Shown here: positions 1 to 32,682 of the stretch, piece by piece | How positions within the stretch are numbered: position 1 is the stretch's first letter | Layout of the letters: every line of letters starts with the position of its first letter | NCBI GenBank assembly: GCA_011525665.1 | Contig: WYAU01000024.1 | Coordinates: 1 to 32,682, forward strand | DNA from: Candidatus Brocadia sp. | GTDB lineage: Bacteria; Planctomycetota; Brocadiia; Brocadiales; Brocadiaceae | Length of the DNA: 32,682 bases | Direction of reading: 5' to 3' | Notes under the pieces: generated by a model | Databases searched by the model: none | What the model saw: the letters and a program-made list of their open reading frames with translations, nothing else | What the model was told of the DNA's origin: nothing | Program-made: the position numbers and the translations under genes

Positions 1-26
1 ATTGCATCTTTACACCCTGTTTTCAC
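1..26 (-). CDS. Start of a gene running off the window edge (partial)
   Basis: On the minus strand a purine-rich GGAGGAGGG lies about seven bases before a GTG codon at 26, which opens a frame reading MKTGCKDA up to the edge. It begins about 45 bases after the stop of the DUF1641-like gene on the same strand, so the two are probably co-transcribed. A TTG six bases further upstream in the same frame is an alternative start. Too little is visible to name the product. DUF1641 genes are often neighbours of sulfide:quinone reductase or formate dehydrogenase genes, which is only a hint. Confidence 0.35.
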
Positions 27-72
27 CTTCAACCCTCCTCCTGTTGTGTATAATCTGTTCTTTACAAACATC

Positions 73-729
73 TTATACCATAAACAACAGGGGATTTCTA
101 TCTCTTCGGTGAAAAATCCGGGCTAGTATTCCCAGTTTCTTTGGGCGATCTTCTTTACATTCCGCAAGTGCACAACCGGCTTGTGCTACAATGTTTACGG
201 CCTTTGGGTTCAGGATACCGGAATTCATGAGCGCCTTCAATTCGTCTGATTTGAGGAGCTCGTTCAGTTGTGCAGCAGCATCTCTTCCTTGTTTCGCAAT
301 CAGTTCAAAATCGATTCCTGAGCGCTCTGCATTTCTGTACAGTTCGTCAAACGAGTCGACCACCACTGCCAGGGTGTCAGGTATTCTCTCGAATTGTTTC
401 AAAAGCGGCGTCATGGTGTCGAGAGTATGTATGAAGTGAGACAGGGTGTCGATCTTTTTGGGGTCGCTAAGCTGGACGAACAAATTCCCTGCCTTCTTCA
501 GGCGTTCTTCTATATCAATACCCGATGCCGCCGCATTACGATAAAAATCATCCGCAACATCGGTCGTTATCGCCATCATTGCAGGAAGTTTTTTGATAAA
601 TTCATCTATAGACGATAACGATCTCTCAAGGGAGTCAATACGCACGGAGAGCTGTGTTAAAAGTTCCGTTATTTTGGGAGCATCGGTGCTGTCGTGTGAT
701 GTGGGTTCGTGTGTCTTCTTATAATCCAT
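73..729 (-). CDS. DUF1641-like helical protein
   Basis: This 218-residue soluble protein has no signal peptide or membrane segment. It is strongly helical and carries an internal repeat: DDFYRNAAASGIDIEERLKK at about 60-79 recurs as DELYRNAERSGIDFELIAKQ at about 128-147. Near the C terminus, SGILNPKAVNIVAQAGCALAE resembles the conserved tail of DUF1641 proteins, which are of unknown biochemistry and often sit beside sulfide:quinone reductases or formate dehydrogenases. A GAGGAAG Shine-Dalgarno lies just upstream of the ATG. The last residues are basic (RRDRN). With the TauE-like exporter and the MBL/rhodanese gene upstream, a role in sulfide or persulfide metabolism is plausible but inferred. 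The family call is from motif memory, so confidence in it is moderate; the ORF itself looks real. Confidence 0.7.
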   Translation of the reverse strand: MDYKKTHEPTSHDSTDAPKITELLTQLSVRIDSLERSLSSIDEFIKKLPAMMAITTDVADDFYRNAAASGIDIEERLKKAGNLFVQLSDPKKIDTLSHFIHTLDTMTPLLKQFERIPDTLAVVVDSFDELYRNAERSGIDFELIAKQGRDAAAQLNELLKSDELKALMNSGILNPKAVNIVAQAGCALAECKEDRPKKLGILARIFHRRDRNPLLFMV

Positions 730-817
730 GGTTCTTCCTCGCGTTCTCTTTTCTGGTATCGCCGTTGATGTAACGGCATCTGCGTATTAGCAATTATAAA
801 GGGTTTCTCCTCTAGAT

Positions 818-848
818 ATTATAACAAATAGACAGTATATGTCCGCAA
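818..848 (-). promoter_or_regulatory. Candidate promoter for the DUF1641-like gene
   Basis: On the minus strand a perfect TATAAT (818-823) has a weak -35 candidate, TTGCGG (843-848), 19 bases upstream. It would give a leader of roughly 80 bases before the ATG at 729. The -10 match is strong, but the spacing and the -35 are poor. Confidence 0.35.
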
Positions 849-898
849 AAAAACGTAACGATTCAGCGTAGCTGATGGAGAATATTGCCGAACATAAC

Positions 899-1085
899 CC
901 CCAAAGGGGCGAAAGCATAGAGCAGCAGGTGAAGCCCCCTGAAAATGATGAATACCGTTATGAGCCCTGAAAGGACGAAAGGAATTCTTTTCCTAAAGAG
1001 TCCTTTCGCCCCTCCGGGGCTTGTTGTTATTGTTATTTTATGACAGGGGGCTTACGCCCCTCCTATATTCTCTCGGCCTTTCAGG
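899..1085. repeat. Cluster of short GC-rich palindromes (REP-like)
   Basis: The non-coding 730-1080 interval contains a run of short palindromes. These include CCCCCAAAGGGG near 899-910, an 8-bp stem GAAAGGAC/GTCCTTTC spanning 969-1007, GCCCC-TCC-GGGGC at 1008-1020, a stem around GGGGCTTACGCCCC near 1047-1060, and GGCCTTTCAGGCC near 1075-1087. Several units share the pattern (G)CCC-N-GAAAGG-CGAAAG. The cluster overlaps the last codons of the TauE-like gene. It resembles dispersed REP/BIME-type elements. No transposase is present here. Confidence 0.6.
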
Positions 1086-1761
1086 CCTTATAGTAAAAGT
1101 ACGCGGTAACAATAAGGAGCAGTTCCCAATCCATCGTGTAGTGCGCAAGGTCACCGGTAAAGCCGATCAGGGATTTCGCAGCGATAATAAGCAATGAAGT
1201 TCCTACTGCTATTTTCATGGGCAGTTTGCTGAATAATACCAGTGCAGGAACGATGGAAAATCCTCCACCGGCGCCTACAAGCCCGGTAAGGGCACCAACA
1301 ACAGCCCCCTCTAATAAAATCATAGGGTATTTTAGCCGTTGCAATTGCCGTTCTTTTGTTTCTTTTCTTCTGGTTTTTATCATGGAGTAAGCTACAAAAA
1401 CCATGAAGATGGCAAACAAAACCATTATAAAAACAGGTTTGGTCATTTCAAGGCTGCTTATCCTGAAAAGACGATCAGGAATAAGCGGCACAAGAAATGT
1501 GCGGGTAACAAAAACTGCAGCTACGGAAGGGATGCCAAAGATGACCGCTGTTTTGAGATGCACCAACCCCTGAAGGTATTTGGGGAAAGCGCCAGCAAGA
1601 CTCGTAGCGCCAACGATGAAAAGCGAATATGCTGTGGCGAGAACCGGCTCAATACCGAAAAGATAAACCAGCACCGGCACCGTGAGCATAGAGCCACCTC
1701 CGCCAATAAGTCCCAGTGAAATTCCAATGATAACTGAGGCGATATACCCAAGGATTTCCAT
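1081..1761 (-). CDS. TauE/SafE-family anion exporter, C-terminally shortened
   Basis: This inner-membrane protein of 226 residues belongs to the TauE/SafE family, which exports sulfite, sulfoacetate and related anions. The family signature is visible twice, as expected for its two-repeat fold: GISLGLIGGGGSMLTVPVL at about 13-31 and GALTGLVGAGGGFSIVPALVL at about 156-176. About six hydrophobic segments are visible. Typical members have about 250-270 residues and eight helices. This one stops after the start of the seventh (MDWELLLIVTA), with YFYYKA reading straight into a GGCCTGAAAGGCC palindrome. It is therefore probably truncated and may not function. It lies about 110 bases downstream of the MBL/rhodanese gene on the same strand, a pairing that suggests sulfite produced by persulfide oxidation is exported. 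Confidence 0.8.
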   Translation of the reverse strand: MEILGYIASVIIGISLGLIGGGGSMLTVPVLVYLFGIEPVLATAYSLFIVGATSLAGAFPKYLQGLVHLKTAVIFGIPSVAAVFVTRTFLVPLIPDRLFRISSLEMTKPVFIMVLFAIFMVFVAYSMIKTRRKETKERQLQRLKYPMILLEGAVVGALTGLVGAGGGFSIVPALVLFSKLPMKIAVGTSLLIIAAKSLIGFTGDLAHYTMDWELLLIVTAYFYYKA

Positions 1762-1871
1762 TTCCTAAAATTGCATAGTAAAAGTCATTGCTTCTCTTGG
1801 TGGATTCAGATTACCGGCAATTAACTGGTAAGTAAGACCACGCTATGTTTCCCTGACAAAACAAAAGCAAA

Positions 1872-3260
1872 TCACGATGAAACCTTTACGGGAAGCCCTG
1901 CGTTCGTCCAGGCCAGCATCCCGCCAGCAAGGTTATGTACGCTGGTAAATCCCTGCGTTTGCAAGTAACTTGCCGCAATATTTCCCCGGTACCCTACGCG
2001 GCAGGTAACGATGATATTTTCACTCTTTGGCAGGGCCATACCCTTGAGAAGCATCTCCGGTAATGGCAAAAGTGAGGCTGTTTCTATGTGCCCTTTACTC
2101 CATTCTGATTCTGACCGGACGTCTATGACGCGCAGGCTAGTATTTCGTTTCATTTCTTCCTGTAATTCCTGCACCGATATCTGGGAAAGCCGCTCTATCG
2201 GATAGCCATGCTCCTGCCATGCGGGTATACCACCTTGCAGATACCCGAGAATTTTATCATACCCAATCCTGTAAAGGAAGGCACACATATCCTGATATCT
2301 TTCATTGTCGGTAAAGACAAGGAGGATATCCGATTCCGGGTCCACGGCCATACCAATCCAGTTGGCCATTTGATTTCCAAAACCGATATTTATGCTTCCC
2401 GGGATATGTACGCCGCCATACGCAGGCGCATCTCTTGTGTCGATAATTTTTGCTCCCTTTCCCATTGCTTCCCGGAATTGGGGAGGAGTAAGAGACCGGT
2501 CATCACGGTGTTTCGCCAGCAAAGGCGCACCTTTTGCGTTCATGGCGATAATGTGCGAAAAACTCTTTGGACGGGCGGGATATTCCTGCATAAAGTGCTT
2601 TTTAAATTTATCCACAGAATCAAGACGGAGCAGCGGGTTTGTATGGCGTTCATATCCCAACGTCGTGCTGGTTTTAGAACTCATTCCTTTCCCGCAAAGC
2701 GAGCCTTGTCCGTGTGCAGGGAAGACCTCCAGGCGGTCAGATAGTTTGCCCAATTTTTTATAAATACTTTCGTAGAGATTTTCTACCTGCCGGTCCAACA
2801 GCTCCTTTCCGGCCAGATCAGGCCTTCCTATGTCTCCCACAAAAAGAAGATCGCCGCTGAGAAGAAGCCATGGTTCGTCCGATCTGCTTTTGTCGGTCAC
2901 GAGTAGAGAGAGCGAATGCGGTGTGTGTCCAGGGGTATAAACCACCTCGAGTTTTGCCGTGCCCAATTCGATACAATCCCCTTCCTTTAAGGTCTTGTGT
3001 TCAAAGACGGCGGGGGCTGTTTCATGAAAATAGATATCAGCGCCGGTACGGGAGCGGATTTCCTGATTGCCGCTGACATGATCGGCGTGGATGTGCGTTT
3101 CGATAACGTGCGTTATCTTCATTCCCTGACTTCCTGCAATGTCAAGATAGTCCTGAACATCTCTTTTCGGATCAACAACTGCTGCAACTTTTGCAGCGGG
3201 ACAACCAATCAGATAAGAAAGACACCCAATCCCCGGTACTTCAATTTGTTTAAAATACAT
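1872..3260 (-). CDS. MBL-fold hydrolase with two rhodanese domains (persulfide dioxygenase-like)
   Basis: This is a cytoplasmic protein of 462 residues counted from the ATG at 3260, which is preceded by AAGGAG; a longer frame upstream lacks a better site. The N-terminal metallo-beta-lactamase domain (about 1-240) has the THIHADH motif (H56, H58, D60, H61), H112, D137 and H183. The PGHTPHS and HGQGS patterns also fit the ETHE1/persulfide dioxygenase type. Two rhodanese domains follow. The first (about 255-355) has no catalytic cysteine (FTDNERYQ in the loop). The second (about 365-460) keeps it in TCRVGYRG (C420). Known relatives oxidise glutathione persulfide to sulfite or transfer sulfane sulfur. 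The start codon overlaps the end of the TrmO-methyltransferase frame by 11 bases, suggesting translational coupling. A TauE-like exporter lies downstream. Confidence 0.92.
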   Translation of the reverse strand: MYFKQIEVPGIGCLSYLIGCPAAKVAAVVDPKRDVQDYLDIAGSQGMKITHVIETHIHADHVSGNQEIRSRTGADIYFHETAPAVFEHKTLKEGDCIELGTAKLEVVYTPGHTPHSLSLLVTDKSRSDEPWLLLSGDLLFVGDIGRPDLAGKELLDRQVENLYESIYKKLGKLSDRLEVFPAHGQGSLCGKGMSSKTSTTLGYERHTNPLLRLDSVDKFKKHFMQEYPARPKSFSHIIAMNAKGAPLLAKHRDDRSLTPPQFREAMGKGAKIIDTRDAPAYGGVHIPGSINIGFGNQMANWIGMAVDPESDILLVFTDNERYQDMCAFLYRIGYDKILGYLQGGIPAWQEHGYPIERLSQISVQELQEEMKRNTSLRVIDVRSESEWSKGHIETASLLPLPEMLLKGMALPKSENIIVTCRVGYRGNIAASYLQTQGFTSVHNLAGGMLAWTNAGLPVKVSS

Positions 3261-4200
3261 GATAATTCTCCTTTCCTTTCTTCTCATAAAGGTTTCCGGG
3301 GGGGGAATCCCGGCGGACAAGGCCTATGATTATGTTTCCGTCATTTTTTAAGACCCTTGCTGCCTCTCTCAGGACGGCGATGGGGTCTTTAACAAAGCAT
3401 AGGGTAACAACAATAAAGATGCAGCCGAATGTTTTATCATGAAAGGGAAGATGCTCTCCGTCGCCACGCACCGTTTTTACCCCTCTTTTTTCTGCCATTT
3501 TGAGGGCATTCAGGGATGGGTCAATTCCAATAACATCCGGGAAATGCATGGCAAATCTTCCCGTGCCAACCCCGATCTCAAGGATGGGTTTCGGGGAGCA
3601 TTCAACCACCGGTCTGATGCATGTAAGCTCGCTCTCATAGAGGAAGCGTCCCTCATCCGAGTCATACCAGGCATCGTATTTGTCTGTGAAAAGGTCAAAC
3701 ATGTTTGTTCGGTGGTAAAACCTGCCGTCACCTTGTGTTTCTGGAAGTTTACCGGTCTTGCCGGAAAGCCAGCCAATCTTTTCGGCATTGCGGGAGTCAA
3801 ATTCAGGCACATAGGGCTTGATGTCGAGGAGCGGTGTCCCATCCAGAATATCGACATCCCGGATAGTGAGTTTCGTTCCTTCGATCTTGATAAGGCGCAC
3901 GACTGACATGCCGATGGCGTTCGGCCGTGCTGGCGCCCTGGTGGCAAATACTCCGCGTACCTGATCATCCAGACAATGTTTCACCTTCAAGGAAAACCCT
4001 TTTTTCGCTAAATGAAAATGATAGAGCAGGATAATATGCGAAAATCCTTCCAGGTCAGCAAGCCCTTCTGAATACTCCGGGAATATCTCAATTGTTCCTT
4101 CGCTATCCCCGGCGCAGGCGGACTGTATGGGAGCGTCGTGAGGTTCTTTGAAGGGAGAATGAATCGTGCCTATGGGCCTATAGATAATTGCTTGTCTCAT
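3250..4200 (-). CDS. TrmO (TsaA) tRNA methyltransferase fused to a shortened class I SAM methyltransferase
   Basis: The N-terminal part, about residues 5-150, is a TrmO/TsaA/YaeB domain. It shows IGTIHSPF, the ATRAPARPNAIGMSVVRL block and DILDGTPLLDIKPYVPEFD, all typical of the enzyme that N6-methylates t6A37 in tRNA. From about residue 170 a class I SAM-dependent methyltransferase follows: ILEIGVGTGRFA (motif I), IDPSLNALKMAEKRG, DGEHLPF and LREAARVLKNDG. The second domain stops at about 145 residues, soon after the motif IV/V strand (RRDSPPGNLYEKKG), whereas relatives continue for some 50-80 residues. The next gene starts inside its last codons. TrmO-methyltransferase fusions are known, but this C terminus looks lost. 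The shine-dalgarno sequence is weak. Confidence 0.85.
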   Translation of the reverse strand: MRQAIIYRPIGTIHSPFKEPHDAPIQSACAGDSEGTIEIFPEYSEGLADLEGFSHIILLYHFHLAKKGFSLKVKHCLDDQVRGVFATRAPARPNAIGMSVVRLIKIEGTKLTIRDVDILDGTPLLDIKPYVPEFDSRNAEKIGWLSGKTGKLPETQGDGRFYHRTNMFDLFTDKYDAWYDSDEGRFLYESELTCIRPVVECSPKPILEIGVGTGRFAMHFPDVIGIDPSLNALKMAEKRGVKTVRGDGEHLPFHDKTFGCIFIVVTLCFVKDPIAVLREAARVLKNDGNIIIGLVRRDSPPGNLYEKKGKENYHVF

Positions 4201-4228
4201 GCTTCAGCCGGTTATTCAAGAAGACGTT

Positions 4229-4348
4229 TTATAATCCAACGCCTTCAATTTGATTCTTGCACTTCGGACACTTCCCCTCTATCGATTTATTTTCTCTGAT
4301 TTCAAAACAATACCTGTTTATAACAGTCTCTCCACATTGATGAGAATA
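4229..4348 (-). pseudogene. Remnant of the C terminus of an AmmeMemoRadiSam-type radical SAM protein
   Basis: A minus-strand frame of 39 codons ending in TAA reads YSHQCGETVIN, then RYCFEIRENKSIEGK, then CPKCKNQIEGVGL. This matches the C-terminal zinc-ribbon-like tail of PflA-like radical SAM enzymes of the AmmeMemoRadiSam group (typically CPxCG..VIER..F......G.CPxCG..IPG). The frame has a TAA two codons before the match, nothing of the radical SAM core is present, and the first CxxC has lost its first cysteine. The identification rests on pattern memory. Confidence 0.5.
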
Positions 4349-4368
4349 TGGCCATTAAAAACGACTTC

Positions 4369-4496
4369 TTAACCTTTTTGGCATACAATACTCCTCTCTT
4401 TCAAAAACGACGACACTTTTGGAATGAGATCGGCAGTTGCAATATAGATAAAGCTTGCGGCAGAAAAGGACAAACGATGAAGGCAGAACCACAAAC
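4369..4496 (-). pseudogene. Remnant of the C-terminal part of a ZIP metal transporter
   Basis: Minus-strand codons read GSAFIVCPF and then, after a one-base frame change near 4460, AASFIYIATADLIPKV followed by SSFLKERSIV and a TAA. This is the ZIP-family segment that reads GFIVPFAAGGFVYLAGSDLVPELHKE in the intact ZIP gene at 12.9 kb. The N-terminal two thirds are missing. The DNA is clearly diverged from the intact copy, so this is the relic of a second ZIP gene rather than a recent duplication. Confidence 0.6.
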
Positions 4497-4517
4497 TAAC
4501 CGGACTATAAGAAATTA

Positions 4518-5453
4518 TCAATGAATTTTCCTCATATAAAAGATACTTCCTTCATACTCCTTCCTGATAAGCTGACCGCGGGCAACCAACCCATGAACAA
4601 TGGTCCAATCTGCCTTTGCCCGATCCAGAAATTCATTTACCGCTTCCTCACGCATGGGATGCACTGCCGTGATACTCAAGAGATCGTCTTCTGCATTTCC
4701 CGTGAAGGCAAAGGCATTCCCCTCGTAGCCAATAAGGTATTCAACACGGTTGATTTTCTCACGAATAATTTGGTAGTCCCGGACGATTCTCTCTTCCGGT
4801 GGATACTGTACCCATTTTTCGGCAGGTGGCCTTGTGGGGATGGCCAGGTATGCCCTGACGGGCTTTACCTGAACCAGAAAATCAGCAACCGCCCGTACAT
4901 GGTCTTCGTCATCGTTAACGTCTTTTACGAGCATTGTTTCTGTCACCAGTTCTCCCCTGTAAACTTTAGCAAATTCAAGCATCCCGTTCAAAATCGAGGC
5001 TAATTGCAAAGTTTTATGAGGTCTATTGATTTTGCGCCAGATATCTTCCCGGCCAGAATCTACCTTTAAAGAGACCCAGTCGGCCTTCATGAGATCTTCC
5101 CGGATGTCTGCACGCCAGATGAGGGATGTATTGGTAATCACCGCAATCTTGATCCCATACGCCTTCATCAGTTCGATCTCCTGACCGAGATTAACATCCA
5201 GGGTAGGTTCACCGTCTGGGACGAAGGTAAGGTAATCTATGGATTCGCCGGATCGCCTTACCTTCTCAATCTTCTCTCCCGCTTCTTTCAGGATAACATC
5301 GGGTTTATAAAATTCACAGCGATTAACAGCCTGTTTCCTTGTACATCCCACCTGGCAATAGACACATGAATAGGTGCAAACCTTCGGTGGAATATTGTTA
5401 ATACCCAGACTGCGCCCCAGACGCCTTGATGGAACGGGTCCAAAAATGATCAT
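4518..5453 (-). CDS. Radical SAM protein, COG0731 type
   Basis: This 311-residue cytoplasmic Fe-S oxidoreductase begins with FGPVPSRRLGRSLGINN, a hallmark of COG0731-type radical SAM proteins related to the TYW1 wybutosine enzyme. The cluster motif is CTYSCVYC (C26, C30, C33), which binds the 4Fe-4S cluster used for SAM cleavage. Other SAM-pocket features are the YLTFVPDGEPTLD and ITNTSLI strands. The last 60 residues (LDRAKADWTIVHGLVARGQLI) form a small winged-helix-like tail. The substrate is unknown for bacterial members. No strong shine-dalgarno sequence is visible before the ATG. It is separated from its downstream neighbours by pseudogene remnants and from the upstream genes by a repeat. 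Confidence 0.88.
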   Translation of the reverse strand: MIIFGPVPSRRLGRSLGINNIPPKVCTYSCVYCQVGCTRKQAVNRCEFYKPDVILKEAGEKIEKVRRSGESIDYLTFVPDGEPTLDVNLGQEIELMKAYGIKIAVITNTSLIWRADIREDLMKADWVSLKVDSGREDIWRKINRPHKTLQLASILNGMLEFAKVYRGELVTETMLVKDVNDDEDHVRAVADFLVQVKPVRAYLAIPTRPPAEKWVQYPPEERIVRDYQIIREKINRVEYLIGYEGNAFAFTGNAEDDLLSITAVHPMREEAVNEFLDRAKADWTIVHGLVARGQLIRKEYEGSIFYMRKIH

Positions 5454-5496
5454 TTTGCAGATGCTTCCCGAAGTGAAGAATACTTTGTGGATGACA

Positions 5497-5538
5497 CCCT
5501 TTCTCCCCTCCTTGTGAAGGAGAGGAAAGAGGGGAGGT
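5497..5538. repeat. 42-bp direct repeat, copy 1
   Basis: This unit differs at only two positions from the unit at 7217-7258 in the same orientation. The core CCCCTCCTTGTGAAGGAG(A/G)GG is an inverted repeat with a three-base GTG loop; the stem is perfect in copy 2 and has one mismatch here. The two copies bracket the cupredoxin-like, DUF1326-like and six-cysteine genes. Confidence 0.75.
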
Positions 5539-5565
5539 TGCAGCCCGATCCGTTTTGGTCAGTGA

Positions 5566-5904
5566 TTATCTTCTTCTTTTTAACTCAAAATTTGCAGTGG
5601 CAGACTTACCGGCCTCCACTGTGACCTCTTGTGATACTTTCTTGAGTTTTTCATGCCAGGTCTTTAGCACGTACTTTCCTGGCGGTACTCCTTCAATGCT
5701 ATAATTTCCGTCCTTATCGGTAATTGCAAAATAAGGGTTCTCAAACGACACAACATATCCCGCCATCTCCGCATGAACATTACAGAGAAGCGGTGTCTCT
5801 CCGGTTACATCAAAAAGAACATCTTTCACAACACCCGCGGGATAGGTTCCCAGGTTGAATTGTAATGCGGACCCCGGCGGTGAAAACACATTGTGGCGCA
5901 CCAC
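5566..5904 (-). pseudogene. Cupredoxin/carboxypeptidase-regulatory-like protein, N-terminally truncated
   Basis: This is a 112-codon frame from a GTG at 5904. The first part, RHNVFSPPGSALQFNLGTYP through LLCNVHAEMAGYVV, is the C-terminal half of a plastocyanin-like cupredoxin, with His and Cys-x-x-His ligand positions (HNVF, CNVHAEM). The second part, about residues 55-108, is a carboxypeptidase regulatory-like beta-sandwich (FAITDKDGNYSIEGVPPGKYVLKTWHE). Exported relatives carry a signal peptide and about 60-80 more residues at the N terminus. Here a TAA lies seven codons upstream of the GTG, and the preceding DNA belongs to the DUF1326-like gene, which it overlaps by about 95 bases in another frame. 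A deletion that joined two genes is the simplest reading. No shine-dalgarno sequence serves this start, so a functional product is unlikely. Confidence 0.7.
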
Positions 5905-6643
5905 AGAGAGGGCATTTTAGCTCAACCTGCAAATGACCCTTGCACTTTATACTTGTATGAAAGTAAGAGTTGCTTCCCTTCAGTTCAAATTTCCGTTCCG
6001 CGTCGTTAAAACTACCGGAGATAACCCTGCCCTGCATAAAAACAGGGGTTAATTTACTTTTAGTGTTCGTATGCATTACGGGGGTTGTGTTGTCCCCACC
6101 GAGAACCGGTTCCGTTGTCAGTTGCATAATCTTGCCATCATCGACCTTAACGGTATAATTGCCATCTTTTCCGGAAAATTCAATTTTGGCGCTATTGACC
6201 TTCACGACTTTGCCATAATGGCCGAAAATACCTTTGGCAAACCTGATGGCCGCTTGTTTCTGTTGATCATCTTTTGCATCGACATAAATAGCGATCCATT
6301 CACCGGGTTGGGTTGCATAGGCGATTTTTGCACCGGTTAAGTCTATGCCACCACAACTGCTATCACCCAAAGACAGTGCAGCAATCGTTTGACAGCCCAT
6401 TTCATAATTTATCAATTCGCAGGGGCACGGTATGTCGCAACTACACCCCTCCACAAAGGCTCCTTTTACACTGTATTTCTCACATGCATGGGCACCGTGA
6501 TGCGTATGTTCATGCTCATGCGAATACCCGTGCTCATGTTTATGCTCATTGGCAAAAACCGTCCGCTAGGACATGCCGATTGTTCCACCGGTAAAGATCG
6601 TGGCAAGTAAAATACCGAGGGTTATAATAAATTTCTTCGACAT
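5810..6643 (-). pseudogene. Exported DUF1326-like His/Cys protein with an amber codon in the signal peptide
   Basis: From the ATG at 6643, with AAGGAG six bases upstream, the frame reads a signal peptide MSKKFIITLGILLATIFTGG, continues IGMS and then has TAG at 6566-6568. It resumes RTVFA, a His-rich linker (EHKHEHG through HEHEHTHHGAH, nine His) and CEKYSVKGAFVEGCSCDIPCPCE, the cysteine signature at the start of DUF1326-type domains. The body continues to about FELKGSNSYFHTS. The last 40 residues (KCKGHLQVELKCPLCGAP onward) look like out-of-frame reading of the cupredoxin gene. A GTG at 6454 could restart translation, but without a signal peptide. The neighbouring six-cysteine gene has the same leader with TAT in place of TAG. 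Likely original role: a periplasmic metal-binding protein. Confidence 0.75.
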
Positions 6644-6691
6644 GAATATCTCCTTTCCAGTTGGATAGTTATTAAGCGAAAACGAACTCAT

Positions 6692-6726
6692 CCCTCAAGT
6701 CCCCTCCCGGGGAGGGACTTGAGGGG
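6692..6726. repeat. Perfect-armed palindrome between two exported-protein genes
   Basis: CCTCAAGTCCC and GGGACTTGAGG form 11-bp arms around a C/G-rich centre that can extend the pairing. The base composition resembles the 42-bp repeats on either side. It lacks a T run, so I do not call it a terminator. Confidence 0.6.
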
Positions 6727-6736
6727 TGGGTTTTAC

Positions 6737-6768
6737 GAAGGTGGGTTCGGCACAAAAAACAGTGCCTT
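6737..6768. repeat. Dispersed hairpin element, copy A
   Basis: GAAGGTGGGTTCGGCAC, an A-rich loop and GTGCCTT form a 5-bp stem GGCAC/GTGCC. The related element at 12734-12764 has GGCGT/ACGCC at the same place, so both stem positions that differ do so in a compensatory way. Confidence 0.55.
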
Positions 6769-6843
6769 AACCATTTGACTGACCATTCGACAGGCTTTGG
6801 GTGCAGTGCCGTGCATAGTGAACTTGTCGGGCGGTTTGAAATC

Positions 6844-7158
6844 TTACTTCTTTTCTAACTCCTTTTCCAGTTTTTTTATCCTCTCCTGTAAGCAATCAAC
6901 GCAGCGGTTGCAATTGCCGGGGCATTCTTCATATCCGCATTTTTCACACTTCTTTGCGGCTTCTTTTTCAGCCTTTCGCCTTGCTATACACTCTTCACAT
7001 CTTCCGCAATCACCCGGGCATATATAGTGTCCACAATGACCACAGCCGTGGTGCCCATGCCCATGGGCAAAAACCGTCTGATAAGGCATGCCAACGATTA
7101 CACCAGCAGAGGCAATAGAAAGTAAAATACCGGTGGCAATAATAAATTTCTTAAACAT
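6844..7158 (-). CDS. Small exported protein with two identical six-cysteine motifs
   Basis: Translation probably starts at the ATG at 7158, preceded by AAGGAG at six bases; a longer frame begins at 7185 without a better site. The 104-residue product has a signal peptide (MFKKFIIATGILLSIASAG, cleaved near TVFA-HG), a short HGHGHHG stretch and two tandem motifs: CGHCGHYICPGDCGRCEEC and CEKCGYEECPGNCNRCVDC. Both follow C-x2-C-G-x3-C-P-G-x-C-x-R-C-x2-C exactly. Charged helices separate the motifs, and a Lys/Glu-rich coiled-coil tail ends the protein. I do not recognise a named family. Twelve cysteines in a fixed spacing plus histidines suggest metal binding outside the cytoplasm. Its leader, including the shine-dalgarno context, is a diverged copy of the leader of the DUF1326-like gene just downstream. 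Confidence 0.82.
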   Translation of the reverse strand: MFKKFIIATGILLSIASAGVIVGMPYQTVFAHGHGHHGCGHCGHYICPGDCGRCEECIARRKAEKEAAKKCEKCGYEECPGNCNRCVDCLQERIKKLEKELEKK

Positions 7159-7216
7159 GCGTATCTCCTTTTTCCCCATTTTCATGAAAAAGAGTTTTGG
7201 GGAATCTTTTTACCAT

Positions 7217-7258
7217 CCCTTTCTCCCCTCCTTGTGAAGGAGGGGAAAGAGGGGTGGT
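7217..7258. repeat. 42-bp direct repeat, copy 2
   Basis: This is the second copy of the unit at 5497-5538, with two mismatches. The inverted repeat CCCCTCCTT-GTG-AAGGAGGGG is perfect here (9-bp arms). Confidence 0.75.
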
Positions 7259-7302
7259 CAATTTGTTGCGGCTGCGCCAGGTATTCAATCAATCTGTACG
7301 AT

Positions 7303-7320
7303 TGGAAACGATAGTTTCCA
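7303..7320. repeat. Perfect hairpin just downstream of the cytochrome gene
   Basis: TGGAAAC and GTTTCCA pair around a GATA loop, starting nine bases past the stop codon of the cytochrome gene on the minus strand. It may terminate or protect that transcript, but no T run follows, so it is left unassigned. Confidence 0.4.
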
Positions 7321-7328
7321 CCCGCTCG

Positions 7329-7799
7329 TTACTTAAGATAAAATGTATGGCATTCGATACACGTCTTCTGTATCAGATTAGTAACGGCATTTAATGTAGC
7401 TCCCTCATCTTTCGTATCCGCAGCTTTTTGAATTTCTTTCACCTGTGCATCCATCTTGTTCACAAAAGAAGTGAAAACCTCTCTTCGTTTTTTGGTCTCC
7501 TCCGGATTCAGGGCCTCCGCTACCATAAACCATTGACCTCTCGGAAAAAAGTTATCGAGTATCTTTTTGCCCAGGTCGGGAAGGGCGGCAGCCTCCTGCT
7601 TTACATAATCCAGATTACCCTCTAAAATCCCTTCGATCATGTTCGTCACCCTGTTTTCCATCTCGCTGGTGAGCCTCTTGATGGGCAAGTTAACACGCAC
7701 TTGTTTGCCTTCTTCTGCCATGGTTACAGAATGAAAACCCACATTTGCCAGCCCCATTATTGCAGCAAGACCAAAACCAACAAAAATGCCCCTCTTCAT
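7329..7799 (-). CDS. Exported class II (c'/c556-like) monoheme cytochrome c
   Basis: The product has 156 residues, with a signal peptide (MKRGIFVGFGLAAIMGLANVG, cleaved near MAEEG) and a helical body. A single heme-binding motif CIECH lies nine residues from the C terminus (TCIECHTFYLK). A lone CxxCH at the end of a four-helix protein is the layout of class II cytochromes c (cytochrome c' and c556). The matured size of about 130 residues fits. Such proteins act in the periplasm or its equivalent in electron transfer or in binding nitric oxide. The fifth ligand His is the one in CIECH. No sixth-ligand Met near the N terminus can be assigned with certainty (METE-like positions SEMENRVTNM contain two). 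GGGAGG precedes the ATG. It stands alone between two spacers. Confidence 0.82.
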   Translation of the reverse strand: MKRGIFVGFGLAAIMGLANVGFHSVTMAEEGKQVRVNLPIKRLTSEMENRVTNMIEGILEGNLDYVKQEAAALPDLGKKILDNFFPRGQWFMVAEALNPEETKKRREVFTSFVNKMDAQVKEIQKAADTKDEGATLNAVTNLIQKTCIECHTFYLK

Positions 7800-8150
7800 A
7801 CGTCATCCTCCCTCTTTAAAGTGCGCCATGCACGCACCCCACCAAAAATTCTCTATCCCTTCGCATGGCAAGGAATAAAATGACCTTAACACAGATATAT
7901 TCATCAACAGAACGACAGACTTTCATTGAAACAGATACCTGGGTAAACTATTACGAAACAAGAGATTTTAACGGTGTGCCTAAGAGTTCCTTTATTTTTT
8001 CTCTTAAAGGTTTCAGGCTGGATGTCCTGAATCACGCAGGACAGGTTTGTTTTTGTTGTTATATTCCACATTATACGCTTTTAGCAAAGAAAAAAAAAGC
8101 AAACAAAGGTTGAGTTTTTCAAAGTTATTGGTATACCCAAACAGGTAAAC
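7800..8150. other. Intergenic spacer without a convincing gene
   Basis: The spacer separates the cytochrome gene from the regulator gene; both are on the minus strand. A plus-strand frame at 7865-8113 is open by chance: it has a Lys-rich end, no shine-dalgarno sequence and no recognisable motif. A small inverted repeat GTCCTG/CAGGAC lies near 8025-8043. I see no clear promoter. Confidence 0.5.
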
Positions 8151-8786
8151 TCATGTTTCTCTGATATAGAACGGCCATTTATTGATAACATAAACGGCGA
8201 GCTGCAACCTGTCTTTGACTCCTACCTTTTTGTAAATATTGTTCAGGTGTTTTTTCACAGACGGTCCACTCATGTCCAGATATTTCATGATATCCTTATT
8301 GCGGTATCCTTTGCAGATCATCTTCACTATCGCGATCTCTTTTCTGGTCAATTGAGAATCAAGCGACATCTTATCCCCTTTCAGAGAGGAGACGAGCGAT
8401 TTGAGTACACTTCGTTCAATCCAGAGTTCACCTGCCAGCGTACACTGAATTGCCTTCTTTAATTGCGTGACGTTCGATTTGGGAGGCAGAACACCGATAA
8501 GTCCCCTGGAAAGATACTCCAGGAGAAGATGATCCTCAATCTTTGAAAGGCAACCTGTCAAGACAAGAAGTATTTTTATCTTATGTTCGAAGAGGGCGTG
8601 AAGAGACATAAGGGAGAGGGCGTAATAGTCGACAATCATCAGGTCTATTTTCGAAGAAATTTCTTCTTCCGGGTCGAGAATGCCGACACGATAATTCGTT
8701 TCAGTTCCTCCCACTTTTAATAATTGCTTAAGGCCTTCTGCAAAAAGATGGTTACAACAGCTGATAAATATTTTTAGGGGCGCCAT
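8151..8786 (-). CDS. NarL/LuxR-type regulator with degenerate receiver domain
   Basis: The product is a 211-residue cytoplasmic DNA-binding protein. The C-terminal part (about 140-200) is a LuxR-type helix-turn-helix: LTRKEIAIVKMICKGYRNKDIMKYL, then SGPSVKKHLNNIYKKVGVKDR. The N-terminal part has the receiver-domain fold pattern, with IDLMIVDYY giving D53 at the phosphorylation position. However, the acidic pair at the end of the first strand is replaced by SCCN (FISCCNHLFAEGL). The usual loop lysine is set in LPPK rather than LLK. It is therefore probably not a normal phospho-receiver. A GGAGAGGG precedes the ATG, and a 25-codon leader ORF overlaps the start. Targets are unknown; the adjacent cytochrome gene is a candidate. 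Confidence 0.85.
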   Translation of the reverse strand: MAPLKIFISCCNHLFAEGLKQLLKVGGTETNYRVGILDPEEEISSKIDLMIVDYYALSLMSLHALFEHKIKILLVLTGCLSKIEDHLLLEYLSRGLIGVLPPKSNVTQLKKAIQCTLAGELWIERSVLKSLVSSLKGDKMSLDSQLTRKEIAIVKMICKGYRNKDIMKYLDMSGPSVKKHLNNIYKKVGVKDRLQLAVYVINKWPFYIRET

Positions 8787-8851
8787 TTTCCCTCTCCTCG
8801 TGTTAAATCATTGTATGAAAACTCTTGCACTTGCCGGTATTTTGTCATCAT
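8774..8851 (-). CDS. Possible 25-residue leader peptide overlapping the regulator start
   Basis: On the minus strand AGAGGAGGG precedes ATGATG at 8851. The frame reads MMTKYRQVQEFSYNDLTRGE, then GKWRP, and stops with TAA at 8774-8776, 13 bases inside the regulator gene in another frame. A strong ribosome site, a short frame and a stop/start overlap fit translational coupling or a leader peptide. No homolog is known to me. Confidence 0.35.
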   Translation of the reverse strand: MMTKYRQVQEFSYNDLTRGEGKWRP

Positions 8852-8861
8852 TCCCTCCTCT

Positions 8862-9110
8862 TTCATATAATTTCACTGATGCATGCCCACATGAGCTATC
8901 ATCCTCTGTAAACCACAGGAACATATAGTATTTCCGCTATTCCTCAAAAGTCAAAACGTTTTATTGACTGTGTGCCATTATTGAAAAGGCAGGACGTCCT
9001 GGCCGGTTGAAAACCTATTTAAGATTTTTACTTGATTTATAAGGCAAGAGATATTAACATCCTAGTGTTTCAGGTAAGCAAGATAAGACTGCTTTATTAT
9101 TATTGTGTAA
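8862..9110. other. Divergent intergenic spacer
   Basis: This non-coding stretch lies between the minus-strand regulator and the plus-strand metal island. It must hold promoters for both directions. I could not find a -35/-10 pair with acceptable spacing: TTGATT at 9032 and TATTAA at 9052 are only 14 bases apart. A partial palindrome AGGACGTCCT lies near 8992-9001. Confidence 0.4.
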
Positions 9111-9122
9111 GTGAGTATCGAT

Positions 9123-9533
9123 ATGTCGTTAAAGTATTTCACCGGAAATAAAAGTTTAGCGAATACCCTGTTTGTTTTTATTTTCCTTCCATATATCCTG
9201 CTGTGTCTTACGATGGGGGGTTTTCATGACGGTCTCTTCATCGCCAAACAGTGTGACCATGAACTACAGCCTGGGTCTCACGATAATCATGACAATGCCG
9301 GATGCCTGCAGGTTGGAGACGGAGATAACGTTCCCCGGCATGACCCCGGAGCATGTCAAATCTGTCAGTGGTTAAAGACCCCTTCAACCTTTGCGCAACT
9401 ATTAATGGCAGATACGCACTTCGATTTTGTCTGCCTTAGTCCCCCGCGGAATTCCAATCCAATACTTCCCTCTTTATCTATCCATAAATTTACCATCCGT
9501 CCGCCTCCCTCTTCTTCCTGTCTTTTCGCTTAA
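9123..9533 (+). CDS. Small exported His/Cys protein at the head of the metal-uptake island
   Basis: The product has 136 residues from the ATG at 9123 (AAGTGAG seven bases upstream); a GTG at 9111 in frame is less likely. One strongly hydrophobic segment, LANTLFVFIFLPYILLCLTM, serves as signal peptide or anchor. After it come GFHDGLF, a His/Asp-rich stretch (CDHELQPGSHDNHDN), GCLQV and DPGACQICQW. The C terminus is Pro/Ser-rich. No family is recognised with certainty. The CxxC next to a Trp after a His-rich part resembles small DUF2946-like exported proteins found beside copper or zinc genes. Position ahead of an outer-membrane channel and a ZnuA-like protein suggests a role in periplasmic metal handling. 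Confidence 0.6.
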   Translation: MSLKYFTGNKSLANTLFVFIFLPYILLCLTMGGFHDGLFIAKQCDHELQPGSHDNHDNAGCLQVGDGDNVPRHDPGACQICQWLKTPSTFAQLLMADTHFDFVCLSPPRNSNPILPSLSIHKFTIRPPPSSSCLFA

Positions 9534-9798
9534 ATACATAATTCAGGCCATTTAACCACAAAGGACAGAGGAAAAGTATCATCACTACACCGTATTCCTT
9601 TGTCTCAAGGTAGGCCGGCTTTGGCAGCAACTTTTTAGGTACACGACAAATTCCGGTTACACACAACCCTCTTGCCCCCTCTATTAAGAGGATTTTCTCA
9701 AGTCCCCCTAGAAAGGGGAATTTTGGCGGTTGTCTGGCCAGATGCGATTGTACTTTAAAATCCCTTGTATAACAGGCCGTCGATGGCTTTTTCACCGG

Positions 9799-9821
9799 AG
9801 AGCGAAGAGTCTCTTCGCTCT
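9799..9821. repeat. Perfect 11-bp-arm palindrome
   Basis: AGAGCGAAGAG, a single T, then CTCTTCGCTCT. It is one of the AGCGAAG-type palindromes scattered in intergenic positions of this window; compare 12691-12720, which also has AAGCGAAGCG at its centre. Confidence 0.65.
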
Positions 9822-9830
9822 ACAAGCCGC

Positions 9831-9858
9831 TTACATAAAATGAAAACTCCTATACAAT
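9831..9858 (+). promoter_or_regulatory. Candidate promoter of the porin/ZnuA genes
   Basis: TTACAT (9831-9836) and TACAAT (9853-9858) are 16 bases apart, about 50 bases upstream of the porin start. Each hexamer has two mismatches or fewer from consensus. No palindromic Zur-like operator is obvious. Confidence 0.3.
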
Positions 9859-9909
9859 TAAGTTACTACTAACCTTCACCAATTTCGAGGCGATTTAAAG
9901 GAGGATAGC

Positions 9910-11619
9910 ATGAAATTGCTCCGTTTTCTATGGTATATATTGTTCCTTTGCATACTTGTGATAAACAGCGGCCAGTGGCCGTTCTTAGCTGCCGGGGTAT
10001 ATGGAGAAGTGTCACTGGCAACCGATAAGGATTCTCAACCGGCAGGCATGACGGAAGAACAAGAAGAAACCGCGCACGGCACAACGGAAATCCGCATCAG
10101 AAGGGATGAATTTGATGAAATTGTTGGTCAACTTCAGGGCATGAAGGAACTGCTTATCAACATGAAACAGGATTATGAATCACGCTTAAAAGAGATGCAG
10201 GAGAAGATCGCTGCTCTTGAAAAAGAAAGGATACAAACAACGGAAGAAGTTTCTCAGGCAGCAAGCACTGCAGAAGCACCCGTTGCTGGCACCGAAGAAG
10301 TTTATATAAAAAAAGAGGACTATGATGAGGTCGCAGGAAAGCTTCAAAGAATGGAGTCCACCCTTGAGAATATGGAATCCGCCTATGACACCCGTTTAAA
10401 AGAAATACAAGAAACCTATGATTCCCGTCTCGAGGAGATGCAGCAAAAGGTTGCCCTTTCTCCTCAACCTGCAAGTCCTGAATCCGGAACATGGTCGCCA
10501 ACACAACCGATTACCTTGTGGAGCCTGGGGAAAAGCTATATGAATATTTCCTTTGATGGGTTGTTTGCCGCTGCGGGATCAACTGCTAAAGATTTAGGGA
10601 CTCTTGAAACGGGTGGGCACGATCCCAACCAGCGTGGATTTACCGTTCAAAATCTGGAAACCACCTTTGATGGGGCAGTAGATCCTTATTTTACGGGACA
10701 GGCAAGTATTATTTTTCAAATAGATCAAGATGGGGAATCGTTTCTTGAAGTGGAAGAGGCCTTTTTAACATCCATGTCGCTCCCTTTGAATTTGCAGGTA
10801 AAGGCAGGTACCTTCTTCACCGAATTTGGGAGACTGAATCCATTTCATCCTCATGCATGGGACTTTGCAGACCAGCCACTGGTTAATGGCAGGTTTTTAG
10901 GCCCTGATGGATTGCGAGGTCCCGGCGCAAGACTTTCATGGCTGGCACCTACAAATAGCTATACGGAATTATTTATTACTGTTCAGAACAGCCAGGGAGA
11001 AACTGCCCATAGCTTCCGAAATGAAGAGGCGTTGTTTGGGCGCGAGGCAGTTGAAACACGGGTACGCGGCATGGAAGACATGCTGTATACCCCCCGTATT
11101 ACAACGTCATTTGACTTAACGGACGAACAGACTGTTTTATTGGGTGCCTCGGCTGCCTTCGGACCAAATTCAACAGGAAGGGATAAAGACACCATCATTT
11201 ATGGCATCGATATGTTCTGGAAATGGAAGTCTCACAATGCAGAGGCCGGATTCCCCTTTGTAACCTGGCAGACAGAGATCATGGGCAGGCGTTTCGAGGC
11301 GGGTGAAGATAGCGATGCCGGCTTGTCAGACGAGATAATGGATAACTGGGGCGCATATTCACAGATTGCCTGGGGATTTAAGAAACGTTGGGTTGCGGGG
11401 CTTCGGGGCGATTATGTCGATGGGGAGGACGGTGCAACAGACCCTTTAGGATTCGAGCGTTGGCGGCTTTCTCCCAATCTCACCTTTTATCCCTCAGAAT
11501 TTTCGAAAATAAGGCTGCAATATAACTATGATGACATCCTGGGAAACGACAGCACAGAACATTCTGTCTTCCTCCAGTTCGAATTTTTACTGGGTTCGCA
11601 CGGAGCACATAAGTTTTAA
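9910..11619 (+). CDS. Outer-membrane channel protein with N-terminal coiled coil, metal-island type
   Basis: The product has 569 residues. AAAGGAGG sits six bases before the ATG. A signal peptide (MKLLRFLWYILFLCILVINS) is followed by two related coiled-coil segments: IRRDEFDEIVGQLQGMKELL at about 58-77 and IKKEDYDEVAGKLQRMESTL at about 134-153. From about 200 the sequence becomes beta-rich with alternating aromatic strands (SFDGLFAAAG, QASIIFQIDQDGESFLEVEEAF, AGTFFTEFGRLNPFHPHAWDF). It ends SVFLQFEFLLGSHGAHKF, with a terminal Phe as in outer-membrane barrels. Barrel proteins of this kind, with a GxHxAHxF-type ending, commonly accompany zinc ABC transporter genes. The substrate is not proven. 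It ends 115 bases before the ZnuA-like gene and is likely co-transcribed with it. The coiled coil may form a periplasmic spacer or trimer stalk. Confidence 0.8.
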   Translation: MKLLRFLWYILFLCILVINSGQWPFLAAGVYGEVSLATDKDSQPAGMTEEQEETAHGTTEIRIRRDEFDEIVGQLQGMKELLINMKQDYESRLKEMQEKIAALEKERIQTTEEVSQAASTAEAPVAGTEEVYIKKEDYDEVAGKLQRMESTLENMESAYDTRLKEIQETYDSRLEEMQQKVALSPQPASPESGTWSPTQPITLWSLGKSYMNISFDGLFAAAGSTAKDLGTLETGGHDPNQRGFTVQNLETTFDGAVDPYFTGQASIIFQIDQDGESFLEVEEAFLTSMSLPLNLQVKAGTFFTEFGRLNPFHPHAWDFADQPLVNGRFLGPDGLRGPGARLSWLAPTNSYTELFITVQNSQGETAHSFRNEEALFGREAVETRVRGMEDMLYTPRITTSFDLTDEQTVLLGASAAFGPNSTGRDKDTIIYGIDMFWKWKSHNAEAGFPFVTWQTEIMGRRFEAGEDSDAGLSDEIMDNWGAYSQIAWGFKKRWVAGLRGDYVDGEDGATDPLGFERWRLSPNLTFYPSEFSKIRLQYNYDDILGNDSTEHSVFLQFEFLLGSHGAHKF

Positions 11620-11734
11620 AACAGTGAAACACAACAGATGCAGAGAAGAATTAAGGGCAGAAAATAGAAAAAGAAATACAGGATGGGCAAAGGAAGATGA
11701 ACCCCTGAAAAATCTACTTTGAAAGGAGTGTACC

Positions 11735-12655
11735 ATGAAACTGAAACACCAAATATGTTTTTACCTGTTCTTGTTAATATGCTGGACGTCTACCGTCCAT
11801 GCAAAATTACACGTTGTTGCATCGACCCCGGACCTGGGCGCGCTCGCCAGGGAAATTGGAAAGGATAAAGTGGAAATCACCAGCCTTGCAAAACCTACGG
11901 AAGATCCACACTTTGTTGATGCAAAACCGGGTTTCATCGTGAAACTGAACAAGGCGGACATGCTTATTGAAGGCGGTTTGCATTTGGAAATTGGCTGGCT
12001 GCCGAACTTGGTTATCGGTGCGCGGAACCAAAAGATACTTGCCGGCACTCCCGGCTATTTCATCGCTGCCGCAAATATTCAGGTATTAGAAATACCTGAC
12101 GTAATGCCTGACCGTGCCAGAGAGATGGGCGATGTCCATCCCCTCGGAAATCCTCATTTCCTGCTGGACCCGTTTAATGGAAAGGTCGTTGCAACGAACA
12201 TCTGCAATCGGTTATGCAAGATTGATGCGGCAAACAGTGCCTATTATAAAAACAACCTGAATGATTTTGTACAAAGACTGGACCGGAAATTGTCCGAATG
12301 GCAAAAGAAACTTGAGCCTTTTAAAGGAGCAAAAATTGTCACGTATCATAAAACATTTTCATACCTTGCACACCGGTTTAATCTGCATGTAATAGGGTCA
12401 CTTGAACCCAAGCCGGGAATACCGCCTTCCCCTGCTCATATCAACAACCTTATTCCCATGATGAAATATGAAGGGGTAAAAATCATTCTTACCGAGACTT
12501 TTCGAGAACGAAAAACGCCTGAATTTGTAGCAGCGCAGACAGGGGCAAAGGTTGTTATTGTACCGATTATGCCCGGCGGGGTAAAAGGGGTAGAGGATTT
12601 TATAGCGTTTTTCGACTATAACATTCATCAGATTGTATCAGCGCTTCGGGGATAA
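11735..12655 (+). CDS. Metal ABC transporter substrate-binding protein (ZnuA/TroA-like)
   Basis: The product has 306 residues with a signal peptide (MKLKHQICFYLFLLICW, cleaved near VHA-KLHVV). This is a cluster A-I binding protein that captures Zn2+ or Mn2+ outside the inner membrane. Ligand positions fit the family: H59 in EDPHFVDAKP, H141 in GNPHFLLDP and H205 in TYHKTFSYLAHRF. ETFRERKTPEF lies near the place of the fourth, acidic ligand. The long His-rich loop of classical ZnuA is absent, so the metal could be zinc or manganese. AAAGGAG lies upstream of the ATG. Its ABC partners are not adjacent but 4 kb downstream, beyond the ZIP, amidase and sigma-54 activator genes. Confidence 0.92.
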   Translation: MKLKHQICFYLFLLICWTSTVHAKLHVVASTPDLGALAREIGKDKVEITSLAKPTEDPHFVDAKPGFIVKLNKADMLIEGGLHLEIGWLPNLVIGARNQKILAGTPGYFIAAANIQVLEIPDVMPDRAREMGDVHPLGNPHFLLDPFNGKVVATNICNRLCKIDAANSAYYKNNLNDFVQRLDRKLSEWQKKLEPFKGAKIVTYHKTFSYLAHRFNLHVIGSLEPKPGIPPSPAHINNLIPMMKYEGVKIILTETFRERKTPEFVAAQTGAKVVIVPIMPGGVKGVEDFIAFFDYNIHQIVSALRG

Positions 12656-12690
12656 CTTAATATTGTATAAGAATTAAGCGGTTTTTCGGT

Positions 12691-12720
12691 AGGGTGGATT
12701 AAGCGAAGCGAATCCACCCT
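12691..12720. repeat. Palindromic repeat with AAGCGAAGCG loop
   Basis: AGGGTGGATT and AATCCACCCT form perfect 10-bp arms around AAGCGAAGCG. Elements of this type (GGTGGATTAAGCGAAGCGAATCCACC) are dispersed in many bacterial genomes. It sits directly before the hairpin element at 12734-12764. Confidence 0.7.
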
Positions 12721-12733
12721 ATCATACAATGTT

Positions 12734-12764
12734 GAAGGTGGGTACGGCGTAAAAACAACGCCTT
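12734..12764. repeat. Dispersed hairpin element, copy B
   Basis: GAAGGTGGGTACGGCGT, loop AAAAACA and ACGCCTT form a stem GGCGT/ACGCC. Outer GGTGG and downstream CCACC (12768-12772) can lengthen it. It is related to 6737-6768, with compensatory changes in the stem. Confidence 0.55.
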
Positions 12765-12900
12765 CATCCACCCTACTCATAGCTTGTAGCGCCAGCATTT
12801 TTTATTCATCAATGGCAAACAATGAAATATATCCTTGTATAAAATCCGTATTTATGGATTCAGTTACCGGGACGTTGAACTATCTTATTTAAGGAATCAC

Positions 12901-13653
12901 ATGATTATAACATGGATCTATGCCGCAACGAGCGTGTTTTTGGTGAGCGCTATTTCCTTAATTGGAATAGTAACCGTATCGCTGAAAGCCGATAAACTCA
13001 AAAAGATTGTCTACATCCTCGTGAGTTTGTCTGTTGGCGGGTTGTTTGGAGACGTCTTTTTTCATTTAATACCAGAAGTATTCAGTAAACCTGGAAATTC
13101 CTTGCACAGTTCTTTTCTTATGATAACGGGAATTCTCTGTTTTTTTTCCATGGAGAAATTTTTACGCTGGAGGCATGAGCATTACATTGAAGTTTCAGAA
13201 AACACGGTACATCCCATAGGATATGTAAGCCTTTTTGCTGATACACTTCACAATTTTGTTGACGGCGTGCTCATAGGAGCATCTTACCTGGTAAGTCTCC
13301 CGCTGGGAATTTCTGTGACGATAGCAATTGTCTTGCATGAAATACCGCAGGAAATTGGTGATTTTGGTGTCTTACTCCATGCCGGATTTAGTAAACGCAA
13401 GGCATTGCTTGTCAATTCTTTGTCTGCTGTCGCAGCTATTGTGGGAATGATACTGGCTTTGATTATCGGGTGCGAGGTGGATGGCTTATCCGGTTTTATC
13501 GTACCATTTGCTGCAGGGGGATTTGTCTACCTCGCTGGTTCAGACCTGGTACCAGAACTGCACAAGGAGAATACCATAGCAAAGTCGCTGATCCAGTTTA
13601 CCTTTATTTTACTGGGAATTTGCTTGTTATTTCTCCTCACGTTCCTGGAATAG
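12901..13653 (+). CDS. ZIP-family metal transporter
   Basis: This is an inner-membrane protein of 250 residues. I chose the ATG at 12901 because TTAAGGAA lies three to nine bases before it and the family N terminus is short; the frame is open from 12835. Seven to eight hydrophobic helices are visible. The metal-site signatures are in helix IV (HNFVDG, H117, N118, D121) and helix V (HEIPQEIGDF, H146, E147, E151). The intracellular loop has RHEHYIE. The C-terminal GSDLVPELHKE is a family hallmark. ZIP proteins bring Zn2+, and sometimes Fe2+ or Mn2+, into the cytoplasm. Its place between ZnuA-like and ABC genes supports zinc uptake. It contains a second, independent import route to the ABC system. 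Confidence 0.9.
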   Translation: MIITWIYAATSVFLVSAISLIGIVTVSLKADKLKKIVYILVSLSVGGLFGDVFFHLIPEVFSKPGNSLHSSFLMITGILCFFSMEKFLRWRHEHYIEVSENTVHPIGYVSLFADTLHNFVDGVLIGASYLVSLPLGISVTIAIVLHEIPQEIGDFGVLLHAGFSKRKALLVNSLSAVAAIVGMILALIIGCEVDGLSGFIVPFAAGGFVYLAGSDLVPELHKENTIAKSLIQFTFILLGICLLFLLTFLE

Positions 13654-13656
13654 AAA

Positions 13657-13755
13657 ATGAATAATGCCTTATCTGATCATGTATTAGAGTATCGTGCTGT
13701 TGAGAAAAGGAAAATGCAGGAAATCGTTTCTGAGGTAACCAACTCGGCAAGGTAA
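13657..13755 (+). CDS. Possible 32-residue ORF after the ZIP gene
   Basis: An ATG three bases past the ZIP stop opens MNNALSDHVLEYRAVEKRKM, then QEIVSEVTNSAR, and stops at TAA. Composition is helical and charged, and codons look normal. There is no good shine-dalgarno sequence. It may be a small protein read by coupling with the ZIP gene, or the N-terminal relic of a regulator. I recognise no family. Confidence 0.25.
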   Translation: MNNALSDHVLEYRAVEKRKMQEIVSEVTNSAR

Positions 13756-13821
13756 GGATTGTTAAATTTCTTAAACACGGCGTATAGACTGATATTTCAC
13801 TGTCATTTCAGAAAGTCATCC

Positions 13822-14415
13822 ATGAATTTTCAAAAGAAGATATACCGGTACTTGTTTTTTGTTGTTCTGATTTGTTTCTCCGGTTGTTATACACCGCCAG
13901 AGTTTAAGCAGATAACTGCCACAAAACCACCCGAAAAGAAAGTGCCTTATTTTATTAGCCAGCTGGACCGCTATTCTGTGCGGGAATGGAAATATATTGT
14001 TATCCATCACAGCGCTTCGGAGTCAGGCTGCGCCGCAGAATTTGATAAATTTCACCGGGAGAAGAGGCACTGGGAAAACGGTTTGGGATATCATTTTGTC
14101 ATAGGAAACGGGAATGGCGCGGGTAATGGACAGATTGAGATCGGGAACCGGTGGATGAATCAACTCAATGGCGCCCATGCCGGTATTCAGGAATACAATC
14201 ATTATGGTATTGGGATATGTCTTGTGGGAAATTTCAATACCTCATATCCCACAGAGGCGCAAATGAATTCATTGTTTGCCCTGGTAAAATATCTCCAGGA
14301 ACGATGTTATATCCCCGCTGAAAATGTGCTCATGCATAGACATTGCAAGGAAACCGATTGTCCCGGAAAGAATTTTCCTTATTATCAATTGCTTGCAAAG
14401 ATTAGCCGGTACTAA
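13822..14415 (+). CDS. N-acetylmuramoyl-L-alanine amidase (PGRP/amidase_2) lipoprotein
   Basis: The product has 197 residues from the ATG at 13822, which gives a lipoprotein signal MNFQKKIYRYLFFVVLICFS followed by G-C22; the frame is open further upstream but that part is not signal-like. The amidase_2/PGRP domain runs from about 57 to the end: YIVIHHSASESG supplies the first zinc His, GLGYHFVIGNG the typical strand, NGAHAGIQEYNHYGIGICLVGNF the core, and MHRHCKETDCPGKNFPY the last His/Cys ligands. The enzyme cuts the amide between muramic acid and L-alanine and binds one Zn2+. Being zinc-dependent, its position in a zinc-uptake island is interesting. It would be anchored to a membrane facing the periplasm. 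The shine-dalgarno sequence is weak. Confidence 0.85.
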   Translation: MNFQKKIYRYLFFVVLICFSGCYTPPEFKQITATKPPEKKVPYFISQLDRYSVREWKYIVIHHSASESGCAAEFDKFHREKRHWENGLGYHFVIGNGNGAGNGQIEIGNRWMNQLNGAHAGIQEYNHYGIGICLVGNFNTSYPTEAQMNSLFALVKYLQERCYIPAENVLMHRHCKETDCPGKNFPYYQLLAKISRY

Positions 14416-14434
14416 TTTTCGGAGGTATGAAGTC

Positions 14435-15829
14435 ATGTCTGATGAAAAAATACTCATTATAGATGATGATATCAATCATCTGGAAGTCATCCGGATGCGT
14501 TTAAAGGCGTGGGGATATTCCGTCTCCGTTGCCAGAGATAGCCATGAGGCAAGGATTGCATTATCTGCGACCTCCTTCAATCTGGCCATCATAGATTTAC
14601 GATTGTCAGAAGAGGATGGCATCGAGCTTATGGGAGAAACACTCCGGCGTTATCCAAACATGCCCGTTATCATTCTCACGGCTCACGGAAGCATCGAAAG
14701 CGCTGTAGATGCCATGAAAAAAGGGGCATACAGTTATATTACCAAACCCTTCAACAATGAAGACCTGTCAGTCCATATCAAAAACGCCCTGGAAAAGCAA
14801 ATCCTTGTCAGGGAGCTCGAGCATCTCCGAAGCCAGCTTCGTGAACAGCATAACGTTAATCACATTATTGGGAATAGCCAAAAGATGCAAAGAGTCATGG
14901 GACAGATTTCCCTCATTGCCAAAACCGACTGTACGGTTTCCATTTACGGTGAGAGTGGAACGGGCAAAGAGCTCATCGCAAGGGCTATCCATCATAACAG
15001 CAACCGGTCAAAAGGCCCTTTTGTCGCCACAAATTGCGGCGCCATACCGGAAGGATTATTGGAAAATGAACTCTTCGGTCATATACGGGGAGCTTATACG
15101 GATGCCCATGAATCAAAAGAAGGCCTCTTTGCGCAGGCGGACGGAGGCACCCTGTTTTTGGATGAAATTGGTAATACCCCCCCTGCTTTGCAGATGAAAC
15201 TTTTGCGTGTGCTACAGGAAAGGGAATTTAAACCAATCGGCGGCACCAAAAGCATTAAGGTTAACGTACGGGTCGTCGCTGCCTCAAATGTAGATATAAA
15301 AAAGGCAGTAACCAATGGAACGTTTCGTGAAGATCTATTTTACAGAATCCACGTTGTGCCCATTTATTTGCCGCCTTTACGCGAAAGAAAAGACGACATC
15401 CCCTTGCTGGCCACTTATTTTATGAGAGAATTTTGCGGGGCGCTCAAAAAAGATATCCAGGAATTTACTCCTGCAGCCATCCAAAGAATGATGCGGTACA
15501 ACTGGCCGGGAAATGTCCGTGAATTACAAAACAAGATTGAGCATGCGGTGGTCATGGCCACGAAAAATGTCATCACGCCGGAGGATCTCTTTGGCGATAC
15601 CGACATATCCAATCATCCCTTTCATTCGTACAAGGATGCTAAAGAGAGGTTTGAACGTGAATACCTTGAAAATCTCCTGAAAATAAGCAACGGTAATATC
15701 TCATATGCCTCCAAAATGGCAAAACGTTATCGAGCCGATATTTATAAATTAATCAAAAAATACCGTATAAACCCTGATAACTATAAAAACGGGCAGGCAC
15801 CCATGATCACAGGAAAAATTGTGGCGTAA
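14435..15829 (+). CDS. NtrC-family sigma-54-dependent response regulator
   Basis: The product has 465 residues. GGAGG nine bases before the ATG at 14435 fixes the start; the frame itself is open further upstream into the amidase gene. The receiver domain (1-120) has acidic D10-D12, phosphorylatable D54, T82 and K104. The AAA+ sigma-54 activation domain (about 143-380) has Walker A GESGTGKE (172-179), Walker B TLFLDE (239-244) and an arginine finger region (FREDLFYRIHVVPI). The sigma-54 contact loop reads GAYTDA (219-224) instead of GAFTGA. The C-terminal Fis-type helix-turn-helix is NISYASKMAKRYRADIYKLI. No histidine kinase gene is next to it. A clear sigma-54 promoter lies 280 bases downstream of its stop, ahead of a decayed exported protein and the ABC genes, which are its likely targets. 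Confidence 0.93.
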   Translation: MSDEKILIIDDDINHLEVIRMRLKAWGYSVSVARDSHEARIALSATSFNLAIIDLRLSEEDGIELMGETLRRYPNMPVIILTAHGSIESAVDAMKKGAYSYITKPFNNEDLSVHIKNALEKQILVRELEHLRSQLREQHNVNHIIGNSQKMQRVMGQISLIAKTDCTVSIYGESGTGKELIARAIHHNSNRSKGPFVATNCGAIPEGLLENELFGHIRGAYTDAHESKEGLFAQADGGTLFLDEIGNTPPALQMKLLRVLQEREFKPIGGTKSIKVNVRVVAASNVDIKKAVTNGTFREDLFYRIHVVPIYLPPLRERKDDIPLLATYFMREFCGALKKDIQEFTPAAIQRMMRYNWPGNVRELQNKIEHAVVMATKNVITPEDLFGDTDISNHPFHSYKDAKERFEREYLENLLKISNGNISYASKMAKRYRADIYKLIKKYRINPDNYKNGQAPMITGKIVA

Positions 15830-15873
15830 CCTATTGCTGCCTACGCCTAATTGCCGTAAAATATTCCCTACAA

Positions 15874-15926
15874 TATGTATGTTTTTGAATACATAATAAA
15901 CCGATACAAGTATTTATATTATAAAT
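15874..15926. promoter_or_regulatory. AT-rich inverted repeats, possible activator-binding sites
   Basis: TATGTAT and ATACATA form perfect 7-bp arms with an 8-base spacer (15874-15895). ATTTAT-ATT-ATAAAT lies at 15912-15926 and ATACAAGTAT at 15904-15913. They lie about 180-230 bases upstream of the -24 element, the usual range for enhancer sites of NtrC-type activators. The assignment to this activator is inference. Confidence 0.4.
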
Positions 15927-15929
15927 CGT

Positions 15930-16080
15930 TAAAACAATTCCATAAGACTGTATGATTTTTTATACACAAGAGACCATGACAGGATATCAGATAACAAAAC
16001 AATGAAATTCATTGGAGAAATTTTATCTATCCTAAGAACTTTCTTTTTAAAGTGTTATGTACTTTTTTTATCATAGCAAA
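15930..16080. other. AT-rich spacer downstream of the sigma-54 activator gene
   Basis: The stretch from 15830 to 16208 has no gene. Apart from the inverted repeats and the sigma-54 promoter listed separately, it is plain AT-rich DNA. No terminator hairpin follows the activator gene. Confidence 0.5.
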
Positions 16081-16105
16081 AAAGAGCGTTTAAGAAAACT
16101 TTTCT

Positions 16106-16121
16106 GGCAAAGATATTGCTC
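16106..16121 (+). promoter_or_regulatory. Sigma-54 (-24/-12) promoter
   Basis: TGGCAAAGATATTGCT matches the consensus TGGCAC(G/A)-N4-TTGC(A/T) with the invariant GG and GC dinucleotides in exact register and a pyrimidine in front; only the C of GGCAC is changed. Transcription would start near 16132, about 78 bases before the ATG at 16209. The adjacent upstream gene encodes a sigma-54 activator, which supports the call. Confidence 0.75.
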
Positions 16122-16208
16122 ATCTTCACATGGACAACCATGTTGTTTTACTGAGAGTGTTCTTGGTACGTGGTTTAGATTCCTTTATGTGAGGAGGAGG
16201 AAAAGAAG

Positions 16209-16528
16209 ATGTTGAAGAAATTGGGACTGAGTTTTGATTTTGTGGGTGCATTGATGTTTGGTTTTGGCGCTGTCATGAGCAACCTGTTCATTGGCACTAC
16301 CACCGCATCTGAAGAAAAGAAAGAGATGACTAGCCGGCCCTTTTTGATTATACTATTAAGGAAATTGCATCAGTCCTGAAAAACAAAATCCTGGATCGAC
16401 AGACGGAGAACGATAAATAACGGCTAAGACAGCAGACCACCGAAGATGTTACAAAATTTTCTATGCCGGTTAAAATGCGGCAGCGGTTTATCTCTGGTTC
16501 CTTTTCAACACAGATTCACTGTGGGTAG
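16209..16528 (+). pseudogene. Decayed small exported protein behind the sigma-54 promoter
   Basis: After an excellent GAGGAGGAGG site, an ATG opens a signal peptide (MLKKLGLSFDFVGALMFGFG, later TTTAS) and EEKKEMTSR. The frame then runs out at a TGA at 16377-16379. One frame over, from about 16340, a sensible sequence resumes: LFDYTIKEIASVLKNKILDR, QTENDK, then TAA at 16418-16420. It continues in the same frame as RLRQQTTEDVTKFSMPVKMR and QRFISGSFSTQIHCG to TAG at 16528. A one-base deletion plus CAA-to-TAA would explain it; repaired, the protein would be about 106 residues. No family is recognised. It ends about 40 bases before the ATPase gene. Confidence 0.6.
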
Positions 16529-16568
16529 CACACGGTAACTGTTGATAATCTATAAAAAAAACACAATT

Positions 16569-17288
16569 ATGAACGCAGACCTTTGTATTGCCTTGAAAGA
16601 TGTCTCTATTGGTTATCATGGGCATCCTATACTTACCGATATTGATTTTTCCTTAAAAACAGGAGAATTTACCGTCCTGTTTGGTCCCAACGGCTGCGGC
16701 AAAACCACCTTGTTTAAAACCATCCTCCGGATTATCCCTCCTCTTCACGGAACGATTACGTATGGCAACACCCATTACCCCAGATTTGGTTATGTGCCTC
16801 AGCGCCAGACGTTGGATGAGATATATCCGTTTACCGCGGGAGAAGTGGTGCTGATGGGTACATTCGGACAGACAAAACCCTTCTGTCCCACGCCGGAGAT
16901 TAATCGTACCTGGGTAGATCAATGCTTAAAAGACGTTGGCATGCTGGAGATGAAAAGACAATTATTTTCTGAATTGTCCGGCGGACAAAAGCAGCGTATA
17001 CTGATAGCACGTGCGCTGGCTACCAGACCGACCATTCTCCTGCTGGATGAGCCTATCACAGGGGTTGATATTATTGCGCAGAGAAAGATCATGGAGCTTA
17101 TCGCGCTGCTGCATAAAAAGCATGAATTGACGATCGTGATGGTTACTCATGAGATTCATAGTATTCCCCGGTGGATAAACAAATTGATTTGGATCAACAA
17201 TAACAAGGTACTCATCGGTAATTCACGTGATATCCTTGCACCCTTGATAACCGAAGAAGCTTCGTTTCAGGGCGCTTTGTGGCATTGA
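16569..17288 (+). CDS. Metal ABC transporter ATPase (ZnuC-like)
   Basis: The product has 239 residues from the ATG at 16569; a TTG at 16542 is in frame, and neither has a good shine-dalgarno sequence. Features: Walker A GPNGCGKTT (39-47), Q-loop VPQRQTLDEIYPF, signature LSGGQKQR, Walker B ILLLDEP, and H-loop VTHE. The Q-loop and the ITGVD pattern fit the family 3 (Zn/Mn/Fe chelate) importers. It energises metal import at the inner membrane together with the permease 86 bases downstream and, by inference, with the ZnuA-like protein at 11.7 kb. The weak translation start directly behind a decayed exported-protein gene suggests the transcript from the sigma-54 promoter still serves it. Confidence 0.92.
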   Translation: MNADLCIALKDVSIGYHGHPILTDIDFSLKTGEFTVLFGPNGCGKTTLFKTILRIIPPLHGTITYGNTHYPRFGYVPQRQTLDEIYPFTAGEVVLMGTFGQTKPFCPTPEINRTWVDQCLKDVGMLEMKRQLFSELSGGQKQRILIARALATRPTILLLDEPITGVDIIAQRKIMELIALLHKKHELTIVMVTHEIHSIPRWINKLIWINNNKVLIGNSRDILAPLITEEASFQGALWH

Positions 17289-17374
17289 CAGGATAATGAA
17301 AGGTGGAATAGCGCACTCATGATTTACACGTGTAATACTTTTTTGTCTCCGACCTGTTTGGGATACGGCTATCC

Positions 17375-18247
17375 ATGGAACAGCTATTAGAGATACTTAG
17401 TCCGCATTTTCTCTTGAGAAACTCCCTCTACGCCGGACTGATTGTTGGATTCGTCTGTCCGCAGGTAGGCATATTTTTTGTTTTGCGACGTATGGTGCTT
17501 CTGGGCATAGCGCTGCCCCAGGTGTCAAATGCAGGAATTACCTTCGCATTTTTATTGTGCACGATAGGATTCCATTTTCTCCCCCATATGGAGTCTGAAA
17601 AATTTATGGCACTTACAGGCTCTGTGTTCTTCACACTCATCGCCATATTTATTTTGGCCATCCTCGAACGGAGAAGAAAGGGTTTTACAGAAAACCGCAT
17701 TGGGTTTACCTATTCAATTGCCGGAGCAGCATCCATATTGTTTGTTTCGTGGAATCCCTATGGACAAACAGAGGTGCTTTCCTTGCTCAAAGGAGAGATT
17801 GTTTCCGTCCCGGACATCTATTTGTGGCTCATGATTGCCATTTACGGCACAATTTTCCTTTGTTTAATCGGATTCCACCGCAGTTTTGTCATAGTATCCT
17901 ATGATGCAGACATGGCTATCACCATTGGCAAAAAGGTGGTCCTATGGGATATTCTGCTCTATCTTATCATCGGTGTAGTCATTTCGTTTGGTGTAATGAC
18001 CGTTGGCCCGGTGGTCATCTTTGGTTTTCTGCTGATACCGGCAATCACCGCCAGAATGATCACGCGCGGCATCCTGCCTTTCTGCATCGTCTCATCAGCT
18101 ATCGGGACAGCCGCTTCCTTCCTCGGCTTTTACATTTCATACCGCTTTGATCTTCCCACAGGCCCTACCGACGTCGCCTTGCTCAGCGTAATACTCCTGG
18201 TGTCATTCCTCGGCAAAACAGTCTTCCCCTGGAAAAAAATAAGCTGA
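17375..18247 (+). CDS. Metal ABC transporter permease (ZnuB-like)
   Basis: The product is a 290-residue integral membrane protein with about eight to nine helices. The N-terminal segment LLRNSLYAGLIVGFVCPQVGIFFVLRRMVLLGIALPQVSNAGI is characteristic of the ABC-3 permease family. The conserved GPVVIFGFLLIPAITARM block near 210-228 fits too. The extra QTEVLSLLKGEIVSV segment corresponds to the loop facing the ATPase. It follows the ATPase gene by 86 bases in the same direction. Together they should transport Zn2+ or Mn2+ delivered by the ZnuA-like protein. The start is the ATG matching the family N terminus; GGGATACGG upstream may act as a weak ribosome site. Confidence 0.92.
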   Translation: MEQLLEILSPHFLLRNSLYAGLIVGFVCPQVGIFFVLRRMVLLGIALPQVSNAGITFAFLLCTIGFHFLPHMESEKFMALTGSVFFTLIAIFILAILERRRKGFTENRIGFTYSIAGAASILFVSWNPYGQTEVLSLLKGEIVSVPDIYLWLMIAIYGTIFLCLIGFHRSFVIVSYDADMAITIGKKVVLWDILLYLIIGVVISFGVMTVGPVVIFGFLLIPAITARMITRGILPFCIVSSAIGTAASFLGFYISYRFDLPTGPTDVALLSVILLVSFLGKTVFPWKKIS

Positions 18248-18306
18248 ATCCATACCCGGATAATCAATAAAATAAATTTTTTTAAAGCCATAGAAAGAAA
18301 TATCTG

Positions 18307-18330
18307 ATAAACTTTATTCACATAGTTTAT
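18307..18330. promoter_or_regulatory. Inverted repeat upstream of the TPR gene
   Basis: ATAAACT and AGTTTAT are perfect 7-bp arms with a 10-base spacer, located 30-55 bases before the GTG start of the TPR gene. They could be an operator. There is no T run in the plus direction, so it is not a terminator for the permease gene. Confidence 0.3.
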
Positions 18331-18360
18331 TTTCAGGATCACATTTTGGGAGAAAGTATC

Positions 18361-19332
18361 GTGAATAAGAAAAAATTAGCGGGCACAACGATCTGCAGTC
18401 TTGCAATAATATCCTTATTGCACCCACTTGGTTTTTCCCAGGAGTCGACCGTTACCGGAAAAGGTAACGGCAGAACGAACAGAGACAAGCCAGCGTTCCA
18501 CATTGACGTCGCCGACGAATTTTATAAGCAGGGATTAAACTATGCGCAGTATGGCCTTTACGACGAGGCAATTGAAATGTATACGAGGTCGCTGGCCAAG
18601 AACCCCAATAATACAGAGGCATACAAGAATCTCGGCCTGGCATACGCCCAAAAGGGGATGTATGACAATGCCATTGAAGCCTTTCAGAAGGTCATAGAAA
18701 AAAAACCTGAAGACGTCGACACACACTACAATCTTGCTGCGGCATATTTTGACAAAGGTGTCTTTGACAAGGCAATTAAGGCATTTCACAAGACGATCCA
18801 AATCAATCCCGAATATCGTTCAGCCTATTCACTCCTGGGCGTCGCGTATACAAAGATGGGAAAGTACGATGATGCAGAGCAAATATTCAGAAAACGCATA
18901 GAACTGGACCCCAATCTTGCAATAGCCCATTCAAACCTGGGCATTGTCTATTCTATGAAAGGAATGGATAAGGAAGCCCTGGTGGAATATAACAAGGCGC
19001 TGGAAATCGATCCCCGACATGAAAATGCACTTTACAATATTGCCTTAGTGTACGATAAAACAGGAAAGGTAGACGAAGCCATCCTCTATTACAACAAAAC
19101 AGTCGAGATCAATTTCAGTAACGCGGATGCTCAATACCGGCTGGGCAAAAATTATCTGCAGAAAAAACAATACGACGAGGCAATTAATGCATTCCAGACG
19201 GCCGTGATGTCCAACCCGGACAATGTGGAGATTTACCACGATATCGGAACCGTCTATAAAGCAAAAGGCATGGAGAAAGATGCGGAGGGTTACTTCTCTT
19301 TGTACAAAAAAAAGTCAAAAAAAGAGAAGTAA
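18361..19332 (+). CDS. Exported tetratricopeptide repeat protein
   Basis: The product has 323 residues from the GTG at 18361, with GGGAGAAAG four bases upstream; a TTG at 18346 is in frame but lies before that site. A signal peptide (MNKKKLAGTTICSLAIISLL, ending near GFSQE) is followed by about eight 34-residue TPR units from residue 45 to the end (for example YDEAIEMYTRSLAKNPNNTE, YDNAIEAFQKVIEKKPEDVD, MDKEALVEYNKALEIDPRHE). TPR arrays are protein-protein scaffolds; this one would act outside the cytoplasm. The C terminus is very Lys-rich. Its place downstream of the metal ABC genes may be incidental. A Rho-independent terminator follows. Confidence 0.9.
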   Translation: MNKKKLAGTTICSLAIISLLHPLGFSQESTVTGKGNGRTNRDKPAFHIDVADEFYKQGLNYAQYGLYDEAIEMYTRSLAKNPNNTEAYKNLGLAYAQKGMYDNAIEAFQKVIEKKPEDVDTHYNLAAAYFDKGVFDKAIKAFHKTIQINPEYRSAYSLLGVAYTKMGKYDDAEQIFRKRIELDPNLAIAHSNLGIVYSMKGMDKEALVEYNKALEIDPRHENALYNIALVYDKTGKVDEAILYYNKTVEINFSNADAQYRLGKNYLQKKQYDEAINAFQTAVMSNPDNVEIYHDIGTVYKAKGMEKDAEGYFSLYKKKSKKEK

Positions 19333-19356
19333 ACACGAAAAATCAGAAGGCCGAAT

Positions 19357-19408
19357 AAAGCGGTTTAAACGGTTTTTCAGATCTTAAACCTGTCTAAACT
19401 GCTTTTTT
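19357..19408 (+). terminator. Rho-independent terminator after the TPR gene
   Basis: AAAGCGGTTTAAAC (19357-19370) pairs with GTCTAAACTGCTTT (19392-19405), 12 of 14 positions Watson-Crick and the others wobble or mismatch, followed by six T (19403-19408). It begins 25 bases after the stop codon. It closes the metal-island transcripts. Confidence 0.75.
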
Positions 19409-19507
19409 CCCGGCGTCTGAATCTGATTTCTGGCTTCCATCGAGCGGTTACTCCTTAATATCCAATCGTAAACTTTCTTCCGTCTCCGTTCTCACCGGAG
19501 CGAAAGA

Positions 19508-19777
19508 TCAAAACATCTCAGCCAATTTCCTGGAAATGACGGCAAGATTCCTGTCCTTTGTTAAAAATTCTACCTCATTCTGATGCACCTTCAAATCAAG
19601 AAGCATTTTTTTTACCCTATTCCATCCGGATTCCTTCTTTTTCTCACTCGTTTCCAAATATAAATCCGAGACTAATTCCCCCAGCTTTTGTATGAGGCGA
19701 AGGTCTTTATTTTCATAAAAATTCCTCATCATCTTTTTTTGGTATTCCGTGTATCCCTTTTCAGCCTTCTGATCCAT
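19508..19777 (-). CDS. Small hypothetical helical protein
   Basis: The product has 89 residues, is cytoplasmic, very rich in Lys and Glu, and predicted to be all helix (RLIQKLGELVSDLYLETSEK, then WNRVKKMLLDLKVHQNEVEF). GGAGG lies six bases before the ATG, which supports it as a real gene. No signal peptide, cysteine or recognisable domain is present. It faces the metal island tail to tail, with the terminator at 19.36-19.41 kb between them. I do not recognise the family. Confidence 0.65.
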   Translation of the reverse strand: MDQKAEKGYTEYQKKMMRNFYENKDLRLIQKLGELVSDLYLETSEKKKESGWNRVKKMLLDLKVHQNEVEFLTKDRNLAVISRKLAEMF

Positions 19778-20490
19778 GCAATACCTCCATTCCTAAATTT
19801 GATTCAGAAAATCAAGCGCCTTAACGTTATTATCGTATTCCCTGAAAATATAGCACAAAGGGATACGGAGAAACAACTGAAAATCAAGATAGTAAGCGCC
19901 GCCAGACCTGTCCTGCATCGCTTATTTTTCGGCGGACAATGTCCTGCCCACTACCCGCAAATAAAGCAGAACATTTAATTACCGTGCAGACAGTCGGCAG
20001 TACATCGGTCACACCAAAGGCCGTGGCAGATATAAAATGGCGACCTCAATTCCCCCTCTATCCCTGAAAATGTTTTTTATCATAGGTTACAAAAGGCACA
20101 ACCGCTTCTGACGGCATCCTCTCCGGAATAATAAGACCCTTTCCCCCCCTCAATCTCCCGATCCTGACAATAGGGCTTGATGAAAGGGGAGGGGAATATG
20201 CCATGTCTTTTGAAAGAAACCGGCCGTGAAGAGGGAAAAATACTTTTCACATTTCCATTGACATGCCAACCATAATAGGGATAATTCATCTTATGCCCGG
20301 AATAGCAAGGATATGCGCCCACTATTTTATCCTCATTGCGAGCGACAGCGAAGCAATCCCTTCCGTAAGACTTCGTCGTGAGCCCCGTCGAACGATTTTA
20401 CTACGTCGCTTCACCCCTCGCTATAACACGTGTCGGTGAATGCATTTAATGTAAAGCCATACAAGGAAAAGTTTTTCCCCTTTTTACCCC
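19778..20490. other. Repeat-containing spacer without a recognised gene
   Basis: Over 700 bases hold no gene I can support. A minus-strand frame at 20080-20322 lacks a shine-dalgarno sequence and motifs. There are C/G-rich inverted segments around 20125-20195 and a dispersed repeat at 20333-20360. A stretch near 19985-20040 reads plausibly in more than one frame, but I could not match it to any family. Confidence 0.5.
20333..20360. repeat. Dispersed repeat of the TCATTGCGAGCGACAGCGAA type
   Basis: The unit carries imperfect inverted ends (ATTGC and GCAAT) around GAGCGACAGCGAA. The same kind of sequence is found dispersed in intergenic DNA of many bacterial phyla. No function is known. Confidence 0.55.
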
Positions 20491-21579
20491 ATGAAAGAGA
20501 TAAACGATAAGCTAAAAACCGCATGGATCAGGCAATTGAATGAAGACTGGAAGACGGCAAATTTCCTTTACTTTAAAGACTCCATGCGCCCACCGAATTT
20601 TGAACTATCGCATTCAGGGGTGGCTTTGGGCTGGTGGAAAGGCGGTTGTCACCGTCGTCTCTCCATCAGCATCATTCTGATCAATGCGTACGCCTGGGAA
20701 CACGTACAGGAGGTTCTTTACCATGAAATGGTGCACCAGTACGTGGAAGAAGTTTTGGGAATCCGTGAGGAGATTCCCCACGGAGAGGCATTCAGAAGGG
20801 TCTGCCGGGAAAAGGAAATTGATCCAACGGCCACGGGTGACATTCACGCCTGGGTAGAAAAACGCAAAAACAGATGCACCGTGAGTTCGGAAAACCACCA
20901 GATACTGGAGAAGGTTCACAAACTCCTGGCATTGGCCCAAAGCCCCAACGAACATGAGGCCCAGACGGCCATGGCCAAGGCTCATGAGTTATTATTAAGA
21001 CATAACCTGTCGCTCCTGGATACTCAGACGAAATGGAACTACATCCATAAGCACGTCGGTGAAATAGGACGGAGAGACCCGGCAAAGTCCCTGATCAGCT
21101 CCATACTTTGCAAATATTTTTTCGTAGAGGCCATCTGGACGTTCGGATACGACCAGCAGAGAAACAGGCGCGGACGGATCTTGGAAATTTATGGGACGCC
21201 GGAAAACGTCGAGATGGCAGAATACGTATATCATTACCTCCAAAACGTCTCAGAACTTTTATGGAGAGAGTACAAGGAGAAAAATACTATCAATGGGAAC
21301 AGGCACCGGAGGACTTTTATCTATGGCCTCCTGGAAGGTTTTTATCATAAACTGGAGGGCAGGGTGCGGGAAAATGTGTCCCAAAAACTGGTATGGAAAG
21401 GAGACCCCCGCCTCAATGAGTTTTATCGCCGGAGAAATCCCCGGCGTATCAGAACCTTTTCCCGGTATTCCAGGACATGTCAGGATGCCTATAATTCCGG
21501 AGTATCTCAAGGGAAAAAACTAATTATTCACAAAAGTGTCCGGGCACACGGCAGCGGGGATGTCAGGTATTTACGTTAG
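20491..21579 (+). CDS. SprT-like metallopeptidase domain fused to DUF2786
   Basis: The product has 362 residues. The N-terminal part (about 5-125) is SprT-like: LINAYAWEHVQEVLYHEMVHQYVEE carries the zinc motif HEMVH (H78, E79, H82), and IPHGEAFRRVC provides H97 as the likely third ligand. From about 133 a DUF2786 domain follows (ILEKVHKLLALAQSPNEHEA through HELLLRHNLS), with the conserved TPENVEMAEYVYHYLQ region near 230. The last 80 residues are Arg-rich and end in a Gly/Lys tail. SprT-like proteins relate to SPRTN proteases that act on DNA-protein crosslinks, and DUF2786 proteins often accompany phage or DNA-processing genes. A DNA-linked or housekeeping protease role is inferred. No shine-dalgarno sequence is evident. 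Confidence 0.85.
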   Translation: MKEINDKLKTAWIRQLNEDWKTANFLYFKDSMRPPNFELSHSGVALGWWKGGCHRRLSISIILINAYAWEHVQEVLYHEMVHQYVEEVLGIREEIPHGEAFRRVCREKEIDPTATGDIHAWVEKRKNRCTVSSENHQILEKVHKLLALAQSPNEHEAQTAMAKAHELLLRHNLSLLDTQTKWNYIHKHVGEIGRRDPAKSLISSILCKYFFVEAIWTFGYDQQRNRRGRILEIYGTPENVEMAEYVYHYLQNVSELLWREYKEKNTINGNRHRRTFIYGLLEGFYHKLEGRVRENVSQKLVWKGDPRLNEFYRRRNPRRIRTFSRYSRTCQDAYNSGVSQGKKLIIHKSVRAHGSGDVRYLR

Positions 21580-21640
21580 GCTGCCTTTGGCAACAACTTT
21601 TAATTTCCCCTCTAAGAAGAGGCTGGGTGATGACGACCGA
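21580..21640. repeat. Dispersed spacer repeat, related to 9.6 kb
   Basis: GGCTGCCTTTGGCAACAACT followed by a C-rich TTTCCCCTCTAAGAAGAGG unit resembles the GGCTTTGGCAGCAACTTTTT and CCCCCTCTATTAAGAGG pieces near 9616-9690. It follows the stop codon of the SprT/DUF2786 gene. Confidence 0.45.
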
Positions 21641-21736
21641 TTTGCACACCCTCTATCCACATCTTTTAAGAGGAAAAGTATATAAGATTGCCCCCTGTAT
21701 CCTGAGTGAATTAGCCGGACCGATTATATTCGTACT

Positions 21737-22435
21737 ATGGAAAAAAAGAAACCAATACCTTTTAGACACAGACCCAAGGGCCTAACGATTCTCTACGAAG
21801 ACCGGGATATTATTGTTATCGATAAGAGCGCAGGCTTATTGACGGTAAAAGCAACATATGAAAGAGAAAAAACAGCCCATCACATTTTAACCAACTATAT
21901 ACGCAAGGGCAGTTTTAAATCAACAAAACAACTTTTTGTTGTGCATCGATTGGACCGTGACACTTCCGGTGTTCTTGTGTTTGCCAAGACATCTGAGGCC
22001 AAAGACAATCTCAAGCTGCAATGGAAAGGTGTGAAGAAAAAATATGTGGCGGTGGTTCATGGGATATTAACTGAAAAAAGCGGGACAATCACTTCATATT
22101 TAGCTGAAAACGAGGATTATGAAGTTTTTTCTGTAAAAGACTCAAGAAAAGGGGAATTGGCAAAAACCCGTTACAAAGTGTTAAAAGAAGCAAAAAGATT
22201 TAGTTTGCTTGAAATTGAACTATTAACGGGTAAAAAAAACCAGATACGGGTGCATTTCTCCGAGAAGGGACATCCACTCGTTGGTGATGATAAATATGGT
22301 AAAAAAGGCGAGCCGAAGTGCCGTCTAGCCCTTCATTCACACTATCTAACGTTTCGGCATCCCCACAACGGCAAAGAACTCACCTTTGAAGCCGAGGTGC
22401 CTGTTTTTTTTAAAAGTTTTTTTGATACCGTATAG
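21737..22435 (+). CDS. RluA-family pseudouridine synthase
   Basis: The product has 232 residues, a compact member without an S4 domain. The N terminus ILYEDRDIIVIDKSAGLLTV is the typical first block. The catalytic motif is VVHRLDRDTSGVLVFAKT with D73 as nucleophile. TRYKVLKEAKRFSLLEIELLTGKKNQIRVHF and GHPLVGDDKYG complete the family pattern. The enzyme isomerises uridine to pseudouridine in rRNA or tRNA in the cytoplasm. The exact target cannot be read from sequence. No clear shine-dalgarno sequence lies before the ATG. It stands alone between repeat-bearing spacers. Confidence 0.92.
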   Translation: MEKKKPIPFRHRPKGLTILYEDRDIIVIDKSAGLLTVKATYEREKTAHHILTNYIRKGSFKSTKQLFVVHRLDRDTSGVLVFAKTSEAKDNLKLQWKGVKKKYVAVVHGILTEKSGTITSYLAENEDYEVFSVKDSRKGELAKTRYKVLKEAKRFSLLEIELLTGKKNQIRVHFSEKGHPLVGDDKYGKKGEPKCRLALHSHYLTFRHPHNGKELTFEAEVPVFFKSFFDTV

Positions 22436-22818
22436 AAAACAGGCGCAATTGTTCACCACAGTCATTATGCCGCTTTTGCGGCACCCCTAAATCATGAAAA
22501 TATTTTAGATGTTTTTCGGTGAGTCCTCTCGCCGAAACATCACGGATATAGTTAGAACCCGAAATTGAATGGCGGTAAATAAAGGATTGAAACAGATCGA
22601 AATCAGCGAATTACATATAATAACAAAGGAACGAATTCATGAAATCAAAGAAAGCTTGAAATAGGATCATTGGTAGAACCTGATAAATATCCTCTCGTAT
22701 ATCAAAACTAACAATTCAAAATATCTGCGATTATTTTGTTGCGGAGGATTTTTTGCCGAAGTATTTTGCTATTGATTTATAAAGAAGGTAACATTATCCT
22801 TAAAAAGGGAGTACTTAT
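22436..22818. other. Spacer with two hairpins and a gene remnant
   Basis: This spacer lies between the pseudouridine synthase gene and the glgX operon. It has TGCCGC-TTTT-GCGGCA at 22468-22483 and an imperfect hairpin GATGTTT to AAACATC at 22508-22541, neither followed by a T run. A broken small ORF lies at 22569-22725. A GGGAG ribosome site lies before the ATG of glgX; the promoter is unclear. Confidence 0.5.
22569..22725 (+). pseudogene. Frameshifted small-protein remnant, perhaps ParB-like
   Basis: An ATG at 22569 gives MAVNKGLKQIEISELHIITK, then ERIHEIKESLK and TAG at 22664. One frame over the text continues as LEIGSLVEPDKYPLVYQN and stops. Joined, it has the shape of the start of a ParB/sulfiredoxin-type domain (position-specific I.ISEL... 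then I.EIKESL..G.LVEP...Y). Neither the catalytic part nor a ribosome site is present. Low certainty. Confidence 0.3.
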
Positions 22819-24930
22819 ATGGAAAAGATTACCATCTTGTCTGGAAAACCGTATCCTTTAGGGGCACTATTTAAAGGAGAGGGAACGAATTTCTCGTTGT
22901 TCTCAGAAACGGCAGAAAGGGTTGAGCTTTGCCTTTTTGATGACAATGGCAATCAGAAATCTATTGACCTTCCCGAGGTCACGGCGTTCTGCTGGCATGG
23001 CTATCTTCCCGGAGTAGGCCCTGGGCAGAGGTATGGTTTCCGGGTGCACGGGCCATGGGTTCCGGAAAAAGGGCAAAGGTGCAACCCTGCCAAGCTGCTC
23101 CTGGATCCCTATGCGAAGGCAATAGAGGGACAGATACACTGGAACGAAGCAGTGTATCCTTATCGTCGTGATGATCCTGACAAAAAGGACTACAGAGACA
23201 ATTCTTCCTATGTTCCAAAATCCGTGGTCATTGATTCCGGCTTTGACTGGGAAGACGACCGTCATCCCGGTATACCATGGCACAAGACGATCATCTATGA
23301 AACCCATGTAAAGGGGTTCACGAAGGCGCATCCAGAAATCCCCGCAGAATTAAGGGGTACCTATGCAGGCATTGCTCATCCGGTGTCCGTTGAATACCTG
23401 AAGAATCTCGGCATCACAGCAGTCGAACTTATGCCTGTTCACCAGTTTATTCATTATGCCCACCTTGAGGAAAAAGGTCTGCGCAACTACTGGGGATACA
23501 GCACGATCGGTTATTTTTCACCACACAATGAATACTCGTCCTCAGGCCATTCAGGGCAACAGGTAAGGGAGTTTAAAGAAATGGTGAAGGCCTTGCATAA
23601 GGCCGGCATGGAGGTGATACTTGACGTTGTTTACAACCATACCTCTGAAGGCAACCATCTTGGGCCCATGCTCTGTTTCAAGGGTATTGACAACGCAGCG
23701 TACTACCGTCTCACACCCGAAGATTTACGGTATTATAAGGACTACACAGGAACCGGCAACAGCCTGAATATGATGCACCCCCATGTGCTGCAACTGATCA
23801 TGGATTCCTTGAGATACTGGGTGCTTGAAATGCACGTGGACGGGTTCAGGTTCGATCTGGCAGCCACCCTTGCACGAGAACTCCACGAGGTGGACCGTCT
23901 GTCGGCGTTTTTTGACGTCATCCAGCAAGACCCCGTTATCAGCCAGGTAAAGCTCATAGCCGAACCCTGGGACGTGGGAGAGGGTGGCTATCAGGTTGGC
24001 AATTTTCCGGTACTCTGGTCGGAATGGAATGGAAAATACAGGGACGCTGTTCGTGACTACTGGAGGGGCGTCGACCGGACTCTTTCAGAGTTTGCATACC
24101 GTATTACCGGCAGTTCTGACCTGTACGGAAGTACCGGCCGCAGGCCCTATGCGAGCATAAATTTTGTTACAGCGCATGACGGTTTTACCTTGCATGACCT
24201 TGTCTCATACAACGAAAAACACAATGAGGCAAACGGTGAGAATAATCAGGACGGCACCGATAACAACAGGTCATGGAACTGCGGGGTTGAGGGGCCTGCA
24301 GGCGATCCGGAGATCAATAAACTGAGAAACCGTCAGAAACGCAATTTTCTTTCCACGCTGTTTTTAGCTCAGGGCGTTCCGATGCTGTTGGGTGGAGATG
24401 AGATCGGCCGCACCCAGCAAGGCAACAATAATGCTTATTGTCAGGACAATGAAATATCATGGTATGACTGGAAAAATCTTGATAAGAGCCTTCTTGAGTT
24501 TACCCGCCGTCTTATCCAGTTCTACAAGAAGCACCCCTCCTTCCATCGCCACAAATGGTTTCAGTGCAGGCCCATACACGGTGCCGGTATTTCTGATATA
24601 GCATGGTTTACTCCGGATGGTATTGAAATGGCTGAGGAACACTGGGGGGAAGGGTTTGCAAAGTCCTTTGGACTTTTTTTAAACGGCGAAGACCTTGCCA
24701 CTCCCGCTCCGGACGGAGAACATATACATGACCGTTTTTATCTGATGTTCAATGCGCATTATGAGCCGTTGGTTTTTACGATTCCCCTTCCTGATTATGG
24801 CAGGAAATGGGAAAAAATGATTGATACGAATGATTCGTTTGTTGGAGAGGGGGGACAGGTTTACGAAGCAGGGGGCGAAGTAACGGTAGAAAACAGGTCA
24901 ATGGAGGTGTTCAGGCATGTCAGGGGATAA
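22819..24930 (+). CDS. glgX: Glycogen debranching enzyme GlgX (GH13)
   Basis: This 703-residue cytoplasmic enzyme hydrolyses alpha-1,6 branches of glycogen or limit dextrins. An N-terminal CBM48-type domain (about 8-110; YPLGALFKGEGTNFSLFSETAERVELCLFD) precedes the TIM barrel. Catalytic residues: nucleophile D346 in VDGFRFDLA, acid/base E382 in IAEPWDVG, and H453-D454 in TAHDGF. The markers GNSLNMMHPHVLQLIMDSLRYW and GENNQDGTDNNRSWNCG are typical of GlgX/TreX isoamylase-type members. The length is normal. GGGAG precedes the ATG by eight bases. It is the first gene of a five-gene operon and overlaps the next start by 14 bases. It supplies linear glucans or glucose oligomers to the downstream enzymes. 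Confidence 0.95.
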   Translation: MEKITILSGKPYPLGALFKGEGTNFSLFSETAERVELCLFDDNGNQKSIDLPEVTAFCWHGYLPGVGPGQRYGFRVHGPWVPEKGQRCNPAKLLLDPYAKAIEGQIHWNEAVYPYRRDDPDKKDYRDNSSYVPKSVVIDSGFDWEDDRHPGIPWHKTIIYETHVKGFTKAHPEIPAELRGTYAGIAHPVSVEYLKNLGITAVELMPVHQFIHYAHLEEKGLRNYWGYSTIGYFSPHNEYSSSGHSGQQVREFKEMVKALHKAGMEVILDVVYNHTSEGNHLGPMLCFKGIDNAAYYRLTPEDLRYYKDYTGTGNSLNMMHPHVLQLIMDSLRYWVLEMHVDGFRFDLAATLARELHEVDRLSAFFDVIQQDPVISQVKLIAEPWDVGEGGYQVGNFPVLWSEWNGKYRDAVRDYWRGVDRTLSEFAYRITGSSDLYGSTGRRPYASINFVTAHDGFTLHDLVSYNEKHNEANGENNQDGTDNNRSWNCGVEGPAGDPEINKLRNRQKRNFLSTLFLAQGVPMLLGGDEIGRTQQGNNNAYCQDNEISWYDWKNLDKSLLEFTRRLIQFYKKHPSFHRHKWFQCRPIHGAGISDIAWFTPDGIEMAEEHWGEGFAKSFGLFLNGEDLATPAPDGEHIHDRFYLMFNAHYEPLVFTIPLPDYGRKWEKMIDTNDSFVGEGGQVYEAGGEVTVENRSMEVFRHVRG

Positions 24931-25567
24931 AATGGTATGGATTGATATTTCAGTGATATTAAAGACCGGCATGGTTCACTGGCCTGGCGACCCGCAGGTA
25001 CAGGTTGAAAGGATAGCAGATATGCAGCGGGGGGATAAGGTCAATCTTTCAGCTCTTTCTCTGGGTTCACATGCGGGAACGCACATGGATGCGCCGCTTC
25101 ATTTTCTCCCGGCAGGCAAAAGCCTTGACGAGATGCCTTTCGATGCAACGATAGGCCAGGCGCGGCTAATCGAGATTTTTGATCAAGAGTCGGTCAAACC
25201 GGAAGAACTGGAAATGCATACCATATGCCGTGGGGAGAGGATACTGTTGAAGACCAGAAATTCTGAAAGATGCTGGGAGACCGATTCCTTTGTAAGGGAC
25301 TTTGTCGGCATTTCTGTAGAAGCTGCACACTTTCTTGCTGAAAGAGGCGTCATGACTGTTGGTATTGACTACCTATCGGTAGGAGGCTATCAGAAAAATG
25401 GCGAGGAAGTTCACCGTGTTCTTCTTGAAGCTGGCGTCTGGATTATCGAAGGTCTTGACCTTTCTGAAGTGAAAGCGGGGATATATGAACTGATTTGTCT
25501 GCCGCTGAAGATTCTCAACAGTGATGGCGCTCCAGCAAGGGCAGCGCTTGGAAAGAGAAAGGATTGA
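24917..25567 (+). CDS. Cyclase-family metal-dependent hydrolase
   Basis: The product has 216 residues and belongs to the Cyclase/kynurenine formamidase-like superfamily. The start at 24917 is favoured because GGAGGTG lies eight bases upstream; a second ATG at 24932 is possible. The metal-site motif GSHAGTHMDAPLHF (H52, H56, D58) and the N-terminal block MVHWPGDPQVQVER are diagnostic. The late motif VGIDYLSVGGYQKNGEEVHRVLL also fits. Members hydrolyse amides or lactones such as N-formylkynurenine; the substrate here is unknown. It overlaps glgX by 14 bases and the next gene begins two bases after its stop, so it is part of the glucan operon, although its chemistry has no obvious link to it. 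Confidence 0.9.
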   Translation: MSGDKMVWIDISVILKTGMVHWPGDPQVQVERIADMQRGDKVNLSALSLGSHAGTHMDAPLHFLPAGKSLDEMPFDATIGQARLIEIFDQESVKPEELEMHTICRGERILLKTRNSERCWETDSFVRDFVGISVEAAHFLAERGVMTVGIDYLSVGGYQKNGEEVHRVLLEAGVWIIEGLDLSEVKAGIYELICLPLKILNSDGAPARAALGKRKD

Positions 25568-25569
25568 AT

Positions 25570-26448
25570 ATGAGAAACAAAAGAGAGATATTTCCTTCAG
25601 CTACTGAAGATGCCCAGGCTGCAGAACTTTGTATACCGTCTCCTCAAACCATTTCGCCTTCCTATCGGTTGGCGTACAGAGATCATGATTTTCTGCTGAG
25701 GGAAGAACTCCGGCCGGTACGATTGCAGCTTGAATTGCTAAAGCCGGAGCTCGTACTGAAGGAAAATGGAATTGAAAGCACGATAGTGGTTTTCGGAAGC
25801 ACCCGTATTCCCGACCCGGATACGGCGAAAGAACGGTTAACGCATGCGGAGGAAAGAGCGGGGAAAGACCCTTCTGATGAACAGCTTGCACGCGAAGTGC
25901 AAATTGCACGCAGGATTGCCGCAAAATCAAAATATTATGAAGAGGCGCGCAAGTTTGCTTTCCTTGTTTCCGGTTCTGAGAAGGCCCTAGGAAATTCTGA
26001 TTATGTGGTAGTTACCGGCGGTGGGCCGGGCATTATGGAGGCAGCAAACCGTGGAGCCTATGATGCAAGAGCCAAAAGCATTGGACTCACTATAGTCCTT
26101 CCGTTTGAGGAAAAACCCAATGAATATACGACCCCTGAACTCTGTTTTCAGTTTCACTATTTTGCCATCAGAAAAATGCATTTCCTCATACGGGCAAAGG
26201 CGCTTGTCGTTTTTCCCGGTGGATTTGGCACCCTTGACGAGCTTTTTGAAACACTTACCCTCATCCAGACAAAAAAAATCAGACCCATGCCGGTGTTGAT
26301 TTTCGGAAAAGAGTACTGGGAACGGATAATAAACTTTGGCGCCCTTGTTGAAGAGGGCACCATCTCTGCAGAAGATATCAGGCTTTTTCAATATGTTGAT
26401 ACCGCAGAGGAGGCATTAGACATCATCTCAAAAACGTACAATGAATGA
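25570..26448 (+). CDS. LOG-family (TIGR00730-like) Rossmann-fold protein, long form
   Basis: The product has 292 residues from the ATG at 25570, with AAAGGA six bases upstream; a TTG at 25564 is less likely. Core motifs: VVVTGGGPGIMEAANRGAYD and VVFPGGFGTLDELFETLTLIQT, the PGGxGTxxE signature of the LOG/lysine decarboxylase-like fold. LOG enzymes release the base from nucleoside 5'-monophosphates (cytokinin activation, or PpnN-type nucleotide turnover). This is longer than the usual 190 residues: an N-terminal extension of about 70 residues and a charged helical insert (AKERLTHAEERAGKDPSDEQ) precede the core, as in the approximately 290-residue bacterial subgroup. Lies two bases after the cyclase gene and 22 before the next. 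Confidence 0.88.
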   Translation: MRNKREIFPSATEDAQAAELCIPSPQTISPSYRLAYRDHDFLLREELRPVRLQLELLKPELVLKENGIESTIVVFGSTRIPDPDTAKERLTHAEERAGKDPSDEQLAREVQIARRIAAKSKYYEEARKFAFLVSGSEKALGNSDYVVVTGGGPGIMEAANRGAYDARAKSIGLTIVLPFEEKPNEYTTPELCFQFHYFAIRKMHFLIRAKALVVFPGGFGTLDELFETLTLIQTKKIRPMPVLIFGKEYWERIINFGALVEEGTISAEDIRLFQYVDTAEEALDIISKTYNE

Positions 26449-26470
26449 TACATGATTAGGGCGGTGGAAA

Positions 26471-28054
26471 ATGGTTTCGAAAAAAACGGTTTATACAATA
26501 TCAAAAACCGCTTTTGATGCGGTTATCTTCGACCTTGACGGTGTAGTAACCGACACGGCAACTGTTCATGCTGCGGCATGGAAGATGATGTTTGATGAAT
26601 TTCTCTCGCAATATGCTGACCGTCATAAGAAGCCCTTTCAGCCTTTCGCTTTGGATACGGATTATCTCCTCTATATTGACGGGAAGCCGCGTTTTGATGG
26701 GGTGAGAGATTTTCTTCAGTCTCGGGGCATTGAATTGCCAGAAGGGCATTCAGATGATTTACCAGGCATAGAGACCATTCAGGGTCTGGGCAACTTAAAG
26801 AATGCCTACTTTTTGAAACGCCTTGACGAGCATGGGCCGGCGGTATATGACACAACAAGAAATTTCATCCACAGCGTAAAAAAACACGGCTTGAAAACAG
26901 CGATCATATCATCAAGTAAAAATTGTGCCATGATTCTTGACTCAGCAAAACTATCCGATCTGTTCGATGTCAGAGTAGACGGCGTAGATTCTGAAGTTCT
27001 GGGCATTACCGGGAAACCAGCGCCCGATATATTTCTCGAAGCGGCGCGGCAATTAAAGGTTAATCCCGGGCGGGCTGTGGTAATCGAAGACGCTATTTCG
27101 GGTGTGCAGGCCGGGTGTGCAGGAAGATTCGGAATTGTGATCGGTGTTGCGCGAACAGGCGACAAGGTGTCCCTGCTGAAAAACGGCGCTGATGTTGCCG
27201 TTGAAGACCTGTCGGAGGTTGGCATAACAGGAGAGACTGAAGCCCCAAAGGTGTTGCCTTCAGCGCTGGATAGTTTTGAGGAAATTGCGCACGAAGCCAG
27301 AGGCAAACGCATCGCCCTGTTTCTTGACTACGACGGAACCCTCACCCCAATAGTGGAAACACCCGATAAGGCAGTCATGCCGGAAGACATGCGGGAGACA
27401 GTTATCAGACTTTCCCGTTACTGCACGGTCGGCATAATCAGCGGGCGTGACCTCGAAGACGTAAAGGATAAAGTAGGCATTGACTCTATCTTTTATGCAG
27501 GAAGCCACGGTTTTGACATATCGGGGCCAGAAGGACTAGAGGTAAGAAACGAGATTGGAACGGAGTATTTACCTGTTCTCGATCTGGCAGAAAAAGAACT
27601 CTGCGCTGCAATTGGGCATGTGAATGGTGTTCTTGTGGAAAGAAAGCGATTTGCCATTGCCGTCCATTACCGCCTTGTAGATTTGGAAAACGTGGAGATG
27701 GTTGAGGCAGCAGTGGATAAAGTGGTGGCAGCACACCCTGAACTCAGAAAGGCTTACGGCAAAAAGATCTTTGAACTACAGCCGGATATTGATTGGCATA
27801 AGGGGAAGGCGCTGCTTACTCTGTTGAGAACATTGAACCTGGATGGGAAAGAGGTACTGCCTGTTTACCTCGGCGATGATGTGACTGACGAAGATGCATT
27901 CAGGGCACTTCAGGGAAGGGGTATTGGGATTGTAGTTTGGGATAAGCCGTATGAAACGGCAGCTCTGTATAGTCTAAAGAATCCCGGAGAGGTAAAGGAA
28001 TTTCTGCTGAAGCTCATCCCTTTATGCAAAGGTGGTCGTCGTGAACAATCATAG
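26471..28054 (+). CDS. Beta-phosphoglucomutase-like HAD fused to trehalose-6-phosphate phosphatase
   Basis: The product has 527 residues. The N-terminal half (about 14-245) is a beta-phosphoglucomutase-type HAD enzyme: FDLDGVVTDTA with D21 and D23, a large cap, AIISSSKN, TGKPAPDIFLEAA and VVIEDAISGVQAG. The C-terminal half (about 265-520) is an OtsB-type phosphatase: LFLDYDGTLTPIVETP with D286 and D288, GIISGRDLEDV, AGSHGFDISGP, HWHKG-like DWHKGKALLTLL, and YLGDDVTDEDAF. Expected reactions are beta-glucose 1-phosphate to glucose 6-phosphate, and trehalose 6-phosphate to trehalose. No trehalose-6-phosphate synthase (OtsA) gene is in the window. GGTGG precedes the ATG. The last 14 bases overlap the GH65 gene. 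Confidence 0.92.
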   Translation: MVSKKTVYTISKTAFDAVIFDLDGVVTDTATVHAAAWKMMFDEFLSQYADRHKKPFQPFALDTDYLLYIDGKPRFDGVRDFLQSRGIELPEGHSDDLPGIETIQGLGNLKNAYFLKRLDEHGPAVYDTTRNFIHSVKKHGLKTAIISSSKNCAMILDSAKLSDLFDVRVDGVDSEVLGITGKPAPDIFLEAARQLKVNPGRAVVIEDAISGVQAGCAGRFGIVIGVARTGDKVSLLKNGADVAVEDLSEVGITGETEAPKVLPSALDSFEEIAHEARGKRIALFLDYDGTLTPIVETPDKAVMPEDMRETVIRLSRYCTVGIISGRDLEDVKDKVGIDSIFYAGSHGFDISGPEGLEVRNEIGTEYLPVLDLAEKELCAAIGHVNGVLVERKRFAIAVHYRLVDLENVEMVEAAVDKVVAAHPELRKAYGKKIFELQPDIDWHKGKALLTLLRTLNLDGKEVLPVYLGDDVTDEDAFRALQGRGIGIVVWDKPYETAALYSLKNPGEVKEFLLKLIPLCKGGRREQS

Positions 28055-30479
28055 TAGCTGGGTGCTTGTCTATGAAGGTTTTGATCCCTCAAAAGAAAGT
28101 CTGAGGGAGGCGCTCTGCTCGCTCGGGAACGGATATTTTTGCACAAGGGGTGCAGCGCCTGAGTCAGAGGCAGACAATATTCATTATCCGGGAACATATC
28201 TCGCAGGTGGGTACAACCGTCTAAGGACAGAGATTGCAGGAAGCGTGGTTGAAAATGAGGATCTGGTTAATATGCCCAACTGGCTTCTTATGAAGTTCAG
28301 ACCTGAGGGTGGCGACTGGTTCAATCTTATGTCTGTGAATATTCTTTCTTACCGGCAGGAACTGAACCTGCAGCATGGTGTCCTTACGCGAACTGTCAGA
28401 TACAGGGACAAACATAACAGGGATACACAAATAATCTGCCGTCGCATTGTGCATATGGGCAATATGCATCTTGCGGCACAGACAATTACGATTATACCGG
28501 AAAACTGGTCCGGAAGGATGCAGATACATTCTGCTATTGACGGTACAGTAATCAATGCAGGCGTTGAGCGATATAAGCAGCTCAACAGCAAGCACCTTAC
28601 ACCTGTAAAGAGCGGAACAGTTCATGAAGACATAATCTACCTGCTTGTTGAGACCAGTCAGTCTCAGATCCGCGTGGCGGAAGCTGCAAGAACCCGTGTT
28701 TATTCGGGGGAAGAACAGAGAGACGTGGAACGAAAAGTTATTGAAGGACAGGGGTACATTGCGCAGGAGTTTTTTGTTGCAGTGTCAGAGAAAAAACCAG
28801 TAAGGGTCGAAAAGATCGTCTCTTTTTACACTTCGAGGGACTTTGCGGTTTCAGAGCCGGCTGGCGATGCAGTGGAATCACTTACGCAGTCGGGAGATTT
28901 CGAAGAACTCCTCAAAAGCCACACGCTGAAGTGGTGCCACCTGTGGGACAGGTGCGACATCACAGTGGAAAACGGCGACCGGACACAGATGATCCTCAGG
29001 CTGCATATATTTCATCTGCTCCAGACAGTTTCCAGAAACTCGATTGATTTGGACACAGGAGTGCCAGCAAGAGGCTTGCACGGCGAGGCATACAGGGGGC
29101 ATATATTCTGGGATGAATTATTTATCTTTCCTTATCTCAATTTAAGAATTCCTGTTCTTACCCGTTCGCTCCTGCTCTATCGTTACCGGAGACTGGACAT
29201 CGCCCGTCTGTCGGCTAAAAAAGAAGGATTCCGTGGCGCTCTGTATCCATGGCAAAGTGGAAGCAACGGAAGAGAGGAAACACAGAAACTTCATCTTAAT
29301 CCCAAATCGGGACGCTGGCTTCCAGACAACACCCATTTGCAGCGCCATGTGAATGCAGCTATTGCATACAATGTATGGCAATACTTTGAAACAACGGGCG
29401 ATATGGAATTCATGGCAACATACGGGGCAGAGATATTTTTGGAAATTGCACGGTTTTTTTCAAGTATCGCAACATATAACAAAGAACTGGAACGCTATGA
29501 GATATTTGGCGTATTGGGTCCTGATGAATATCACGACAAATATCCAGACTCTGAAAAGCCGGGACTTAACAACAATGCCTACACGAATATCATGGCAGTA
29601 TGGGTGATGCGCACCGCTATTAAAGTGCTTGATATTTTACAGCCAAAAAAGAGGAAAATCGACCTTCAGGAGACCATCGGTCTTGATAATGCCGAAATTG
29701 AAATCTGGAAGAACATTGTTCATAAAATGCGCATTGTTTTTCATGATGACGGCATAATCAGTCAGTTTGAGGGATACGATCGGTTAAAAGAATTTGACTG
29801 GGAGGGGTACCGCAGGAAGTACGGCGATATCCAACGCCTCGACCGGATTTTAGAAGCCGAGGGTGACAGCGCAAATCACTATAAAGTCTCAAAACAAGCT
29901 GATGTGCTTATGCTCTTTTATCTCTTTTCCTCAGAGGAACTGCATGAATTATTTCAACAGATGGGATACAATTTTGACCCGCAGTTGATAACGAAGAACA
30001 TTGAATATTACTTAAAGCGAAGCTCCAACGGTTCAACATTGAGTAATATCGTTCATTCCTGGGTGCTTGCAAGGTCGAACCGTTTGGGTTCATGGGAATT
30101 GCTTAACAAGGCATTAGAGAGTGATATCTCCGACATTCAGGGAGGCACCACACACGAAGGCATCCATCTTGGCGCTATGTCCGGTACCGTCGATATTTTG
30201 CAGAGGTGCTATACAGGGATGGAGTTCAGAGATGATGTCCTCTATTTCAATCCACGGATACCGGAAAGCCTGAACAGGTTAAGCATGAGGATCAAATACC
30301 GGGGGAACTGGTTTGATCTCGTTACGACACCCGAAATGATGATTGTATCATCGGGCACATGCGAAGTACAGACGGCAAAGATAGGCTTTGGTGGAAAGGT
30401 GTATGAACTCATGCCAGGAAAATCGCTGTCTTTTGGTATCGATTCGTGTCATCAATGGAGGGTAAGTGGAAGTGCGTAA
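28041..30479 (+). CDS. GH65 glycoside phosphorylase (trehalose/kojibiose/maltose type)
   Basis: The product has 812 residues from the GTG at 28041, chosen because AAAGGTGG ends five bases upstream; an earlier GTG at 28032 lies inside that site. The domain order is typical of GH65: an N-terminal beta-sandwich beginning WVLVYEGFDPSKESLREALCSLGNGYFCTRGA, an (alpha/alpha)6 barrel, and a C-terminal beta part. The catalytic acid is E496 in GVLGPDEYHDKYPD. The phosphate-site stretch GGTTHEGIHLGAMSGTVDIL marks a phosphorylase rather than a hydrolase. Such enzymes convert alpha-linked disaccharides plus phosphate to beta-glucose 1-phosphate, exactly the substrate of the upstream mutase. The disaccharide cannot be told from sequence; trehalose is suggested by the neighbouring phosphatase domain. 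Confidence 0.92.
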   Translation: MNNHSSWVLVYEGFDPSKESLREALCSLGNGYFCTRGAAPESEADNIHYPGTYLAGGYNRLRTEIAGSVVENEDLVNMPNWLLMKFRPEGGDWFNLMSVNILSYRQELNLQHGVLTRTVRYRDKHNRDTQIICRRIVHMGNMHLAAQTITIIPENWSGRMQIHSAIDGTVINAGVERYKQLNSKHLTPVKSGTVHEDIIYLLVETSQSQIRVAEAARTRVYSGEEQRDVERKVIEGQGYIAQEFFVAVSEKKPVRVEKIVSFYTSRDFAVSEPAGDAVESLTQSGDFEELLKSHTLKWCHLWDRCDITVENGDRTQMILRLHIFHLLQTVSRNSIDLDTGVPARGLHGEAYRGHIFWDELFIFPYLNLRIPVLTRSLLLYRYRRLDIARLSAKKEGFRGALYPWQSGSNGREETQKLHLNPKSGRWLPDNTHLQRHVNAAIAYNVWQYFETTGDMEFMATYGAEIFLEIARFFSSIATYNKELERYEIFGVLGPDEYHDKYPDSEKPGLNNNAYTNIMAVWVMRTAIKVLDILQPKKRKIDLQETIGLDNAEIEIWKNIVHKMRIVFHDDGIISQFEGYDRLKEFDWEGYRRKYGDIQRLDRILEAEGDSANHYKVSKQADVLMLFYLFSSEELHELFQQMGYNFDPQLITKNIEYYLKRSSNGSTLSNIVHSWVLARSNRLGSWELLNKALESDISDIQGGTTHEGIHLGAMSGTVDILQRCYTGMEFRDDVLYFNPRIPESLNRLSMRIKYRGNWFDLVTTPEMMIVSSGTCEVQTAKIGFGGKVYELMPGKSLSFGIDSCHQWRVSGSA

Positions 30480-30663
30480 CTATACTTTTTCTATTATGAT
30501 AATTGTTTTTTCCCCGACATGAATAGTAACGATTCCCAGCGTCCTTATTTAAATTATCATGTCTTTAAGCCCACAGGATCCATAAGCATTTTTCAATCCA
30601 TATCGATCAGGAAATGGATGAGGAGAAACACAGGGGGAAAAGGGTTTAGCCCGGTCTGTAATA

Positions 30664-31045
30664 ATGAGTGGGTTGATGGGGTATGTGAAAAACATTATTG
30701 TCCTGAAGGATGGCATAAAGATTAAGGAACGCAGGGCAATCACAGAAAGTCTTGCCTCATTCCCTAATGGAGAAAGGCGTCTCGTTCTGGCTACGGGTAA
30801 ATATGCGGAAGAAGGATTTGATGACGCCCGTCTCGACACCCTTTTTCTCACCATGCCGGTCTCCCGGGAAAGGAACCCTTGTCCAATATGCCGGATGTAT
30901 TCATCGTTTATACGAAGGAAACAAGGAGGTAAGAATATACGATTATGGAGACAGCAATGTGTCTCCGTTATTGAATATGTTCAAGAAAAGACTCCGGGGT
31001 TACCGGACTTTAAGATATGAGATAAGCGAAGATTTAATCTCCTGA
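30664..31045 (+). pseudogene. C-terminal remnant of a DEAD/DEAH-type (superfamily 2) helicase, frameshifted
   Basis: The fragment from 30664 reads VKNIIVLKDGIKIKERRAIT, then ESLASFPNGERRLVLATGKY, then EEGFDDARLDTLFLTMPVS. It breaks at about 30870. One frame over it continues GKGTLVQYAGCIHRLYEGNK, EVRIYDYGDSNVSPLLNMF and KKRLRGYRTLRYEI to a stop. These are helicase motifs V (ATGxYxxEGFDDARLDTLFL) and VI (TLxQYAGRLHR) of large SF2 helicases linked to restriction or defence systems. Motif VI has lost its first Arg (CIHR for RLHR). The whole N-terminal part is absent. Typical full-length proteins are several hundred residues longer. Confidence 0.75.
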
Positions 31046-31147
31046 GTTGACAAAAAACGTGATTGGCTTCTTTCTCCCTTGTTGCACCTTGTCTTCGTTA
31101 AGATTAAGGTTCACGATATTAGTTCTCAAGCAATCCTTTTTTCTCTT

Positions 31148-32293
31148 TTACGTTTTCCACCCCTGATGCGCTTTGTTTTCACCGAGAGGATCTTTTCCGA
31201 GCCAACAGGGAATAATCTTTTTGCTCCGGATTAGCCTGCGAAGCGATGAAAGATCCTGCCGGGACACAAAGGTAAAGGCCTTTCCCTTTTTCCCCATACG
31301 ACCGGTACGGCCGGTACGGTGTGTATATTGTTCTCCGTCTCTCGGAAAATCCCAGTTAATTACGTGTGAAACATGCGAAAAATCAAGCCCCCTCGCGGCG
31401 ACGTCGCTCGCAATAAGGTAGCGGAGTTTCTGGTTCCTGAACTTCCTGATGATCGAAGAACGCGTATCCTGACCAAGTCCCGCATGCATAAAGTCAATAT
31501 CCTGAAAATCTTTCCGGAGAAAGCGAAACAATGCATCAACCCTGTGCCGGGCATTGCAAAAAATGAGCGCCTGATTCACATCTTCATCCTCAAGATACCT
31601 GATGAGCTCCGTATGCCGTTGTTTTGGATGGGAATAGACAAAATAATGCTCAATACTTTCCGGCGCCGCCCTCTCTGCAATAAGAGAGATATGCCGGGGA
31701 TCACGCAAACAGTCATGCGCAAGTTTTTTGATATCGTCCGGCATCGTCGCAGAGAAAAGGAGCGTCTGGTGTTCATGCAGGATGCATGACATGATAAATT
31801 CAATGTCCTCGAGAAATCCCACCTTTAACAGTTCATCCGCCTCATCAAGGATAGCGCACCTTACCTGAGCAAATGAAAGTATCCCTTCGTACAAAAGGTC
31901 AATAAGCCGTCCCGGAGTTGCGACCAAAATATGTACCCCCTGTTTAACCCTGGCAATCTGGGTCTGTTTATCAAAACCGCCATAGACCGCGTAAGGGATC
32001 ACCGCAGTCTGCGCGGCGATTTTCTGGATCTCCGCCACGTACTGCATACATAATTCACGCGTCGGGACGAGTATAAGTCCCTGAATGGCGTTAAGGGCAG
32101 GATCGACTTTTTGAATAAGCGGGATCGCGCAGGCAGCCGTCTTTCCTGATCCGGTTTCAGCGAGGGCACAAAGATCCTGCCCTGCAAAAATCACCGGATA
32201 CGTTGCCTCCTGAATAGGAGTCATTTCTTCATACCCCATCTTATCAAGCGCTTTGAGGATGTTTAAGGGTATGTCCAGTTCATTAAATTTCAT
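31148..32293 (-). CDS. DEAD-box ATP-dependent RNA helicase
   Basis: This 381-residue cytoplasmic RNA helicase opens with the Q motif FNELDIPLNILKALDKMGYEEMTPIQ. It continues with Walker A AETGSGKT, motif Ia PTRELCMQ, ATPGR, motif II DEAD (ILDEADELL), motif III SAT, ASDVAARGLDF and motif VI HRTGRTGRMG. It ends shortly after the helicase core, without a long C-terminal RNA-binding extension. Such proteins unwind short RNA duplexes in ribosome assembly, mRNA decay and cold adaptation. An A/G-rich GAAAAGAGC precedes the ATG. It converges with the helicase remnant at 30.7-31.0 kb, to which it is not closely related. Confidence 0.94.
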   Translation of the reverse strand: MKFNELDIPLNILKALDKMGYEEMTPIQEATYPVIFAGQDLCALAETGSGKTAACAIPLIQKVDPALNAIQGLILVPTRELCMQYVAEIQKIAAQTAVIPYAVYGGFDKQTQIARVKQGVHILVATPGRLIDLLYEGILSFAQVRCAILDEADELLKVGFLEDIEFIMSCILHEHQTLLFSATMPDDIKKLAHDCLRDPRHISLIAERAAPESIEHYFVYSHPKQRHTELIRYLEDEDVNQALIFCNARHRVDALFRFLRKDFQDIDFMHAGLGQDTRSSIIRKFRNQKLRYLIASDVAARGLDFSHVSHVINWDFPRDGEQYTHRTGRTGRMGKKGKAFTFVSRQDLSSLRRLIRSKKIIPCWLGKDPLGENKAHQGWKT

Positions 32294-32422
32294 GTGCTCT
32301 TTTCTTTCTCTTTTAAAGTTTTTTCCGTCCTTTCCGTCTCTGGCGTGAACAGCACTGTCACAAAAACGCCAAAGGACGATGTATAAAAATATCTATCTTT
32401 AACATAATAATAGCATAAAATT
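32294..32422. other. AT-rich leader region of the RNA helicase gene
   Basis: The minus-strand leader of the helicase is T/A-rich, with several TATA-like boxes but no -35/-10 pair I would defend. A frame of 70 codons at 32290-32502 on the minus strand is open, but its text overlaps a better-looking frame and has no ribosome site. Confidence 0.4.
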
Positions 32423-32596
32423 TCATAAAATATTAGTAATTTCCTGAGACTTACCGTGGCCTGACCTGATGTATTGACAGTGAATTGGCACTGCGGATTC
32501 AACAGGTATTTTCAGTCCCTGCCGCATGATTTCATTGACACACTTAAATGTATCGCCTAACCCGCATTTCTCACAGAGGGTAATTTGTGATATCAA
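32423..32596 (-). CDS. Possible small four-cysteine protein
   Basis: A minus-strand frame of 57 codons from a TTG reads ISQITLCEKCGLGDTFKCVN, EIMRQGLKIPVESAV, PIHCQYIRSGHGKSQEITNIL and stops at TGA. It has CxxC plus two further Cys and a His, a common layout for small zinc-binding proteins, and codon choice looks like the neighbours. A TGA lies three codons upstream of the TTG and there is no shine-dalgarno sequence, so it may be an intact small gene with an odd start or a 5'-damaged one. No family recognised. Confidence 0.35.
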   Translation of the reverse strand: MISQITLCEKCGLGDTFKCVNEIMRQGLKIPVESAVPIHCQYIRSGHGKSQEITNIL

Positions 32597-32682
32597 AAGG
32601 TTTCAAAATACATAATGAGTTTGGTATCCAAGACTGATTTTTCTGCTTTTATGCATCAACATTGAATATCCTGATCGTTTTA

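Follow-up and report, generated by a model that had tools for sequence, protein, structure and literature searches.

What does a small exported protein with two equally spaced arrays of six cysteines do in an anammox bacterium? The gene examined here lies in a 32,682-nt stretch of Candidatus Brocadia sp. DNA (the window), beside NosL and blue-copper-like genes and in organisms whose copper handling has been little described. If metal outside the cytoplasm were buffered by an exported modular Cys/His family limited to anammox-related Planctomycetota, this would be a novel way of doing so.

Gene, export signal and six-cysteine modules

The original prediction of a 104-aa protein with a signal-peptide-like start, a His-rich leader and two C-x2-C-G-x3-C-P-G-x-C-x-R-C-x2-C segments was borne out by the open reading frame and its translation (Table 1). 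The protein reads MFKKFIIATGILLSIASAGVIVGMPYQTVFA, the predicted cleavage point, HGHGHHG, CGHCGHYICPGDCGRCEEC, IARRKAEKEAAKK, CEKCGYEECPGNCNRCVDC and LQERIKKLEKELEKK, and AAGGAG was located 6 nt 5′ of the chosen ATG in a comparison of upstream regions with congeners. Where a coiled-coil tail was also proposed, the model predicts only a single C-terminal helix, some 17 residues long (87–103), which does not demonstrate a coiled coil. Near-identical palindromic CCCCTCCTTGTGAAGGAGGGG-type repeats at nt 5500–5540 and 7215–7255 of the window flank the locus and are possibly a small mobile element.

Signal peptides and cleavage sites were assigned by eye according to the (-3,-1) rule. The n-regions of family members were basic (MFKK, MCKK, MCKR, MSRK, MYKN and similar), the predicted cleavage site had Ala at -1 and V, L, I or S at -3, and inspection of the signal peptides revealed no RR with a Tat motif in any family member, so that export was taken to be of the Sec type. 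Ala at -1 and His at +1 were invariant in all 12 intact two-module proteins, the mature start of which, with cleavage placed by this rule only, was H-G-H or H-E-H (12/12). Such a predicted H-x-H N terminus following Ala would be a copper/nickel motif of the ATCUN type (x-x-His).

The DNA pattern for C-x2-C-x4-C-x3-C-x2-C-x2-C gave two matches in the window versus none in 100 dinucleotide shuffles, and in the whole 3.6-Mb genome this spacing occurred twice, both times inside the Cys-rich gene, with no match for a reversed-pattern control. The P, G and R within the motif varied across the aligned modules of the family; as read from these alignments, the real signature is six Cys plus a His that follows the second Cys at a distance of two residues. 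This His was retained in all aligned modules except module 2 of the window protein, in which Tyr takes its place. The CxxC pairs with His have the spacing of metal ligands rather than that typical of disulfides.

Table 1. Location of the Cys-rich gene, its parts, neighbouring genes and related short genes
Feature	Position	Strand	Remarks
Two-module Cys-rich exported protein gene	6844..7158	-	104 aa plus stop; coding part 6847-7158
Shine-Dalgarno sequence AAGGAG	7165..7170	-	Kept among congeners
Signal peptide, residues 1-31	7066..7158	-	Predicted cleavage between VFA and HGHGHH; (-3,-1) rule by eye
Mature N-terminal His leader HGHGHHG	7045..7065	-	Positions 1 and 3 of the mature chain are His; putative ATCUN-type x-x-His
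Six-Cys module 1, CGHCGHYICPGDCGRCEEC	6988..7044	-	Residues 39-57
Six-Cys module 2, CEKCGYEECPGNCNRCVDC	6892..6948	-	Residues 71-89
Charged C-terminal helix, LQERIKKLEKELEKK	6847..6891	-	From structure model; pLDDT ~87-93 over last 24 residues
Cytochrome c' family protein	7329..7799	-	Upstream neighbour, conserved beside the Cys-rich gene in Brocadia
Exported DUF1326 gene	5810..6643	-	TAG within signal peptide (6566-6568)
5'-truncated cupredoxin/CarboxypepD_reg protein	5566..5904	-	Keeps CNVHAEM, type-1 copper-like ligands
Tandem single-module Cys-rich genes, sister family	L046:146-584, L086:5233-5984, L087:5511-5986		
Mini protein CDKCGH...DCKCECHxKH	G000:C32:1267-1443 (L078:1267-1443)		Source genome

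Relatives and modular architecture

Twelve intact two-module proteins were known, from Brocadia, Kuenenia, Loosdrechtia, Scalindua and a sister family. An alignment of nine anammox-family members showed all 12 Cys, as well as H32, H34, H36 and H44, to be invariant, and the 12 Cys were also kept in three more distant two-module proteins; homologues with conserved cysteines, on which the original prediction hinged, thus exist. Named records among the relatives were Brocadia, Kuenenia hertensis, Scalindua, Loosdrechtia and a Planctomycetota MAG, and a search of the class added two Scalindua genomes, one sister-family genome and one divergent member that has lost the first-module spacing. Comparison of the Cys-rich gene with those of four congeners gave dN/dS values of ~0.10–0.16 (NG86), showing purifying selection, and a frameshifted copy lies between the same two neighbours in one genome (G022). 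Anammox bacteria thus do encode this small exported Cys-rich protein and have conserved it.

No convincing member was found outside the order in a sample of 392 genomes of the phylum, and a search for viral relatives found none. A Nocardia match (L055) was rejected because its DCGRCEEC arose by chance, in a frame that lacks the remainder of the module; matches in G420 and G055 were rejected as unrelated or zinc-ribbon-like. The family appears lineage-restricted and is unnamed in Pfam and NCBIfam, in agreement with the earlier remark that no named family with this motif was known: there was no Pfam match for any member, no NCBIfam match for the window protein and no PDB-sequence match, and no known Cys-rich family matched. 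PDB matches to an antifungal protein, HRX CXXC and L37e (E ≥0.15) were put down to composition and rejected. The AlphaFold2 model, with short helices after each module, was weak (pLDDT 74, pTM 0.39), Foldseek found no fold match for it, and the literature yielded nothing on this family in anammox bacteria, nor on DUF1326.

Sister-family genomes encoded 61–62-aa exported proteins with one six-Cys module, arranged in tandem sets of two or three, the module being SKCDKCGHDKCPGDCSKCPDCQKK or a variant with three extra residues before the fourth Cys. In hhalign they matched the two-module family with P 98.5% and E 2e-15, a match that is partly signal peptide. Since such single-module relatives exist, the six-Cys module is the unit. 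An unnamed mini class of exported ~60-aa proteins (A5), with CDKCGH...DCKCECHxKH, was present in most Brocadiaceae, and some genomes had several copies. Whether it descends from the same ancestor as the module proteins is uncertain because the hhalign match (E 1e-6) spans only 21 columns and is partly signal peptide.

Gene neighbourhood

The gene order in Brocadia, with losses, was cytochrome c', the Cys-rich gene, an exported DUF1326 gene, NosL and a cupredoxin-like protein, followed by persulfide dioxygenase-rhodanese, TSUP, DUF1641 and sulfide:quinone oxidoreductase. Three of these names (persulfide dioxygenase, TSUP and sulfide:quinone oxidoreductase) come from reading the sequences rather than from profile matches. 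In the window, the 3′ end of the DUF1326 gene runs into a NosL remnant (LKCPLCGA), and a deletion (5810–5904) joins DUF1326 to this stub and to the truncated cupredoxin gene, the Cys-rich gene being intact; the deletion and the in-frame TAG reflect either real decay or an assembly error. In Kuenenia and G024, the Cys-rich gene follows genes for a di-haem-type protein, NosL and an unknown exported protein, with a cupredoxin as well in Kuenenia, and in one Scalindua it directly precedes persulfide dioxygenase(-rhodanese).

Stand-alone NosL (Pfam E 9e-9, passing the Pfam cut-off) lay within ~1.5 kb of the Cys-rich gene in all three family genomes possessing both (G005, G018 and G024), and exported DUF1326 within ~0.6 kb in five genomes. 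A DUF1326-NosL fusion in the Kuenenia-group genome G020 (L098:4226-5236, minus strand) links DUF1326 to copper handling. Three Brocadia genomes had DUF1326 genes with a signal/His leader like that of the Cys-rich gene, from which it was copied or with which it is common; the leader of the window DUF1326 shared 74% DNA identity with it. The step from conserved ligands to copper is an inference from this gene context and from NosL, a Cu(I)-binding chaperone (PMC6530538).

Two further features were observed. A protein of 524–543 aa with no Pfam match was conserved near the Cys-rich gene (L028:10911-12485 in Brocadia and L058:10185-11816 in Scalindua). Nt 11735–18247 of the window encode a ZnuA-like binding protein, a ZIP-family protein, an ABC ATPase and a permease. 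Genes for an N-acetylmuramoyl amidase-like protein and a sigma-54-type regulator interrupt this set; apart from ZIP, all were named by reading only.

Function, alternatives and relation to known proteins

We lean towards the reading that the Cys-rich protein is an exported thiolate/His buffer or chaperone of copper or a similar soft metal. Sec export and signal-peptide cleavage would yield a mature chain of ~73 residues that starts H-x-H-x-H and carries two modules, each containing six Cys and, in most cases, one His; a module may bind a small soft-metal cluster, most likely of Cu(I), while the N-terminal His-x-His might capture Cu(II). The protein would then act as a copper buffer, or pass copper on, in the periplasm or the anammoxosome lumen, beside NosL, DUF1326 and blue-copper proteins. 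We infer metal binding, copper identity, stoichiometry, compartment and the role in storage or buffering versus delivery alike, and the invariant CxxC pairs with His and the signal peptide support the original suggestion of a metal-binding module outside the cytoplasm. The copper reading is favoured by NosL, DUF1326 and their fusion, the cupredoxin C-N-V-H-A-E-M, the shared leader and the tandem single-module paralogues, tandem gene sets being common for dose-dependent metal binders. Against it, the context is not universal, no copper genes being near the Cys-rich gene in L033 (Loosdrechtia), L058 (one Scalindua) and L059 (sister-family locus), the model is weak, and the upstream comparison with congeners revealed no conserved operator for a copper or zinc regulator.

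The chief alternative to copper is zinc. An exported binder of zinc, or of a generic d10 metal, with Zn-thiolate sites in each module, might buffer zinc for the periplasm or protect it; we consider this rather doubtful, although a ZnuABC-like uptake operon, which lies with the ZIP-family protein at 11.7–18.2 kb in the window and is the divergent neighbour in other Brocadia, makes zinc possible, the His-rich leader is similar to leaders found in zinc proteins, and there is a weak, non-significant likeness to zinc-binding CXXC fingers (HRX E 0.65; Pfam zf-CXXC E 0.52). However, Znu is near only in Brocadia, whereas Kuenenia, G024 and Scalindua keep NosL, cupredoxin or persulfide dioxygenase nearby, and both NosL and the blue-copper-like protein speak for copper.

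The genes for MBL-rhodanese, TSUP, DUF1641 and a sulfide:quinone oxidoreductase-like protein that follow the locus in several genomes, with persulfide dioxygenase-rhodanese (MBL-rhodanese) as a frequent neighbour and directly downstream in one Scalindua, would suit a persulfide (sulfane-sulfur) carrier or a thiol redox or disulfide-structured protein. Such a function is unlikely, since the CxxCxH spacing and the invariant His leader look like those of metal binders, thioredoxin-type and rhodanese-type motifs are lacking, and the presence of six Cys at CxxC spacing in each module argues against a disulfide fold. Less likely still is an Fe-S or other electron-transfer protein: the four-Cys spacing inside each module, C-x3-C-x2-C-x2-C, resembles a ferredoxin motif only in reverse, CxxCxxCxxxCP being absent, and cytochrome c' and di-haem-type genes are neighbours, but no ferredoxin profile or PDB match was found, and such a protein needs neither a fifth and sixth invariant Cys nor the His. 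The Fe-S-like nature first suggested is also disfavoured by Sec-type export without twin arginine in all members, a route on which a cluster assembled beforehand would probably be lost, and by a neighbourhood handling copper, haem and sulfur, not Fe-S assembly.

Returning to the copper reading, it may tentatively be extended to an exported metallothionein-like system evolved by anammox bacteria and sister lineages for copper traffic in the periplasm or anammoxosome, comprising one- and two-module CxxCxH...C...CxxCxxC proteins, the latter with ATCUN-like mature N termini, and the near-universal mini CDKCGH...DCKCECH. The two modules are short and expressible, and thus usable for direct metal-binding tests.

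Among known systems, NosL (PF05573) is likewise a small exported Cu-handling protein and a genomic partner of the Cys-rich gene, but they share no sequence similarity, NosL being a neighbour and not a relative. SmbP (PF16785), from a nitrogen-cycling bacterium, is also small and exported with His-rich ligands but has no Cys modules, and matched one of 13 members (E 0.087). The CXXC zinc finger (PF02008), a eukaryotic nuclear DNA-binding domain with similarly close C-x2-C-x2-C triplets, was taken as a chance match, with E 0.52 in two of 13 members and the wrong spacing. The copper storage proteins Csp1/Csp3, four-helix bundles with Cys lining the core, would resemble the Cys-rich protein in binding copper via cysteine thiolates, but exported Csp1 uses Tat, whereas the Cys-rich protein has short CxxC modules and a Sec-type signal; no Csp profile match was found, and its model has short helices only and no four-helix bundle. 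Exported Csp members exist (e.g. PMC12510493). Bacterial metallothioneins (SmtA/BmtA, MymT) are similarly small and Cys-rich, with repeated ligands and likely metal-thiolate clusters, and 12 of the 73 mature residues of the window protein are Cys, all invariant. SmtA/BmtA and MymT are cytosolic, as to our knowledge are most known bacterial metallothioneins, whereas the window protein is exported, starts with a His leader and differs in its fixed Cys spacing. Neither Pfam, searched with all members, nor NCBIfam, searched with the window protein, gave a match to a metallothionein profile. The mode of working, that of a metallothionein or copper-buffer protein, is already known, while the exported, modular, His-led and anammox-restricted form appears new.
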